From positions 1 through 64,000 of the forward strand of contig WGNU01000007.1 of assembly GCA_016124385.1 (NCBI GenBank): a DNA stretch of 64,000 nt, written 5' to 3'. The position numbers and the translations under genes are program-made. Shown piece by piece: positions 1 to 64,000 of the stretch. The stretch's first letter is position 1. Every line of letters begins with the position of its first letter. The DNA comes from Alphaproteobacteria bacterium. GTDB lineage: Bacteria > Pseudomonadota > Alphaproteobacteria > Micropepsales > Micropepsaceae. Below the pieces are notes generated by a model. It did not search any database and had not been told where the DNA came from. It worked only from the letters and a program-made list of their open reading frames with translations.

Positions 1-72
1 ATCCATCGCCGTGCCCGGCCCCCGGGTCGCACGCACGCGTTCGCGCGCCCAGGTCAGCCGCCCGCGGCCCAT
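1..72 (-). CDS. Possible 5' end of a gene running off the left edge
   Basis: An open frame begins with ATG at 72 on the minus strand and stays open for 24 codons to the window edge. A GAGG Shine-Dalgarno-like sequence lies 7 bases before it. The residues (start MGRGRLTWARERV) are Arg-rich and match no family that I recognise. It would lie downstream of and co-directional with the P450, separated by a repeat-rich gap. Only the start signal supports it, so it may be chance. Confidence 0.3.
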   Translation of the reverse strand, partial: MGRGRLTWARERVRATRGPGTAMD

Positions 73-243
73 GGCCAGGCCTCATCCGGCAATGCCCGTC
101 GGCCGCGGTCTCTCAAATATGGGGGCGCGCAGAGGTGCGGGGATAAGATTTTTCTGTGAGCGAGGATGCGCCTCGCTTTCCGGTCCTCCGCACGCGGATA
201 ATGTGGGGATAGCCAGCCCTGCGCCTGCCAAGTCATTTCTGTC

Positions 244-336
244 ATGGCCGCCCTTGTGGCGGCCATCCAAGCCTCCGCTCTCCCCGTGTCTCTCGCCGAT
301 TGGGGCGCGATGGATGGCCGGGACAAGCCCGGCCAT
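244..336. repeat. Paired palindromic repeat (ATGGCC hairpins)
   Basis: Two near-perfect hairpins sit about 50 bases apart: ATGGCCGCC/GGCGGCCAT at 244-266 and ATGGCCGGG/CCCGGCCAT at 314-336. Such GC-rich intergenic palindromes are common in alphaproteobacteria. Apart from them and the next repeat, I see nothing gene-like in 73-499. Confidence 0.75.
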
Positions 337-370
337 GACACTCCTGATTGGGGTGAGACGCCCCGCTCTC

Positions 371-475
371 CTCCCCCGTTTACGGGGGAGGTCCGGCGAA
401 GCCGGGGAGGGGGCGGGCTCTGGCGACTCTCCCCCCTCCGTCGCTTCGCGACACCTCCCCCGTGAACGGGGGAGG
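371..475. repeat. Palindromic repeat with CTCCCCCGT stems, possible terminator
   Basis: Two hairpins, CTCCCCCGT/ACGGGGGAG at 371-390 and CCTCCCCCGT/ACGGGGGAGG at 454-475, flank a third GC-rich inverted segment (TCCGGC/GCCGGG, near 392-406). The block ends about 25 bases beyond the stop codon of the minus-strand P450, so the hairpins could end that transcript, but no U-run follows. The layout is that of an intergenic repeat element. Confidence 0.65.
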
Positions 476-499
476 AGGGTCGTGACGTTCCCAAAGTCC

Positions 500-1735
500 T
501 TACGGCCGCACGCGCAGGCGCTCGAGGCCGTGGAAGAACGGCAGCGACTTCCAGGCGATCTCGCTTTCGGCGAGTTTGAGGTTCGGGAAGCGGTCGAAGA
601 GCGCGAGCAGGCCCACTTGCGCCTCCTGACGGGCGAGCGGCGCGCCGATGCACATATGCGTGCCGCCGCCGAAGGCCACGTGCGGCGCCTCGCGGCGCGT
701 GATGTCGAAGCGGTCGGGATCGGGATAGATCTCCGGGTCGCGATTGGCGGCGGCGAGGGAGGTCACCGCCCAGGCGCGCTGCTTCACCGGGCAGCCGCGG
801 ATCTCGCGATCGTCCGGCATCACGCGCGAGGTGATCATCACCGGCCCGTGCAGGCGCAGCACTTCCTCGACCGCGTTGTTGATGAGGGAGCGGTCGGCCT
901 TCAGCCTTGCCAATTGATCGGGATGCGTGAGGAGCAGCCAGACCGCGTTGCCGATGAGGTCGGTCGTGGTCAGATTGCCGCCAACCAGAAGACCGATCGC
1001 GTTCACCGCGACCTCCATGTCGGAGATCTCAGCGCCCTCGGCCTGGAGCTGGACGAGATCGGTCAGGAGATCATCGCGCGGCGCGTGGCGGCGCAGATCG
1101 AGCTCGCGCTGGAAGAAATCGAGCAGCGCGTTCTGCGCGGCCTCCATGCGCAGACTTTCCTCAGGCGCGCGCAGCGGGTTCAGCGAGAGGATCAGCCCTT
1201 CCGACCAATCGCGGAATTGCGCGATGCGGTCGTTCGGCACGCCCAGCACATGCGCGATGACGAGGATCGGCACGGGGATCGAGAAATCGGCGAGCACGTC
1301 GAATTCGGCGCGGCCTTCGAGCCCATCCAGCACGCCCGCGATGATGCGCTCGGTCTCGGGCTTCAGTTTCGCGACGCGCTTATAGAACGCTTTCTGGATG
1401 GGTCCGCGCACGCGCGTGTGGTCGGGATCGTCCATGAAGAGGATGCCCTGTTCGCGCTCGATGATTTCGCCGTTGACCATGCGGTCGCGACCATTGCCGA
1501 TCGCCTCGGCCATCACGGAGCCCTCGAGCGCGTGCATGGGATGGCGCAGCTGCATCTTTTCGTTGATGAGGCTGCGCACGTCGTCATAGCGCGTGAGGAA
1601 CACGTGCTTGAATTCGGGATCGTCATAGACCGGGCATTCGCTGCGCAGGCGCTTCAGGCGCGGATAGGGATCGGCGCGGAATTGCGGATCGTACTCGGTC
1701 AGCTCGACGCCTTTGGGAAGGGGTGTGTCGGCCAT
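500..1735 (-). CDS. Cytochrome P450
   Basis: A 411-aa bacterial class I P450 that would hydroxylate an unknown small molecule with electrons from a separate ferredoxin system. The heme-binding loop FGGGTHMCIG is present with the ligand Cys near residue 362, as is the K-helix ExxR (EEVLRLHG, near 290). The I-helix reads GGNLTTTD, so the acidic residue usual in AGxE/DTT is Leu. No ferredoxin or reductase gene is adjacent. The length is normal for soluble bacterial P450s. The family call is certain; the substrate is unknown. Confidence 0.95.
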   Translation of the reverse strand: MADTPLPKGVELTEYDPQFRADPYPRLKRLRSECPVYDDPEFKHVFLTRYDDVRSLINEKMQLRHPMHALEGSVMAEAIGNGRDRMVNGEIIEREQGILFMDDPDHTRVRGPIQKAFYKRVAKLKPETERIIAGVLDGLEGRAEFDVLADFSIPVPILVIAHVLGVPNDRIAQFRDWSEGLILSLNPLRAPEESLRMEAAQNALLDFFQRELDLRRHAPRDDLLTDLVQLQAEGAEISDMEVAVNAIGLLVGGNLTTTDLIGNAVWLLLTHPDQLARLKADRSLINNAVEEVLRLHGPVMITSRVMPDDREIRGCPVKQRAWAVTSLAAANRDPEIYPDPDRFDITRREAPHVAFGGGTHMCIGAPLARQEAQVGLLALFDRFPNLKLAESEIAWKSLPFFHGLERLRVRP

Positions 1736-1798
1736 TGTGCGCTCCTCGCGGTTTCGCGCGAGTGTGCCACAGGGGCGGCGCTGCGACCAAGCGCGGGT

Positions 1799-4015
1799 TC
1801 AGCGCAGGGCGTTCAGGAGATCGACGTGATCATCGCTCCAGGGCGCGCCCGCGGCATCGGGCAGCGCGCGCCAGCCCGTGCCGCCGATGAGGGGCCGCAG
1901 GCGCTCTTCGCTGCGCGAGAGGATGATCCAGCGCTGGCCGAGCGCGCCGCGCTCCATCTGAACGAGGCCGGTCAGGTTCTCGGCGGCCGCGAGGCGCGCG
2001 AGCGGGCCATCGAGGCGGAGCGCGCCCGTCACCGCGTTGACGATGAGGAGGCCGTCATCGGCGAGCTTGGAGAAGTAAAGCGCCGCCGCCTCTTTCGTGT
2101 AGAGCCGGGGGGCGGGCACGCCCGCGCTCGGCTCGTCGAGCACGATAATGTCGAAGGCGCCCTCGCTCGCCTTTGTGAGCGCGAGGCGCGGATCGCCGGT
2201 CACGACCCGCGCATCGGGCGCGCAGCGGCGCAGCGCCGTGAAATTCTCCGGCGCGCGCGCGATGCGGACAAGTTCGGGGTCCGGCTCGAACACGGTCCAG
2301 TGATCCTCCAGCTGCGCGGCGCAGGTGATCGTGCCGGCGCCCATGCCGATGAGGGCCAGCCGCTCGGGGCGGTCTTCCTGGCGGACGAGGCGCAGCACAT
2401 CGCCCAGGCGCGCGACGGCGCCGGGATCAGGCGCCTCGGCCTCACCGATCGCCATCCACTGAATGTCGCGTAGATCACCGTCCGCGATCAGGCGGCGCGC
2501 ACCGGTCGCGGGATCGGCGAGCACGCGGTAGTCTCCGAAGGCCGTGCGCGTTTCGCTCGTCATGGTGACGGGTGCCGATAGCGCGGCGTTCATGCCCAGA
2601 AGCGCGGCCAGCGCCAGCGCGAAGCGGAGCGTGCGCTCGCGGAAGATGAGCGCGGTCAAGAGAAACGGCGCGATCAAGACCGCCTTTAGCCCCGCGTGGA
2701 GGCCCGCGATGTCGAGGTTGACCGTCAGCGCCATCGCGCTCAGCGCGGCGGCGAGCACGGGGAGGGCATAATCGTTCGCGTCGAACCGGAAGACGCTTTC
2801 GAGCGGGCGGATCGCGCGCGCCATGGCGGTCGCGACGAGCGCGAGGCCCGCGATCTGCGGCGCGATCATCGAGGGGCTGGGGCCGTTCGCGATCACGGCG
2901 CCGATGCCGATGAGCGCGCCGATGCCGGTCCAGAGGCCGAAATCGAGGCGCTTGCTCTCATCGGGCGCGAGGTCGGCGAGATCGTGGAAGCGCGCGAAGC
3001 CGACGATCGACAGCAGCGTCATCTGGCAGAAGAGGCCGACCGCGCCCAGATTGCCGAGGCAGACGAGCGCGGCGAGGCCGACGAGGCTGACAGCCTCCAG
3101 ATTCAGAAGGACGCCGCGGCGGATCGCCGGGCGGCCCGATTGCGCGAGCAGATAGACGAGCAGCACAAGCCCGACCGGCATCACCCAGACGAGGGCGAGC
3201 GGGGCAAGGCGCGTCACGGCGTCATGCACCGTGATGGCGAGAAGCGCGGCGGGGCCCGCGCTCAGCGCCACCCAGCGCAGGCGATCGCTCGCGCTCACGC
3301 GCGCGGTTTGCGGCAGGAGAGAGCGGAGATCTTCCGCGTCGCCCGCGCTGGCGTCGAACTCGGCGCGCAGCACCGGGATCAGCGTTGCGAGGAACAGCAG
3401 GGCGAGCGCGAAGAGGCCGATCGCCCAGAGATCGCCCTCGCGCGTCAGGCCCGCGAGCGGGGAGAGCAGCAGCGGGTCGAGCAGGAGGCCGATGAGGAGG
3501 CCGATGCCACCCGCGATCGCGTGCGGGGTGGGTCCGGTCGCCGCCGTCGCGAGCTGGTGGGGATACCAGCGCTGCAGGAGGAGCGCGGTTCCGGCGGTCG
3601 CGAGGAGCGCGAGGAGCGCCGCCGGGGCGAGGGCCAAGGCGATGTCGGCAAGCGGCCAGTCGAGCGCGGTGCCGAGTGGCTGGGCGAGGATCCCAGTCGG
3701 CAGGAGCGCCAGAGCGGCGGCAAGCACGGCCAGATGCACGGCGCCCTGGCGGGGAAGGCGGGCCATGCGCGTGAGGATGAGGCCGTAAAGATTGGCGAGG
3801 GCCCAACCGGCGGGCAGGAGGATCAAGACGATCGACCAGGCGCTGGCGGGCGCGCCCTCTTTCATGACGAGGGCCTGACCCATCCAAGGGAGGGTCCAGC
3901 CGAAGAGGGTCATCGCGCAGAAGGACGCGACGCCGGCTACGCCCGCGCCCGCGGCCGTGCCCGCATGGGAGCGGGACGCCGGGCCGGGATGATCGGCCGA
4001 ACTGAGCTCAGACAT
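1799..4015 (-). CDS. Membrane protein fused to a spermidine-synthase-like domain
   Basis: A 738-aa protein. Residues ~20-490 are a run of hydrophobic segments (about 12 or more helices); residues ~500-738 are a cytosolic Rossmann fold like spermidine synthase, with the nucleotide-binding segment LIGMGAGTITCAAQL, an acidic strand end (VFEPDPEL), and a C-terminal PWSDDHVDLL like the PWTDDYSNLL of fused SpeE-like proteins. True spermidine-synthase activity is not implied: the family is widespread and its substrate is largely undefined. The gene lies 63 bp upstream of the P450 on the same strand, so they may be co-transcribed. Confidence 0.8.
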   Translation of the reverse strand: MSELSSADHPGPASRSHAGTAAGAGVAGVASFCAMTLFGWTLPWMGQALVMKEGAPASAWSIVLILLPAGWALANLYGLILTRMARLPRQGAVHLAVLAAALALLPTGILAQPLGTALDWPLADIALALAPAALLALLATAGTALLLQRWYPHQLATAATGPTPHAIAGGIGLLIGLLLDPLLLSPLAGLTREGDLWAIGLFALALLFLATLIPVLRAEFDASAGDAEDLRSLLPQTARVSASDRLRWVALSAGPAALLAITVHDAVTRLAPLALVWVMPVGLVLLVYLLAQSGRPAIRRGVLLNLEAVSLVGLAALVCLGNLGAVGLFCQMTLLSIVGFARFHDLADLAPDESKRLDFGLWTGIGALIGIGAVIANGPSPSMIAPQIAGLALVATAMARAIRPLESVFRFDANDYALPVLAAALSAMALTVNLDIAGLHAGLKAVLIAPFLLTALIFRERTLRFALALAALLGMNAALSAPVTMTSETRTAFGDYRVLADPATGARRLIADGDLRDIQWMAIGEAEAPDPGAVARLGDVLRLVRQEDRPERLALIGMGAGTITCAAQLEDHWTVFEPDPELVRIARAPENFTALRRCAPDARVVTGDPRLALTKASEGAFDIIVLDEPSAGVPAPRLYTKEAAALYFSKLADDGLLIVNAVTGALRLDGPLARLAAAENLTGLVQMERGALGQRWIILSRSEERLRPLIGGTGWRALPDAAGAPWSDDHVDLLNALR

Positions 4016-4225
4016 CGCGCGGCATGCCTTTTACGCGGGTGGGCAGGGTGCCCGACCCCCTCCAAGGCGTTATCCAAGCGCAACAATCTTTGGCTCCGGT
4101 TAAGCCGGGTGCGAAAAGGCAAGGGACGGGCGCCCGGCCGGGGCTGGCCGGACTTTGCAAAAGCGCGAAGGTGTGCTTAAGACGATGCGCACGCCCGCGC
4201 GCCGGGCGATGCTTAATGTTCTCTC

Positions 4226-4257
4226 AACTTCCGGACTTCAGTGTTTGCCCGGAAGTT
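4226..4257 (+). other. Inverted repeat upstream of the leu leader
   Basis: A perfect 9-bp inverted repeat, AACTTCCGG at 4226-4234 and CCGGAAGTT at 4249-4257, sits about 30 bases upstream of the leader peptide start. It could be an operator, or a hairpin early in the leuA transcript. The rest of 4016-4225 is non-coding, with no clear promoter that I can defend. Confidence 0.4.
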
Positions 4258-4288
4258 TCAGAGGTCGGAGGCTAAGGATTTGTCGGCC

Positions 4289-4405
4289 ATGGCGTTCGAA
4301 GGACATCCTTCTGATCGCATGACCCGCTTCGGCGGGATCGCTGAGCCACGTTCCGCCGCCATCGCCGCCCTCCTCGGAGACGTCCTCCTCCTTAGCCGCC
4401 CCTAG
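4289..4405 (+). CDS. leuL: Leucine-rich leader peptide of leuA (attenuator)
   Basis: A 38-codon open frame starts with ATG at 4289, preceded by AAGGA ten bases upstream. A shorter start at 4319 gives 28 aa. It ends in LLGDVLLLSRP then TAG, with five Leu codons in the last ten residues. This is the layout of ribosome-mediated attenuation: stalling at Leu codons when charged tRNA-Leu is scarce changes folding of the RNA before leuA (start 4502). The bases TCCTTAGCC at 4389-4397, which cover the last Leu codons, are exactly complementary to GGCTAAGGA at 4270-4278, which contains the leader's own Shine-Dalgarno. Leader control of leuA is known in proteobacteria; the pairing here is my inference. 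Confidence 0.7.
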   Translation: MAFEGHPSDRMTRFGGIAEPRSAAIAALLGDVLLLSRP

Positions 4406-4416
4406 GCGCCGTCTGG

Positions 4417-4433
4417 CTTCGAGGTCCGAAGCT
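4417..4433 (+). promoter_or_regulatory. Hairpin between leu leader and leuA
   Basis: GCTTCG and CGAAGC form a 6-bp stem with a 5-base loop, starting 11 bases after the leader stop codon and ending about 70 bases before leuA. It may be the terminator or antiterminator stem of an attenuator. No run of T follows, so a simple intrinsic terminator is not supported. Confidence 0.35.
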
Positions 4434-4501
4434 GGGTGCTTAGGGGATCTCAGTCAAGCGAGCGACGAGACAGGCGACTAAGCGATAAAGGACATCACAC
4501 C

Positions 4502-7211
<2,710 letters not shown>

Positions 7212-7253
7212 GGGATCTTGGGTTAAGAGATCCGGCGTGGAGGTTGGCGTAAC

Positions 7254-8159
7254 GTGCTGACGAGAGAGCGAAAACACCGCACGCTTCGGATCCAGGGGAC
7301 GTTCGATGCGATCTGGCATCGCGTCGCGCTGTTCGTGCTGCTGGTGCTCTCGGCCGCGTTCCTGCTGCTGTCGCGCTCCGAAGCCCAGTTCGTGACGGAC
7401 GTGCGCGACGGCGCGACCGATTTCCTTGCGCCCGGCCTCGCGCTCGCCTCCGAGCCGCTCAACTGGATCGAATCCGGCGTCGAGCAGGTGGGGGCGCTCG
7501 CCTCGCTCTACAGCGAGAACGAGCGGCTGCGCGAGGAGAACGAGCGGCTGAAGGAATGGCAGCATGTCGCGCTCGGCCTTGAACAAAAAGTCGCGCGTTA
7601 TCAGGCGCTGCTCAATCTGAAACCCGATCCGGCGACCGCGGTCGTCACCGGCCGGGTGATCGCCGAAGCGGGCGGGCCGTTCGTTTACACGCTCATCGTC
7701 AACGCGGGCGGGGGCGATGGCGTCGCGGTCGGGCAGGCCGCGATCAGCGGGTCCGGCTTCGTTGGCAGGGTCGTCGGCGCGGGCGATGCCGCCTCGCGCA
7801 TCCTCCTCATCCAGGACGTCAACAGCCGCATTCCCGTCGTCGTCGAGCCGAGCGGCGCGCGCGCCATTCTGATCGGCGACAGCTCCGGCCAGCCGCGGCT
7901 CGACTATCTGGCCTCCACGGCGACCGTCAACCTGGGCGACCGGGTGGTGACGGCGGGCGATGGCGGGCTCCTGCCGCCGGGTCTGCCGGTCGGGGTCGTG
8001 GCGGGCGAGGCGGGCGACTGGGGCGTCCTGCCCTTCGCGCAGAGCGCGCATGTCGATCACGTGCGGATCCTGCGCTACGATTTCCCGCGTGACGTCGAAA
8101 CGCCGGGATCCGCCGCGGTCGCCACTGTTCCGGACGCCGTGGGCGAGAGCTTGCAGTAG
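7254..8159 (+). CDS. mreC: Rod-shape-determining protein MreC
   Basis: A 301-aa bitopic protein that connects MreB to PBP2 in the periplasm. One transmembrane helix (about residues 22-42) precedes a short coiled coil (SLYSENERLREENERLK, ~80-100) and the two beta-barrel domains. The start is GTG at 7254, with GGAGG ten bases upstream. It lies 42 bp after mreB and 21 bp before mreD, consistent with one operon. Confidence 0.95.
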   Translation: MLTRERKHRTLRIQGTFDAIWHRVALFVLLVLSAAFLLLSRSEAQFVTDVRDGATDFLAPGLALASEPLNWIESGVEQVGALASLYSENERLREENERLKEWQHVALGLEQKVARYQALLNLKPDPATAVVTGRVIAEAGGPFVYTLIVNAGGGDGVAVGQAAISGSGFVGRVVGAGDAASRILLIQDVNSRIPVVVEPSGARAILIGDSSGQPRLDYLASTATVNLGDRVVTAGDGGLLPPGLPVGVVAGEAGDWGVLPFAQSAHVDHVRILRYDFPRDVETPGSAAVATVPDAVGESLQ

Positions 8160-8180
8160 GGCGGAGGAAAACCCGTCCCG

Positions 8181-8696
8181 ATGACCCCGCTGTTCGGCCA
8201 ATTCACCCGATCGCTGTCGCTGCTGACGCCGCTGCTGGCGGGGCTCACGCTTGTGATCATGAGCCTGCTTCCGCTCGATCTGACGGGCGGATGGCTGATC
8301 GTGCCGGCGCTCCCCCTGATGGCGATCCATTATTGGGGGCTGGTGCGGCCCGATCTGATGCCGCCGCTCGCCGTTTTCTTCATCGGGCTGAGCTTCGATA
8401 TTCTCTCCGGCGGGCCAGTCGGGCTCTACGCGTTCGTCTATCTGGCGACCTACGCGGTGCTGCTCAGCCAGCGGCGACTCATCCTCGCGCGGCTGATGCA
8501 CCAGCCCTGGGTCGGGTTTGCGATCACGATGGGCATTGCCTGCGTCATCGGCTGGCTCGCGGGCTCGGTCGTCGCGCGCCAGGCACTCTCGCCCGCACCC
8601 TTCATGGTGCAATGCCTCGTCTCCGTCGTCGTCTATCCGCTCATCGAGCGCGTGCTGCACTTCCTGCAGCTGCGCATCCAGCGCGAGCTTGGGTAG
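8181..8696 (+). CDS. mreD: Rod-shape-determining protein MreD
   Basis: A 171-aa integral membrane protein with about five hydrophobic helices and the family's typical short loops (LSFDILSGGPVGLYAFVYL). MreD works with MreC and RodA in the elongation complex. A GGAGG sequence lies upstream of ATG 8181, a little further than ideal. The position between mreC and mrdA is the standard order and supports the call as much as the sequence does. Confidence 0.93.
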   Translation: MTPLFGQFTRSLSLLTPLLAGLTLVIMSLLPLDLTGGWLIVPALPLMAIHYWGLVRPDLMPPLAVFFIGLSFDILSGGPVGLYAFVYLATYAVLLSQRRLILARLMHQPWVGFAITMGIACVIGWLAGSVVARQALSPAPFMVQCLVSVVVYPLIERVLHFLQLRIQRELG

Positions 8697-8702
8697 GCCC
8701 TC

Positions 8703-10589
8703 ATGTCGCTCCTCAATGACGGCCGCGACCATGTGCGCTTCAAGACTTTCTCGCGGCGCTCGCTGATCCTGTCAGGCGGCACGCTCGCGCTGTTCTCGGG
8801 CCTGCTCGCGCGGATGTATCAGCTCCAGGTGCTCGAGCAGGACCGCTACGCGACGCTCGCAGAAGACAACCGCATCAACATGGAGCTGCTGGCGCCCTTG
8901 CGCGGGCGGATCCTCGACCGGTTCGGCGTGCCGCTCGCCACCAACCGGCAGAATTACCGCGTCATCCTCATTCCCGAGCAGACCGATTCCGTGGAGCGCG
9001 CGCTCGACCGGGTGTCGCAATACATCATCCTCGGCGCGCCGCAGCGCGAGAAGATTTTGAAGGAAGTGCGGCGCAACCCGCGCTTCGTTCCGATCACGGT
9101 GGCGGAGAACCTCAGCTGGGAGGAATTCGCCGCGATCAATTTCCACGCGCCGGAACTGCCGGGCTTCATTCTCGATGCCGGCGAGACGCGGGATTATCCG
9201 TATGCGGATAAACTCAGCCATATCCTCGGCTATGTCGCGGCCGTCTCGGAGAAGGATCTCGCCGATCCCGATCCGGTGCTGCGCATTCCCGGCTTCCGGA
9301 TCGGCAAGCTCGGCATCGAGCGGCAGGTCGATCCGGCGCTGCGCGGCAAGGCGGGCGTTCGGCAGGTGGAGGTGAACGCCTCGGGACGCAAGATCCGCGA
9401 GCTCTCGCGCCGCGTGGGCGAGCCGGGGGACGACGTCGTCCTCACGCTCGACATGGAGATCCAGAAATTCGCGCAGGCCCGGCTTGCCGAGGAAGCGGCG
9501 GCCTGCGTCGTCATGGACGTTCATTCGGGCGACGTGCTGGCGCTCGTCTCCAATCCGGGGTTCGACCCCAACGAGTTCAATCGCGGCATCAGCCATGCGA
9601 GCTACCAGGCGCTGCTCAGCGATCCCAAGCTGCCGCTCATCAACAAGGCGATCGCGGGGCAATATCCGCCGGGCTCGACCTTCAAGCCGCTGGTCGCGCT
9701 CGCGGCTCTTGAAAACAACGTGATCTCGCCGGAGACCGCCATCCATTGCAGCGGGGCGACGTGGCTGGGCAACCACGCGTTCCATTGCTGGAAGAAGGGC
9801 GGGCATGGCGCGATGAATCTGATCGGCGGGCTGAAACATTCCTGCGACATCTATTTCTACGAGTTGGCGCGGCGCCTCGGCATCGACCGGATCGAGGAGA
9901 TGTGCCACCGCTTCGGGCTCGGCGAGACATTCAAGTTCGAGGTGCCGGGCGAAAAGACCGGACTCGTTCCCAGCCGCGGCTGGAAACAGGCGACGACCGG
10001 CCAGTCCTGGCAGCAGGGCGAAACGCTCATCACCGGTATCGGCCAAGGCTATGTGCTGACGACGCCGCTGCAGCTGTGCGTGATGACCGCGCGGCTCGCC
10101 AATGGCGGGCGGAAAGTCATGCCGCACATCTTCCGCTCGGTCGGCGCGGAATCGCATGTGCGCCCGGAAGCCGACCTGATGGGACTGTCGGATCGCGCAC
10201 TCCAGCTCGTCATGAACGGTATGAACGCGGTGACGAACGAGGGCGGCACGGCCGCACGCTCGCGCATCGACATCGAGGGCTTCGAAATGGCCGGCAAGAC
10301 CGGCACCAGCCAGGTGCGCCGGATCACGCGCGAGGAACGCGCGCGCGGCGTCATCAAGAACGAGGATCTGCCCTGGGAGCGGCGCGACCACGCGCTCTTC
10401 ATCGCCTATGCGCCGGTCGCGGCGCCGCGCTATGCAATCTCCCTCATTGTCGAGCATGGCGGATCGGGCTCGAAGGCGGCTGCTCCGCCCGCGCGCGACA
10501 TCATGCTCCTCACGCTGCAGCGCGATCCCTCGCGCATGGAAGCCATTCCGCCGATCGCGCGAGCCCGCCGCGGCACGGAGGAGGGCTGA
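8703..10589 (+). CDS. mrdA: Penicillin-binding protein 2, elongasome transpeptidase
   Basis: Cross-links peptidoglycan during lateral growth, paired with the glycosyltransferase RodA. The 628-aa protein has a short cytoplasmic tail, one signal-anchor helix (~20-40), the PBP dimerisation domain and the transpeptidase domain. The active-site motifs are visible: SxxK in PPGSTFKPL (nucleophile Ser near 323), an SxD/N-type motif at HSCD (~382), and KTGT in AGKTGTSQ (~531). It starts 6 bp after mreD and its stop is one base from rodA. Confidence 0.96.
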   Translation: MSLLNDGRDHVRFKTFSRRSLILSGGTLALFSGLLARMYQLQVLEQDRYATLAEDNRINMELLAPLRGRILDRFGVPLATNRQNYRVILIPEQTDSVERALDRVSQYIILGAPQREKILKEVRRNPRFVPITVAENLSWEEFAAINFHAPELPGFILDAGETRDYPYADKLSHILGYVAAVSEKDLADPDPVLRIPGFRIGKLGIERQVDPALRGKAGVRQVEVNASGRKIRELSRRVGEPGDDVVLTLDMEIQKFAQARLAEEAAACVVMDVHSGDVLALVSNPGFDPNEFNRGISHASYQALLSDPKLPLINKAIAGQYPPGSTFKPLVALAALENNVISPETAIHCSGATWLGNHAFHCWKKGGHGAMNLIGGLKHSCDIYFYELARRLGIDRIEEMCHRFGLGETFKFEVPGEKTGLVPSRGWKQATTGQSWQQGETLITGIGQGYVLTTPLQLCVMTARLANGGRKVMPHIFRSVGAESHVRPEADLMGLSDRALQLVMNGMNAVTNEGGTAARSRIDIEGFEMAGKTGTSQVRRITREERARGVIKNEDLPWERRDHALFIAYAPVAAPRYAISLIVEHGGSGSKAAAPPARDIMLLTLQRDPSRMEAIPPIARARRGTEEG

Positions 10590-10590
10590 C

Positions 10591-11742
10591 ATGGCCGGTT
10601 TCACCTTTGCCCCCGCCGGCCGCGAGGCGCGGATCATCGACAAGCTCTCCGAGATCAATTGGGGACTCGTCGGCATCATCGCGGTGATCGCGGGCATCGG
10701 TTTCGCGATGCTCTATTCGGTGGCGGGCGGCAGCTTCGAGCCGTGGGCCTCCAAACAGATGATCCGCTTCGCCGCGGGCCTCATCATCCTCATCACGGTC
10801 GCGCTCATCGACATCCGCATCTGGATGAGCCTGGCCTATCCGGCCTATGCGATGTCGATCGTACTGCTCATCGCGGTCGAGCTCGCGGGCGAGATGGGCG
10901 GGGGCGCCGAGCGCTGGCTCAATCTCGGGCCCATCCAGGTGCAGCCGAGCGAGTTCATGAAGATCTCGCTCATCCTCGCGCTCGCGCGCTATTTCCACGG
11001 GCTGACGCTCGATGAGGTGTCGCGGCCGTTCCAGCTGCTGCCCGCGCTCTTCATCATCGGCCTGCCGGCCGGGCTCGTGCTCATGCAGCCCAATCTCGGC
11101 ACCGCGACGATCATCGCGCTCGTGGGCTTCAGCCTCTTGTTCCTCGCGGGACTTTCCTGGAAAATCATCGTGCCGACGATCATGGCGGGCCTCGCCGCGA
11201 TCCCGGTCGCGTGGCAATTCCTGCACGACTACCAGAAAGAGCGCGTCTACACGTTCCTCGATCCCGACCGCGATCCCCTCGGCGCGGGCTACAACATCCT
11301 GCAAGCCAAGATCGCGCTCGGCTCGGGCGGCGTCTTCGGCAAGGGCTTCCTCAACGGGACGCAGAGCCACCTCAATTTCCTTCCCGAGAAGCATACCGAT
11401 TTCATCTTCGTCATCGTGGGCGAGGAATTCGGCCTCATCGGCGCGGGGCTGCTGCTCGTGCTCTACGTGCTCGTGCTGGCCTCGGCCGTCTCGATCGCGC
11501 TCGATACGCGCAGCCAGTTCGCGCGGCTGGTCGCGATGGGCATCGGGCTCAATCTGCTCTTCTACATCCTCATCAACGTCTCGATGGTGATGGGCCTCAT
11601 TCCGGTCGTCGGCATTCCCCTGCCGCTCGTTTCCTATGGCGGCACGGCGATGCTGACCGTGATGTTCGGCTTCGGACTCTTGATGTCGGCGCATGTCCAC
11701 CGCAACGTCGAAATGGCCCGCCACTCCGGCGCGTTCTTCTAG
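10591..11742 (+). CDS. rodA: SEDS peptidoglycan glycosyltransferase RodA
   Basis: A 383-aa polytopic membrane protein of the SEDS family (about ten helices) that polymerises lipid II into glycan strands together with PBP2. Recognisable segments are AERWLNLGPIQVQPSE, the FTFLDPDRDPLGAGYN-type loop (here YTFLDP), FLPEKHTDFIF with the catalytic Asp region, and GIPLPLVSYGG near the C-terminus. ATG 10591 follows the mrdA stop by one base, with GGAGGG about 6 bases upstream. It ends the elongasome block. Confidence 0.96.
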   Translation: MAGFTFAPAGREARIIDKLSEINWGLVGIIAVIAGIGFAMLYSVAGGSFEPWASKQMIRFAAGLIILITVALIDIRIWMSLAYPAYAMSIVLLIAVELAGEMGGGAERWLNLGPIQVQPSEFMKISLILALARYFHGLTLDEVSRPFQLLPALFIIGLPAGLVLMQPNLGTATIIALVGFSLLFLAGLSWKIIVPTIMAGLAAIPVAWQFLHDYQKERVYTFLDPDRDPLGAGYNILQAKIALGSGGVFGKGFLNGTQSHLNFLPEKHTDFIFVIVGEEFGLIGAGLLLVLYVLVLASAVSIALDTRSQFARLVAMGIGLNLLFYILINVSMVMGLIPVVGIPLPLVSYGGTAMLTVMFGFGLLMSAHVHRNVEMARHSGAFF

Positions 11743-11756
11743 GGGGGCCCCGCCCC

Positions 11757-13169
11757 ATGGCCGGTTCGCGCGCGGCGCGCCTTCAGGAAGCTCTCCGCGC
11801 GGCGGAGATCGCCTTTCATGCCGACCGGCTGGACGAAGCGCAGTCGCTCGGCGAAGCCGCGCGCAAGCTCGACCCCAAGGACATCCGCCCGCTCAATCTT
11901 CTGGGGCTCATCGCCACCAAAACGCGCGATCTGCCGGCGGCGATCGCCTATTTCGAGCGGGCGATCCGCATCGATCCCAAACGCGCGCGGCTGCATGCGA
12001 ACCTTGCCAAGGCGCTCCGGCGCGCTTTCCGGCTCGATGAGGCGGAAGCGGCGCTCCGCCTCGCCATCACGCTCGATCCGCGCGACCCGATGCCGGCGCA
12101 TAATCTCTCCGACATTCTGCGCTGGCGCGGCGAGGATGCCGAAGCGCTGGCGCTGGCGCGAAAGGCGGTCAGTCTCGCGCCCGTCGATCCGCGCTATCAC
12201 CGCGATCTTGGGCACATGCTGCTTCAGGTTGGCCAGATCCAGGAAGGTTTCCGCGAGCGCGAATGGCGCTGGCAATGCGCCGATTACGGCCCGGCGGGCC
12301 GCAAGGCTTTCTCGTATCGCCTGTGGCGGGGGCAGCCGCTGCGCGGGCAGACGCTGCTCCTCTTCGGCGAGGAAGGCGCGGGCGATCACGTGATCGCGGC
12401 GAGCCTCGTTCCCGAGTTGCTGGCGGGCGAGGAGGGCACCATCGCCATCGAGACGGACGCGCGGCTGGTGCCGCTGTTCCAGCGCTCCTTCGCGGGCGCG
12501 CGGGTGTTCGCCAAGCAGGACCCGCCCGATCCCGCGATCGCCGCGCTCGCGCCCGATTTCCAAATCCCGATGGCGGACGCGGCCATCTTCAAGCGCCGGC
12601 GGTTCGAGGATTTTCCCAGCCATCGCGGCTATCTGACGGCGGACCCGGAAAAAGTCTCAGCCATCCGCGCGCGCTACCGCGCGCTCGCGCCAGGGCCGCT
12701 GATCGGGATCGCGTGGCGGAGCGCGAACAAGGAAATGGGCATCGAGAAATCGCTGGGGCTCGAGGCCTGGGGGCCGATCCTCTCCGGCCGCGAGGCGGTG
12801 TTCATCAATCTCCAGTACGGCGAGTGCGCCAGCGACATCGCGGCGGCCAAGGCCGCACACGGCGCCTTCATCCACGACGATGAAGCAATCGATCAGATGG
12901 CGAGCCTTGATGATTTCGCCGCGCAGATCGCCGCGCTCGATTTCATCGTCTCGATCTCCAACACGACCGTGCACATGGCGGGCGCGCTGGGCGTGCCCGG
13001 CGCGATCCTGCTCCACATCCATCCGTTATGGTTCTGGTTCGGGGGCAAGAGCCCCTCGCCCTGGTATCCCTCGCTGCAGATGATCCGACAGGCGCGCGCC
13101 GATGAGTGGGCGCCGGTGATCGATGAGGCCGCCGCCGCGCTCGACCACGTGGCGCCGAGGGTCTCTTAG
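11757..13169 (+). CDS. TPR protein with glycosyltransferase-like C-terminus
   Basis: A 470-aa protein with tetratricopeptide repeats in residues ~5-170 (LNLLGLIATKTRDLPAAIAY, HANLAKALRRAFRLDEAEAA and similar units). A second half resembles the GT9/GT41-like region of TPR-glycosyltransferase proteins, with LLFGEEGAGDHVIAASL near 205 and VSISNTTVHMAGALGVPG near 400. It may modify a protein or envelope glycan, but acceptor and donor are unknown. It begins 14 bp after rodA on the same strand and may be co-transcribed. The start at ATG 11757 is the first after the rodA stop. Confidence 0.8.
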   Translation: MAGSRAARLQEALRAAEIAFHADRLDEAQSLGEAARKLDPKDIRPLNLLGLIATKTRDLPAAIAYFERAIRIDPKRARLHANLAKALRRAFRLDEAEAALRLAITLDPRDPMPAHNLSDILRWRGEDAEALALARKAVSLAPVDPRYHRDLGHMLLQVGQIQEGFREREWRWQCADYGPAGRKAFSYRLWRGQPLRGQTLLLFGEEGAGDHVIAASLVPELLAGEEGTIAIETDARLVPLFQRSFAGARVFAKQDPPDPAIAALAPDFQIPMADAAIFKRRRFEDFPSHRGYLTADPEKVSAIRARYRALAPGPLIGIAWRSANKEMGIEKSLGLEAWGPILSGREAVFINLQYGECASDIAAAKAAHGAFIHDDEAIDQMASLDDFAAQIAALDFIVSISNTTVHMAGALGVPGAILLHIHPLWFWFGGKSPSPWYPSLQMIRQARADEWAPVIDEAAAALDHVAPRVS

Positions 13170-13204
13170 CGCGCCTTTTCCGCTCTTGTTGAATGGAGGG
13201 ATGT

Positions 13205-13271
13205 CCTCATCCTGAGGTGCCCTTTCGCCTCGCCCTTCGAGACGCTCGCTGCGCTCGCCCTCAGGATGAGG
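13205..13271. repeat. CCTCATCCTGAGG inverted repeat
   Basis: A 13-bp inverted repeat, CCTCATCCTGAGG at 13205-13217 and CCTCAGGATGAGG at 13259-13271, encloses a GC-rich segment with its own short palindromes (GACGCTCGC/GCGCTCGC). More related sequence continues to about 13320. A related copy lies at 15245-15315. Located between convergent genes, it may also act as a bidirectional RNA 3' end. Confidence 0.75.
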
Positions 13272-13325
13272 CGCCCTTCGACAAGCTCAGGAGGGCCTCG
13301 AAGGATGGGCCAATCGGAGAAGGCG

Positions 13326-14003
13326 CTAGCGCTTGGCGACCGCGTTCATGGCGGCGTTTTCGGCGCGCCATTCATCCGCATACAGAGAATTTTCGAAGCC
13401 CTCGTAATAAGGCCCGCCCAGCGTGTAGTGGAGGACGGAGAGGTTTTCGGCCGGCTCCCCCGGGTCGTAGCCGACGAGATGGTTCCAGCGCGCGGGCAGG
13501 GCGCCAATCTCGCCCTCCTTCAGCCAGTTGAAGCGATGAAGATCGAGGCCCGAGGCCGTGTTGACATAGTCCGGCGTCAGCGCCCGGCAGCGCGCGCAAT
13601 TGAACAGCATCACACTCGACCAGTTCTTGCGCTCATAGCTCGTCTGGACGGCGCCCAGCTTCTTCATGTCCTCGCGCGGGCGGTGGTCGTGCTGCACGAC
13701 CATGACGGCATAGGCGGGGTCGGCCAGCGCCCAGAGCTTGGCGACGTCGTCGAGCATGATCATATCGCCGTCCATGAAGAGGGCCCAGCCCTCGTAGTTG
13801 CAGAGAGCGGGCACGATGAAGCGCGAGAAGGAGAATTCGGACGATTGCAGCGGGTGGCGCTCGCGCGTCATCTCGGCGCCGAGCTGGGAGAGCATCAGCG
13901 GCGTCACGCTCACCGGGCGGCTGGCGCGGCGATGGATCGAGTGCGCGAGCACGCTGAAGGCCACCGCCTCGCGCGGATCATAGCCGATGAAGACGCGGAT
14001 CAT
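13326..14003 (-). CDS. Glycosyltransferase family 8-like protein
   Basis: A 225-aa protein. It opens with MIRVFIGYDPREAVAFSVL, like nucleotide-diphospho-sugar transferases that begin with a beta strand and a dinucleotide loop, and carries a DxD-type metal-binding motif in FMDGDMIML near residue 95. A late Trp/His-rich segment (ALPARWNHLVGYDP) fits the fold. The donor sugar and acceptor are unknown. I take the start at 14003; the open frame extends 28 codons further without family-like residues. It converges on the TPR gene across a repeat. Confidence 0.75.
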   Translation of the reverse strand: MIRVFIGYDPREAVAFSVLAHSIHRRASRPVSVTPLMLSQLGAEMTRERHPLQSSEFSFSRFIVPALCNYEGWALFMDGDMIMLDDVAKLWALADPAYAVMVVQHDHRPREDMKKLGAVQTSYERKNWSSVMLFNCARCRALTPDYVNTASGLDLHRFNWLKEGEIGALPARWNHLVGYDPGEPAENLSVLHYTLGGPYYEGFENSLYADEWRAENAAMNAVAKR

Positions 14004-14105
14004 GCCGGTTTTCCCCAAGCGCCCCAAAACGCGGGGGCGTTCTCTCACGGGAGGCGCGCCCAAGTCCACCCGGGCGGGGCAAGTCAATGGAAGGCTGTCA
14101 GAATT

Positions 14106-14181
<76 letters not shown>

Positions 14182-14351
14182 GCCGGCGGCATCGCCGCGC
14201 TGGAAGGCGGGCCTGATAGCAGACCGCCGCCACCCTGTCCAGAAAACCGCCTGCCTCCCGCTCGATCGGCCGAAGCCTCGGCTTCTTTTTGCTTGCCTGA
14301 GGCGCGCGGCTGCGCCTTCTAGCGCCATCGGCACCTTGGGGGAGGCGTGCG

Positions 14352-15206
14352 ATGGTCGAGACCTTACCGCCGGCGTGGCTCTATGGCGCGATCGCGGTTG
14401 TCGTCGTGGCGGGGCTGATCTTTCTCGCGCGGCTGAGGCGCGACAGGCCGATGCGTCTCGGCGACACGGATGTGCGCGTCGCGCCCAAGCATTTCGGCGA
14501 TTTCCGCAACAGCAACGCGAAGGGCGATCTGGGTGAGCTGCTGACCGGCGTGATGCTCGCCGCCGAGGGCTGGACCTCGATCCCCTCCCACTATGAAAAG
14601 CAGCGCGGCCTCGACGGGCTCTTCGTGCGCAAGCGCGCGAATGGCGGCTATGAAGCGCGCATCGTCGAGACGAAGGTCAACACGTCGCGGCTGGGCGAGG
14701 ACCAGCTGCGCCACAAGACCGTGCTGCATCACCTGCAGAAGCTCAGCGCCGTCGGCGGCCTCAGCGATGCGCTCGTGAAGGGGCTCGTTCAGGGGCTGGA
14801 GCGTCAATCCGCGTTTGTCGTGAAGGAGCTTTGGACGCACAAGCTCGACCAGCTCAAAACCATGGTGCAGCGCGTCAACAAGAACGGCGAGCCGGTGGGC
14901 GAGATCATCGAGCGGCGCTTCGCGGGGGAGGTGATGCTCGCGCTCGACACCTCGCTCTATCAGTTCGACCGGTGCCGCGTGTATCTGGCGGGCGATGATC
15001 CCGATCCGTCCTGCGCGCGCATTCTCTGCGATGTGTCGGACCGGGTGGCGGCGGTCGCGGCGCGCGAGGCCGCGCCGTTCGACGAGCCGGAGCGCTTCAC
15101 CGCGCTGGCCGATTCCTGGGGCGAGGGGTTGCCGGTCTCGCCCGGCGAACTCCCGTCGCCGGTCCTGCCCGAGGCCGCCGCGCGCGAACTCGCGTTCTCG
15201 TCGTGA
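14352..15206 (+). CDS. Membrane-anchored PD-(D/E)XK nuclease-like protein
   Basis: A 284-aa protein with one N-terminal transmembrane helix (residues ~9-27) and then a domain with the acidic pattern of PD-(D/E)XK enzymes: Glu62 in GDLGELLTG, Asp88 in RGLDGLFV, and Glu106-x-Lys108 in VETKVN. The layout E...D...ExK suits a metal-dependent nuclease or a restriction-like effector fold. Residues ~130-200 look helical and charged; the last 40 residues are Pro/Ala-rich and probably disordered. The neighbours (tRNA-Lys upstream, amidase downstream on the other strand) give no function. The biological target is unknown. Confidence 0.6.
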   Translation: MVETLPPAWLYGAIAVVVVAGLIFLARLRRDRPMRLGDTDVRVAPKHFGDFRNSNAKGDLGELLTGVMLAAEGWTSIPSHYEKQRGLDGLFVRKRANGGYEARIVETKVNTSRLGEDQLRHKTVLHHLQKLSAVGGLSDALVKGLVQGLERQSAFVVKELWTHKLDQLKTMVQRVNKNGEPVGEIIERRFAGEVMLALDTSLYQFDRCRVYLAGDDPDPSCARILCDVSDRVAAVAAREAAPFDEPERFTALADSWGEGLPVSPGELPSPVLPEAAARELAFSS

Positions 15207-15244
15207 GCGCTAGAGCATGTTCCGATCAACCCGAACCCCCATCC

Positions 15245-15315
15245 TTCGAGGCCCGGCCCTCACCCTGAGGTGCGCGAAGCGCCTCGAAGAACGAGGGCCG
15301 GGCACCTCAGGATGA
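15245..15315. repeat. CCTGAGGTG/CACCTCAGG nested inverted repeat
   Basis: GCCCGGCCCTC near 15251 pairs with GAGGGCCGGGC near 15293, and CCTGAGGTG at 15264-15272 is the complement of CACCTCAGG at 15303-15311, ending in GATGAGG. This is the same family as the repeat at 13205-13271. It fills most of the gap between the convergent nuclease-like and amidase genes. Confidence 0.7.
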
Positions 15316-15342
15316 GGCGGATCAATGTGACCGCAAAACGCG

Positions 15343-16764
15343 CTAGACCGCCTCTCGCGCCCAGAGCCGTTCGGTGAGAAGGCCGACGTCACGCTCGATC
15401 GCCTCGGCGGCATCGAGGCAGAGATCCTCGCGGAAGCGCGCGGCGGAGAGTTGAACGCCGATCGGCGCGCCGTCGTGAAGGCTGGTCGGCGCGATCGCGG
15501 CGGGCAAGCCCAGCAGATTCATCGCGACCGAATAGCCCAGGCAATCGATCACTTCGTCCGCGCCCTCGTCGTCGCGGACATCGAGATCGACGGGGAAGGG
15601 CGGCAAGATCGACATCGGGCTGAGGAGGAGGGGCGTTTCCTCAAAGAACAGCATCCATTTGCGCAAAAGGGCCGTGCGCTCCATCTGGCCAGCCATGTAG
15701 CCCTCGCGCGGGAGAACCTGCGAGCGGCGCTTCAGCGCGTCGAGGAAGAAGCGGATCTTCCCGCTCCCCATCTGGTTGACGATGGGGCGCTGGAGCGATT
15801 CGATCTCGGTCACCATCAGATCCATCCAGAGTTCGCCGACGCGGCGCAGATCCGGCGCCTCGCGTTCGATGATCGCGTAGCCGGATTTCTCGAGGATCCC
15901 CGCCGCGCGGTCGAGCGCGTGGAGGACGGCGGGGTGGACCGCGCGGTCGAAGGGCGAGGCCTTGGCGAGCGCGACGCGGATGGGCTTCACCGGGCGGGGG
16001 AATTCCAGCGGAGCCGGCACCCACCAGGGATCGAGCGGGCTTCGCGCCGCCATCACGGCAAGGCCGACGCGCAGATCATCCACGTGGCGCGCGAGCGGGC
16101 CCTGGACAGAGAGGAGCTGCGCCATCAGCGGGCGCTCGGCGACGGCGGACGGGAGATAGGCCGGCACGCGGCCGAAGGTCGGGCGGATGGTCGCAACGCC
16201 ATTGCAGTAGGCGGGAAAGCGGAGCGAGCCGCCGATATCGTTGCCGTGGGCGAGCGCGCCGATGCCGGCCGCGAGCCCCGCGCCCGCGCCGCCCGAGGAG
16301 CCGCCGCAGGTGACGGCCGGGTTCCAGGGGTTCTTGGTCGGCCCGAAAAGCGGATTGTCCGTGAAGGCGCGGAGCGAGAATTCCGGCGTGTTCGTGCGGC
16401 CGATGATGACGGCGCCGGCGTTCAGAAGATTATCGACGACGGGGGAATTCGCGGGCGCCTTGATGTCGTTGAGCGCGGGAATGCCGTTCGGCGAGGACTG
16501 GCCCTCGACGTCCACGTTGTCCTTGATCGTCACGGGCACGCCCGCGAGGGGGCCGGGATCGATGCCGGCGGCGAGCGCGGCGTCGATCGCGCGGGCGCGG
16601 GTCATCGCGGTGTCGCCGGTGTCGCGCGTGACGGCGTTGATCGCGGGGTTGGCGGCGCGCATACGCGCGACCGCGGCCTCGGCCACCTCGCTCGCGGCGA
16701 TTTTCTTTCCGCGCACGGCGGCCGCGATTTCGCTCGCGGACCATTGCCAGATCGGTTTGCTCAT
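15343..16764 (-). CDS. Amidase signature family enzyme
   Basis: A 473-aa amidohydrolase with the Ser-cisSer-Lys triad of the amidase signature family: Lys81 in VTIKDNVD, the cis-Ser in CGGSSGGAGAG (~157), and the nucleophile Ser in GNDIGGSLRFPA (~180). Members hydrolyse small amides, including carbamates and amino-acid amides; the substrate here cannot be told. There is no GatB/GatC gene nearby, so it is not the tRNA amidotransferase subunit. It is transcribed divergently from the guanidine operon, 412 bp apart, and may belong functionally to nitrogen scavenging, but that is only a guess from position. Confidence 0.88.
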   Translation of the reverse strand: MSKPIWQWSASEIAAAVRGKKIAASEVAEAAVARMRAANPAINAVTRDTGDTAMTRARAIDAALAAGIDPGPLAGVPVTIKDNVDVEGQSSPNGIPALNDIKAPANSPVVDNLLNAGAVIIGRTNTPEFSLRAFTDNPLFGPTKNPWNPAVTCGGSSGGAGAGLAAGIGALAHGNDIGGSLRFPAYCNGVATIRPTFGRVPAYLPSAVAERPLMAQLLSVQGPLARHVDDLRVGLAVMAARSPLDPWWVPAPLEFPRPVKPIRVALAKASPFDRAVHPAVLHALDRAAGILEKSGYAIIEREAPDLRRVGELWMDLMVTEIESLQRPIVNQMGSGKIRFFLDALKRRSQVLPREGYMAGQMERTALLRKWMLFFEETPLLLSPMSILPPFPVDLDVRDDEGADEVIDCLGYSVAMNLLGLPAAIAPTSLHDGAPIGVQLSAARFREDLCLDAAEAIERDVGLLTERLWAREAV

Positions 16765-16853
16765 CGCCGCCCCCCTTTATCGTTGTCGTGAGCGCATCCG
16801 GCGCCTGTCGCGCCGCAGCCTAGCGGGCATGGCGCGGCGGTGAAAGCAAAGCC

Positions 16854-16890
16854 CGCGCGTCATCGTGCCCGATCGCGCGTCATCGTGCCC
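16854..16890. repeat. 17-bp tandem direct repeat, candidate activator site
   Basis: CGCGCGTCATCGTGCCC occurs twice, at 16854-16870 and 16874-16890, with a 20-bp period. The second copy continues into an inverted repeat, CGTGC-N6-GCACG at 16884-16899. It lies about 90-125 bp upstream of the predicted start site of the sigma-54 promoter, the usual distance for an enhancer-binding protein such as NtrC. It does not match the classical NtrC consensus exactly, so the protein is uncertain. Confidence 0.5.
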
Positions 16891-16951
16891 AAATGCACGC
16901 CACGGGGCGCGTGTGCCTCGCGAGAAGCAGGGGATGCGCCCCTGTCCGGTT

Positions 16952-16968
16952 CTGGCACATGGCTTGCT
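16952..16968 (+). promoter_or_regulatory. Sigma-54 (-24/-12) promoter of the guanidine operon
   Basis: CTGGCACATGGCTTGCT matches the sigma-54 consensus YTGGCAC-N5-TTGCW, with GG at 16954-16955 and GC at 16966-16967 separated by exactly 10 bases. Transcription would start near 16979, only a few bases before the riboswitch. Sigma-54 control typically reports nitrogen limitation through NtrC, which suits genes for using guanidine as a nitrogen source. Confidence 0.8.
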
Positions 16969-16983
16969 TCGCGACCCGGCAAA

Positions 16984-17090
16984 GGCGCTAGGGTTCCGGC
17001 CGCGCGCGGCGGTGACTGGTCCGAGAGCGGCTGCCTGCGGGGGCATCCTTCTGCGCAGGTACACGGCGGGACAAAAGCCCGGGAGGCCAA
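16984..17090 (+). promoter_or_regulatory. Guanidine-I (ykkC) riboswitch
   Basis: The hallmark conserved segments occur in order: CTAGGGTTCCG at 16988-16998, ACTGGTCCGAGAG at 17015-17027, and ACACGGCGGGACAAAAGCCC then GGGAG at 17061-17085. These are the invariant blocks of the ykkC class that binds guanidinium. The 90 bases to the first gene hold possible stems (for example GCCGGGGC/GGCCCGG near 17115-17145) but no obvious U-run, so control may act on translation or through Rho. The location before a guanidine carboxylase operon agrees with the known role. Confidence 0.92.
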
Positions 17091-17176
17091 AGAGGTGCGG
17101 GTGCGCGCCGGGGCTTCCGTCATCGGCCCGGTCCTCTTCTCCGCATCGTCGTTGCAACGCGGTCGGAGGACTGAGC

Positions 17177-18253
17177 ATGAGACAGCGATTTTCAAAGTAC
17201 ATCGCAGCCGGTTTGGGGCTGGTGGCTGCCGCGGCGCTGGTGATCGCGCCGGCGCAGGCGGAAGAAAAGACCGACTTCAAATTCGCCTGGTCGATCTATG
17301 TGGGCTGGATGCCGTGGGGCTATGCGGCCGATTCCGGCATCGTCAAGAAATGGGCCGACAAATACGGCATCACGATCGAGGTCGTTCAGTTCAACGACTA
17401 TATCGAGTCCATCAATCAGTACACGGCCGGCGCCTTCGACGGCGTGACGCTCACCAACATGGACGCGCTCTCCATCCCCTCGGCCGGCGGCGTCGACACG
17501 ACGGCGATCATCATCGGTGATTTCTCGAACGGCAACGACGCGCTGATCCTCAAAGGCGAGGGCGGTCTCGCGGACGTAAAGGGGCAGAAGGTCAATCTCG
17601 TTGAATACTCCGTGTCGCATTATCTGCTCGCGCGCGCGCTGCAGAGCATCGGTCTCACCGAGAAGGACGTGACGGTCGTCAACACGAGCGATGCGGACAT
17701 GGTGGCGGCGTTCGGCACGGCGGAAGTGACCTCGGTCGTCACGTGGAATCCGCTGGTCGCGGAAATCCTCGCGATGCCGAACGCGACCAACGTGTTCGAT
17801 TCGAGCAAGATCCCTGGCGAGATCATCGACATGGCGGTCGTCAATACCGAGACGCTGAAGGACAACCCCAAGTTCGCCCAGGCGCTTGCGGGCATCTGGT
17901 ACGAGACGATGAGCCTCATGTCGGCGGACACGCCTGAGGGAGCGGAAGCGCGCGCGGCAATGGGGACCGCCTCGGGCACCGATCTTGAGGGCTACGAGGC
18001 ACAGCTCGCGGCCACGAAGATGTTCTACACGCCCGCCTCGGCCGTCGAGTTCACGACGAGCTCGGCACTGCCCGACACGATGAACCTCGTGCGCGCGTTC
18101 CTCTTCGAGCATGCACTCCTCGGCGCGGACGCCGGCTCGGCCGATTTCATCGGCATCGAGGTTCCGGGCGGCACGGTGCTGGGCGATGCGGACAACGTGA
18201 AGCTGCGCTTCACGGAAACCTACATGAAGGCGGCGGCGGACGGCGCGCTCTAA
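17177..18253 (+). CDS. Guanidine/urea-carboxylase-associated ABC transporter, substrate-binding protein
   Basis: A 358-aa periplasmic protein with a signal peptide (h-region AAGLGLVAAAALVIA, cleavage after AQA at residue 28). The mature part is of the NMT1/SsuA-like class (FKFAWSIYVGWMPWGYA, NDYIESINQYTAGAFDGVT, LVEYSVSHYLLARAL), characteristic of the binding protein found beside urea carboxylase. Start ATG 17177 has GGAGG seven bases upstream. First gene of the riboswitch-controlled operon. Given the riboswitch and enzymes downstream, guanidine is a likely ligand, though binding has to be inferred. Confidence 0.85.
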   Translation: MRQRFSKYIAAGLGLVAAAALVIAPAQAEEKTDFKFAWSIYVGWMPWGYAADSGIVKKWADKYGITIEVVQFNDYIESINQYTAGAFDGVTLTNMDALSIPSAGGVDTTAIIIGDFSNGNDALILKGEGGLADVKGQKVNLVEYSVSHYLLARALQSIGLTEKDVTVVNTSDADMVAAFGTAEVTSVVTWNPLVAEILAMPNATNVFDSSKIPGEIIDMAVVNTETLKDNPKFAQALAGIWYETMSLMSADTPEGAEARAAMGTASGTDLEGYEAQLAATKMFYTPASAVEFTTSSALPDTMNLVRAFLFEHALLGADAGSADFIGIEVPGGTVLGDADNVKLRFTETYMKAAADGAL

Positions 18254-18272
18254 GCGCCCGCCCGGATTCCCC

Positions 18273-19100
18273 ATGGCCTCACGTCTCATCAATCTGAGGC
18301 CCAATCGCAGGGTGGCGATCGCGCTCGCCACCCTGCCTTTCATTCTCTCGATCCTCATCTATCTCGTGTTCTCGGCGGCGCGGCTTGCCGAGAATCCGAA
18401 CGACAAGGTGCTGCCGGCGCCGAGCTCGTTCGTGGAGACGTTCGAGCGCTACGTGCTCGAGCCCGATGTGCGGACGGGCGACTATCTCCTGTGGAGCGAC
18501 ACGCTGGCGAGCCTTTACCGGCTGGGCAGCGGCGTCGCGATCGCGACCCTCGTGGCGCTCGTCTTCGGTATCGGCCTTGGGCTCGTGCCCGTGGTGGGGA
18601 GCGTCTTCTCAGCGTTCGTCACCGCCGTCGCGATGGTGCCGCCGCTCGCGGTGCTGCCGATCCTCTTCATCGCGCTGGGACTGGGCGAGACCGCCAAGAT
18701 CGCGCTCATCGCGATCGGCATCGGCCCCGTCATCATGCGCGACTTGGCGCTGCGGGTCGCGGAAATCCCGCGCGAGCAGCTCATCAAGGCGCAGTCGCTC
18801 GGTGCTTCCACGTGGCAGATCGTCTGGCGCATCGTGCTGCCGCAAGTGCTGCCGCGCCTCATCGATTCCGTGCGGCTCGTGATGGGGCAGGCTTGGCTCT
18901 TCCTCATCGCGGCCGAAGCGATCGCGGCGCAATCGGGCCTCGGCTACCGCATCTTCCTCATGCGGCGCTATCTCTCGATGGACGTGATCCTGCCTTACGT
19001 CTTCTGGATCACGCTCTTGGCGGTCGCGAGCGATCTCCTTCTCCGGCTATTGCGCACCTGGGCGTTTCCCTGGGCGCGCGGGGAGACCAAGGCGCCGTGA
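18273..19100 (+). CDS. ABC transporter permease for guanidine-type substrate
   Basis: A 275-aa inner membrane protein with about six helices and the binding-protein-dependent transport domain. The EAA loop that contacts the ATPase is visible as LIKAQSLGASTWQIVWRIVL near residues 171-190. It starts 19 bp after the binding-protein gene, and its stop codon overlaps the GTG start of the ATPase gene (GTGA), so translation is coupled. Role inferred from the operon. Confidence 0.88.
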   Translation: MASRLINLRPNRRVAIALATLPFILSILIYLVFSAARLAENPNDKVLPAPSSFVETFERYVLEPDVRTGDYLLWSDTLASLYRLGSGVAIATLVALVFGIGLGLVPVVGSVFSAFVTAVAMVPPLAVLPILFIALGLGETAKIALIAIGIGPVIMRDLALRVAEIPREQLIKAQSLGASTWQIVWRIVLPQVLPRLIDSVRLVMGQAWLFLIAAEAIAAQSGLGYRIFLMRRYLSMDVILPYVFWITLLAVASDLLLRLLRTWAFPWARGETKAP

Positions 19101-19870
19101 GCAATGTCGTCGTCGACAATGTCTGGAAGGAATACGAGACGCAGGTCGTGCTCGAGCGGATCAGCTTCGAGACGGGCGAGCATGCGTTCGTCGCGATCGT
19201 CGGCCCGTCGGGCTGCGGCAAGTCGACGTTCCTACGCCTCCTCATGAGCGAGGAGCGCGCGAGCCGCGGCACGATCACGATCGACGGCGAGGCGCTGCCC
19301 CCCGAGCCGACGCCCGAGCGCGGCATCGTCTTTCAGCGCTATTCGGTGTTCCCGCATCTGACGGCGCTGCAAAACGTGCTGGTCGGGCTCGAACTCAGGG
19401 ACGGGAATTTCTTCGGCCGCCTGTTCGGGCGCAGGCGGCGCCAGGCGCGCGCGGCGGCGGCCGAGATGCTCGATCACGTGGGCCTCAAGGACGCTTCGTC
19501 GAAATATCCAGCGCAGCTCTCGGGCGGCATGCAGCAGCGCCTCGCGCTCGCGCAGGCGCTCATCACCAAGCCGAAAGTCCTCTTGCTCGATGAGCCGTTC
19601 GGCGCGCTCGATCCCGGCACGCGCAAGGATATCCACGCGCTGCTCCTCAGGCTGTGGCGCGAGACGCAGATGACGGTGCTGATGGTGACGCACGATCTGC
19701 CGGAAGCCTTCACGCTCGCGACGCGCGTGATCGCGTTCGATCGCCTGCGCAACCGGCCGGAGGAAAAGGCCGCCTATGGCGCGACGATCACCTTCGATGT
19801 CGATCTCGAAGCCGAGCGGCGCTGGCAGACCATGGTTCCGCAGGCGCCCGTAGCGGAGGCCGCGCCATGA
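19097..19870 (+). CDS. ABC transporter ATP-binding protein for guanidine-type substrate
   Basis: A 257-aa ATPase with Walker A GPSGCGKST (~37), Q-loop VFQRYSVFPHL, signature LSGGMQQRLALAQ (~139), Walker B LLLDEPFGALDP and the H-loop VTHD. Start is GTG 19097, overlapping the permease stop. An alternative reading upstream in this frame is shadow sequence. With the two previous genes it makes a complete importer of the nitrate/taurine/urea-carboxylase-associated type. Confidence 0.9.
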   Translation: MSNVVVDNVWKEYETQVVLERISFETGEHAFVAIVGPSGCGKSTFLRLLMSEERASRGTITIDGEALPPEPTPERGIVFQRYSVFPHLTALQNVLVGLELRDGNFFGRLFGRRRRQARAAAAEMLDHVGLKDASSKYPAQLSGGMQQRLALAQALITKPKVLLLDEPFGALDPGTRKDIHALLLRLWRETQMTVLMVTHDLPEAFTLATRVIAFDRLRNRPEEKAAYGATITFDVDLEAERRWQTMVPQAPVAEAAP

Positions 19871-20040
19871 CGCCGACTTGCATCGCGCGCGCGGCGTTGC
19901 TAGGAGGCGGCTTCGGTCCGGCCGGGACGACCCGGCACGGCGCGTTCGCCCAAAGTGCGGACCATGGCTGGGACGACCCAGCGCTTGCCGCGACCCGCGC
20001 AATGCGCGGCCGGCCTCAGCGCAGGGAGCCTCGCTCGTGA
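19867..20040 (+). other. Palindrome-rich spacer holding a coupled 57-codon open frame
   Basis: The spacer between the ATPase and the first DUF1989 gene holds two hairpins sharing the 10-mer GGGACGACCC (19924-19933 and 19970-19979), the first enclosed by GGTCCG/CGGACC (19915-19920, 19958-19963). An open frame from ATG 19867 overlaps the ATPase stop (ATGA) and ends in a TGA that overlaps the next GTG start (GTGA). Its residues are low-complexity and resemble no protein that I know. I think it is a repeat insertion that has stayed open so ribosomes pass through; a tiny protein is not excluded. Confidence 0.4.
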
Positions 20041-20837
20041 GCGACATTTCCACCTCTTCAACCGGCGTCGCGGCCGCGCGCGCGCGCTATGAGGAACTCT
20101 TCGCCAAGGGCCGCACGCGCGAGGCGGGCGCGGTGCCCAGCCTCACGATCGCGCTCGACCGGGTGCGGATGACGACCGACATACCCGCCGGCTGGTACGT
20201 GGCGCTCGCCGTCTCGCGCGGCGAGATCGTTCAGATCGAGACGCTCGCGGGCGGGCTTCAGGTGGCGGCGCAAATCTGGAATGCGCGCGACCCGTCTGAG
20301 CGGTTCAACGCGGGCGACACGGTGAAGGTCCAATGGAGCGCGGCGCTGGGCGCCGGGCGGTTGCTTCTTTCCGACATGGGGCGCGTGCTCTTTTCGATGC
20401 TCGCCGATACGGGGCCGGGGAACGATGCGGTCTCGGGCGTTTCCTCGCCCGCCAGCAACCGCGCGCGGTTCGGCGATGAGACGCTCCGCTCGGCGCGGGA
20501 AAATTTCCTCGCGGGCGCGGCCAAGCTCGGCCTCGACAAGCGCGACCTTCACCCCGCGATCAGTTTCTTCTCCGACGTGCGCGTCGGCGCGGACGAGCGC
20601 TTCCACTGGGGGACGAGTGCGGCCGAGGGCGCGCGGGTGGATTTGAAAGCCGCGATGGATCTCCTCCTCATCGTCTCGAACACGCCGCACCCCTTGGCGC
20701 CCACGGGGAGCGGCGAGGGCGGGGTCCGGCTCGCGATTGGGGAGTGCGCGGATGCGGCGCTCGGCGATTTCTGCCGTACGCGGACGGAGGAAGCCGTCCG
20801 CGCGTTCGAGAACACCGACGCCTATCTCGCCGGTTGA
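20037..20837 (+). CDS. Carboxyguanidine deiminase subunit, DUF1989 (urea carboxylase-associated protein 2 type)
   Basis: A 266-aa DUF1989 protein. Conserved segments include RFNAGDTVKVQWSAALGAGR, LLSDMGRVLFSM and IVSNTPHPL. Together with the next gene it corresponds to the CgdA/CgdB pair, which deiminates carboxyguanidine (product of guanidine carboxylase) to allophanate. I assign it to the longer of the two families (UAAP2). I start at GTG 20037, with GGGAG upstream; the frame extends to 19878 through the repeat-rich spacer without family-like residues. It lies 11 bp before its partner. Confidence 0.82.
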   Translation: MSDISTSSTGVAAARARYEELFAKGRTREAGAVPSLTIALDRVRMTTDIPAGWYVALAVSRGEIVQIETLAGGLQVAAQIWNARDPSERFNAGDTVKVQWSAALGAGRLLLSDMGRVLFSMLADTGPGNDAVSGVSSPASNRARFGDETLRSARENFLAGAAKLGLDKRDLHPAISFFSDVRVGADERFHWGTSAAEGARVDLKAAMDLLLIVSNTPHPLAPTGSGEGGVRLAIGECADAALGDFCRTRTEEAVRAFENTDAYLAG

Positions 20838-20848
20838 AGGAAGCGATC

Positions 20849-21481
20849 ATGTCCGCAGCGCTCCGTCCCGAATTCGCGCGCCTCAACGAAATTGTCGCCG
20901 CGCGCCGCCCGTGGTCGCATGTGATGAAGAAGGGCGAGACGCTCCGCATCATCGACCTGGAAGGTCAGCAGGCGGTCGATACGCTCTTCTACAATCCGCA
21001 CGATTTCGCCGAGCGCTACAGCGCGCAGGATACCGTCGCGGCCCAGGGCGCGCCCTATCTCGGCACCGGCACCAAACTCATGTCGAGCGAGGGCCGCGTG
21101 ATGGCCACCATCACCGCGAATACGGGCGGGCGGCACGACACGTCGGCCGGCGCGTGTTCCTGCGAGAGCAACACGGTGCGCTTTGGCCATCACACGCGCT
21201 ACATGGAGGCGTGCCGGGAAAATTTCCTCGTCGAGATCGCCAAATACGGCATGGGCAAGCGCGACCTCGTCTCGAACATCAATTTCTTCATGAACGTGCC
21301 GATCGAGCCCGACGGCACGCTCGCGATCGTCGATGGGCAATCGGCGCCCGGCGGCTATGTCGAGCTGCGCGCGGCGATGGACATTCTGTGCGTCATCTCG
21401 AACTGCCCGCAGATCAACAATCCCTGCAACGGGTTCGATCCGAGCCCGATCCGCGTGCTCGTCTGGCCGCCCATGGCCTGA
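20849..21481 (+). CDS. Carboxyguanidine deiminase subunit, DUF1989 (urea carboxylase-associated protein 1 type)
   Basis: A 210-aa DUF1989 protein, paralogous to its upstream neighbour. Typical segments are RIIDLEGQQAVDTLFYNPHD, SAGACSCESNTVRFGHHTRY with conserved Cys residues that may bind metal, and ISNCPQINNPCNGFDPSPIR. Known role of the family: partner subunit of carboxyguanidine deiminase, converting carboxyguanidine to allophanate. ATG 20849 has GAAGGAAG upstream. It lies 11 bp before the carboxylase. Confidence 0.85.
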   Translation: MSAALRPEFARLNEIVAARRPWSHVMKKGETLRIIDLEGQQAVDTLFYNPHDFAERYSAQDTVAAQGAPYLGTGTKLMSSEGRVMATITANTGGRHDTSAGACSCESNTVRFGHHTRYMEACRENFLVEIAKYGMGKRDLVSNINFFMNVPIEPDGTLAIVDGQSAPGGYVELRAAMDILCVISNCPQINNPCNGFDPSPIRVLVWPPMA

Positions 21482-21492
21482 GCCGACCATCC

Positions 21493-24400
21493 ATGTTCAG
21501 CCGCGTCCTCATTGCCAATCGGGGCGAAATCGCGGTCCGCATCGCGCGGACGCTGCGGCGCCTCGGCGTGCGGACGATCGCGGTCTATTCGGACGCCGAC
21601 CGCTTCGCGCGCCACGCGCAGTTGGCCGACGAGGCGATCCGCATCGGGCCGGCGGCGGCGAGCGAAAGCTATCTCAATGTCGAGGCGCTGCTCGCGGCCG
21701 CGAAGGCGAGCGGCGCGGAGGCGGTGCATCCGGGCTACGGGTTCCTCTCGGAGAACACGCGTTTCGCGCGCGCGCTGGAGGCGGCGGGCATCGCCTTTAT
21801 CGGGCCGACGCCCGAACAGATCGAGGCGTTCGGCCTCAAGCACCGCGCGCGCGAGCTGGCGGCGGCCGCCGAGGTGCCGCTGCTGCCCGGCAGCGCGCTG
21901 CTCGAGAGCCTCGACGAAGCGCGCGCGGAGGCCGCGCGGATCGGTTATCCGGTGATGCTGAAAAGCACGGCGGGGGGCGGCGGCATCGGGCTTCAGCGCT
22001 GCGCCGATGAAAGCGAGCTCGCGCATCGCTTCGATGTCGTGCGGACGCTCGCGCGCAACAATTTCAGCGACGGCTCGCTCTATTTGGAACGCTTCGTGCC
22101 GGACGCGCGCCATGTCGAGGTGCAGATCTTCGGCGACGGCAAGGGCCGTGTGGTCGCGCTCGGCGACCGGGATTGCTCGCTGCAGCGGCGCAATCAGAAA
22201 GTGATCGAGGAGGCACCGGCGCCCGGATTGAGCGACGCGCAGCGCCGGCACCTCGCGGACGCGGCGGTGCGGCTCGGCGAGGCGGTCCGCTATCGCTCGG
22301 CGGGGACGGTCGAGTTCCTCTACGACGTCTCGCGGCGCGATTTCTACTTCCTCGAAGTCAACACGCGGCTTCAGGTCGAGCACGGCGTCACCGAAGCGAT
22401 CACGGAGATCGATCTCGTCGCGTGGATGGTGCGGCTGGCGGCCGGCGAGACGCTGCCGCTCGATGCGCTGCCGGAGCCCAAGGGTCATGCCGTCGAGGCG
22501 CGGATCTATGCCGAGAATCCGGGCCGCGACTTCGCGCCCTCGGCGGGGACGATCACGCATGCGGCGTTTCCGGGCACCGCGCGCGTCGATCACTGGATCG
22601 CTCCGGGGACGGAGGTTTCGCCCTTCTACGATCCGCTGCTCGCCAAGGTGATCACGGCGGGGGACACGCGCGACGCGGCGCTGGCGCGGCTCGGCGCGGC
22701 GCTTGGCGAGACGCAGATCGAGGGCGTCGCGAGCAATCTCGCCTATCTCCGGGCCGTCGCGGCGCTGCCGGCGCTCGCCGCGGCGCGCCACACGACGCGG
22801 ACGCTGCAGGACCTCGTCCCCGCGCTGCCCGAGATCGACGTCCTCACTGGCGGGCCGCAATCGAGCCTTCAGGAATGGCCGGGGCGGCTCGGCCTCTGGG
22901 ATGTCGGCGTGCCGCCATCCGGGCCGATGGACGCGCTCTCGCTGCGCCTTGCCAATCTCATCGTCGGAAATCCCGAGGGCGCGCTCGCGCTCGAGATGAC
23001 GATCGAGGGCGCGCGGCTGCGGTTTCGGGGCGATGCAACCGTCGCGCTTGCGGGCGCCGCGATGGCGATGATTCTCGACGGCGAGGCGGTCCCGCCCTTC
23101 GCGCCGATCGCCGTCAAGGCCGGTCAAACGCTCGCCATCGGGCGCATTCAGGGGCCGGGGCAGCGGGCGTATCTCGCGGTGCGCGGCGGGTTCGATGCCG
23201 CGCCCTATCTGGGTTCGCGCGCGACGTTCATGCTCGGCGGGTTCGGCGGGGCAACCGGCCGCGCGCTCCGCCCGGGCGATGTGCTGCGGATCGGCACGCG
23301 CGCCGCGCAGGCGCCAGTCTCCGTTCCGCTGCCCGAGGACCTGCGACCCCCCCTCACGCGCGACTGGACGCTCCGTGTGCTGATCGGTCCGCACGCGGCG
23401 CCCGATTTTTTCGCCGTCGAGGACGTCGAAACCTTCCTCAGCCATGCTTACGAAGTGCATTTCAACTCCGCGCGCACCGGCGTCCGGCTGATCGGTCCCA
23501 AACCGGCCTGGGCGCGGCCCGATGGCGGCGAGGCGGGGCTTCACCCCTCGAACATCCACGACAACGCCTATTCGATCGGCGCGATCGATTTCACGGGCGA
23601 CATGCCCATCATCTTGGGACCGGATGGCCCGAGCCTTGGCGGGTTCGTGTGCCTGGCCGTCGTCATCGGGGCCGATCAATGGCAGCTCGGCCAACTCGCG
23701 CCCGGCGACCTTGTGCGGTTCGTCGCGGTCGATCCGCCTCTAGCGGCGCAGGCGCGGGACGATCAGGACACGGCGCTGCACGCGCTGAAGCCGCTGCCGG
23801 CGGCGCCCGCCGCTCCCACGGTTCTGCGAACGGGGCCGTGCGACGCCGTGCTCGCGCGCTACGGCGAGGGTGCGGAGGAAGTGACGCTCCGCCGCTCGGG
23901 CGAGGATGCGCTCCTCGTCGAGTTCGGGCCGCCCGTCCTCGATCTCGCCCTTCGCTTCCGCGCGCACGCGCTGATGGAGCGGCTCCTCGCGGACCGGCCG
24001 CCGGCGCTCATCGATGTGACGCCCGGCATCCGCTCGCTCCAGGTGCATGTCGACGGGCGCGCGATGCCGGTCGAGCGGCTGGCGCGGCGGATCGAGGCGC
24101 TGCTCGAAGACCTTCCGCAGACGGAGGAAATCAGCGTTCCCAGCCGGATCGTCCATCTGCCGCTCGCGTGGGACGACCCGCAGACGCGGCTCGCGATCCG
24201 TAAATATCAAGAGCTCGTGCGCTCCGATGCGCCGTGGTGCCCGTCCAATATCGAGTTCATCCGGCGCATCAACGGGCTTTCATCGGAAGAAGACGTCCGC
24301 GCGATCGTTCATGCGGCGCGCTACATGGTGCTGGGATTGGGGGACGTCTATCTGGGCGCACCGGTCGCAACGCCGCTCGATCCGCGCCACCGGCTGGTCA

Positions 24401-25101
24401 CGACGAAATACAATCCCGCGCGCACCTGGACGCCGGAAAACGCCGTCGGCATCGGCGGGGCCTATCTCTGCATCTACGGGATGGAAGGGCCGGGCGGCTA
24501 TCAATTCGTCGGGCGCACGCTCCCCGTCTGGAGCGCGTGGCGGCAGGAGGGAAGCTTTGCGGCCGGCAAGCCGTGGCTCCTGCGCTTCTTCGATCAGATC
24601 CGCTTTCACGCCGTCACCAGCGAGGAGCTGGACGATTTGCGCGCGCGGTTCCGCCAGGGCGATCACCTGATCGCGGTCGAGGAGAGCCACTTCTCGATGG
24701 CGGACTACCGCCGCTTCCTCAGCGCCGAGGAGACCTCGATCCGCGCCTTCAAGCAGCGCCAGCAGGAGGCCTTCGAGGCCGAGCGCGCGCGCTGGGGCGC
24801 GGAGGACCGCGCCGCCTCCGCGCCGCCGGCGGGCGAGGCGAAGGCCGCCGGCGCAGCGCTGCCCGGAGGCGCGGTCGCCGTCAGCGTCCACGTGCCGGGC
24901 AATGTGTGGACGGTCGATGTGCGCGAGGGCGATCTCGTTTCGGCGGACGACGTTCTCCTCGTCATCGAATCGATGAAGATGGAAATCGCGATCCCCGCGC
25001 CGGTCGGGGGTCGCGTTGCCAAGATTCTCGCGCGGCCCGGACAGACGGTCGCCGCCGGCGATGTCATCGCCGCGATCCTGCCGGAAGAGGCCCGCCCATG
25101 A
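21493..25101 (+). CDS. Guanidine carboxylase (urea carboxylase family, biotin-dependent)
   Basis: A 1202-aa multidomain enzyme. In order: biotin carboxylase with ATP-grasp (residues ~1-450, start MFSRVLIANRGEIAVRIART, LKSTAGGGGIGLQ, EVNTRLQVEHGVTE); the KipA/AHS2-like and KipI/AHS1-like halves of the carboxyltransferase (~460-1060); and a biotinyl domain ending the chain with VIESMKMEI, biotinylated at Lys1162. It carboxylates guanidine to carboxyguanidine with ATP and bicarbonate. The sequence alone says urea-carboxylase family; the guanidine riboswitch and both deiminase subunits in the operon argue for guanidine. Its stop overlaps the next start (ATGA). Confidence 0.93.
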   Translation: MFSRVLIANRGEIAVRIARTLRRLGVRTIAVYSDADRFARHAQLADEAIRIGPAAASESYLNVEALLAAAKASGAEAVHPGYGFLSENTRFARALEAAGIAFIGPTPEQIEAFGLKHRARELAAAAEVPLLPGSALLESLDEARAEAARIGYPVMLKSTAGGGGIGLQRCADESELAHRFDVVRTLARNNFSDGSLYLERFVPDARHVEVQIFGDGKGRVVALGDRDCSLQRRNQKVIEEAPAPGLSDAQRRHLADAAVRLGEAVRYRSAGTVEFLYDVSRRDFYFLEVNTRLQVEHGVTEAITEIDLVAWMVRLAAGETLPLDALPEPKGHAVEARIYAENPGRDFAPSAGTITHAAFPGTARVDHWIAPGTEVSPFYDPLLAKVITAGDTRDAALARLGAALGETQIEGVASNLAYLRAVAALPALAAARHTTRTLQDLVPALPEIDVLTGGPQSSLQEWPGRLGLWDVGVPPSGPMDALSLRLANLIVGNPEGALALEMTIEGARLRFRGDATVALAGAAMAMILDGEAVPPFAPIAVKAGQTLAIGRIQGPGQRAYLAVRGGFDAAPYLGSRATFMLGGFGGATGRALRPGDVLRIGTRAAQAPVSVPLPEDLRPPLTRDWTLRVLIGPHAAPDFFAVEDVETFLSHAYEVHFNSARTGVRLIGPKPAWARPDGGEAGLHPSNIHDNAYSIGAIDFTGDMPIILGPDGPSLGGFVCLAVVIGADQWQLGQLAPGDLVRFVAVDPPLAAQARDDQDTALHALKPLPAAPAAPTVLRTGPCDAVLARYGEGAEEVTLRRSGEDALLVEFGPPVLDLALRFRAHALMERLLADRPPALIDVTPGIRSLQVHVDGRAMPVERLARRIEALLEDLPQTEEISVPSRIVHLPLAWDDPQTRLAIRKYQELVRSDAPWCPSNIEFIRRINGLSSEEDVRAIVHAARYMVLGLGDVYLGAPVATPLDPRHRLVTTKYNPARTWTPENAVGIGGAYLCIYGMEGPGGYQFVGRTLPVWSAWRQEGSFAAGKPWLLRFFDQIRFHAVTSEELDDLRARFRQGDHLIAVEESHFSMADYRRFLSAEETSIRAFKQRQQEAFEAERARWGAEDRAASAPPAGEAKAAGAALPGGAVAVSVHVPGNVWTVDVREGDLVSADDVLLVIESMKMEIAIPAPVGGRVAKILARPGQTVAAGDVIAAILPEEARP

Positions 25102-26885
25102 GATCGCTCGAGATCGCCGCCTTGCGCGCGGCCTATGACGGGGGCCTCGATCCGCGCGAAGTGATCGCGGACGTGCTGGCCGCCCTGCGCGCGCTGCCGG
25201 ATCGCTCGATCTTCCTCTCGCGGGTGGCGGAGGAGACCGCGCTCGCGGAAGCCGAGCAACTGGCGGGTTTGCCTGCCGAGGCGCGGGCGCGCCGGCCGCT
25301 CTTCGGCATTCCCTTTGCGGTCAAGGACAACATCGATTGCGCGGGGCTGCCGACGACGGCGGGCTGTGCGCCCTTCGCGAACACGCCCGATGAAGACGCA
25401 CCGGCGGTCGCGGCGCTCCGCCATGCGGGCGCGATCCTCATCGGCAAGACGAACATGGATCAGTTCGCGACCGGCCTCGTCGGCACGCGCTCGCCCTTCG
25501 GTGTGCCCCATTCCGTTTACAGCGAGGCGCTCTGCGCGGGCGGGTCGAGCTCGGGCTCGGCGGTCGCGGTGGCGCTAGGGCTCGTCAGTTTCGCGCTCGG
25601 CACGGATACGGCGGGATCGGGCCGCGTGCCCGCGCAGTTCAACGGCCTCATCGGCATCAAGCCGACGCCGGGGCGCGTGTCGACGCGCGGGGTCGTGCCG
25701 GCGTGCCGCTCCCTCGATTGCGTCTCGGTCTTCGCGCTGACGGTCAGCGACGGCGATCTCGTCCGCCGCCAGATCGAGGCGTTCGATGCCGCCGATCCCT
25801 TCAGCCGGCGGGCGGAGCCGTCGGTGATCGAGCTGCGCCAGCCGCGCCTTGGCATTCTCGCCGAGCGCGACCTCGCGCGCCTCAGCGGCGCGGCCCGCGC
25901 GCTCTACGGCGCGGCCGGCGCGGCAGCGGAGGCGATCGGTGCCAGCCTCGAGACGATCGACTATCGCCCGTTCGCCGCGATGGCGGCGCTGCTCTATGGT
26001 CCCTTCGCGGCCGAACGCGCGGCGGCGCTCAGCGCGCCGCTCGCCGCCTATCCGGATGCGTTCGATCCGAGCGTCAGAACGATCCTTGAAGGCGCGATGA
26101 AGATCTCCGGCGCCGATGTCTTCGCCGCGCAGGCGCGCCTGGCTGCGCTTCGCCGCGAGATCGTGCCGCTGCTCCAGCGCGTCGATGCGCTGCTGCTGCC
26201 AACGGCGCCCTTCCATCCGACGATCGCGGAGATCGCCGCCGATCCGATCGGCGTCAACGCGGCGCTCGGGACGTACACGAATTTCGTCAATCTCGCGGGG
26301 CTCGCGGCGGTCGCGCTGCCGGCCGGGGCGGATGCGTCGGGTGTTCCCTTCGGCGTCAGCCTCATCGCGCGCGGCGACAGCGACGCGGCGCTTGGCGTGC
26401 TCGCGGATCGTCTCTCGCGGCGGCTGGGCGTTCCCATGGGCGCGACGGGTCATCAGGCCATCGCGCCCGCGCTCAGCGATGCGCCCGAGCATCTGGGGCT
26501 CATTCCGCTCGCGGTGGTCGGCGCGCATCTGACGGGCCAGCCGCTCAATCATCAGCTCACGGATTGCGGCGGGCGGCTGTGGCGGACGACCTGCACAGCG
26601 AGCGATTACCGCTTCTACGCGCTCGCGGGGGCGGGGCCGCGCCGGCCCGGGCTCATCCGGGAGCCGGGATTTTCAGGGCCGGGCATCGAATGCGAAATCT
26701 GGATGATGCCGGCGGCGGGCTTCGGGCGGTTCGTCGCCGCGATCCCCCGGCCGCTCGGCATCGGCGCGGTGGTGCTCGAGGATGGAACGAGCGTCCGGGG
26801 CTTCATCGCCGAGCCGGTCGCGGCCGAGGGCGCCGTCGAGATCACCGGCTTCGGCGGCTGGCGGGCCTATCTCGCCTCGCTCTAG
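25098..26885 (+). CDS. atzF: Allophanate hydrolase
   Basis: Hydrolyses allophanate to ammonia and CO2, the last step of the pathway. The 595-aa protein has an amidase-signature domain (~1-440) with Lys in FAVKDNID (~76), Ser in CAGGSSSGSAV (~152) and nucleophile Ser in GTDTAGSGRVPA (~176). The C-terminal AtzF domain (~475-595) carries GQPLNHQL, ECEIWMMP and GFGGWRAY. ATG 25098 overlaps the carboxylase stop, so translation is coupled. Its own stop TAG shares bases with the stop of the convergent coq4 (CTAG at 26882-26885). Confidence 0.93.
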   Translation: MRSLEIAALRAAYDGGLDPREVIADVLAALRALPDRSIFLSRVAEETALAEAEQLAGLPAEARARRPLFGIPFAVKDNIDCAGLPTTAGCAPFANTPDEDAPAVAALRHAGAILIGKTNMDQFATGLVGTRSPFGVPHSVYSEALCAGGSSSGSAVAVALGLVSFALGTDTAGSGRVPAQFNGLIGIKPTPGRVSTRGVVPACRSLDCVSVFALTVSDGDLVRRQIEAFDAADPFSRRAEPSVIELRQPRLGILAERDLARLSGAARALYGAAGAAAEAIGASLETIDYRPFAAMAALLYGPFAAERAAALSAPLAAYPDAFDPSVRTILEGAMKISGADVFAAQARLAALRREIVPLLQRVDALLLPTAPFHPTIAEIAADPIGVNAALGTYTNFVNLAGLAAVALPAGADASGVPFGVSLIARGDSDAALGVLADRLSRRLGVPMGATGHQAIAPALSDAPEHLGLIPLAVVGAHLTGQPLNHQLTDCGGRLWRTTCTASDYRFYALAGAGPRRPGLIREPGFSGPGIECEIWMMPAAGFGRFVAAIPRPLGIGAVVLEDGTSVRGFIAEPVAAEGAVEITGFGGWRAYLASL

Positions 26886-27832
26886 GCGGCGCGCGCCTGC
26901 TCGATCACATCGGCGGGGAAGGGCGAAACGAAAGGCTGAATGCCGCAGCGGTGGCGGATCGCGGCGATCGGCTCGTGCCACATCGTCTCCCAGGGCAGCG
27001 CGATCATCGCGGGCGTCTCGCGGCCATGGGCCCAGGCGCGCGCGACCGTATCGAAGAAGACGATGCCGCCCGCGCCGGCCGTCCGCGCGGTGATCGCCGC
27101 GACGACGCCGAGGAAGGCCGCCGAATAGGCGTGGCCGAACTGGGCGAGCTGAAAGGCGGAGATGCCGATCTCGTGCAGCGCCGTCGTCTCGTAGCCCGCG
27201 ACCAGGTGAAAGAGATCGTGCGTCTGAAGGATGCGCGTGTTCGTGAAGCGCAGCGCCGGCGGCAGATCGGCGAGGGCGAGGGCCTCGCGGTCCAGCACCT
27301 CGACGTCGAAGCCGTTGTCGACGATGAGACGATAGAAGGCGGCGCCCAGCGTGTCGGGCGCGCAATCGCTGAGCGTCTCGATATTGTAAGGAAGCGGCAC
27401 GTAGTTCGCCGCGTTTTCGGCAACGCCCGGGAAGCGCCGCGCGGCGCGCTCATAGGCCTCGCCCATGCCGGGCGCGGCGGCGCCGAGCGCGACCGTCACG
27501 GCCTCGGTGATGCCCTTCGCGCCGGCCGTGGGACCCCACTCGATCGCGTGCCAGATGCGGCGCCATTGCTCACGAGGGATCTCGGCGAGGTGCGGCGCCT
27601 CGCTCGCGTCCGGCGCGGGGGCAAGACCGAAGCCGGCGGCGAGGCGGTCATAAACCGGCTCTATCAAATCGGGCGCGGCGAACCCGGCGCGTAGCAACGC
27701 GGCGGCGAGGGCCGTCGCGGGGCCTTCGGCCGGACCTTTCATGGCGCGGATGGCGGCGGCGGCCGGCGCGATCTCGTCCAGCCAATCGGGGCCGGGCGCC
27801 ATGACCAGGCGCTCGAACTCTTGCTTTTGCAT
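26882..27832 (-). CDS. coq4: Coq4 family ubiquinone biosynthesis protein
   Basis: A 316-aa Coq4-family protein. The family motif HDxxH...E appears as QTHDLFHLVAGYETTALHE near residues 203-221 and binds a metal. Coq4 helps oxidative decarboxylation and organises the CoQ synthesis complex; bacterial homologues are less studied. The start may be ATG 27832 (or GTG 27835), overlapping the stop of the upstream acyltransferase gene. Convergent with atzF, with stops sharing bases. No other ubi genes are next to it. Confidence 0.82.
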   Translation of the reverse strand: MQKQEFERLVMAPGPDWLDEIAPAAAAIRAMKGPAEGPATALAAALLRAGFAAPDLIEPVYDRLAAGFGLAPAPDASEAPHLAEIPREQWRRIWHAIEWGPTAGAKGITEAVTVALGAAAPGMGEAYERAARRFPGVAENAANYVPLPYNIETLSDCAPDTLGAAFYRLIVDNGFDVEVLDREALALADLPPALRFTNTRILQTHDLFHLVAGYETTALHEIGISAFQLAQFGHAYSAAFLGVVAAITARTAGAGGIVFFDTVARAWAHGRETPAMIALPWETMWHEPIAAIRHRCGIQPFVSPFPADVIEQARAA

Positions 27833-28716
27833 CACGCTTTGCGCCTCTTCCTGCGGGGGCGGCGGCGCGCCTCTACCGGTAACGTCTCGGCCAAACCATA
27901 GGTGCGCTCACGTAGATTGGCCATCAGGGCCTTTCGGTCCTTGAGGCCCTCCAGCGCCGCATAGGGAATGACGTCGCCGACACGGATCGGAAGGTCCGTG
28001 CCGATGCGGTCATGCACCTCCTTGAAGATGAGCGAGATGCGCAGCGTCTGGCTCACGTGGCTCGCGATCTGGAAGAGACGGCTGTTCTGGCCCGCGAAAT
28101 AGAAGGGCGCAACGGGGGCCTTCGCCTGATGGATGAGGCCGGCCGCGAAATTGCCCCAGGGGGCATCGATCGCGGCGCCATAGAAGGGCTTGGGCGAGGT
28201 CGAGATGCCGCCCGCCGGAAAGACGATGACGCAGCCGCCCGCCACCAGATGATCGCGGGCGAGCGCGCGGCTTTTCAGGTTCGTCGCCAGCGCATCGGGC
28301 GATTCCGCGAAATCGACCGGCAGCAGCCAGCGGCGCACCTCTGGCGCGCGGTTGAGGACAGCGTTCGTCAGGATCTTAAAGTCGGGGCGCACCTGATCGA
28401 CCAGATAGGAAATGACGATGCCGTCGAGCACGCCGAAGGGATGGTTGGCGACGACCATCAGCGGGCCGGTGCGGGGGAGGGCCGCGAGCTTTTCCGCGTT
28501 CACCTGGATGCGCAGGTGAAGGAGGCGCACCGCCGCCTGCCAGAAGGTCTCATCGCCCCCCGGGCGCTCGTGGAACTGCAGATAAAGGCGCTTCAGGTGC
28601 GGCTGGCCGGTCGCGCGCTCGATCGCGCGGATCAAGAGACGCTTCAGGCGCGAATCGTCGCTCGTCGCGTAGGAGAAGGTCTCTATGTCCTGGTCGAGGC
28701 TGAGATCGGTTTCCAT
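27832..28716 (-). CDS. Lysophospholipid acyltransferase (PlsC-like)
   Basis: A 294-aa glycerolipid-type acyltransferase with the acyl-acceptor motif NHPFGVLDG (an NHxxxxD form of HX4D, near residue 91) and the downstream FPAGGIST block (~166). It would move a fatty acyl chain from ACP or CoA to a lysolipid at the inner membrane; the exact lipid is not clear. The basic C-terminus (RRRPRRKRRK) may bind membrane. Its stop overlaps the coq4 start, so the two are coupled. Confidence 0.85.
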   Translation of the reverse strand: METDLSLDQDIETFSYATSDDSRLKRLLIRAIERATGQPHLKRLYLQFHERPGGDETFWQAAVRLLHLRIQVNAEKLAALPRTGPLMVVANHPFGVLDGIVISYLVDQVRPDFKILTNAVLNRAPEVRRWLLPVDFAESPDALATNLKSRALARDHLVAGGCVIVFPAGGISTSPKPFYGAAIDAPWGNFAAGLIHQAKAPVAPFYFAGQNSRLFQIASHVSQTLRISLIFKEVHDRIGTDLPIRVGDVIPYAALEGLKDRKALMANLRERTYGLAETLPVEARRRPRRKRRKA

Positions 28717-28776
28717 GGAGCGGGCCGGTGGCGCGAATCCGGCTAGATTGGCAGAACCGCGGCGCCGGGCAATGGC

Positions 28777-29910
28777 TCAGTCGTTGAGCGGATAATCGGG
28801 CGTGATCTCCTGCTCGGACCGGTAGGCCCGCCAAAGCTGCCATAGGGTTACCGGCCGGAAACCGCGCCGGCGGTTGGCCGCGCCGATCCGCCAGAGGATC
28901 GCGTATTGCTCCATGAGCGTGCGGTACGCGGTCCAGATCGAAGTCTTTCGGTCCCAGATATGGGTCGCCTCGCCGCCCGCGCCGTTGATCTCGACGATGC
29001 GGAAGCCCTCGCCTTTTTGCAGTGCAGCAATGTCCGTGAAGCGCACGTCGAAACGGCCGAAATAGAATTCGGGGATGGTCTTGGCGATGCGGTCGAAGGC
29101 CTCGGTCATCGCCTCGGTGACATAAGGGGCACCGTCACGGAAGATCGTGCCGCGGCTGTGGCTTCCGGCGAAGGCGAGGCGGAAAGGTTCGCCCGGCGCA
29201 AGCACGCGCTCCAGGCGTTCGCGGTGGCGCGGCAAATAGACATGCGCGATGCGCCCGGCGCGGGGGTCGCGCGCGATCAATTCCTGCAGCGAAGAACGTC
29301 CGTCGCCAACGACATAGGGGAAATATTTGAGGGTCAGTGAGAACAGGCGCCCGCGCGCCTCGCCCGGCTCGCGGATATAAAAGACTCCGGCCTCGGGTTC
29401 GAGATCGATCAGTTCCTGGACGATGATCGTGTGATCAGGCGGGTAGGCGGCGACATAGGCGGCGAGCGCCTCGAGCGTGGTGATCTTGCGCACGCCGACG
29501 CCCCGGCAGCCGATATCGGGCTTGGCGACGAAGGGCATCGCGATGCCCACCTCCGCGGCTCTCGCTATGACATCCTCGGCCTCTTTCTTTGGATCGCCGC
29601 CTAAACCTTTGGCGTGACTGATATAGCGTGCGACGAATGGGCGTCCCTCCGCGCCTACCTGATCGAGGATCGCGCGCTTGGATTCGCCGACCAGCCCGCC
29701 CATCGGAAAAAGCGGGTTGGCGATCGTCGGCAGCGTCGGCCCCCCATGCTTGACGGACAGCCAGACCCAGTGAAGGAAGACCGGCACGTAGAAATATTTC
29801 GGCCGCCAGAACTCGTAGAACGAGAGGGGCGGTCCCGAGGGATCGAAGGGCGGCATCCCGGCGTGCATGACCGGCCAATGGGACTTCCCTTCCAACGCGG
29901 CCCCGCTCAT
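28777..29910 (-). CDS. ATP-grasp ligase-like protein
   Basis: A 377-aa protein with an ATP-grasp domain like that of D-alanine-D-alanine ligase relatives (residues ~100-320: MPFVAKPDIGCRGVGVRKI, HTIIVQELIDLEPEAGVFY, and the Mg-binding RIVEINGAGGEATH). It probably forms a peptide- or amide-type bond using ATP, with unknown substrates. The N-terminal 80 residues include a hydrophobic stretch (YFYVPVFLHWVWLSV) that may touch the membrane. ATGA overlap with the downstream DedA gene is oriented so that DedA is upstream and this gene follows it in the transcript. Confidence 0.72.
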   Translation of the reverse strand: MSGAALEGKSHWPVMHAGMPPFDPSGPPLSFYEFWRPKYFYVPVFLHWVWLSVKHGGPTLPTIANPLFPMGGLVGESKRAILDQVGAEGRPFVARYISHAKGLGGDPKKEAEDVIARAAEVGIAMPFVAKPDIGCRGVGVRKITTLEALAAYVAAYPPDHTIIVQELIDLEPEAGVFYIREPGEARGRLFSLTLKYFPYVVGDGRSSLQELIARDPRAGRIAHVYLPRHRERLERVLAPGEPFRLAFAGSHSRGTIFRDGAPYVTEAMTEAFDRIAKTIPEFYFGRFDVRFTDIAALQKGEGFRIVEINGAGGEATHIWDRKTSIWTAYRTLMEQYAILWRIGAANRRRGFRPVTLWQLWRAYRSEQEITPDYPLND

Positions 29911-30500
29911 GGCTTAGGCTCCAGTCCAGCGCCCAGGCGCCGCATGCCGATCACGTGCGGCAGGCCGATGATGATGAAGACCACGAGCGCCGCCAGCACC
30001 CAGCGCCACGGCCCGACATTGGGCAAGACCGTCTCACCGAAGAGATAGACGAGGCAGAAGAGCCCCGTCGTCCAGAGGCCGGCGGCCCCGGCCGCGACGA
30101 GCGCAAAGGTCACAAAAGAGACCTGGAAAAAGCCGCTCGCGGTATAGGTCGGCAAGCGAAGGCCCGGCACGAAGCGCGCGCCAATGAGGGCAGGCACCAG
30201 CCGCCGGCCGAGCCAGCGCCGGCCGACCCGGATGCGCCCGATGCCGATCCATTTGCGCAGGCGCTTGTTGCGACCGGCCAGGAAGCCCAGCGCGTAAAGC
30301 CCCAGGTCGCCGAGAAAAATGCCCGCGTAAAGCACGGCAAGCGCCGGGCCGGTCGAGACCATGCCGCCCGAGGCGAGCAGCGCGGCGCTGACGGTCGCCG
30401 CGTCTTCCAGCACGAAGGTCGCCAGGAAGAGTGCAAGGAGAAGCGCCGCTTCGCCCGAGAACCAGGCCGCCACCACGGCGATGGCGGAAAACGACAGCAT
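29907..30500 (-). CDS. DedA family membrane protein
   Basis: A 197-aa integral membrane protein with about five hydrophobic segments and the DedA/SNARE-associated pattern (FLEDAATVSAALLASGG-like FVLEDAATVSAALLAS, then GIFLGDLGLYALGFLAGR and LIGARFVPGLRLPTY with the conserved Arg). DedA proteins are putative undecaprenyl-phosphate or phospholipid transporters/scramblases. It overlaps the ATP-grasp start by four bases (ATGA) and starts three bases after the hydrolase stop. Confidence 0.85.
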   Translation of the reverse strand: MLSFSAIAVVAAWFSGEAALLLALFLATFVLEDAATVSAALLASGGMVSTGPALAVLYAGIFLGDLGLYALGFLAGRNKRLRKWIGIGRIRVGRRWLGRRLVPALIGARFVPGLRLPTYTASGFFQVSFVTFALVAAGAAGLWTTGLFCLVYLFGETVLPNVGPWRWVLAALVVFIIIGLPHVIGMRRLGAGLEPKP

Positions 30501-30503
30501 GGC

Positions 30504-31373
30504 TCAGGGCTGCCCCGTCACGCGCGCGACCGCCTCGCGGATCGCGGCGTCGATCTCGGATTTCGCATTCCACGGCAGGAAATGGTTCTGCCCCGTGAGG
30601 GTGCGCACCTCCATCGGGCTCGCGGACGTCATCATCTTCTCCATGAAAGAGACGTTGGCGTAGGGCACGAGATCATCCTCGGTGCCGTGGACGATGATGA
30701 CCGGCACCGTGATCTCGGAGAGGAGCGGCTCCATCGCGGCGAGGTCGCCCTCGAGCGGAATCAACTCGCGGTTCGCGTTGCGGATCGGCCGCGGCAAGGC
30801 CCAGGAGATCACCGACCAGTCACCCATGTACTGCACCCACATGACCTCCTCGAGCGCGGGGTCGAGCGAGCCGGCCACGATCACGAGCGCCGCGACGCGG
30901 CCGGGATAGTCGATCGCCGCGCGCGCGATAATGGGGCCCCCCAGCGAATGGCCGACGAGGATGACGGGCGGGCCGTCCTTCGCCATCAGCCACGGACTGA
31001 GCGCAGAGGCCTGTTCCTTCAGATCGGGTACCGCGCCTTCCGGACCGCTTTCGCCGAAGCCTGGCCGGTCGATCGCGATGTAGTGAAGGCCTTCCGGAAC
31101 GTGAAGGAGGTAATCCGCCCAGGCTTCCTTCTCGCCGGGCGTGCCATGGACGAAGAGCACGCTTTGGCCCTCGGGGTCGCCGGCCTCGACATAGGCGATG
31201 GGATAGGACAGGCCCTCGGGTTCTGCGAATTGCGTCGGCATCGCCTCGATCGCCGCATCATCGGCGCTGGGGCCGGGGATCGAGCAGCCGCTCAAGGCCA
31301 AAACGGCGACGTGCAGGGCCGCTCTCAGGCCCGGCATGAAGCGCCTCTCGCGCCATGTGACCGCGTCGACCAT
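30504..31373 (-). CDS. Alpha/beta hydrolase, probable lipoprotein
   Basis: An alpha/beta hydrolase of about 289 aa with a lipoprotein-type signal (AALHVAVLALSGC), so likely anchored on the periplasmic side. The oxyanion HGTPG, nucleophile Ser in VGHSLGGPII (~146 from this start), and the late His in GQNHFLPW are visible; the acid is probably Asp in HGTEDDLV. I prefer ATG 31373 (GAGGA seven bases upstream); ATG 31337 also has a plausible Shine-Dalgarno and gives a more compact signal. Substrate unknown; adjacent to cheZ and DedA on the same strand. Confidence 0.78.
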   Translation of the reverse strand: MVDAVTWRERRFMPGLRAALHVAVLALSGCSIPGPSADDAAIEAMPTQFAEPEGLSYPIAYVEAGDPEGQSVLFVHGTPGEKEAWADYLLHVPEGLHYIAIDRPGFGESGPEGAVPDLKEQASALSPWLMAKDGPPVILVGHSLGGPIIARAAIDYPGRVAALVIVAGSLDPALEEVMWVQYMGDWSVISWALPRPIRNANRELIPLEGDLAAMEPLLSEITVPVIIVHGTEDDLVPYANVSFMEKMMTSASPMEVRTLTGQNHFLPWNAKSEIDAAIREAVARVTGQP

Positions 31374-31453
31374 GCGAGCATCCTCATGCGCGAGGACGCA
31401 AAAAAAGGCAATCACGGGTCCCAAACAAGACCGTGAACGCGGCGGGAGGACCC

Positions 31454-32218
31454 TTACGGGAAGAGGTTGTCGATCTCGTCCTGGTTGACGGTCGCGGGCG
31501 TGTCGCCGCCGAAAAGGGCATCGACGTCGGCTTGGCTCACGCCTTCACCCTCTTTCTGAGGACCGTTCAGGAGATGCGCGTCGGGACGCGAATCCTTCGT
31601 GATCGGCTCGGCGCCCTCGCCGTCCCTTTCCGTCACGCCCCAGATCTCGATCATCGAGTTCACGCGCTGCTCGAGATAACGCAGCACATTGACGACTTTC
31701 GTCGTGCGCTGACCGGTGATGTCCTGGAACGAACAGGCGAGGAAGATCTCGGTCGCGACCGCATCGAGCGCGTCGGCCTGTTCGGCGCCATGCTCGGCGC
31801 CGCGTTCGCGGAGTTGATTGGCGAGCGCCTGGATCTTTTCCGCGGCGCCCAGAATTTCCGAGGTCGCGCGCTCCGTCGCGGTCACGATCGCGTCGAGCTC
31901 TTCGGTCGCGGCCATGATGCGGTTGGAGCCGTGATCCTCCGGGCGCATCGCGGCGATCTCGCGGCGCGTCTGGACGATGGCGGACGACATCTCCTGAAGC
32001 TCGCGGCGCAGAATGTCGATCTGTCCGTGCTCGCGCTCCTCGCCAAGGCGTTCGTCGATACGCGAGATCGCGTCCAAAATGCGCTGGCTCTCGAAGGCGC
32101 GGCACCGGCGGGCATATTCGGCGAGGAACCACCGGCCGCGCGGCGTCTGCATGACCGCGTCCTCGACCGCCGCGAAATACGCATCGGTCCGCTCAACCGT
32201 CTTGGCTGCGGCTGTCAT
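31454..32218 (-). CDS. cheZ: CheZ-family CheY-P phosphatase
   Basis: Dephosphorylates CheY-P to end the chemotactic signal. The 254-aa protein is mostly helical, with the CheZ catalytic motif [15 protein letters not shown] near residues 163-177 (Asp and Gln of the DxxxQ signature). Its C-terminus holds two similar peptides, [11 protein letters not shown] and [10 protein letters not shown], like the CheY-binding tail of CheZ and the SQxEIDALL signal of FliM/FliN. Start overlaps the cheY stop (ATGA), so it follows cheY in one operon. Confidence 0.82.
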
Positions 32219-32589
32219 TTTTGCCCGCCCGGCAGGATCGCATCGATCTTGGATTGCAGCGTCGCCGCGTTGAACGGCTTGACGATGTAGTTGTCGACGC
32301 CCGCCTTTTTCGCGGCGACCACGTTCTCGGTCTTGGATTCTGCCGTCACCATGATGAAGGGCGTCGCCTTCAATCTGTCGTCGGCGCGCACTTCCTTCAG
32401 GAGCTCGAAGCCGGTCATCGGCTCCATGTTCCAGTCGGAGATCACGAGGCCGTAGTCCTTCGCGCGCAGCTTGGCGAGCGCGTCCTGGCCGTCCTCAGCC
32501 TCGTCGACGTCGTTGTAGCCGATCTGGTTGAGCAGGTTGCGGACGATCCGCCGCATCGTGTTGTAGTCGTCGACGACAAGAACGCGCAT
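32215..32589 (-). CDS. cheY: Chemotaxis response regulator CheY
   Basis: A 124-aa single-domain receiver closely resembling enterobacterial Che[19 protein letters not shown] with the acidic pair, the phosphoacceptor Asp in VISDWNME (~54), Thr in VTAES and Lys in IVKPFN (~106). Phosphorylated CheY binds the flagellar switch. I start at ATG 32589; a longer frame adds nine residues with no family match. Coupled to cheZ downstream. No che kinase genes are in the window. Confidence 0.9.
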
Positions 32590-32848
32590 CGTGTTTCCCC
32601 GAAATCTAAGCACCTGGAAGCGGCAGGTCGTGGGGCACTATCGCGGAGAAGGATTGCGGATTGGTTGATTTCTTTCATGTTTAACAAGAGCTTAACGGAA
32701 AAAATGCGGTGGGTTGCGCGTCAGGGTTGCCGCGCTGGCATCGCCCTTGCGGGTCAGGCTAGGGTAACCGCGCCATGCCGTTGATCGCCGCCGTTTTCGC
32801 CTTTTGCCGTGCGCTGCCGCCTGCCCGGCGGGCCGCAGGAGGCCGTTT

Positions 32849-33697
32849 ATGAGCGGGACGGCGCTCGTCACCGGGGCGACGCAGGGCACGGGCCGCGAGG
32901 CGGCGCTCGGGCTCGCGGCGAAGGGATGGCGTGTTCTCATCGTCGGCGCGGATTCGCCGACCGCGCTCGCGACCGTCGAGGCGATCGGCCAGGAGACCGG
33001 CAATCGCAACCTGATGGCGCTGGTGGCGGACCTCACGTCCCTCCAGGCGGTCCGGCAGCTGGTGGGCGACGTGCACCGCTTCGCGCCGGAGCTCTCGGTC
33101 CTCGTCAATGCCTCGGGCGGGCATTATCGCCGGCGCGTGGAAAGCGCGGATCGGATCGAGATGACGCTGGCGGCGAATTTCCTGAGCGCTTTCCTCCTCA
33201 CCAATCTGCTGCTCGACCGGCTGAAGGCCAACCGGCCGTCGCGCATCGTCGTTGCCTCCTCGGGCGCGCATCAGGCGGGGGAGCTCGATCTCGGCGATCT
33301 GCGCCTCAAGCGGCGCTATGACGGCGAGAAGGCGTTCGCGCGGGCCGCGCTCTGCAACGTGCTCTTCACCTATACGCTCGCGCGGCATTTGGAGGGGAGC
33401 GGCGTCACGGTCAATTGCCTCGAGCCCGATCCCGCGCCCATCGCGCCGCCGCGGCCGGGGCTGATGACGATGCTGTTCGGCTCGCGCGCCGCGCGGACGG
33501 GTGCCGGTACCGGGGGGGACGACGAGGCCGCGACGGCGAGGACGCCCGTCTTCCTTGCGGCTTCGCCTTCGGTTGCCGGGATCTCGGGCTATTATTTCGC
33601 CAAGTGCCGGCCGGAGAAGACCGCGCCCGCGAGCTACGACATCGAGCTGGGCGATCAGCTCTGGCGCGAGGCGTCGAAGCTGACGGGGCTCGGCTGA
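32849..33697 (+). CDS. SDR-fold protein lacking the catalytic Tyr and Lys
   Basis: A 282-aa short-chain dehydrogenase fold like retinol-dehydrogenase-type members. The NAD(P)-binding TGATQGTGREAAL (~8-20), NASGG, and the Ser strand IVVASSGAHQAGEL are intact. At the YxxxK position the sequence is KAFARAALCN (near residue 158) where relatives have KAYSQSKLAN, so both catalytic Tyr and Lys are replaced (Phe and Ala). Start ATG 32849 has AGGAGG seven bases upstream. Next gene begins one base after its stop. It may bind a ligand or regulate rather than catalyse. Confidence 0.8.
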   Translation: MSGTALVTGATQGTGREAALGLAAKGWRVLIVGADSPTALATVEAIGQETGNRNLMALVADLTSLQAVRQLVGDVHRFAPELSVLVNASGGHYRRRVESADRIEMTLAANFLSAFLLTNLLLDRLKANRPSRIVVASSGAHQAGELDLGDLRLKRRYDGEKAFARAALCNVLFTYTLARHLEGSGVTVNCLEPDPAPIAPPRPGLMTMLFGSRAARTGAGTGGDDEAATARTPVFLAASPSVAGISGYYFAKCRPEKTAPASYDIELGDQLWREASKLTGLG

Positions 33698-33698
33698 G

Positions 33699-34343
33699 GT
33701 GGGCCTGCGCCTTCCCATCGATCCCGACAGCGTCAAGGGGTTCCTCGCGCCCGAGGAAGGCGAGGCGCTGCATGACCGCGCGCTCAGCCGCGGCGCGCTC
33801 GGGCCGTTCCTCGAGATCGGGTCCTATTGCGGCAAGTCGGCGCTCTATCTCGGCACCGCCGCGAAGCGGGCGGGCCAGGTTCTTTTCACGGTCGATCACC
33901 ATCGCGGCTCGGAAGAGATGCAGCCGGGCTGGGAGCATCACGACCGCGAGACCTGGGACAAAAGCGCGGGCGCCATGGATTCGCTGCCGTTCCTGCGCGA
34001 TACGCTGCGCCGCGCGGCGCTCGAGGATCACGTCGTCGCGCTGGTCGGCCCGTCGGCGCGGATCGCGAGCCTGTGGCGGACACCGCTTTCCTTCCTCTTC
34101 ATCGATGGCGGGCACAGCCGCGCGAACGCGTTCAGCGACTATCGCGGGTGGACGCCGCATGTGATGGCGGGCGGGCTGCTCGCGATCCACGACGTCTTCG
34201 AAAATCCCGCCGATGGCGGGCGGCCGCCCTTCGAGATCTACGAGCGCGCGCTCGCCTCAGGGCTGTTTCGACCGGCGGGCGGGGTTCGCTCGCTGCGCTT
34301 CCTCGAGCGGCTCGGCGCTCATATGGTCGATGAGGAGGCGTGA
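33699..34343 (+). CDS. Class I SAM-dependent methyltransferase
   Basis: A 214-aa protein with the SAM-binding loop FLEIGSYCGKSALYLG near residue 37, acidic VDHH after strand 2 (~66), and FLFIDGGHS (~132) typical of the Methyltransf_24 family. The target is unknown. The start GTG 33699 is immediately after the SDR stop, so the two are co-translated. The last 87 bases overlap the end of the convergent gene at 34257-35375. Confidence 0.72.
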   Translation: MGLRLPIDPDSVKGFLAPEEGEALHDRALSRGALGPFLEIGSYCGKSALYLGTAAKRAGQVLFTVDHHRGSEEMQPGWEHHDRETWDKSAGAMDSLPFLRDTLRRAALEDHVVALVGPSARIASLWRTPLSFLFIDGGHSRANAFSDYRGWTPHVMAGGLLAIHDVFENPADGGRPPFEIYERALASGLFRPAGGVRSLRFLERLGAHMVDEEA

Positions 34344-35375
34344 GGCGGCGCTGGCGCCGGTGAGCGCGTCAGCCGCCAAGAGCACGGCGGCCGCGGTCCA
34401 GGCAGGGCGCTCCTGCGGCCAGGGGACGTTCTCCTCGAACTGCCAGCCCATCCAATAATCGCCGTCATCGCTGCGCCACTGGTGCTGCCAGGAAAAGAGC
34501 TCGCGCGCTTTTTGCGGCTGACCGGCGGCGAGGAGCGCAAGCGTCAGTTCGCAGCCTTCGGCGACCGTCACCCATGGCTGGCCAAGCACGCAGCGGCAGC
34601 CGCGGCCTTCCTCGACGAACTCGTCCCAGCGTTTGGCGAGATGCGCTCGGGCGCTCTCGCCCGTCACCGCGCCGGCGAGGACCGGGTAGTACCAGTCCAT
34701 CGAGAAGTAATCCTTCTTCTCCCAGGTGCGGTCGAAGCGATGCGGCTTGCCGCGCACGGCCTCGCCCAGGCGCGCGCGGGCGCTCACCCAGGCGGGGCGG
34801 GGCGCGCCGATCCGCTCGGCGATCAGAATCGCGCATTCAAGGCTCTTGAAGATCGAGGCGTTGCCGGTCAGGAGCGCGTCGTTCTCACGCGTTTCGGCGT
34901 CATCGGCCGCCCAGCGGATTTCTCCGTGGTCTGATTGATGGGCGAGGACGAATTCGCTCGCGGCCTCCACCATTGGCCAGTGGCGGCGCAGCGCCTCTTC
35001 ATCGCCCGTGATCGCGAAATGGTGCCAGACGCCGACGGCCGGATAGGCGATGAAATTCGTGTCGCGCCGCTTGGGCTCGCGGCCGGTGCCTTCGTATTTG
35101 CCGGTTTCGAGAGAGACGGCGCTGCCATATTCGGCCCACCAGGAGCCGTCCTTCTCCTGCGTCTGCATGAGATAGGCCATCGCGCGGTCGGCTTCCTCGC
35201 GCTTGCCCGCGATGAGGAGGCCCATCAGGCTCTCGGTGTGGTTCCAGGGATCCCAGACGCCGCGATCGAACCAGGGGATCGCGCCTTCGCTCGTCTGAAG
35301 CGCAAGAATGCGGCGGACGGCCCCATCGAAATATCCAGGCGGCAACGCACGCCCCGCCAGATAAAGCCCCTTCAT
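34257..35375 (-). CDS. Alpha/alpha-barrel protein (prenyltransferase-like)
   Basis: A 372-aa protein of the type often labelled prenyltransferase or phenyltransferase-domain; the repeated helical hairpins with QTSEGAIPWF, WDPWNHTESLMGLL, DGSWWAEYG, WDEFVEEGRG and MGWQFEENVPWP suit an (alpha/alpha)6 barrel related to terpene cyclases or glycan hydrolases. No catalytic DCTAE or DxDD motif is seen. It follows a methyltransferase and GT4 in a tight run. Its C-terminal 29 codons overlap the convergent methyltransferase gene, which is unusual. Confidence 0.65.
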   Translation of the reverse strand: MKGLYLAGRALPPGYFDGAVRRILALQTSEGAIPWFDRGVWDPWNHTESLMGLLIAGKREEADRAMAYLMQTQEKDGSWWAEYGSAVSLETGKYEGTGREPKRRDTNFIAYPAVGVWHHFAITGDEEALRRHWPMVEAASEFVLAHQSDHGEIRWAADDAETRENDALLTGNASIFKSLECAILIAERIGAPRPAWVSARARLGEAVRGKPHRFDRTWEKKDYFSMDWYYPVLAGAVTGESARAHLAKRWDEFVEEGRGCRCVLGQPWVTVAEGCELTLALLAAGQPQKARELFSWQHQWRSDDGDYWMGWQFEENVPWPQERPAWTAAAVLLAADALTGASAASRLLIDHMSAEPLEEAQRANPARRSKQP

Positions 35376-36088
35376 GCCGCCGCCTTCGTGAAGTACATCG
35401 CGATGCTTTTCCCCATTACGGGGTTTAAGAGGGCTTCAAGGCCCCGCGTCAAGGCGGGGCGCTTGAGAATGTCCCATTCGAGCAGCCGGCGATAGGCACG
35501 AACGAGCACGCTGGTGTCGCGACTGTCCCACAGCGCACATTGCAGCCACCAATAGGGTGAATGGAGCGCGTGGGCGTGATGGTGACCGGTGAAGCGCATG
35601 CCGTGCGCTTGGATCTCTTTTTCGAGCGTCCGTGGGCGGAAGATGCGGATATGGCCGCCGGGCGCGCGGTGATAGCGCTCTTCCAGCCGCCAATTGAGGG
35701 ATTCGGGCCAATACCGCGGCACGCTCACGCCCAAGCGGCCGCCGGGTTTCAAGACGCGCGTAATTTCGCGGAGCGCGGCCCCGTAATCGGGAATGTGCTC
35801 GAGCACTTCGGAGCAGATGACGATGTCGAAGGCGCCATCGGGAAAGGGGAGGCGCAGCGCGTCGGCGACGGCGAGGCCGAAGCGGCGCCGCGAGCCGGCC
35901 TCCAGATCGGGCGACGCCTCGAAGCCCTGGCGCGTGCGCTTGACGTCCTCGAACCCCAGATCGACGCCGATGATCGTGGCCTGCGCGTGATAGAACATCG
36001 CGTGCACGTGCCGCCCGGCGCCGCAGCCCAGATCGAGCGCGCGCATGCCGTCCTTCAGGCCTAAACGATCAAGATCGAGCGTGCGCAT
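35372..36088 (-). CDS. Class I SAM-dependent methyltransferase
   Basis: A 238-aa methyltransferase with motif I LDLGCGAGRHVHAM near residue 20, motif II VDLGFEDV, and FDIVICSEVLEHI plus LKPGGRLGVSVPR. It looks like small-molecule or glycolipid methyltransferases of the Methyltransf_11 class. ATG 36088 is chosen; the frame upstream runs through the end of the GT4 gene with no family match. It overlaps the GT4 stop by 20 bases and the downstream barrel gene by four. Confidence 0.85.
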   Translation of the reverse strand: MRTLDLDRLGLKDGMRALDLGCGAGRHVHAMFYHAQATIIGVDLGFEDVKRTRQGFEASPDLEAGSRRRFGLAVADALRLPFPDGAFDIVICSEVLEHIPDYGAALREITRVLKPGGRLGVSVPRYWPESLNWRLEERYHRAPGGHIRIFRPRTLEKEIQAHGMRFTGHHHAHALHSPYWWLQCALWDSRDTSVLVRAYRRLLEWDILKRPALTRGLEALLNPVMGKSIAMYFTKAAA

Positions 36089-37445
36089 CGGCGATCGCCT
36101 GGCGGTAGACCCGAACGACGCCGGCGGCCGTGCGCGTCCATTGGAATTTGTCGAGCACGCGGGCGCGGCCCTTGGCGCCCAGCTCCGCGCGCTTTTCCGG
36201 GTTCTCAAGAAGGCTCGCGATACCGGCCGCGAGCGCGCTTGCATCGCGGACGGGCGTTACGATCCCCGCATCGCCGACGATCTCGGGGAGCGAGCCGCCG
36301 GCGGTAGCGACCACCGGAACGCCGCACGCCATCGCCTCGCCGGGCGGGAAGCCGAAGCCTTCGTAGACTGAGGGCGCGACGGCGATGGTCGCCTCGGCGT
36401 AGCGTTCGGCGATTTCCTCGTCCGTGAGCCCAGAGACGAAATTCACGCGGTCGCGAATGCCCAATTGGCGCAGGAGATTTTCCGTCGGCCCTTCGCGCAA
36501 GCGGCCGACGACTGTCAACTCGAGATCGGGGTAACGCTGGAGCAATTCGGCGTAGGCGCGCACGAGGTAGATGAGGCCCTTCAAGGGCACGTCCGCGCTC
36601 GCCGTCGCCATCAGCCGGTTGGGCCTGCGCGCGATCGCGGGGATCGGGCGGAACTGCGCGACGTCGATGCCAAGATGGACGACGTGCATTTTCGCGGGAT
36701 CGACGCCGAAATCGACCGCCGTGTCCTTCTTCGTGTTCTCGCTCGCGGTCGTGATGATATCGAGCGCGCGCGCGACCTTCTTCTGCATGCCGAGGAACGA
36801 GTACCAGCGGCGCATCAGGAGACGCAGCTTGAAGCTGCCGGCATGGGCGATGGCGATGCGGCGATCCATCGAGATGGGGTGATGGATCGTGCCGACAACC
36901 GGCATGCCGAGCGCGCGCAATTTCAGAAGCCCGTAGCAGAGCGTCTGATTGTCGTGGACGACGTCGTAATCGCTGCGATGGGCGGGCGCCCATTTCGCCA
37001 TGCGCTCGCCGAAGCTCCACGGCTCGCCGAACCCGCCCGAGACGTGCGTCCAATATTCACCGCGGTCGATCTCGTCGCGGATCTCATCGCGCGGATAGTC
37101 CGGCACGCCCAGCCAGTTCTTCGGCTTCGAATAGAGATCGAGCGAGGGCAGCTTGATAAGGCCGACGCGCGGATCGAGCACGGGGTAGGGCGGGCCGGAA
37201 ATCACGTCCACGCTGTGGCCCTGATCGCTCAGCGCCTTCGTCAGATGGCGGAGATAAACGCCCTGGCCGCCGGTATAGGGGTCCGAGCGATAGGAGGGGA
37301 TCAGGATCCGCAAGGGGCGGTCGCCCGCGATCGCGGCCTCCGGGGTGGCGGGGCGCGCGAGCGGCGTCTCGCGCGTCTCTCCGCCTTCCGTCTCGACGCG
37401 CTTGCTGCCGAGGATGCCGGTGCCGTCCGTTACGAGTGTCGTCAC
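36069..37445 (-). CDS. Glycosyltransferase family 4
   Basis: A 458-aa GT-B enzyme. The N-terminal acceptor half starts LRILIPSYRSDPYTGGQGVYLRHL; the donor half holds the family signature SVYEGFGFPPGEAMACGVPV (near 360-380) with the Glu-x7-Glu region and VVATAGGSLPEIVG. It transfers a sugar from a nucleotide donor to an unknown acceptor. The start is GTG 37445, overlapping the stop of the ABA4-like gene (GTGA), so translation is coupled. Confidence 0.87.
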   Translation of the reverse strand: MTTLVTDGTGILGSKRVETEGGETRETPLARPATPEAAIAGDRPLRILIPSYRSDPYTGGQGVYLRHLTKALSDQGHSVDVISGPPYPVLDPRVGLIKLPSLDLYSKPKNWLGVPDYPRDEIRDEIDRGEYWTHVSGGFGEPWSFGERMAKWAPAHRSDYDVVHDNQTLCYGLLKLRALGMPVVGTIHHPISMDRRIAIAHAGSFKLRLLMRRWYSFLGMQKKVARALDIITTASENTKKDTAVDFGVDPAKMHVVHLGIDVAQFRPIPAIARRPNRLMATASADVPLKGLIYLVRAYAELLQRYPDLELTVVGRLREGPTENLLRQLGIRDRVNFVSGLTDEEIAERYAEATIAVAPSVYEGFGFPPGEAMACGVPVVATAGGSLPEIVGDAGIVTPVRDASALAAGIASLLENPEKRAELGAKGRARVLDKFQWTRTAAGVVRVYRQAIADAHARS

Positions 37446-37900
37446 GCGCCGGCCTCGCTGAGCAGATAGGAGCCCGGCCGCAGCACCGCGCGCAGAATGC
37501 AATAGGCCAGAAGCCCGACCGGTCCCAGCACGAAGGTGAGGACAAGGCAGGGGATCACGGCCCAATGCGGGATGCCGCGACGCTCAGCGTCGCGCACTTC
37601 CCAGGCGCCGATGAAGAGATCGAAGACGAGATAGTGCACCCAGCCGGCGACTACCGCTTCGGGTACCGTGAACATGCGCATGACGCCCTCGAGCGAGAAG
37701 AAGCTCGCGTCCGCCGGCACGCCCGGTCCCCAGAAGGCGCCGCCCGCAACCAACCAGAGATAGGTCGCGCCCAGGATCATCGGCACGGCGATCGAATGGG
37801 CGATCCATTGCGTACCGACCCAGCGCGGCGCGGCGATCAAGAGCAGCCAAGGCAGAAAAATCGCGTTGTTGGCGATCGCGAAAACGGTCTCGGGCGGCAT
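37442..37900 (-). CDS. ABA4-like membrane protein (DUF4281)
   Basis: A 152-aa protein with four hydrophobic segments and the family pattern MPPETVFAIANNAIFLPWL and VVAGWVHYLVFDLFIG...GPVGLLAY. It belongs to the family of plant ABA4 (neoxanthin synthesis); the bacterial role is unknown, possibly carotenoid or isoprenoid related. Start ATG 37900 shares bases with the stop of the epoxide hydrolase gene, and its own stop overlaps the GT4 start. Confidence 0.8.
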   Translation of the reverse strand: MPPETVFAIANNAIFLPWLLLIAAPRWVGTQWIAHSIAVPMILGATYLWLVAGGAFWGPGVPADASFFSLEGVMRMFTVPEAVVAGWVHYLVFDLFIGAWEVRDAERRGIPHWAVIPCLVLTFVLGPVGLLAYCILRAVLRPGSYLLSEAGA

Positions 37901-38877
37901 CAGCGGATTCCGAAACGCCGCACGAGCCAGGAGACCATCACCTCGTTCAATTCGTCGGGATGTTCCTGCTGCGTCCAGTGGCCGCAATTCTTCACGAGGT
38001 GCTTTTCGAGGTCGGGGCAATATTTCTCCATGCCATCGGCCATCGAGGGGCGCAGCACAACGTCGTTCTCGGCCATGATCATGAGGCAGGGCGCGGTGAC
38101 TTTTTCCTCCACGCCTTCCGTCGTCTTCCAGTTGCGCGTGAAATTGCGATACCAGTTGATGCCGCCGGTGAAACCCGTCTTTTCGAACGTGTCGATGAAG
38201 ACCTGAAGCTCAGGCTCGCTCATGACGAGTTCGCCCGGCCAGATCGCCTCGTCGCCTGCGAGCGCGACGCCGAGTTCAAGGTTGCGGCGCTCTTGCGGCT
38301 GCTTCTCGAATTCCTCGAGCGTCATGCCGCCCTTGCGCATGAAGAAGCGGAAGGTCTTGCCGACGTCCTTCGCCAGCACCGCGTCGGCGACGCCGGGCTT
38401 CTGGAACCAGACGATGTACATGTTCTCGCCGAACATCAGGCGCATGCCCTCGATCGGGTCCATCGGCGCGCGCGCCATGAAGGGCGTGTTGACGCCGATG
38501 ACGCCGGCAACGCGCGCTTTCTGCAGCAGCGGCATCTGCCAGACGACGATGCCGCCCCAATCGTGACCGCAGAAGACGGCCTTCTCGATTTCCAGCGCAT
38601 CGAGCAGGCCCGCGAGGTCGCCCGTCAGATGGTGGATGTCGTAGTCCTCGACCGTCGCGGGGCGCGACGTCCTGCCGTAGCCGCGCATGTCCGGCGCGAT
38701 CGCGCGGAAGCCGGCCTTGGCGAGCGCGGGCAATTGATAGCGCCAGCTATAGGCGAGCTCGGGAAAGCCGTGGCAGAGCACGATTGGCGTTCCGTCCTTG
38801 GGGCCATCCTCGTAGACGGCCATGCGAATGCCGTTGGTCTCGACGAAGTGCGGTTCCGGCCAGGGCGGCAAGGTCAT
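37900..38877 (-). CDS. Alpha/beta hydrolase, epoxide hydrolase type
   Basis: A 325-aa cytosolic hydrolase. Motifs are HGFPELAYSWRYQ (oxyanion), nucleophile Asp in CGHDWGGIVV (~107), a lid with Tyr residues, and catalytic His in NCGHWTQQEHP near the end. An Asp nucleophile and HGFPE are characteristic of epoxide hydrolases. The substrate is unknown. The ATG at 38877 is the first with family-like sequence. It heads the run hydrolase, ABA4-like, GT4, methyltransferase, barrel. Confidence 0.85.
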   Translation of the reverse strand: MTLPPWPEPHFVETNGIRMAVYEDGPKDGTPIVLCHGFPELAYSWRYQLPALAKAGFRAIAPDMRGYGRTSRPATVEDYDIHHLTGDLAGLLDALEIEKAVFCGHDWGGIVVWQMPLLQKARVAGVIGVNTPFMARAPMDPIEGMRLMFGENMYIVWFQKPGVADAVLAKDVGKTFRFFMRKGGMTLEEFEKQPQERRNLELGVALAGDEAIWPGELVMSEPELQVFIDTFEKTGFTGGINWYRNFTRNWKTTEGVEEKVTAPCLMIMAENDVVLRPSMADGMEKYCPDLEKHLVKNCGHWTQQEHPDELNEVMVSWLVRRFGIR

Positions 38878-38936
38878 GGACGTTTCCTTCTCGTTGTCAT
38901 GGGCCCGGCCGTCCAGTTCGAACGGGAGGCTGGTCT

Positions 38937-40439
38937 TCAGGCGGCGGCCTCGGGCGATGGGGCTTGCGTCGGCACGATCCCCAGGGCGGCGAACATCCGC
39001 TCCCGGTTGGGCCCGAGATTGTCGTGATAGAACCTTTTCTTCAACGCCTTGGGTTGCATCCAGACCCACAGGACGCGGGCGAGGATGGCGGGGCGGCGCA
39101 GCCAGCGGTCCGGCGCCTCCAGCATGTGGAAGGGCCGCATCATGGCGCGCAGGACGGCGAGGTCGCCGCGCGTCGCGGGGCCGATCGCGTCCTCGACGAA
39201 ACTTCTGAGGATGCGGGCGCGCAGGCTCGGGCGGTAATTCGGGTTCTGCGCGGCCTCAGCGCGGCGGATCGCGGCGAGGTCCTGCTGCATCATCGATTCC
39301 CAATGGCCGCGCACCTCCTCGCGCGAGCGAGCGGCGTAGTACCGCGCGCGCGTCATGGGATCCTTCGTGTGCTCGAGCGCCTCGGCGAGCACGTGCGCGT
39401 GCACGGCGCCGATCGAGCAGCCGCGGCCATAGAGCGGATTGGTGCGCACGGCGGCATCGCCGATCGCGAAGAAGTTCAGCACCGTCGGCTCGTTGTCGGC
39501 GACGTAGTGGCGCCAGACGCTTTTGAGATTGCCCATGGAAAAGACTTTGCTCACGCCTTCCGCGCGCTCCGCGTCCGTCCAGCGCGCGGCGCCGGGGAAA
39601 AGGCTCGCGATCTTGTCGAAGATCTCGGGGCGGACGATCACCTTGCGCAGTTCGTGCTCGATCTCGGGCACCGCGATCGTCAGCGAGAAATGCCGGTTGT
39701 CGGCGTTGAAGATGCCGTACTTGATGTAGCCGAGGTCGCCGGCCGTGGGCACATCCGTGCGCGCGGGTTCCTCGACGCCCTCGCGCAGGCGATAGTGACG
39801 CGTAAAATAGAGGATGCCGGCGGGGCTCTCTTCTTCGGGAATATAGGCGCCGGCTTCGATCAGCCATTGCGGCATCACGGTCGTGCGGCCCGTCGCATCG
39901 ACGATGACATCGCCGCGGATGATCTCTTCCGTCTCGCCGAAGCGGACCTTGACGCCCGTGACGGTCAAGCGTCCCGCCTTGCGCGCGACCTCAAGGCCGT
40001 GCACGAGGGCGCCCGTGCGGAAGGTCGCGCCGGCCTTGTCCTGCGCATAGCGGCGCATGACGAGTTCGAGCGTCGTGCGGCGCGAGAACAGGAAGGCGAG
40101 ATCGCGGTCGCCGTCGGCAGGTTTGTATTGCGGCCGAAGGAGGCTCGAGAGCCCGTCCATCAGCATGGTCTCGCGGGCGCCCGCCTCCTTCAGGGAGTCG
40201 AGCAGGTCGGGGTAGCGGTCGCGGATCGTGCAATAGAGCCGGCCGAGAAAGACATGGCTGTGGCGCAGTTGCGTCACGCCCTTGCGGTCCCAGCGATAGA
40301 AGGCGTCGTCGATCGAATAGTCGTCCGCCGGCGGGGGATCGCGGTCGAGGACGATGACCTCGCGCCCCGTCTTGCCGAGCGCCATGGCGGCATTCAGGCC
40401 GGCAATGCCCGCCCCCACGACGATGACGCGTTCAGGCAT
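38937..40439 (-). CDS. FAD-dependent oxidoreductase (halogenase/geranylgeranyl-reductase-like)
   Basis: A 500-aa flavoprotein with the FAD dinucleotide fold VIVVGAGIAGLNAAMAL at the N-terminus, an internal VIVDATGRTT (~190) and the FAD-contacting FAIGDAAVRTNPLYGRGC (~320). The family includes monooxygenases, halogenases and reductases, and the reaction cannot be told; no FxxWxWxIP-type halogenase motif was found. Start is ATG 40439 with AAGGAG eight bases upstream; the Shine-Dalgarno lies in a 15-bp tandem duplication. Confidence 0.8.
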   Translation of the reverse strand: MPERVIVVGAGIAGLNAAMALGKTGREVIVLDRDPPPADDYSIDDAFYRWDRKGVTQLRHSHVFLGRLYCTIRDRYPDLLDSLKEAGARETMLMDGLSSLLRPQYKPADGDRDLAFLFSRRTTLELVMRRYAQDKAGATFRTGALVHGLEVARKAGRLTVTGVKVRFGETEEIIRGDVIVDATGRTTVMPQWLIEAGAYIPEEESPAGILYFTRHYRLREGVEEPARTDVPTAGDLGYIKYGIFNADNRHFSLTIAVPEIEHELRKVIVRPEIFDKIASLFPGAARWTDAERAEGVSKVFSMGNLKSVWRHYVADNEPTVLNFFAIGDAAVRTNPLYGRGCSIGAVHAHVLAEALEHTKDPMTRARYYAARSREEVRGHWESMMQQDLAAIRRAEAAQNPNYRPSLRARILRSFVEDAIGPATRGDLAVLRAMMRPFHMLEAPDRWLRRPAILARVLWVWMQPKALKKRFYHDNLGPNRERMFAALGIVPTQAPSPEAAA

Positions 40440-40443
40440 TCTG

Positions 40444-40473
40444 ACGGCTCCTTGGCTCACGGCTCCTTGGCTG
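40444..40473. repeat. 15-bp tandem duplication covering the ribosome binding site
   Basis: ACGGCTCCTTGGCTC at 40444-40458 is followed at once by ACGGCTCCTTGGCTG at 40459-40473. Read on the minus strand, each copy contains AAGGAGCC, and the proximal one is the ribosome binding site of the FAD oxidoreductase at 40439. The second copy is also purine-rich, giving a doubled Shine-Dalgarno. Confidence 0.7.
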
Positions 40474-40537
40474 GCGCGCCCGGCGCGACCGGGAATGACA
40501 AATAGTCATTTTGCCGGCCAGCGTCCAGCACCCCGCC

Positions 40538-41665
40538 TTATGGAACCGGGTCCAGCCTCGCGATCTTACCGTCCTCGGCATCCTCGATGAGGACGTAGAG
40601 CTTGCCGTCCGGGCCTTGGCGTACATCGCGGATGCGTTCGTCGAGATCGCGGAGAAGCGTTTCCTCGCCGACGACCTTACCGTCCTCCAGATCGACGCGG
40701 CGCAATTCACGGAAGGCGAGGGCGCCGGTGAAGAGGTCGCCCTTCCATTTCGGGAAGGCATCGCCCGTATAGAAGGCAAGGCTCGAGGGCGCGATCGAGG
40801 GCGTCCAGTCGAGGAAGGGCTGTTCCATGCCCGGATATTCCGTGAACGGTGAAATCCGTGCGCCAGTATAGTCGACGCCGTAGGTGATGACCGGCCAGCC
40901 GAAATTGAGGCCGGGCTCGATGATGTTCACCTCATCGCCGCCGCGCGGACCATGCTCGTTCGCATAGATGCGGCCCGTCCCCGGATCGCGCGCGATGCCT
41001 TGAACGTTGCGGTGGCCGTAGCTCCAGATTTCAGGCCGCGCGCCTTCCTTGCCAATAAAGGGATTGTCGGGCGGCACGGTGCCGTCGATGTTGATCCGCA
41101 CGATCGCGCCAAAATGCGAGCCCAGATTCTGCGCCTCCTCGCGGAAATTGAATCCATCGCCAAGTGTTACCAGCAGCGTGCCGTCGGGCAGGAACAGCAT
41201 GCGCCCGCCGTAGTGCGCGGCGGTGTTTTTCGTCGGGCTGGCGGTGAAGATCGTCTCGACATTCGACAGGCTCGTGCCGTCGAACGTCGCGCGCACGACA
41301 CGCGTCGCGTTCTCCTCGTCCGTGCCATGGGCGAAAGAGAGGAACAGCAGCTTGTTGTTCGCAAAGTCGGGGTGCGGCAACACGTCGAAAAGGCCGGCCT
41401 GACTTTTCACGTAGACCTCGGGCACACCCGCGATGGGCGTATCCTCAAGCGTTCCTTCGCGCACGATGCGCAGCGTGCCGCCGCGCTCGGTAACGAGCAT
41501 CGCGCCGTCGGGCAGGAACGCGAGGCACCACGGGAATTGCAGGCCCTCTGCAACGGTCGTCAAGGTAAACGGCTCCGAGGGCTCCTCGGCCGCGTTCGCA
41601 GGCGCGGCCAGCAGGCTCAGCGCCAAGGCCGGTGCGGCGATCCTAATCGTCCAATGGCGTGACAC
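40538..41665 (-). CDS. PQQ-dependent aldose-sugar dehydrogenase (Asd/YliI type)
   Basis: A 375-aa periplasmic beta-propeller with a signal peptide (AAPALALSLLAAPANA). It has the soluble glucose/aldose dehydrogenase pattern: QFPWCLAFLPDG, DVLPHPDF, HYGGRMLFLPDGTL, SYGHRNVQGI and NEHGPRGGDEVN. Such enzymes oxidise sugars with bound PQQ and calcium. The PQQ biosynthesis genes pqqABCDE are a few kb away in the same window and would supply the cofactor, although transcription is independent. Confidence 0.85.
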   Translation of the reverse strand: MSRHWTIRIAAPALALSLLAAPANAAEEPSEPFTLTTVAEGLQFPWCLAFLPDGAMLVTERGGTLRIVREGTLEDTPIAGVPEVYVKSQAGLFDVLPHPDFANNKLLFLSFAHGTDEENATRVVRATFDGTSLSNVETIFTASPTKNTAAHYGGRMLFLPDGTLLVTLGDGFNFREEAQNLGSHFGAIVRINIDGTVPPDNPFIGKEGARPEIWSYGHRNVQGIARDPGTGRIYANEHGPRGGDEVNIIEPGLNFGWPVITYGVDYTGARISPFTEYPGMEQPFLDWTPSIAPSSLAFYTGDAFPKWKGDLFTGALAFRELRRVDLEDGKVVGEETLLRDLDERIRDVRQGPDGKLYVLIEDAEDGKIARLDPVP

Positions 41666-41764
41666 GGCGAATTTTCCTCCTCGCGCGGGCGCGGTTCCTC
41701 TTTGAGAGACATGACACCCGATTTAAGGCAATAAGGGAATGCTTCAATCGGGGAGGCGGCATAC

Positions 41765-42199
41765 ATGCGCATCGTGTGGATCATCGCAGCATTCATCATC
41801 GCCGTCATTGTCGCGGGCGTCGCGGGCACGGTCGCCTCCAGCGTCAGCGTCCTTGCGCAATTGGATGCGATGGGCGCGCCGGTGCCGACGGGGCAGGCCA
41901 TCCAGATGGTGCTCGGCGACATTGTCGGCATGGCGCCGCTCTATTTGCCGATCATCGCGGGCGGGTTCCTCATCGCGTTCCTCGCCGGCGCGCTGCTCGA
42001 CTGGCTGGTGCCGGGCTTTCGCGTGCTCGTCTTTTCGGTGGCAGGCGGCGTTGCGGTGCTCGTCGCGATCACGACGATGATCTTCGTTTTCGACGGGATC
42101 ATCCCGATCGCCGGCGCGCGCTCAGATGTCGGTTTCCTCGCACAGGGTTTCGCGGGACTGCTCGGCGGCTGCGCGTTCGGGCTTCTGCGCCGCGCCTAG
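41765..42199 (+). CDS. Small integral membrane protein
   Basis: A 144-aa hydrophobic protein with about four transmembrane segments (IVWIIAAFIIAVIVAGVAGT; LYLPIIAGGFLIAFLAGALL; VLVFSVAGGVAVLVAITTMI; GFAGLLGGCAFGLL). ATG 41765 is preceded by GGGAGG. I do not recognise the family. It converges on the DUF423 gene. Function unknown. Confidence 0.65.
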   Translation: MRIVWIIAAFIIAVIVAGVAGTVASSVSVLAQLDAMGAPVPTGQAIQMVLGDIVGMAPLYLPIIAGGFLIAFLAGALLDWLVPGFRVLVFSVAGGVAVLVAITTMIFVFDGIIPIAGARSDVGFLAQGFAGLLGGCAFGLLRRA

Positions 42200-42259
42200 T
42201 TATTCCCTCAGCGCGTTGTCTTCACGCGAATGGGTTCCCCCTTCGCTCGAAAACGCGCC

Positions 42260-42652
42260 CTAGCGCCGCGGCGGGTCGAGCGTCACGACGCTCGCCGCCA
42301 GGATCACCCAGCCCGCGATCAGCAGAAAGCCGCCGACGGGAATCAGCCGGCCGATCTCGGCCGCGCGGTCGGGATTGAAGCTCGCGTAGATGCCGCCGGA
42401 GAAAAAGATCGTGCCGAGCGCGAAAGAAATCCCCGCCAGATGGACGAGCGTGCGGTTGCCGAAGACCGAAGTCAGGATGCCGATCGCGAGCAGGGCCAGC
42501 GCGTGCATCATGTGGATGTCGTTCGCCACGTCGAAGGTGAGGCGTTGGGCGAGGGCGGGCGCTTCGGCCACACCGTGCTGAAATTGCGCGGCGACGACGA
42601 GCGAGAGCGCGGCGCTCGCGCAGGCAAGGACGATCCAGACACGGGCCATCAT
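42260..42652 (-). CDS. DUF423 family membrane protein
   Basis: A 130-aa protein with four predicted helices and the DUF423 pattern: HMMHALALLAIGIL, AGISFALGTIFFSGGIY, PVGGFLLIAGW. The family has no proven function. The start is the ATG at 42652, or the adjacent in-frame Met. It diverges from the MFS transporter. Confidence 0.8.
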   Translation of the reverse strand: MMARVWIVLACASAALSLVVAAQFQHGVAEAPALAQRLTFDVANDIHMMHALALLAIGILTSVFGNRTLVHLAGISFALGTIFFSGGIYASFNPDRAAEIGRLIPVGGFLLIAGWVILAASVVTLDPPRR

Positions 42653-42811
42653 CGGCGTTTCCCCCGGGGGTTTTGAGCGTTGCGCGAGCTATAGCACGCG
42701 GGCACGGCTCGGCTGAGCGGGCGGCATCTAGGCGCCCGGCCCGCGCTCTGATAGACCGTGCGGCCCGATTTCACGCCTTCAGGACCACGCGCGCCGCGCG
42801 CCCCCACCGCC

Positions 42812-44011
42812 ATGGTGTTCCTTCCCGTCTCGGTTCGCCTCGGGATCGCGCTCTGCGCGATCTCGCTCTTTGCGGGCGCTTATCTGAGCTTCTTCCCCGT
42901 CTGGCTGAAGGCGCGCGGGTTCGACGCCGAGCAGATCGGCCTCATCTTCGCGGCCGTCAATCTCCTTCGCGTTTTCACGACACCGGTTGCGGGAATCCTC
43001 GCGGATGCCCGTAACGACCGGCGGAGCGTCGTCGTCGTGCTGGCGCTCGGCTGCACGGTCTTCTGGACGACCGCGACTCTGTCACCGTGGCTGGCGCTCA
43101 TCGCGACGGCGGCCGTGATGGGCGCGCTCTGCCATGCGGGGATTGGCCCGCTCGTCGAGGCCGCGACGATGCGGCTCGCGGAACCTTACGGGTTCGACTA
43201 CGGGACGGTGCGGCTCTTCGGATCGCTCGCCTTTATCGGCTCGACCGCCGGGGCGGGCTACCTCGTCGGCGCTTTCGGGATCGACGTGCTGATGCCCGCG
43301 CTCATCGTGACGCTGGTGCTGACGATCGGCGCGGGGCTGCTGCTGCCGGCGGGCATCGGCGAGCGGGCGCGCGGCAGCGCGTTCTCGGCCGGTTTGGCGC
43401 GGACGCTCCGCGAAGCGGAGGCGCTGGTGCGCCATCCGACGTTCCTCATCTTCCTCGGCGCGGCGAGCTGCGTGCAGGCGAGTCATGCCTTCTACTACGT
43501 CTTCTTCACCTTGACGCTGGAGGCGGACGGCTATGCGCGCGAGACGATCGGTCTGCTGACGAGTTTGGGCGTCGCCGCCGAGGTCGTGCTCTTCGCCTTC
43601 GCGCGGCCGCTCTTCGCGCGCGTCGGCGCGCTGCGGCTGCTGCTGATCGGCTCCGTTCTGGCGGCCATCCGCTGGGCGATCCTCGCGTTCCTTCCGGCCT
43701 GGCCGCTCGTCGTTGTCGCGCAGATCCTCCACGCGGCAAGTTTCGGCGCGGCGCATCTGGGCGCGATGCAGTTCATCCTCAAGGCGACGCCCGACAGCAT
43801 TTCCTCGACCGCGCAGAGCCTCTACGCGATCACCGCGTTCGGCATCGTGATGGCGTTCGGAAGCTTCGTGTCGGGGTTTCTGTTCGAGACGGTGGGCGCG
43901 CTCGGGTTCCTGGCGATGAGCGGGCTCGCGCTCGTCTCGGCCGCGTGCGCGATCGTGCTCGCGGCGCATTGGGAAGGCGGGCAGCTCACTCCCCGCGCGG
44001 CGGGCGTCTGA
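42812..44011 (+). CDS. MFS transporter (phenylpropionate/nucleoside permease-like)
   Basis: A 399-aa permease with about twelve helices, of the MFS_1-like group to which HcaT and nucleoside permeases belong (AGAYLSFFPVWLKARGFDAE, YGTVRLFGSLAFIGST, STAQSLYAITAFGIVMAFGS). The substrate is unknown. I prefer ATG 42812; a GTG at 42758 would add 18 residues and neither start has a clear Shine-Dalgarno. Its stop is only four bases from the convergent pqqE. Confidence 0.83.
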   Translation: MVFLPVSVRLGIALCAISLFAGAYLSFFPVWLKARGFDAEQIGLIFAAVNLLRVFTTPVAGILADARNDRRSVVVVLALGCTVFWTTATLSPWLALIATAAVMGALCHAGIGPLVEAATMRLAEPYGFDYGTVRLFGSLAFIGSTAGAGYLVGAFGIDVLMPALIVTLVLTIGAGLLLPAGIGERARGSAFSAGLARTLREAEALVRHPTFLIFLGAASCVQASHAFYYVFFTLTLEADGYARETIGLLTSLGVAAEVVLFAFARPLFARVGALRLLLIGSVLAAIRWAILAFLPAWPLVVVAQILHAASFGAAHLGAMQFILKATPDSISSTAQSLYAITAFGIVMAFGSFVSGFLFETVGALGFLAMSGLALVSAACAIVLAAHWEGGQLTPRAAGV

Positions 44012-44015
44012 GCGC

Positions 44016-45104
44016 TCAGCGCGTCATCCGGCGATAGCGGAAGGGCGGCGGCGGGGCGGCGGCCTCGCTCGTCGCCAGGTCGCGCACGGTCGCGTGGCGC
44101 GGCGAGAGCCCGCAGGCGGGGTCCACCGCCGCCGCATCGCCCGTCAGCGCGAAGGCCTGACAGCGGCAGCCGCCCCAATCGATTTCCCTGCGATCGCAAT
44201 CGCGGCAGGGCATCGGCATCCACTGCGTGCCGCGATAGGCCTCGAACGCCGCGCCGCCCGTCCAGATGTCCGACAGTCGCTTCTCGCGCACGTTGTCGAA
44301 GGTGAGGCCCGGCAGGCTTTTCGCGGCGTGACAGGGCAGCACGTCGCCCGACGGATCGATCACAAGGAAGCGCTGCGCCCAGCCGCCCATGCAGGCTTTC
44401 GGGCGATCGGCGTAATAGTCGGGGATCACGTGATCGATACGCATGCGGCCGCGATAATGGGCGCGCACGGTCTCAACGACGCCGAGTGCGGTTTCGACCT
44501 CCTCGCGCGTCGGCATCAGCGCCGCGCGGTTGGCAAGGCCCCAGCCGTAATATTGCGTGTGCGCGACCTCGACGCGCTGTGCGCCCATCGCGTCCGCCAG
44601 TTCGATCATCGCGCCGACGCGGGTGATGTTGTGGCGATGGACGACGAGGTTGATCGTGAGTGCAAGGCCAGCCTCGATGATCTCCGCCGCGAAGGCCTGC
44701 TTCGTCGCGAACGCGCCTTTGAGGCCCGCGATGCGGTCCGCCTCTTTCATATAGGCGTCCTGCAGCGACAATTGCACGTGATCGAGACCGAGCGCGACGA
44801 GCCGCGCGAGCCGCGCCGGTTTCAGGCCGACGCCGGAGGTGATGAGGTTCGTATAGAGGCCCTTGGCCTTGGTGTGCGCGAGCAGATCCTCAAGATCGGT
44901 GCGCGCGGCCGGTTCGCCGCCCGAGAAATGGACCTGCAGCATGCCCATTTCGGCGCCTTGGGTGATGACGTCGCACCAAGTTTCGGTCGGCAGTTCGTGG
45001 TCGGCGCGCGCGAGCTCCAGCGGGTTCGAGCAATAGGGGCATTGCAGCGGACAGCGATGCGTCAACTCGAGCAGCATGGAGAGGGGCGGCTGGATCGCGG
45101 TCAT
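44016..45104 (-). CDS. pqqE: PqqA peptide cyclase, radical SAM
   Basis: Forms the Glu-Tyr carbon-carbon crosslink in PqqA. The 362-aa enzyme has the radical SAM cluster HRCPLQCPYC (CxxxCxxC, residues ~16-23), the FSGGEP SAM motif, and a SPASM-type C-terminus with CMGGWAQ, LPCHAAKSLPG and MPCRDCDRREIDWGGCRCQ that binds further Fe-S clusters. Start ATG 45104 overlaps the pqqD stop (ATGA); the frame upstream is pqqD shadow. Works with PqqD as peptide chaperone. Confidence 0.95.
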   Translation of the reverse strand: MTAIQPPLSMLLELTHRCPLQCPYCSNPLELARADHELPTETWCDVITQGAEMGMLQVHFSGGEPAARTDLEDLLAHTKAKGLYTNLITSGVGLKPARLARLVALGLDHVQLSLQDAYMKEADRIAGLKGAFATKQAFAAEIIEAGLALTINLVVHRHNITRVGAMIELADAMGAQRVEVAHTQYYGWGLANRAALMPTREEVETALGVVETVRAHYRGRMRIDHVIPDYYADRPKACMGGWAQRFLVIDPSGDVLPCHAAKSLPGLTFDNVREKRLSDIWTGGAAFEAYRGTQWMPMPCRDCDRREIDWGGCRCQAFALTGDAAAVDPACGLSPRHATVRDLATSEAAAPPPPFRYRRMTR

Positions 45105-45385
45105 GCCTGCACATATCCCTTCTCCAGCAGATCCTCCAAGAGCTCGAGCATGTCGGCTTCGATGGTCTCGCGCGGCGCATGGTAAATCGCGGCGAGGTCG
45201 AGCGCGATCTCGGCGACAGACGCCGCGCCGTCGCAGCGCTGAAGGATCGCGTCCGCCACCTCGTCGAGCACCAGCACGCGCTCGGGCGCTTGAAGGATCG
45301 GCGTGCCACGCGCCTTGTCGATGTCGCGCTTGACGCCGCGCGCGAGGCGCGGACGGCTGGCGCCGGTCAAGGCGGGCGCGCTCAT
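45101..45385 (-). CDS. pqqD: PqqD, PqqA-binding chaperone
   Basis: A 94-aa RiPP recognition element protein that presents PqqA to PqqE. It reads RPRLARGVKRDIDKARGTPI, LDEVADAILQRCDG and MLELLEDLLEKGYVQ, typical of the winged-helix PqqD fold. ATG 45385 overlaps the pqqC stop and the gene's stop overlaps the pqqE start, so translation of C, D and E is coupled. Confidence 0.92.
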   Translation of the reverse strand: MSAPALTGASRPRLARGVKRDIDKARGTPILQAPERVLVLDEVADAILQRCDGAASVAEIALDLAAIYHAPRETIEADMLELLEDLLEKGYVQA

Positions 45386-46116
45386 GGGGCGTCCGGAACG
45401 AAGGCGCCGGGCGGCGGCAGGCCGGGCGAGACATAGGCGAAATGGAGCGCGTCGAGCTGCGCCCAGAGGACCTGACATTTGAAGGTGAGCGCATCGAGCA
45501 CGCGCTGCTGGTCTTCGCGCGTGGTCGCGTGGCGCTTCACATAGGCGAGCGCGAATTCCGCGTCGCGCGGCGCCTCGCTCGTGCGGTGCGCGAAATAGGC
45601 GAGCGTCTCACGCGAGACGAAGGCATAATTGGCGAGCATGCCATCCATCCGTGTCCGGATGATGCCGGGCGCGAACATCTCGGTGAGCGAGGAGGCGATC
45701 GCTTCCAGAAGGCTCTTCTCGCGCACGAAGCGAACATAGGCCTCGACCGCGAAATGCGTGGCAGGCAGCGCAAGACGCTCGCCCACGACGTCCTCGCGCG
45801 ACAGGCCAAGGCCCTCGGCAAGCTTCAGCCAGCGCTCGATGCCGCCTTCGCTGCCCGGCGCGCCGTCGTGATCGATGATGCGCTGTCGCCAAACCTGGCG
45901 GACGGCCATGTCCGGGCAGCGCGCAAGCAGCGAGGCGTCCTTGATAGGGATGCGGCTTTGATAGATGTAGCGGTTGAGCGCCCAGGCCTGGATCTGACCC
46001 TTGTTGAGCTTGCCGGTGTGGAGCAAGTGATGGAACGGGTGCTTGTCGTGATAGCGCTCGCTGCCGATCTCGCGCAGCGCGTGCTCCAGCTCGTCGGGGC
46101 TCATCGAGGCGGTCAT
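45382..46116 (-). CDS. pqqC: Pyrroloquinoline-quinone synthase PqqC
   Basis: Catalyses the last step, ring closure and eight-electron oxidation of AHQQ to PQQ without a metal. The 244-aa helical protein has YHDKHPFHHLLHTGKL with the catalytic His residues, WALNRYIYQSRIPIKDA and DHDGAPGSEGGIERW, hallmarks of PqqC. Stop and start overlaps (ATGA) join it to pqqB upstream and pqqD downstream. Confidence 0.96.
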   Translation of the reverse strand: MTASMSPDELEHALREIGSERYHDKHPFHHLLHTGKLNKGQIQAWALNRYIYQSRIPIKDASLLARCPDMAVRQVWRQRIIDHDGAPGSEGGIERWLKLAEGLGLSREDVVGERLALPATHFAVEAYVRFVREKSLLEAIASSLTEMFAPGIIRTRMDGMLANYAFVSRETLAYFAHRTSEAPRDAEFALAYVKRHATTREDQQRVLDALTFKCQVLWAQLDALHFAYVSPGLPPPGAFVPDAP

Positions 46117-47024
46117 AGGCGATACTCCTCGCCGTCCTGGGCGAGGCCCCAGCCGGCGTTCTCGATCGCCTGGCGCTCGGGCGAATCCGCGGCGGCGATC
46201 GGGTTCGTGTTGTTGATGTGGATGAAGCGGCGGATGGGTTTTGTCTTCCGGCCGAACGCGGCGAGGGGCCCTTGCGGGTCCGCGATCGCGACATGGCCCA
46301 TGCGCGCGGCGGTCTTCACGCCTTCGCCAGCGGCGATCATTTCATCGTCCGTGTAGAACGTGCCGTCGAAGAGGAGGAGGTCGGCGTCGGCCGCGCGGGC
46401 GATCAGATCCGGCGGGATGCGCGCGCAGGTGGGCGCGAAAACGACGCTGCGGCCGGTCGCCGTCTCGCGGATGGCGAGGGCGACCGTATCCTCATCGGCG
46501 CTGCCGAAATCCGCGCGCGAGAGATCCTCGCGGTAGAGCGCGATCTTTCCCGGAATGGCGAACGCCTCGACGGTGAGGCCCGGCAGCATTTCGCAGGGCG
46601 TGCCGAGCGTTACCGTGTGGCGCGCGACGACGCCGTCCGCCAGGACGTTGAAGATCGCGTTCGCGCGCAAGGCTTCGTGCACGCGGGCGGTCGCGTAGAG
46701 CGCGAAGGGCTCGCGCTCTCGGAGCGTCAGGAGGCCCGCCACCTGATCGACATCGGCGCCTGTCAGCGCGACGGCCTTGATGGGGCTGGTGCGTTTCGCG
46801 TCCCCCATCGGCCAGAGGGCGCGGGAGGCGATGATCTGCTGGCGCAGCTCGGGCGCCGCGTTCACCAACAGCCATGCCGCGCCGTCGGTACTGACGGCGA
46901 AGGAGGTCTGATTGCGTTGGGGTACGGCCGGATCGCCGGCGCGCGCGCGGCGCGACAAAACATTGTTGGCATTCCATTGGGGAATGCCGCCGCCGGCGCC
47001 CGATCCCAGAATGATCAGGCGCAT
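46113..47024 (-). CDS. pqqB: PqqB, metallo-beta-lactamase-fold hydroxylase
   Basis: A 303-aa metal-dependent protein that hydroxylates the PQQ intermediate. It begins LIILGSGAGGGIPQWN and contains AGLLTLREREPFALYA, LLFDGTFYTDDEMI and FIHINNTNPI. The ATG at 47024 is 29 bp beyond the pqqA stop. Overlaps pqqC by four bases. Confidence 0.95.
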   Translation of the reverse strand: MRLIILGSGAGGGIPQWNANNVLSRRARAGDPAVPQRNQTSFAVSTDGAAWLLVNAAPELRQQIIASRALWPMGDAKRTSPIKAVALTGADVDQVAGLLTLREREPFALYATARVHEALRANAIFNVLADGVVARHTVTLGTPCEMLPGLTVEAFAIPGKIALYREDLSRADFGSADEDTVALAIRETATGRSVVFAPTCARIPPDLIARAADADLLLFDGTFYTDDEMIAAGEGVKTAARMGHVAIADPQGPLAAFGRKTKPIRRFIHINNTNPIAAADSPERQAIENAGWGLAQDGEEYRL

Positions 47025-47053
47025 GACACCGCGTCCTTAGAAAGCGCGTTCGC

Positions 47054-47137
47054 TTAGCGCTTCAGTTCCGCGCAAGCGTAGCAATTGATTTCCATGCCGA
47101 CCGCGATCTCGGTCACGCGGGGTTTCTTCCAGGCCAT
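47054..47137 (-). CDS. pqqA: PQQ precursor peptide PqqA
   Basis: A 27-aa peptide read from ATG 47137 to TAA 47054, with GGGAG six bases upstream. It starts MAWKKPRVTEIAVGMEI and has Glu16 and Tyr20 in the required ExxxY spacing (EINCY), the residues joined by PqqE to make PQQ. Two Cys residues (Cys19 and Cys22) flank the Tyr. It is the first gene of the pqqABCDE operon; a protease (pqqF/G) is not present in the window. Confidence 0.92.
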   Translation of the reverse strand: MAWKKPRVTEIAVGMEINCYACAELKR

Positions 47138-47161
47138 GGTGAGCTCCCTTTTGTTGCCCGC

Positions 47162-47191
47162 AGAATAGGGTGCGCGGCCGGGGTCTGGCAA
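47162..47191 (-). promoter_or_regulatory. Sigma-70-like promoter of the pqq operon
   Basis: On the minus strand, TTGCCA (47186-47191) and TATTCT (47162-47167) are 18 bases apart, a fair -35/-10 pair. It lies about 25 bases upstream of the pqqA ATG and entirely in the short gap after the DUF2817 gene stop. Confidence 0.6.
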
Positions 47192-47204
47192 GCCTTGGGC
47201 GCCT

Positions 47205-48290
47205 TTAAGCTTTCAACCCCTTCACGGTCGCCTCGATGACGTCCTCGGCCTGCTGCCAGACGAGCGTCTTCCAGTCATCGGCGTCGGCGTAGAAGGCATC
47301 GCGGATTTCGGCCTTGATGGCGGGCGCCTCGGGCCCCTGCGGGTCGGCGTGCTGGTGCAACCAATTATCGGCCCGCAGCGCGTGGAAGATCACCTCGGTC
47401 GGGTGCGTGCCGTATTCGAGCGCGATGGGCGTGACCTCGGCATGGGGCAGGAGCCCGGGGATGAACGTGTCGAGCGTGCCGCTCAGGTGCGCGGAGAGCG
47501 ATTCGCCTGTCGCCGTCGTCTTCACGCGCTCGCCCCACCAATCACGCGCGCGGCGATAGGCAGGCGATTCCGGCGCCCATTCGGAGATCATCTCGAGCGC
47601 CCCGCGCGCGCCCAGGCCCGTGTGCACGTCGAGCAGCACGAGATTGCGCGTGCGCGGAAAGGCGCGGCGCACGACATGGCCGAACGTGCCGAGCGACCAG
47701 GTTTCGAACTGCCCGCCGAAATAGAGTCCGTCCGGAAATTCGTACTGGCCCGCCGAGATCGCCTCCTGCAGCGCGAAGGCGCCGTTGTCCTGCACGTATT
47801 GGCGTAGGACCGCGTTCGGCGCCGCGGTCTTGCCCTTGCCCCATTCGCGGGGCGCGATGGCGCTCGCCAGCTCGCGGTAGCCCGCGTTCACGGGATGGGG
47901 CGCGCCGTGATCGACCGCGTTGCGATTGAGATCGACATTGTCCTCGTTGACGCGGCGCAGCCAGGCAAAGCCATAGGGATTGAGCGCGTGGATGAGGACG
48001 ACCTTGAGATTTTCGGCGGCGGCCTTGGCGAGGCCCGTCTTCAGCATCGCGATCTGGACGCCCGAGCCTGCGAAGCCCTCGACGCCGTGCGTGGCGGATG
48101 TCACCAGCAATGCGGAGGCGGCGTTCGGATCGCCGAGGACGGCCACATCCATCGCCAGATCCTCGCCCCCCGGCCCTTTGACATGCGGGTTCAGATGCGC
48201 GGTCAGGCTCGCGCCGGCCGCGCTCGCCGCATCGTGGAATTTGGCCCGCGCGTCGGAATAGTCGCGTGAGAAATAATCGCTCGCTCCCAT
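47205..48290 (-). CDS. DUF2817 protein, M14 carboxypeptidase-like
   Basis: A 361-aa protein of the DUF2817 family, related to zinc carboxypeptidases. A metal-binding pattern is suggested by SATHGVEGFAGS (HxxE-type) and VLLDVHTGLGARG, with Glu in ALEYGTHPTEV. It may trim peptides in the cytosol. I start at ATG 48290, which overlaps the stop of the dipeptide epimerase gene (TGATG); the first ATG would be 12 bases earlier. Together with the epimerase it suggests murein peptide or dipeptide recycling. Confidence 0.78.
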   Translation of the reverse strand: MGASDYFSRDYSDARAKFHDAASAAGASLTAHLNPHVKGPGGEDLAMDVAVLGDPNAASALLVTSATHGVEGFAGSGVQIAMLKTGLAKAAAENLKVVLIHALNPYGFAWLRRVNEDNVDLNRNAVDHGAPHPVNAGYRELASAIAPREWGKGKTAAPNAVLRQYVQDNGAFALQEAISAGQYEFPDGLYFGGQFETWSLGTFGHVVRRAFPRTRNLVLLDVHTGLGARGALEMISEWAPESPAYRRARDWWGERVKTTATGESLSAHLSGTLDTFIPGLLPHAEVTPIALEYGTHPTEVIFHALRADNWLHQHADPQGPEAPAIKAEIRDAFYADADDWKTLVWQQAEDVIEATVKGLKA

Positions 48291-49285
48291 CAGCCGCCCC
48301 ATAGCTCCCGATCCGGTGGTTCCATCCGGGCGCCATCGTAGCGGATCGCTGGCGAGCGGTCTTTCATGAGGAGCAACGGGCCGTCGAGATCGACCCAGTC
48401 GGCCGCACCAGCGAGGAGGGTGGCCGGCGCCATCGCGAGCGAGGTTGCGACCATGCAGCCGATCATCGTCTGAAGGCCCTCGGCCTCAGCGGCGCGGAGG
48501 AGGGCGATCGCCTCGGTAAGGCCGCCCGCTTTGTCGAGCTTGATGTTGATCGCGGCGTATTTGCCGCGGACCGCGTCGAGAGAGGCGCGGTCATGGACGC
48601 TTTCATCCGCGCAGAGCGGGATGGGGGAGGCGAAATCCGCGAGTGCTGCGTCCGCACCGGCGGGGAGGGGCTGTTCGATAAGCCGGACGCCCTCTTCCGC
48701 GAGCGCGGGTGCGAGCCGCGCAAGATCCTCCATCGTCCAGCCCTCGTTGGCGTCGGCGATGAGGGTCGCCTTCGGCGCCGCGCCGCGCACGGCGCGCACG
48801 CGTTCGGCGTCCGCACCGGCCTCGCCGAGCTTCAGCTTGAGGATCGGGCGGCCGGTCGCGGCAGCGGCGGCCTTGGCCATCGCGTCCGGCGTATCGAGGC
48901 TGATCGTGAAGGCGGTGATGACGGCTTTGGGAGCCCCCAGCCCCGCGCTCTGCCAGACGGGGTGGCCGGAGCGCTTCGCCTCTAGGTCCCACAGCGCGCA
49001 ATCGACCGCGTTGCGGGCGGCGCCGGGCGGAAAGGCGCGCCCGAGCGCCGCGCGCGGATCATCGCCGGGGAGCGCGCGCGCCATCGCCGCCAATGTCCCG
49101 GTCACACTCTCGAGCGTCTCGCCGTAGCGGCGATAGGGGACGCATTCGCCCCGTCCTGCCTGCGTGCCGTCGGTGACGGTCGCGACGATCACCTCGGCGC
49201 TGGTCTTCGCGCCCCGGGCAATGCGAAACGTACCGGCGATGGGCCAGCTTTCGATCGACCAGGTGAGGGTGAGGGTTGGGGGCAT
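48290..49285 (-). CDS. Dipeptide epimerase (enolase superfamily)
   Basis: Epimerises dipeptides such as L-Ala-D/L-Glu, as in murein peptide recycling. The 331-aa protein has the enolase-superfamily barrel: LKLKLGEAGADAERV with the KxK Lys (near 140), ADANEGW with Asp ligand, RLIEQPLP, ADESVHD, and INIKLDKAGG with the second catalytic Lys. The specificity cannot be set from sequence. Start ATG 49285 is 13 bp beyond the Sel1 gene stop, and it is coupled to the DUF2817 gene. Confidence 0.85.
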   Translation of the reverse strand: MPPTLTLTWSIESWPIAGTFRIARGAKTSAEVIVATVTDGTQAGRGECVPYRRYGETLESVTGTLAAMARALPGDDPRAALGRAFPPGAARNAVDCALWDLEAKRSGHPVWQSAGLGAPKAVITAFTISLDTPDAMAKAAAAATGRPILKLKLGEAGADAERVRAVRGAAPKATLIADANEGWTMEDLARLAPALAEEGVRLIEQPLPAGADAALADFASPIPLCADESVHDRASLDAVRGKYAAINIKLDKAGGLTEAIALLRAAEAEGLQTMIGCMVATSLAMAPATLLAGAADWVDLDGPLLLMKDRSPAIRYDGARMEPPDRELWGG

Positions 49286-49298
49286 GCCCCCGGTTCCG

Positions 49299-50144
49299 CT
49301 AGCGGCGCAGCGAGACGGGCTCGGCGCGGATCGCCTCGGTCTGGACGCGCACTTTCGCCTCGGCAACCTGCTCGGGCGTCATGCGGGTTTCGAGCGCGAT
49401 CACCTGCTGATGCGCGTGGGCGGAGCCCTGCGCGTCGGCCATCAGCGCCCATTTGAGGGCTTCGACGTCGTTGCGTTCAACAAGCTGGCCGAGCGCGAAG
49501 CTCTCGGCCATGCGGGTCTGGGCCTGCGCGCTGCCATGGCTCGCGGCCTCGCGGTACCAGTAGATCGCCGATTCCGGATCGGTATCGACGCCGTCGCCGG
49601 TCTCATAGAGCTTGCCGAGCAGGAACTGCGCGCGGGTGAAGCCGCGCTCGGCGGCGTCACGCACCAGCTGGGCCGCGCGCTCGGTGTCGCGCTCGACGCC
49701 CAGACCCTCCAAATAGAGGCGGCCGAGCGTGTAGAGCGAGTTCGCGTAGCCAGCTTCGGCTCCAATGCGCAGCCAATGCGCGGCACCCTTGAAATCGGGT
49801 TCGAGCGTTTCCGCCTCGCCGCGCGGCTCGCCGGCGATCAGGGCGAGGCCCATATTGTGGGCGGCGCGGACATGGCCTTGCTTTGCGGATTTCTGCCACC
49901 AGGCGAGGGCGAGACGCATGTCCCGCTCGACGCCGCGGCCTTCGGCATAAAGCACCCCCAGGTTGAACTGGGCGCGGGCATCGCCAGCATCGGCGAGCGG
50001 CTGCCAGAGCGAGCGGGCGGTCTCGAAATCACCGTCACGATAGGCGTCATAGCCACTGGAGAAGGCGCTTTGCGCGTGGCCGGCGGTTGCGGCCAATGCC
50101 AAGAACAGAATCGCCGCACCGGCGCGCAAGAGCCCCGCCTTCAT
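49299..50144 (-). CDS. Sel1-repeat (SLR) periplasmic protein
   Basis: A 281-aa protein with a signal peptide (AAILFLALAATAGHAQ) and about five Sel1-like repeats, e.g. AQFNLGVLYAEGRGVERDM, AAHNMGLALIAGEPRG and NSLYTLGRLYLEGLGVERDT. The helical repeats form a scaffold for protein interaction in the envelope. Partner unknown. It lies 36 bp downstream of the MlaC-like gene on the same strand. Confidence 0.85.
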   Translation of the reverse strand: MKAGLLRAGAAILFLALAATAGHAQSAFSSGYDAYRDGDFETARSLWQPLADAGDARAQFNLGVLYAEGRGVERDMRLALAWWQKSAKQGHVRAAHNMGLALIAGEPRGEAETLEPDFKGAAHWLRIGAEAGYANSLYTLGRLYLEGLGVERDTERAAQLVRDAAERGFTRAQFLLGKLYETGDGVDTDPESAIYWYREAASHGSAQAQTRMAESFALGQLVERNDVEALKWALMADAQGSAHAHQQVIALETRMTPEQVAEAKVRVQTEAIRAEPVSLRR

Positions 50145-50180
50145 CCGCCCTGCCTCACGAATCGTTTCCTCATTGACGCA

Positions 50181-50855
50181 TTAAATTGCTTTCCGGGGCG
50201 TTGATGGCAAGTCCATGAATGCCTGAATTTGGCTCTCGGCACGCAGAACATCGATGAGGCCGGTGAAACCCGAGCGCTGAAGAATTGAAGCAAATTCTTC
50301 GCGCTGCGAGGTAAGCATCGATATTCCCTCGACTTTGATGTCGACGATGCGAAGGCGTCCGTCATAGGAGCGCACTCGCCAATCCGCCTGGATGGGGTCC
50401 TGGCCTCCGCCAACGATGCGCGTCGATACGATGACATCCCGGGCTCCAACCTCGATGGCACGGTTCAATTCGAAGCGTTGCCCCGAGTAGGTGCTCAAGA
50501 GGGTTGTGTATTTCTTAAGCACAAAATTCTTGAAAAGTTTGAGGTACTCGGCCTGCTGGTCCGGGGTTGCCGCGGCCCAATAGCGCCCGACCACGAAGCG
50601 GGCGATGACGTCCAGCTCGAAGCCGTCCTCCAGCAGCGCGTTGAACGCGGTGCGGCGATCGCTCTCGCTTGAGCCGGTGCTGGACAGGGTCGTAATTGCA
50701 CGTTCCGCGAGCGCCGAGACGAAACTTGTCGCCGATTCCGCGGACAGCGATGTGTCAGCCGCCTGGGCCTTCTGGCCGCCAAGACCCGCTGCCAAGATCA
50801 ACGCGGCGAGCACCGCAACACCGGCTTTTCTGAAATCGTTCAAGGTTGTCAGCAT
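50181..50855 (-). CDS. MlaC-like phospholipid-binding protein
   Basis: A 224-aa protein with signal peptide (AVLAALILAAGLGGQKAQA) and the MlaC/Ttg2 fold, e.g. DGFELDVIARFVVGRYWA, YLKLFKNFVLKKYTTLLS and VRSYDGRLRIVDIKVEGIS. It would shuttle phospholipids across the periplasm between the outer membrane and the MCE transporter. I start at ATG 50855 (GAGG six bases upstream); a TTG earlier is not needed. The cognate Mla-type permease/ATPase/MCE genes are about 4 kb away on the other strand. Confidence 0.87.
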   Translation of the reverse strand: MLTTLNDFRKAGVAVLAALILAAGLGGQKAQAADTSLSAESATSFVSALAERAITTLSSTGSSESDRRTAFNALLEDGFELDVIARFVVGRYWAAATPDQQAEYLKLFKNFVLKKYTTLLSTYSGQRFELNRAIEVGARDVIVSTRIVGGGQDPIQADWRVRSYDGRLRIVDIKVEGISMLTSQREEFASILQRSGFTGLIDVLRAESQIQAFMDLPSTPRKAI

Positions 50856-50957
50856 GTCTTGCCTCAAATGCTCGATTCGCCGTTAGGCATCATCGCCCAT
50901 GGATGCAAGCAATGGCTTAAGGAAAGGGGGTGAAAGCCACAAAGAGCGCGCGGAGTG

Positions 50958-53210
50958 TCACTTTTCCGCTGCAGGCCATGCCCCTTTCCAGCCGGCCCCG
51001 GGCGGTGAGGCCCGCAGGCGCTCCAGCCGCCGCTCATAGAGGTCGTAGAGCCGCTCGTTCGCGCCGCGGGCCTTGCGGCATTCGGCGATGAAGGCGCCGG
51101 CCCGGTCCCAATCCCGCTCGCTGAGCGCGGCAAAGATATTGCGGTGGAAGGCATCGAGCGCCTTGAACATCGGGCTCGCGCCGACGATCGGATTGCCGAG
51201 CAGGGCATAGACCTCCAGCGGCTCGGTGCGGCCGCGCACCGTCAGATAGTCGATCTTGAGGAGCGCGAAGGCATCGCTGACGGCCTTGCGGGTCGCCTCA
51301 GCGACCGCGATCGCCGAGCCGTAATTTTCCGCATAGGCCTGAAGGCGCGCGGCGAGGTTCACCGCATCGCCCAGCGCCGTATAGTCGAAGCGCATCTCCG
51401 AGCCGAAATTGCCGATGACGCAGGGCCCCGTGTTGATGCCGATCGTGATCTCGATCGGCTTGAAGGGGCGCGACGCCTTCATCGCCTCGCGCTCCAGTTC
51501 CTCGTTCAGGGCGTGGATCGCCTCGACCATCTTGGTCGCGCAGCGGCAGGCGTTCTCGGCGTGCGCGGGATCATCGAGCGGCGCGTTCCAGAACGCCATC
51601 ACGCAGTCGCCGATATATTTGTCGACCGTGCCCTTGTGGGCGACCACGACATCGGTCAGGCGCGTCATGATGCGGTTGACGAGGCGGGTGAGCGCTTGCG
51701 GGTCGTCCTGCATCTCCTCCGCGATCGTCGTGAAGCCGCGAATGTCGCAAAAGAGGATCGTCACGGTGCGCGTCTCACCGCCCAGCTTCAGCCGGCGCGG
51801 ATCGCGCGCGAGCGCCGAGACGACCGAGGGTGCCAGATAATGGCCGAACGCCTCGCGCACGAACCGGCGCTGCGAATCATGGCGCGCATGGGCGATATAG
51901 GCGGCGGTAAGAAATCCGGCCGCGATGGCAAGGCTGGGGGCGACCGGATTGACCAGCATCCGCCAATCGGCAAAGGCCGTCCAGGAGCCGGCTGCGATCG
52001 CGCCGATCGCGAGGAGCGCCAGCGGCAGCGTCCAGAGGGCGGAGGCCCAGAGCGCCAATGCGACGACGATGGCGCCCAGAACGAGCGCGGCCAGCGCCTC
52101 GATGCCCGCGACATAGTCCGGCCGGCGCAGATAGGTTCCATCGAGCAATTGCTCGCTCGCCTGGGCGAGGATCTCGACGCCCGGCATGCTTGGGCCCAGC
52201 GGCGTCGGGCGGAGGTCCGCGAGGCCCGGCGCGCTCGTTCCGACAAAGACGAGGGCGCCCTCAAGGCTCGCCGCATTGCCCGTGCCGTTGATGACGTCAA
52301 ACGCGGAGACGCGCCGCGCGGGATCGGAGGGCGCGAAATGGAGATAGACCGCGCCTTGCGCGTCCGTCTCGACGGGAAGGGCGCCGATCCGCACGGCGCT
52401 GATGCGCGGACCGGTGACGAAATCGGCGAACGCCTCGCGAGCCGCCGTCTTGACGAGGATCGCCGAGGGTTCGCTGACGAGGCGGAGCGCTTCAACGACG
52501 AGACTGGGGGCCAGCCGATCGCGGATCGTGAAGACGAGGTGGAGCCTGTGAACGACGCCGCTCGCGCCCGTCACGATGTTGAGCGCGCCGTTGCCCGAGG
52601 CCGCGTCCTCGATCGCGTCGACATTGACGGTCGCGCTCTCGAACAGCGGCGCGGCGAGGCGCGCATCGCCCTCGCCCGATTGGGCGATGCTCGATTTGAT
52701 GATGGGCTCGGCGAGGCGATCCTCGTTCGTGAGGATGAAGCCGGTCGCCGAGGGCATCGTCGTCAGCGCATCGGCGAAGTGCTCATCGTGGCGGGGCAGG
52801 CGGATCAGCGCCTCCCGCGCGGGCGTGAAGGCGGCGTCCGGCGGCCAGAGGCCCGCGATCACTTCGGGCGAGGTGCGGTCGGGTTCGGGGAAGACCATGT
52901 CGAAGACGATGGCGCGCGCGCCGGCAAGCCGCGTCTTCTCGATGAGCCCGGCGAGCATCGTGCGCGGCCAGGGCCATTGGCCCAATCGGCGCAGGCTCTC
53001 TTCATCGATATCGATATAGCGGATGGGGACGAGCGGGCGGCCGTCTGCCTCGGCGGGCTGGCGCGGCCTCAGCTGCTGGAAGGCATCGAAGACGGCCTCG
53101 CGGCCACGCGCGAGCACGCCCTCAGGGTCGGCGATCGTCGTTGCCGCCACCAACACGACGATCAGGAAGGGCAGAGCCGTCACCAGAATGTTCGGTCGCC
53201 CGGCGCGCAT
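50958..53210 (-). CDS. CHASE2-domain adenylate/guanylate cyclase
   Basis: A 750-aa inner-membrane cyclase. An N-terminal anchor is followed by a periplasmic CHASE2 sensor (~30-350), three transmembrane segments (~360-435) and a class III cyclase domain (~475-660). Conserved RTVTILFCDIRGFTTIAEEM carries metal-binding Asp, with GKGTVDKYIGD-like KGTVDKYIGDCVMAFW and RFDYTALGDAVNLAARLQ. The cyclase makes cAMP (or cGMP) on an unknown extracellular cue. The C-terminal ~90 residues are helical, tail-like. Stands alone with no downstream effector nearby. Confidence 0.9.
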   Translation of the reverse strand: MRAGRPNILVTALPFLIVVLVAATTIADPEGVLARGREAVFDAFQQLRPRQPAEADGRPLVPIRYIDIDEESLRRLGQWPWPRTMLAGLIEKTRLAGARAIVFDMVFPEPDRTSPEVIAGLWPPDAAFTPAREALIRLPRHDEHFADALTTMPSATGFILTNEDRLAEPIIKSSIAQSGEGDARLAAPLFESATVNVDAIEDAASGNGALNIVTGASGVVHRLHLVFTIRDRLAPSLVVEALRLVSEPSAILVKTAAREAFADFVTGPRISAVRIGALPVETDAQGAVYLHFAPSDPARRVSAFDVINGTGNAASLEGALVFVGTSAPGLADLRPTPLGPSMPGVEILAQASEQLLDGTYLRRPDYVAGIEALAALVLGAIVVALALWASALWTLPLALLAIGAIAAGSWTAFADWRMLVNPVAPSLAIAAGFLTAAYIAHARHDSQRRFVREAFGHYLAPSVVSALARDPRRLKLGGETRTVTILFCDIRGFTTIAEEMQDDPQALTRLVNRIMTRLTDVVVAHKGTVDKYIGDCVMAFWNAPLDDPAHAENACRCATKMVEAIHALNEELEREAMKASRPFKPIEITIGINTGPCVIGNFGSEMRFDYTALGDAVNLAARLQAYAENYGSAIAVAEATRKAVSDAFALLKIDYLTVRGRTEPLEVYALLGNPIVGASPMFKALDAFHRNIFAALSERDWDRAGAFIAECRKARGANERLYDLYERRLERLRASPPGAGWKGAWPAAEK

Positions 53211-53273
53211 CGCGTCTCTATCCCCCCGTCTTGGCCTCGCGTCGCAGATTGCCGCCGCGGCCGCCCGCAGCGC

Positions 53274-54542
53274 TCACACCGATTCGCGGCGGCCTTCGGG
53301 CGGGTAGTCATAAAAGCGATCCCAGGCCGCGTCGAGGGCCGCGAGCGCTTCGCCGGGCGGGCGCGCGGCGATACCGGTCTCGCTCTCGATGATGAGGCCG
53401 AGGCGGCGTAGTTTCGCGAGCGCGTCCGTGTGCTCGAAATCGGTATCAATCGTGAAGCGCTGTCTAAGCCAGGCTTCGACCGCTTCATCGAGCGCGGCAC
53501 TCGTGACCGGGGCGCCCGCCTTCAGGAGAAATGCGTAGGCAAGGATCGCCTCCTTGGTTTCCTGCTCCTCGGCGGCACCGACCAGATAGTCAAAGACGCC
53601 CGCGTTGTTCGAGACGTTGCGGAAGTAAATGTGGTCGGCGAGCACCTGCTGATATTTCAGCCGGCGGTTCTGGTAGGACATCCATTGCCGCATCGAGAAG
53701 CCGCCGAGCGCGACGAGCGCGCTGATCGCGGCCACCGCCTGCTTCAGGCGATCGCCTTCGATCGAACCGACAAGCCCCAGATAGAAGCCGATGACCAGGA
53801 TAAGGACGCTAAGCGCGGGCACGATGTTCAGAAGGATCGGAATGCCGCCCGCCAGCGCAGGCACACCCAGCATCAATTTGTCTTCCGTGCGCATTGCGAC
53901 GCGGACGCCCGGATAGAGCATGTTCAGATCGGGCTGCGGGATGTTCTGAAAGTATTTGATGAGGATGGAGCCGGGGCGGGCGTGCACGCGAAGGCCGCCG
54001 CCGCGCCGGCCGCGCCTGGGCGGCGTGTCGCTCATGGCGACGAAGACGACGACGTTGTCATAGACATCGAAGGCGACCTTCTGGCGGCGGAGCCCCAGCC
54101 AGGTCTTGCGCACGCCCATGTCGCGGTGCTTGCCGCGGCGGAAAAAGCGTACGAACGCGAAATCTTCCTTCGAGATCTTCGTTTGAACCGGGAGCAAGGC
54201 GAAGGTGCGCTCGGCATCCTCGACTTCTTCGGGAGCGATCTCAATGAAGTTGCCGGCACGCATGGTTTCTTCGAATGCCGAGATCAGTTCCGCGCGGTGC
54301 TTGGCGGCCTCCGACGCTGAGAGCGGCGTGCCGGCGTAGCTCGGGTCGAAGAAGAAGTAATTGTCGCGCAACGCCTCGAGCGGGCGGTGAAATTCGAAGT
54401 GGAGGACGCTCGCCAGGAGCGCGCCCAGGCGGCACAATTCCTCGGCATGGGCGGGCATTTCCTCAGCCAGTGCGGCGAGAATGTCGCACCGCCGCACCGG
54501 AATCGCGTGATCGGCCGCGTGGGCCTGCAGATCATCTGTCAT
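53274..54542 (-). CDS. DUF3754 (TMEM143-like) membrane protein
   Basis: A 422-aa protein with a soluble N-terminal half rich in FFDPSYAGTPLSASEA, a DYxVxF-type VYDNVVVFVAM segment, two close hydrophobic helices (~255-300), and a winged-helix-like C-terminal region. Homologues are known as TMEM143 in eukaryotes; function is unknown. I start at ATG 54542. It diverges from the MCE transporter across 107 bp. Confidence 0.75.
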   Translation of the reverse strand: MTDDLQAHAADHAIPVRRCDILAALAEEMPAHAEELCRLGALLASVLHFEFHRPLEALRDNYFFFDPSYAGTPLSASEAAKHRAELISAFEETMRAGNFIEIAPEEVEDAERTFALLPVQTKISKEDFAFVRFFRRGKHRDMGVRKTWLGLRRQKVAFDVYDNVVVFVAMSDTPPRRGRRGGGLRVHARPGSILIKYFQNIPQPDLNMLYPGVRVAMRTEDKLMLGVPALAGGIPILLNIVPALSVLILVIGFYLGLVGSIEGDRLKQAVAAISALVALGGFSMRQWMSYQNRRLKYQQVLADHIYFRNVSNNAGVFDYLVGAAEEQETKEAILAYAFLLKAGAPVTSAALDEAVEAWLRQRFTIDTDFEHTDALAKLRRLGLIIESETGIAARPPGEALAALDAAWDRFYDYPPEGRRESV

Positions 54543-54649
54543 CCCGGATCGCCCCCATCGCCCGTCGGGCACCCCCCGCGCGGCGCGGATGCTAGGATGA
54601 GCGCGTGCGCCCGCCCCCCGGGACCCAACGATCTGTCGCTCGAGAGACC

Positions 54650-55807
54650 ATGCCGATGCCGCCCGCGACCCGCAAGAACCCCGACGAGGCCACACTCACG
54701 ATTTTCGAGGAGGGTGCGGCCTTGCGGCTGCAACCGGCGGGAGCGTGGACCGTGCGGTCGATCGCTGCCGCCGATCACTCGCTCCGCGCGCTGACGCCGG
54801 GGCGGCGATCGCTCGAATGGGATCTGGGCGCGCTCTCGCATCTCGATACGGCCGGGGCGTGGCTGATCGTGCGGACGGCTGGCCTCTTCGAGGCGGCGGG
54901 CGGCACGGTCGCGATCCGGAACGCCGGGGGATCGGCGAGCGCGCTGATCGCCGCTGTGCGCGCGATCAAGGTCGGCGCGCCCGAGCCCGAAGCCGAAGAA
55001 GGATCGTTCCTCGTGCGCGTCTTTGCGCGCACGGGCGCTGCCATGGAGACGCAATGGCACAATCTTCTTGAGATGCTCGCCTTCGGCGGCATGGTGATCG
55101 AGGGGATCGGCCGGGCGATCGTCTCGCCGCGCCGGCTGCGCGTGACCTCGATCGTCCATCACATGGAGGAGACGGGCCTCAAAGCCGTGCCGATCGTGTG
55201 CCTCATGTCGTTCCTGATCGGGGCCGTGCTCGCCTTTCAGGGGGCGGGCCAGTTGGAACGCTTCGGCGCAGAGCCCTTCACGGTCAATCTCGTCGGCATT
55301 TCGATCCTGCGCGAGATCGGCATCCTCCTCACCGCCATCATGGTGGCGGGCCGCTCGGGCAGTGCGTTCACCGCGCAGCTCGGCTCGATGAAGATGCGCG
55401 AGGAGATCGATGCGATCCGCACGCTCGGGCTCGATCCGCTCGACCTCCTCGTGCTGCCGCGCGTGATCGCGCTCGTCCTCACCTTGCCCCTGCTCGGCTT
55501 CGTTGCGGACATTATGGGGCTGATCGGCGGTGCGATGGTCGCCTGGAGCGATCTGGGCCTTTCGCCCGCGACCTATATTTCGCTGCTCCGCGAGGCGGTA
55601 ACCCCCGCCGCCTTCTGGGTCGGCATCGTCAAGGCGCCAGTTTTCGCTTTCCTCATCGGGATCATTGGCTGCCTTGAAGGCATGCGCGTGACCGGCACGG
55701 CCGAATCCGTCGGCCGGCGGACGACGCAGTCAGTCGTCGAGGGCATCTTCGTCGTTATCATCGCCGATGCGATTTTCTCGATCGTCTTCCTGCAGCTGGG
55801 CATCTGA
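54650..55807 (+). CDS. MlaE-family permease with N-terminal STAS domain
   Basis: A 385-aa permease of the MCE/Mla ABC class. Residues ~10-105 form a STAS-like domain (WDLGALSHLDTAGAWLI), then five helices of MlaE with VPIVCLMSFLIGAVLAFQGA, IMVAGRSGSAFTAQLGSMKM and the TLGLDPLDLLVLPRVIA loop. MlaE is the inner membrane channel for phospholipids. E. coli places its STAS protein (MlaB) in a separate gene; here it is fused. ATG 54650 follows GAGAG. Stop is adjacent to the ATPase start. Confidence 0.88.
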   Translation: MPMPPATRKNPDEATLTIFEEGAALRLQPAGAWTVRSIAAADHSLRALTPGRRSLEWDLGALSHLDTAGAWLIVRTAGLFEAAGGTVAIRNAGGSASALIAAVRAIKVGAPEPEAEEGSFLVRVFARTGAAMETQWHNLLEMLAFGGMVIEGIGRAIVSPRRLRVTSIVHHMEETGLKAVPIVCLMSFLIGAVLAFQGAGQLERFGAEPFTVNLVGISILREIGILLTAIMVAGRSGSAFTAQLGSMKMREEIDAIRTLGLDPLDLLVLPRVIALVLTLPLLGFVADIMGLIGGAMVAWSDLGLSPATYISLLREAVTPAAFWVGIVKAPVFAFLIGIIGCLEGMRVTGTAESVGRRTTQSVVEGIFVVIIADAIFSIVFLQLGI

Positions 55808-56590
55808 ATGACGGGCGATCCCATCATCGCGGTGCGCGGATTGCGTAACCAGTTCGGCGCGCAGATCGTGCACGACAATCTCTCGCTCGACGTGCAGCGC
55901 GGCGAGGTGCTGGGGATCGTCGGCGGCTCGGGCACGGGCAAATCGGTTCTCCTGCGCACGATCGTCGGACTCAACACGCCGAAGGCGGGCGAAATCCGCG
56001 TGTTCGGTGAGGATCTGCGCGCGCTGGACGATGAGGCGCGCCGGCAGATCGAGCGGCGCTGGGGCGTGCTCTTCCAGGACGGCGCGCTCTTCTCCTCGCT
56101 GACGGTCGCGCAGAACGTTCAGGTCGCGATGCGCGAGCATCTCCATTTGCCGCAGGCGCTGATGGACGAGCTGGCGGCGCTGAAGCTCGCGATGGTCGGC
56201 CTGCCGGCTTCGGCGGGCGCCAAATATCCTTCCGAGCTTTCGGGCGGCATGCGCAAGCGGGCGGGGCTTGCCCGCGCGCTCGCGCTCGACCCTGAGATCG
56301 TCTTTCTCGACGAGCCGACGGCAGGGCTCGATCCGATCGGGGCGGCGGCGTTCGACGACCTCGTCAAGCAGCTTCAGGAGACGCTGGGGCTCACGGTCTT
56401 CCTCGTCACGCACGACCTGGATTCACTCTATGCGATCTGCGACCGGGTGGCGGTGCTGGCGGAGCGGCACGTGTTGGTGACGGGGAGTGTCGCCGATATG
56501 ATGCACCAGACGCATCCTTGGATCCGCGAGTATTTCCAGGGCAAGCGGGCCCGCGCGGCGGAGGCGGCGCGGCAGCGGTCTGAGAGTTGA
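55808..56590 (+). CDS. MlaF-family ATP-binding protein
   Basis: A 260-aa ABC ATPase with Walker A GGSGTGKSV (~38), Q-loop LFQDGALFSSLT, signature LSGGMRKRAGLARAL (~145), Walker B VFLDEPTAGLDP and the H-loop VTHDLDS. It drives the MlaE-like permease and starts directly after the permease stop (TGAATG). The GKRAR-rich tail is short, as in MlaF. Confidence 0.92.
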   Translation: MTGDPIIAVRGLRNQFGAQIVHDNLSLDVQRGEVLGIVGGSGTGKSVLLRTIVGLNTPKAGEIRVFGEDLRALDDEARRQIERRWGVLFQDGALFSSLTVAQNVQVAMREHLHLPQALMDELAALKLAMVGLPASAGAKYPSELSGGMRKRAGLARALALDPEIVFLDEPTAGLDPIGAAAFDDLVKQLQETLGLTVFLVTHDLDSLYAICDRVAVLAERHVLVTGSVADMMHQTHPWIREYFQGKRARAAEAARQRSES

Positions 56591-56608
56591 GGCCCGAAGG
56601 GGGACCCC

Positions 56609-57544
56609 ATGGAGACACGTGCGCATCACGTTCTGATCGGCGCCTCGACGCTGGGGGCGCTTTTCGTGCTCACGCTCTTTGCGATCTGGCTGGGCAGCAA
56701 CGATTATTCGCGCAGCACGCGCGATTACGACATCGTGTTCGTTGGCGGGGTGACGGGCCTCGATGTCGGCTCGGACGTGCTCTATTCAGGCATCAAGGTG
56801 GGGCAGGTGACGAACGTCCAGCTCGACCGCGCGAACCCGGACAACGTGCGCATCCGTGTGCGGATCGATGACGCAACGCCGGTTTCGACCGATTCCGTGG
56901 CGAAGCTGGAGACAGGGGTTCTCACCGGCCTTTCGGTCGTGCGGATCTCTGGCGGCTCGGAATTCGGGCGCGAGCTGAAGCCGGCGCCCGGCAACGACGT
57001 GCCCCTCATCCGCAGCGAGCGCACGCCGCTTCAGCAATTGGTGGCGGGGGCGCCGGAGCTCATCAAGCAGGGCAATCTGCTGCTCGAGCGCTTCAATGCG
57101 ATCGCGAGCCAGGAGAATGCCGACGCGATCGGCGAGATCGTCGGCAATATCCGCGACCTCACGGGGACGCTGGGCGAATCCTCCGGCCAGATCGAGCGGA
57201 TCCTCTCGAACGCGGACCGCATCGCCGCCGAGCTGGCCGAGGCGAGCGACCGGATCGATGAGATTACCGCCAATATCGAGAAGGTGACGCAATCGGCCGA
57301 CCAGACGGTCGCGAGCCTCGCGGGCCTTTCGCGCGAGGCGGAGCTCGCGGTGCGCGAGACGCGGCCGGCACTCGAGGAATTCTCGCGCGGAGGCCTGCCG
57401 CAAGTGGTGCTGCTGGTGCAGGACGCGCGCGCGCTGATGATGTCGCTCGAGCGGCTCGTCGCACGTCTCGAAAGCGATCCGGGCGCGTTCCTGCTCGGGC
57501 GCGGCGCCCCTGAATACGTGCCCGGCGCGGCGCGGCGGGAGTAG
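56609..57544 (+). CDS. MlaD-family MCE-domain protein
   Basis: A 311-aa protein with one N-terminal transmembrane helix (~9-26), an MCE domain (~35-115: DYDIVFVGGVTGLDVGSDV, YSGIKVGQVTNVQLD) and a long coiled-coil tail (~145-270). MCE rings bind phospholipid in the periplasm and sit on the permease. The coiled coil is longer than in E. coli MlaD, closer to YebT/PqiB-like helical extensions. It has a Shine-Dalgarno GGGGG upstream and is 18 bp after the ATPase. Confidence 0.9.
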   Translation: METRAHHVLIGASTLGALFVLTLFAIWLGSNDYSRSTRDYDIVFVGGVTGLDVGSDVLYSGIKVGQVTNVQLDRANPDNVRIRVRIDDATPVSTDSVAKLETGVLTGLSVVRISGGSEFGRELKPAPGNDVPLIRSERTPLQQLVAGAPELIKQGNLLLERFNAIASQENADAIGEIVGNIRDLTGTLGESSGQIERILSNADRIAAELAEASDRIDEITANIEKVTQSADQTVASLAGLSREAELAVRETRPALEEFSRGGLPQVVLLVQDARALMMSLERLVARLESDPGAFLLGRGAPEYVPGAARRE

Positions 57545-57550
57545 GGGCAC

Positions 57551-58192
57551 ATGATGCAATCGTTTCGCTGGCTCGCTGCGGGCGCGTTTGCGCTCGCTCT
57601 CGGGGGTTGCTCGGTCGGCCTCATCCAGGGCGGCGAGCCGGACGATCTCTACGATCTGACGCCCGCCCACCCCGATATCGCGCGGGCGGCGCCCGTTTCC
57701 TGGCAGCTCGTCATCGAGGAGCCGTCCTCGCCCAACAGCATCGATACCGACCGGATCGCGATCCGGCCGGCGCCGCGCGAGGTCAAATATGTCGCCGGCG
57801 CAAAATGGGCGGACCGCGCGCCCGCGCTCATTCAGACGCTGCTCGTCGAGACGTTCGAGAATTCGGGCGGCATCATTGCCGTCGGGCGGCGCGTCATCGG
57901 GCTCTCAGGCGATTACATCCTCAAATCGGATCTGCGCGCGTTCGAGGCGGAGCGGACGGCGGAGGGCAAGACCGCCATTCACTTCCGCCTGCACGCCAAG
58001 CTGCTGCGCGTCTTGAGCGGGACGATCATCGCCTCGCGTTCCTTCGACGGCGTGGCGACGGCGGCGAGCGACCAGCCGCGCGACATCGTGGCGGCATTCG
58101 ATCAGGCGGTCGGCCCGCGGCTCGCCGAACTGGTCACCTGGACGCTGAGAGAAGGTGAGGCGTTCGAGACGCGCCGCCTCGCGCGGCCTTAG
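57551..58192 (+). CDS. PqiC-like lipoprotein of the MCE transporter
   Basis: A 213-aa lipoprotein; the lipobox is ALALGGC (Cys near residue 20). The ABC-type auxiliary domain matches PqiC/YmbA-type proteins (YDLTP, IAIRPAPREVKYVAGAKWAD, LLVETFENSGG). It probably sits in the outer membrane and docks the MCE complex. Either of the two initial ATGs may start it. It closes the STAS-MlaE/MlaF/MlaD/lipoprotein operon and converges on the coiled-coil gene 11 bp on. Confidence 0.85.
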   Translation: MMQSFRWLAAGAFALALGGCSVGLIQGGEPDDLYDLTPAHPDIARAAPVSWQLVIEEPSSPNSIDTDRIAIRPAPREVKYVAGAKWADRAPALIQTLLVETFENSGGIIAVGRRVIGLSGDYILKSDLRAFEAERTAEGKTAIHFRLHAKLLRVLSGTIIASRSFDGVATAASDQPRDIVAAFDQAVGPRLAELVTWTLREGEAFETRRLARP

Positions 58193-58203
58193 CTCAGCGC
58201 GCT

Positions 58204-60570
58204 CTACTCGTCGAGGCGGCCGGCGGCCTGCGCGATCAGCAGATAGACGCGGCCGGGATCGCCGGTCAGGTCGCGCTCCAATTCGTGCCAGCCATTGGCG
58301 ACGACGGCGGCCGCCTCCAGCATCGAATCGAACTGGCGCAGATAGCGGTCCGCGATCGTGCGGAAGGCTTCGCTCCCGGTGTAAGCGCGGTCGAGGGCGG
58401 TGCGGTCGACGCCGTCGATCGCATCCTCGGCGCGGCGCACGAGCGGCTCGCGATCGCCGTGGCGAAGGCCTTCCCAGTCGCGCATCGGGATGTCGAATTC
58501 GAGGGCACGGGGCACGTCGATCCCCTCCGCCGAGAGCGCTTCGGTGACGCGCGCAACGAGCGAGAGCAGCCGCGAGCGTTCGGTCGCGGGGGATTCCGCG
58601 TGCGCCCGGTCGGCGGCCGCGAGCACCGTCGAGAGCCGCCAGGGGGTCGCCCCGCCAGCGCTCGGTTCGCTGCGCCCGCTGGTCAATCGCTTGGCAAAGC
58701 CGAGCCAGCCGCGATCGCCGGTCGGCGTCGCCTTCTGCGTGATCGGGTCGGCGACGCGCGGCCGCGACAACGGCGCGAGCTTGGGCTCCGCGCGCTCGGG
58801 TTCTTCCTCGGATTCGTCCGGCTCGGGACGGCTCGCGACGAGCGGCGGCGCACCGCGTTGCGACGCCTTCGCGCGGGAGGGGGCGATCTGAGGCGGAGGC
58901 GCTTCGGCAATCGCCCGCTCGACAGGCGCGGCCTTCGGCTCAGACCGCACGACAAGCGGTGTCGGCTGAAGGCTCGGCTCGACGCGTGGAACGGCGGCGA
59001 GCTTGGGCGTCGCGCGCGGCTGCACCGGCTCGGGCGCACTGGCGGCGGGCGGCGCCGCCGGCTCGCGCCCGACCGCGACCAGGCGATCGGTGAGCGCGAC
59101 GAGCGAGCTCACTTCCTGCTCGATAATCGTGCGCACGCGCGCAGCGTGCGCACCCGCTTCATCCGGCAAGCCGTCCATCAGACGGCGCAGGCGCGTCGCC
59201 GCCTCATCGATCGCGGTCAGCGTCGCATCGGCCTTCTCAGTTACATCGCCCATCGTTGCCGTCACGGCCTCGTGGGCGGCGGCGGACTTCGCGATCAGGG
59301 CTTCGAGGCGCTCCTGCGCCTGGCGCGCTTCAGCGGCAAGGCCAGCCCTTGCGCCGGAAAGCAATTCCTCCAGCGCGCGCTTGGTCTCATCGAGCACGGC
59401 GCGGGCGGCATCACCCGAGACGCGCACGCGCTCGCTTTCGCGCGAGAAACCCGAGGAGAGCTGATCGATCCGCCCGCCGAATTGCGTGGCGAGGGCGTCC
59501 AGCTTGCGCGTGCCCTCCGCGATCAAGCCTTCCATGCGCTCGGACTGGTCGGCGAGCGTTGCGCCCAATTGCTCAAGGCCCTCACGCTGCGCCTTCAAGG
59601 AGGCATCGATCGTGCGGCCTTCGTTGCGCAGATGCTCCACCGCTTCCTGCAGGAGGGCGCGGTGGCGTTCGGTGCGCTGATGGAGGCTATCGGTGCGCGC
59701 GAACGTCTCCTCGGCGGCGGTCTCCAAGCGCGCGGCCTCCTGTTCGATTTCCTTCACCGCCAGGCGCGCGCCCTCCACCGCGCCGAGCGTCGCATTGCGG
59801 AAACGCTCCGCGTCCGCGTTCAGCGCGGATTGAACGCCCGTCATCTCGCGCGCCGCGCTTTCGACGACGCCCTTAATGTCCCCGGCGCTGCGGCCGATGG
59901 CGACGCCGATCTGATCCGCGTCCGCCTTCAGGCCGCTCACGATCTCGCCCAGGCGCTCGCGCTCCTCGCGCAGACGGAAGCGGATCTCATCGACCCGCTC
60001 GGCGACGTTGAGGGTCGTTCTTTCGATATCGGTCGTGCGCTCGTTGAGCATCCCTTCCAGCGCCTGGACGCGCGACAGGGCATTCTCGATGCCGGCATTG
60101 AGTGCGTCGGTCTCGCGGCGGACGGCGGTACCCACGCGCTGGACTTCCCCGGCAGCGGTCTCCTCCGGGCGGGTCAGCCGGTTGGCGAGATTGGCCAGAT
60201 CTTCCGACGTCAAGCGCAGCGCCTCGGCGCGGTAGGCTATGACGCCCGCCAGCAGAATGAGGGCTGCGGGAAGGACGATGCCCGCGACGAGCAGGATCAG
60301 GCGGATGAAATCGAGCGAGCCCAGGCCGTTCGGCCCCATATAGCCCCAGGCGAAGGCGACGATGACGCCGATCCACAGGCCGCTGCCGACGATCGCCAGC
60401 AGGGTCGCGGTATCGCCGGGCTTCTTGCGGGTCACGCGGCGGCGGCGCGCACCGCTCTCCGGCGGGGCCACGCGCGCGGGATGAAAGGGCGGCACGTCCA
60501 GCTTGCGCGGCGCCGGCTTGTCGGCGCCCCGTGGCTGGCTCATCTCCGCGTCGGCCCTGCGAGGCCCCAT
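58204..60570 (-). CDS. TipN-like polar coiled-coil membrane protein
   Basis: A 788-aa protein. An N-terminal basic/Pro-rich region precedes two transmembrane helices (residues ~54-76 and ~87-112), then a long coiled coil (~120-530), a Pro/Ala/Lys-rich linker (~535-650) and a conserved helical tail (~660-788). That layout resembles TipN, the polarity landmark of Caulobacter and its relatives, though length and linker differ. Start ATG 60570 has GAGGGG nine bases upstream; others at 60543 and 60579 are possible. No catalytic motif is seen. Confidence 0.6.
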   Translation of the reverse strand: MGPRRADAEMSQPRGADKPAPRKLDVPPFHPARVAPPESGARRRRVTRKKPGDTATLLAIVGSGLWIGVIVAFAWGYMGPNGLGSLDFIRLILLVAGIVLPAALILLAGVIAYRAEALRLTSEDLANLANRLTRPEETAAGEVQRVGTAVRRETDALNAGIENALSRVQALEGMLNERTTDIERTTLNVAERVDEIRFRLREERERLGEIVSGLKADADQIGVAIGRSAGDIKGVVESAAREMTGVQSALNADAERFRNATLGAVEGARLAVKEIEQEAARLETAAEETFARTDSLHQRTERHRALLQEAVEHLRNEGRTIDASLKAQREGLEQLGATLADQSERMEGLIAEGTRKLDALATQFGGRIDQLSSGFSRESERVRVSGDAARAVLDETKRALEELLSGARAGLAAEARQAQERLEALIAKSAAAHEAVTATMGDVTEKADATLTAIDEAATRLRRLMDGLPDEAGAHAARVRTIIEQEVSSLVALTDRLVAVGREPAAPPAASAPEPVQPRATPKLAAVPRVEPSLQPTPLVVRSEPKAAPVERAIAEAPPPQIAPSRAKASQRGAPPLVASRPEPDESEEEPERAEPKLAPLSRPRVADPITQKATPTGDRGWLGFAKRLTSGRSEPSAGGATPWRLSTVLAAADRAHAESPATERSRLLSLVARVTEALSAEGIDVPRALEFDIPMRDWEGLRHGDREPLVRRAEDAIDGVDRTALDRAYTGSEAFRTIADRYLRQFDSMLEAAAVVANGWHELERDLTGDPGRVYLLIAQAAGRLDE

Positions 60571-60828
60571 GTGACGCATCCCCTCAAAATGCCAATGAGG
60601 CCCAAGTCGACCCAAGACCCCCCGGCCCCCCGGGACGGTGCATGGCGGCGGCGCACCGATCGTGTGCCGAGTCTTCTTTCGTAACATCTTCGCGACGCGG
60701 TGTGAATCGGGTGCACGAAGCGCGCCGACCTGCCGAAAGGCTTAACAGGGGGTTGCCGAGAGCGGGCGCAATCGCTTTTGTGGGTACCCCGGTTGTGGCC
60801 GGGCAAGAATTATCGGGAGGACCTCGTC

Positions 60829-61539
60829 ATGGGTCTGCTGCTGGCCGCTGCGGCGGTTTTTCTGGCCTTGCATCTCCTGGTCGCGGGGACCGGCATTCGA
60901 GGCATCGCCGTCGGGATCCTGGGCGAGGGCGTCTATATGGGTCTCTTCTCGCTCGCCTCGATCGCCGGGATCATCTGGCTCGTCATGGCCTATAACGCCG
61001 CATTCGCGAGCGAGACCTACCAAGTGTGGGATTTCGGGCCGGGCGTGCGCCATCTCGGGATCCCGGTGCTGCTCCTTTCATTTCTTCTGGTGGTGCCGGG
61101 GCTCCTCACGCCCTCGCCGACCGCGATCGGCCAGGCTCAATTGCTCGAAAGCCCCGAGCCGGTGCAAGGGATGTTGCGGATCACGCGGCACCCCTTCTTG
61201 TGGGGGGCGGCGATCTGGGCCGGATTTCACCTTCTGGCCAATGGCGATGCGGCTTCGATCATTTTTTTTGGAACGTTCCTTATCCTCACGATATTAGGGA
61301 CATTTTCGATCGATGCTAAGCGCCGCGCCAAGTTCGGGCAGGCCTGGTCGCGATTCGCCGCGCGCAGCTCCAACGTGCCGTTCGCGGCGATCCTGACGGG
61401 CCGCACAGCATTGTCGCTCTGCGAAATCGGGCTTTGGCGGATCGCGGTCGCGGTGGCGCTCTTCCTCGTCGTCCTCTTCGCACATGCCTGGCTCTTCAGC
61501 GCCTCGCCCTTTCCGGGCGGCTGGGTGCCCTTCGCCTGA
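60829..61539 (+). CDS. nnrU: NnrU family membrane protein
   Basis: A 236-aa protein with about six hydrophobic segments and the NnrU pattern: AGTGIRGIAVGILGEG, GMLRITRHPFLWGAAIWAGFHLL, GTFSIDAKRRAKFGQAW. The family resembles isoprenylcysteine methyltransferase-like membrane proteins and is linked to nitric oxide metabolism in some species. ATG 60829 is seven bases after GGGAGG. Diverges from the TipN-like gene over 258 bp; no denitrification genes are seen nearby. Confidence 0.85.
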   Translation: MGLLLAAAAVFLALHLLVAGTGIRGIAVGILGEGVYMGLFSLASIAGIIWLVMAYNAAFASETYQVWDFGPGVRHLGIPVLLLSFLLVVPGLLTPSPTAIGQAQLLESPEPVQGMLRITRHPFLWGAAIWAGFHLLANGDAASIIFFGTFLILTILGTFSIDAKRRAKFGQAWSRFAARSSNVPFAAILTGRTALSLCEIGLWRIAVAVALFLVVLFAHAWLFSASPFPGGWVPFA

Positions 61540-61617
61540 GGACCTTTACCCTTCAAGCACATGGCGCGGGTTAAGCTCGCGCCGTTGAACATCTTCTTCA
61601 ACGCGAGCCGACAACCC

Positions 61618-61971
61618 ATGGGATTGCCTGACATCAGCGAACCGAGCGCCATCGATTTCCAGCATCTGGGCCTCTATACGGGCGGTGACGTTGCGCTCAA
61701 CCGGGAGGTCCTGAAGCTCTTTCGCGGGCAGTGCGCGCAGCTTTTGGAGCAGCTCCAAAGCGAGCCAGACGACGAGGGCTATCGCTACGCCGCGCATAGT
61801 CTCAAAGGCGCGGCGCGGGCCGTGGGCGCCTGGGCGGTCGCGGAAGCCGCCCAGCATGTCGAGCAGGTGCGCGAGGCGCCGGCCGCCACCCGCCGCGCGG
61901 CGATCGCCGTGCTTGCGGATGCCTACGCGCAGGCGAGCGCGGTCGCTCTTTCCTATGAATCAGGGGATTAA
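61618..61971 (+). CDS. Histidine phosphotransfer (Hpt) protein
   Basis: A 117-aa four-helix Hpt module with the phosphoacceptor His in AAHSLKGAARAVGA (~58). Hpt proteins relay phosphate between response regulators and histidine kinases. Start ATG 61618 begins MGLPDISEPSAIDFQHLGL, which fits the family; an earlier ATG at 61561 adds 19 non-family residues. No partner kinase is seen nearby. Ends 11 bp before the convergent sulfatase stop. Confidence 0.82.
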   Translation: MGLPDISEPSAIDFQHLGLYTGGDVALNREVLKLFRGQCAQLLEQLQSEPDDEGYRYAAHSLKGAARAVGAWAVAEAAQHVEQVREAPAATRRAAIAVLADAYAQASAVALSYESGD

Positions 61972-61982
61972 TCCCCGATCCT

Positions 61983-63476
61983 TCACCGTTGAATGAGACC
62001 CGAGGGCGTCGCCTTCAGGTGGCTGTAGGCGCGTTCGCTGGTCCGCGTCCGCCAAGCGAGCAGGGCTTCGACCATCGCCAGGCGCAGGGAAGCGGCGCCC
62101 GGCTGTTCGGCAAGATTATCAAGCTCGTGCGGGTCGTTCTGAAGATCAAAAAGGAGCGGTGGCAGCCCCGCGAAATGGACGAATTTATAGTGCCGCTCGC
62201 GGCGGATCGTCAGATGGGCGTCCTCGGGCGAAAGGCCGAAGGGCGCCTCGTCGGGTGGGGCCTCGAGGTCGCGGAAATCGAACTCGATGTGGATGGCCGC
62301 GCGGCCCGTATCGGCCGACGGCGCAGCGAGGAGGGGCGCCAGCGATTGGCCGTCCAGGGTCGGCGGCGGCGTCAAACCCAACGCCTCCAGCATGGTCGGC
62401 AGGAGATCGACGCTTTCCGACAGCGCCTCGCAGATCCGGTCGCGGCCGGAGGCGGCGAGGGACCTTGGATCGCGGATGATGAGGGGCACGTGATAGGCCG
62501 CCTCGAAGAAGCCGTCCTTGCCTAAAATGCCATGATCGCCAAGCATTTCGCCGTGATCGCTCGTAAAGACGATGAAGGTCGTCTCCCACTGACCGGTCGC
62601 CTTTAGATGGGCAAAGAGGCGGCCCAGATGATGATCGACCTCGCTCATCAGGGCGAAATAGAGCGCCTTCATCCGGTTGAGCTTGCGCGGATCGCGGGGC
62701 GCGGCACTGAGGGGCAGGGTCCGCTCGCGCGTCAGCCAGGGATGAACGATCCCGGCCGCACCGTCGGCGTTGATGCTCGCGGGCATGGCGGCGGGGTCGT
62801 AGCGCGTGTTCCAGGGCTCGGCCGCGATCCAGGGCGGATGGGGCCGCAGCAGCGAGAGGTGAAGCGACCAGGGCGCGGCCGACGGCGCGGTCGCGGCGAT
62901 CGCGGAATCGATCGACCAGGCGGTGTCGGTGTCCTCAGATCGGATGAACCAGGGCTTGGGCGCGGGCGCGCCATCTTCATAGTCGGGGCCGGGCTCGCGC
63001 TGCCAGAGGACCGCCCATTCATCGGCCGGCAGTTCATAGCCCCGCGCGCGCAGGGCCTCGCCCCAGGGGCCGGGGCGCTCCATCGTCACATGGGCGAGCG
63101 GCACGATGCCGGGGAGCAGGCCCTCATAGGTGCGCAGGCGCGGATCATCGGGCGGGAGACCTGCCGGATCGGGCGTTTGGTCAGTACAGCCGATCAGCCA
63201 GGGCTCGCGCCCCGCCTTGACCAGCTCGCGCGCCCAATTGGTGTGGCGGTCGGCGAGCGGGGTTCCGTTCGAGACGACGCGGTGATTGTGCTGGTAGAGG
63301 CCCGTGTAGAGGCTCGCGCGGCTGGGCGAGCAGGGCGAGGTGTTCGCGTAATGGGCCGCGAAGAGCACGCCCTCGCGCGCCAGAGAATCGAGATTCGGCG
63401 TCTTCACGACGGGATGGCCAAGCGCGGAGAGGGCATCGCCGCGCCATTGATCGGCGGTGATGAAAAGGAGGTTCAA
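61983..63476 (-). CDS. Type I sulfatase
   Basis: A 497-aa arylsulfatase-family protein with the formylglycine motif TSPCSPSRASLYTG (C-x-P-x-R), metal-binding FITADQWRGDAL near the start, HPPWI and a C-terminal SDHGEMLGDHG that supplies metal ligands. It hydrolyses an organic sulfate ester; the substrate is unknown. No signal peptide is seen, so it may be cytosolic. I start at TTG 63476, which overlaps the chorismate mutase stop (TTGA); a longer frame would add 43 residues of shadow sequence. Confidence 0.85.
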   Translation of the reverse strand: MNLLFITADQWRGDALSALGHPVVKTPNLDSLAREGVLFAAHYANTSPCSPSRASLYTGLYQHNHRVVSNGTPLADRHTNWARELVKAGREPWLIGCTDQTPDPAGLPPDDPRLRTYEGLLPGIVPLAHVTMERPGPWGEALRARGYELPADEWAVLWQREPGPDYEDGAPAPKPWFIRSEDTDTAWSIDSAIAATAPSAAPWSLHLSLLRPHPPWIAAEPWNTRYDPAAMPASINADGAAGIVHPWLTRERTLPLSAAPRDPRKLNRMKALYFALMSEVDHHLGRLFAHLKATGQWETTFIVFTSDHGEMLGDHGILGKDGFFEAAYHVPLIIRDPRSLAASGRDRICEALSESVDLLPTMLEALGLTPPPTLDGQSLAPLLAAPSADTGRAAIHIEFDFRDLEAPPDEAPFGLSPEDAHLTIRRERHYKFVHFAGLPPLLFDLQNDPHELDNLAEQPGAASLRLAMVEALLAWRTRTSERAYSHLKATPSGLIQR

Positions 63477-63835
63477 CGCCTCGCCCGGGCGGCCGGGGCT
63501 TGCGCGCGCGCGTCGAACACCTTGAACTCGTGGGCGATCGAGGCCTCGATCAGGTGGCGCCACAAGGGTTCGGCGATCGCGAAGGGGAAGCCGGCGTCCG
63601 CGCACGCCTTTTCGACCTTCGTCAGGACGTCGCGGATCCGCGCCTCGTCGCGCACCGCACCGCGTTCGCCCTTCACGATTCCCGCCCGCTCGATGAAGGT
63701 CATCCGCTCGGCCAGGAGCGCGACCAGCGCCTCATCGATCCGGTCGATCTCGGCGCGGATCTCGGGCATCGAGGCGCAGTCCTCGGCGCGCCGGGACGGG
63801 GGTGTAACGGGGGACAAGGCGGGGGTATGTCGCAT
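63473..63835 (-). CDS. Chorismate mutase, AroQ class
   Basis: A 120-aa helical enzyme that turns chorismate into prephenate. Conserved elements are MPEIRAEIDRIDEALVALLAERM, with Arg and Lys/Glu ligands, KGERGAVRDEARIRDVL and EPLWRHLIEASIAHEF. A GAGGAG seven bases before ATG 63835 supports the long start; the family-like portion begins at residue 23. Its stop overlaps the sulfatase start. AroQ for Phe/Tyr synthesis, or salicylate-like pathways, are both possible. Confidence 0.88.
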   Translation of the reverse strand: MRHTPALSPVTPPSRRAEDCASMPEIRAEIDRIDEALVALLAERMTFIERAGIVKGERGAVRDEARIRDVLTKVEKACADAGFPFAIAEPLWRHLIEASIAHEFKVFDARAQAPAARARR

Positions 63836-63910
63836 CGAAAAGCTCCTCGCGCCGCTTCACTCTATCTCATCGCGCGCCCGCTTGGTTGCAAGTGCGAAGG
63901 ACGGGGCGGA

Positions 63911-63940
63911 TTGACGCGTCCCGCCCAGCGTTCGTCATAT
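63911..63940 (+). promoter_or_regulatory. Possible promoter for a gene leaving the right edge
   Basis: TTGACG (63911-63916) and TCATAT (63935-63940) lie 18 bases apart, a fair -35/-10 pair on the plus strand. An open frame begins with ATG at 63948 and stays open to the edge (MRLAAPSLFTYILATTS). The start site would fall at about the ATG, so the message might be leaderless. It is weakly supported. Confidence 0.4.
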
Positions 63941-63947
63941 TTTCGCG

Positions 63948-64000
63948 ATGCGGCTTGCGGCGCCAAGCCTTTTTACATATATCCTTGCGACAACGTCTTC
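63948..64000 (+). CDS. Possible 5' end of a gene running off the right edge
   Basis: ATG at 63948 begins 17 open codons to the window end, with no Shine-Dalgarno. The residues (MRLAAPSLFTYILATTS) look hydrophobic, like a signal or a membrane start, but are too few to judge. Supported only by the promoter-like elements just upstream. Confidence 0.3.
   Translation, partial: MRLAAPSLFTYILATTS

Follow-up and report, generated by a model that had tools for sequence, protein, structure and literature searches.

A predicted sigma-54 promoter ahead of the Guanidine-I riboswitch: a recurrent and apparently undescribed stack in Pseudomonadota

The stretch of DNA analysed here (the window; 64,000 nucleotides of contig WGNU01000007.1, from a bacterium of the Micropepsaceae) carries an operon on its plus strand, starting at 17177. 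Its first three genes encode an ABC transporter: a substrate-binding protein at 17177–18253 (TIGR03427, 545.9 bits, cut-off 333.9), 'putative urea' by annotation and guanidine by context, a permease (18273–19100) and an ATP-binding protein (19097–19870). These are followed by UAAP1 (20037–20837, start codon uncertain; TIGR03425, 213.5 bits, cut-off 205.95) and UAAP2 (20849–21481; TIGR03424, 324.3 bits, cut-off 284.7), the two subunits of carboxyguanidine deiminase (PMC12508155), by guanidine carboxylase, annotated as urea carboxylase (21493–25101; TIGR02712, 1760.6 bits, cut-off 1303.85), and by allophanate hydrolase (25098–26885; TIGR02713, 702.9 bits, cut-off 511.05). Together these genes make up the full guanidine carboxylase set. 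A divergent amidase gene lies upstream on the minus strand (15343–16764). On the same strand, at 14109–14181, is a tRNA gene whose anticodon, CTT by alignment, assigns it to lysine.

What lies between the amidase gene and the operon? The sequence-only reading had proposed a guanidine-I riboswitch, and a covariance search bears this out. With cmscan, the complete RF00442 model (1–107) aligns to 16977–17087 of the plus strand at 78.3 bits (E 3e-12), above the gathering score of 63 bits. This Guanidine-I (ykkC) aptamer is the single copy in the genome, and it stands ahead of genes for guanidine degradation (carboxylase, UAAP1/2, allophanate hydrolase and ABC transporter). In aptamer family, operon content and gene order the locus resembles known Guanidine-I riboswitches ahead of guanidine carboxylase operons. 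At the level of the order, the aptamer was found in only one of 96 genomes, the source genome itself, while a carboxylase homologue of about 58% identity occurs without riboswitch in two others (G020 and G016). Taken together, these distributions suggest that the operon was probably acquired here.

The end of the aptamer overlaps a possible expression-platform hairpin (17080–17120, plus strand), in which GGAGGCC would pair with GGCTTCC. This 7-bp hairpin has no U-tract and does not outperform shuffled sequences. Terminator scans found no U-tract terminator after the window's aptamer, and folding of the leader gave no significant structure (z of −1.0 and +0.6). Across the loci, the aptamer tail pairs with downstream sequence in 33%, against 16% in shuffles, and none of these analyses yields a firm expression platform for the window. 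A hairpin with a U-run lies 3' of the aptamer in R. johnstonii and several relatives, but is absent from the window. Rho-dependent termination and masking of the ribosome site are candidates for the output stage in the window.

Just upstream of the aptamer is CTGGCACATGGCTTGCT (16952–16968, plus strand), which reads CTGGCAC-N5-TTGCT. It has GG at −24, GC at −12 and the full sigma-54 consensus, with seven bases between TGGC and TTGC, the correct spacing. The strict pattern YTGGCAYR-N4-TTGCW occurs nowhere else in the window, where 0.03 matches are expected, and it occurs twice in the 2.43-Mb, 74% complete source genome; purely as an off-spacing control, the pattern one base short between −24 and −12 gave 12 matches in a scan of the genome contigs. 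The genome's second strict match (C8:52028–52044, minus strand) precedes, at short distance, a gene of the GGDEF type (diguanylate cyclase-like). Counting 12 bases past the C of the GC at 16966–16967, the −24/−12 geometry predicts a transcription start at 16979 on the plus strand, two bases into the Rfam aptamer and nine bases 5' of CTAGGG. The exact spacing and the start at about 16979, with ykkC blocks nine bases on, had both been claimed earlier, and both hold by this geometry.

Could the −24/−12 match be due to chance, or be a relict, with another promoter transcribing the operon and the riboswitch alone mattering? The lone riboswitch-bearing genome of the order, which may mean a recently acquired cassette, leans this way. 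We nevertheless judge the explanation very improbable, given the small number of strict matches expected, the cognate RpoN encoded in the genome (together with NtrBC and NtrYX), and a search between the amidase gene and the operon that found no sigma-70-like site. The element is moreover conserved at a fixed distance in other genomes, while the letters of its spacer vary.

Is this arrangement, put forward earlier as the best candidate for a new regulatory architecture in the window, peculiar to it? We screened 385 genomes of Alphaproteobacteria and 398 of Pseudomonadota for RF00442 and scored the upstream region of each locus, counting sites with a −24/−12 score of at least 12.5 out of 15.3. 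A correctly spaced element at a set distance precedes 70 of 87 Pseudomonadota Guanidine-I loci, compared with about 1.4 in dinucleotide shuffles, the loci counted being related sequences and not independent events. In the alphaproteobacteria the site lies 30–48 bases before the TAGGG core (33/47 loci; shuffles 0.36), and in other Pseudomonadota 55–115 bases before it (37/40; shuffles 1.04). When the two halves were shifted by 1–3 bases, only 0–3 loci scored. Loci with the stack belong to 27 families of Pseudomonadota, 17 of them alphaproteobacterial and 10 from other groups, and R. johnstonii 3841, R. tropici CIAT 899 and Pantoea agglomerans have perfect sites; in the first of these, plasmid pRL9 also repeats the gene order of the window operon. 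The comparison of upstream regions proposed in the sequence-only reading thus favours the promoter, and it removes the window's claim to be special. The elements, their conservation and their co-distribution are direct observations.

Does this conservation reflect the lateral spread of one cassette rather than selection on the promoter? We consider this quite improbable, in spite of a patchy distribution, many plasmid-borne copies and the single copy within the order. The promoter–aptamer distance differs between groups, predicted starts falling at −6 to −19 relative to TAGGG in the alphaproteobacteria and at −35 to −85 in gamma- and betaproteobacteria. The alphaproteobacterial median of −12 coincides with the base at which the Rfam model begins; the non-alphaproteobacterial median is −58. 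The N4 letters vary from locus to locus while GG and GC stay constant, and the site is gone from a family (f22) mostly devoid of RpoN.

Family f22 has 32 loci, 30 of which head the same transporter operon, and none has a sigma-54 site at the conserved place. An RpoN match is missing in 23 of the 32 genomes, and most of the remainder have divergent copies; one genome (G851) has a canonical RpoN, yet no sigma-54 site. We call the family Rhodobacteraceae-like because RpoN is missing. The absence of the site throughout may represent one single loss. In many of these loci (L095, L100, L101, L108–L135) TTGAC/TTGCC-like boxes can be seen by eye some 45 bases 5' of TAGGG, as though the sigma-54 promoter had given way to a sigma-70 one.

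How do loci with other gene content behave? Four of five EamA-type exporter loci are without the site and the fifth has a weak match. No sigma-54 site was found upstream of an APC-permease locus or of a guanidinase-like locus. There are exceptions among the assimilation loci: six alphaproteobacterial and two others lack the site although their genomes have RpoN, three of them belong to a single genus, in which the −24 half has decayed. In a Sinorhizobium fredii plasmid locus the sigma-54 site was likewise not found. In loci L029, L035 and L040, all of one genus, the aptamer stands ahead of the permease gene; these loci have a TTTGCTGTAATTGTATACAGAGTTTGG-like block in common, and their −24 half is decayed.

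Further upstream, spanning −125 to −86 relative to the predicted start, lies a tandem direct repeat. Two 20-bp copies (16854–16873 and 16874–16893) stand head to tail. A 17-bp direct repeat had been reported here; the first 17 bp of the copies are indeed identical, but the feature is really a tandem duplication of period 20. Its proposed role as an enhancer stands more tentatively. Within the 250 bp upstream, the alphaproteobacterial NtrC-type matrix has its best position at TGCCCAAATGCACGCCA (16886–16902, plus strand; score 4.0, shuffle P 0.014–0.034), which begins in the second copy, and its second-best at TGCCCGATCGCGCGTCA (16866–16882, plus strand; score −1.6), which begins in the first copy and extends into the second. 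They lie at −66 and −86 from the promoter, distances used in other loci, but most relatives score 8–15 at similar distances. By this measure the two positions are low-scoring half-sites of a degenerate palindrome. The activator would therefore bind most likely at the repeat, in whose two copies these top-scoring positions begin.

What do the relatives carry at these distances? In an unbiased dyad count upstream of gamma- and betaproteobacterial promoters, the top motif was GCAC-N7-GTGC, the classical NtrC site (10/37 loci versus 0.3 shuffled). It has no exact match in the alphaproteobacterial loci. A palindromic matrix seeded with it and trained on those loci converged on TGCNCAA-N3-TTGNGCA, present in 24 of 33 (0.15 in shuffles), although the scores are inflated here, these being the loci used for training. 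The genes for P-II, which are textbook NtrC targets, provide an independent result because the matrix was never trained on their upstream regions: 27 of 30 were positive, against 0.9 in shuffles. Altogether, NtrC-type palindromes accompany 24/33 alphaproteobacterial and 29/37 other loci.

The activator might still be something other than NtrC, with sigma-54 driving the operon and NtrX, or another enhancer-binding protein that reads the 20-bp repeat itself, doing the work. NtrYX is encoded beside NtrBC, the NtrC matches of the window are poor, and the period of the repeat is near two helical turns. We regard this as unlikely, since the palindromes of the other loci are shared with P-II promoters, and the strong sigma-54 activator matches of the source genome, in its 74% complete assembly, are NtrC and NtrX only.

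What would such a stack accomplish? Its recurrence across Proteobacteria suggests that expression of the genes probably requires both a shortage of nitrogen and the presence of guanidine. When nitrogen is limiting, NtrC in its phosphorylated form, or its paralogue NtrX, would sit some 85–105 bp upstream of the start and remodel sigma-54 RNA polymerase at the −24/−12 element. Transcription would then begin at about 16979, at the first bases of the aptamer. The RNA would fold as it is made, and bound guanidine would let the downstream leader permit expression of the operon, by read-through or by release of the ribosome site. The products would import guanidine and degrade it to ammonium.

We infer the start site, the activator, the direction of the switch and the AND logic, and the best reading, which we consider likely, is a two-input AND gate of nitrogen limitation and guanidine. 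The two-layer logic suggested earlier from the window alone gains strong support from the conserved stack, from its disappearance where RpoN is mostly absent, from its being mostly missing at exporters and from the NtrC-type enhancers nearby. Counting against it are the weak NtrC-like sites of the window (4.0 and −1.6), a leader with neither U-tract terminator nor significant structure, and the site-less assimilation loci in genomes with RpoN together with the S. fredii plasmid locus. A broader proposal seems to us reasonably likely: that across Pseudomonadota a conserved serial gate governs guanidine catabolism, with NtrC/sigma-54 first and the Guanidine-I aptamer second; that alphaproteobacterial transcripts start at the aptamer's first nucleotides; that export genes mostly do without the nitrogen layer; and that lineages lacking RpoN have replaced it.

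How does this compare with known systems? Discussions of guanidine riboswitches usually cast them as the regulators of the genes they precede. The published accounts of guanidine carboxylase operons consulted here do the same and leave a sigma-54/NtrC layer unmentioned (PMC12186494, PMC12508155, PMC11410670); it is this layer that the window would add. NtrC/sigma-54 nitrogen-scavenging promoters (glnA, glnK-amtB, urease, ABC uptake) share with the stack the −24/−12 element, nitrogen-uptake genes and, at about 100 bp upstream, palindromic enhancers (degenerate in the window), but here an aptamer at or soon after the start supplies a second, ligand-specific input. A 2025 survey of sigma-54 regulons predicted sigma-54 control for COG3665 and nitrate-type ABC genes; it does not contain 'guanidine', has 'riboswitch' in one reference title only, and does not describe the promoter–aptamer geometry (PMC12316311). 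In B. subtilis, TnrA binds upstream of ykkC, and an effect of TnrA on expression was not seen (PMC4475385). There too a nitrogen-limitation regulator lies upstream of a guanidine riboswitch gene, though regulator and sigma factor differ. In the literature accessible to us we found no paper linking guanidine riboswitches to sigma-54, RpoN, NtrC or nitrogen limitation, and to that extent novelty is provisional; the stack is widespread and apparently undescribed as such. The finding is less strange than first noted, because every part is known, while its scope has widened from one locus to a pattern of Pseudomonadota.

Were the serial gate real, it would amount to a general, unreported rule by which guanidine riboswitches fall into two kinds of circuit, one for nutrition and one for detoxification. 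Degradation operons would treat guanidine as a reserve nitrogen source, and loci with export genes alone would treat it as a toxin. A nitrogen-starvation promoter placed first would make this physiological role testable: guanidine alone, in ammonium-rich medium, should not induce the degradation operons. The gate would also matter for the design of riboswitch reporters and of sensors for guanidine, and for the question of where in the environment guanidine or metformin is broken down.

In two loci, L026 and L031 (genomes G417 and G338), the aptamer and a perfect sigma-54 site stand ahead of a gene for a TonB-dependent receptor, which suggests that outer-membrane uptake is part of the guanidine circuit.
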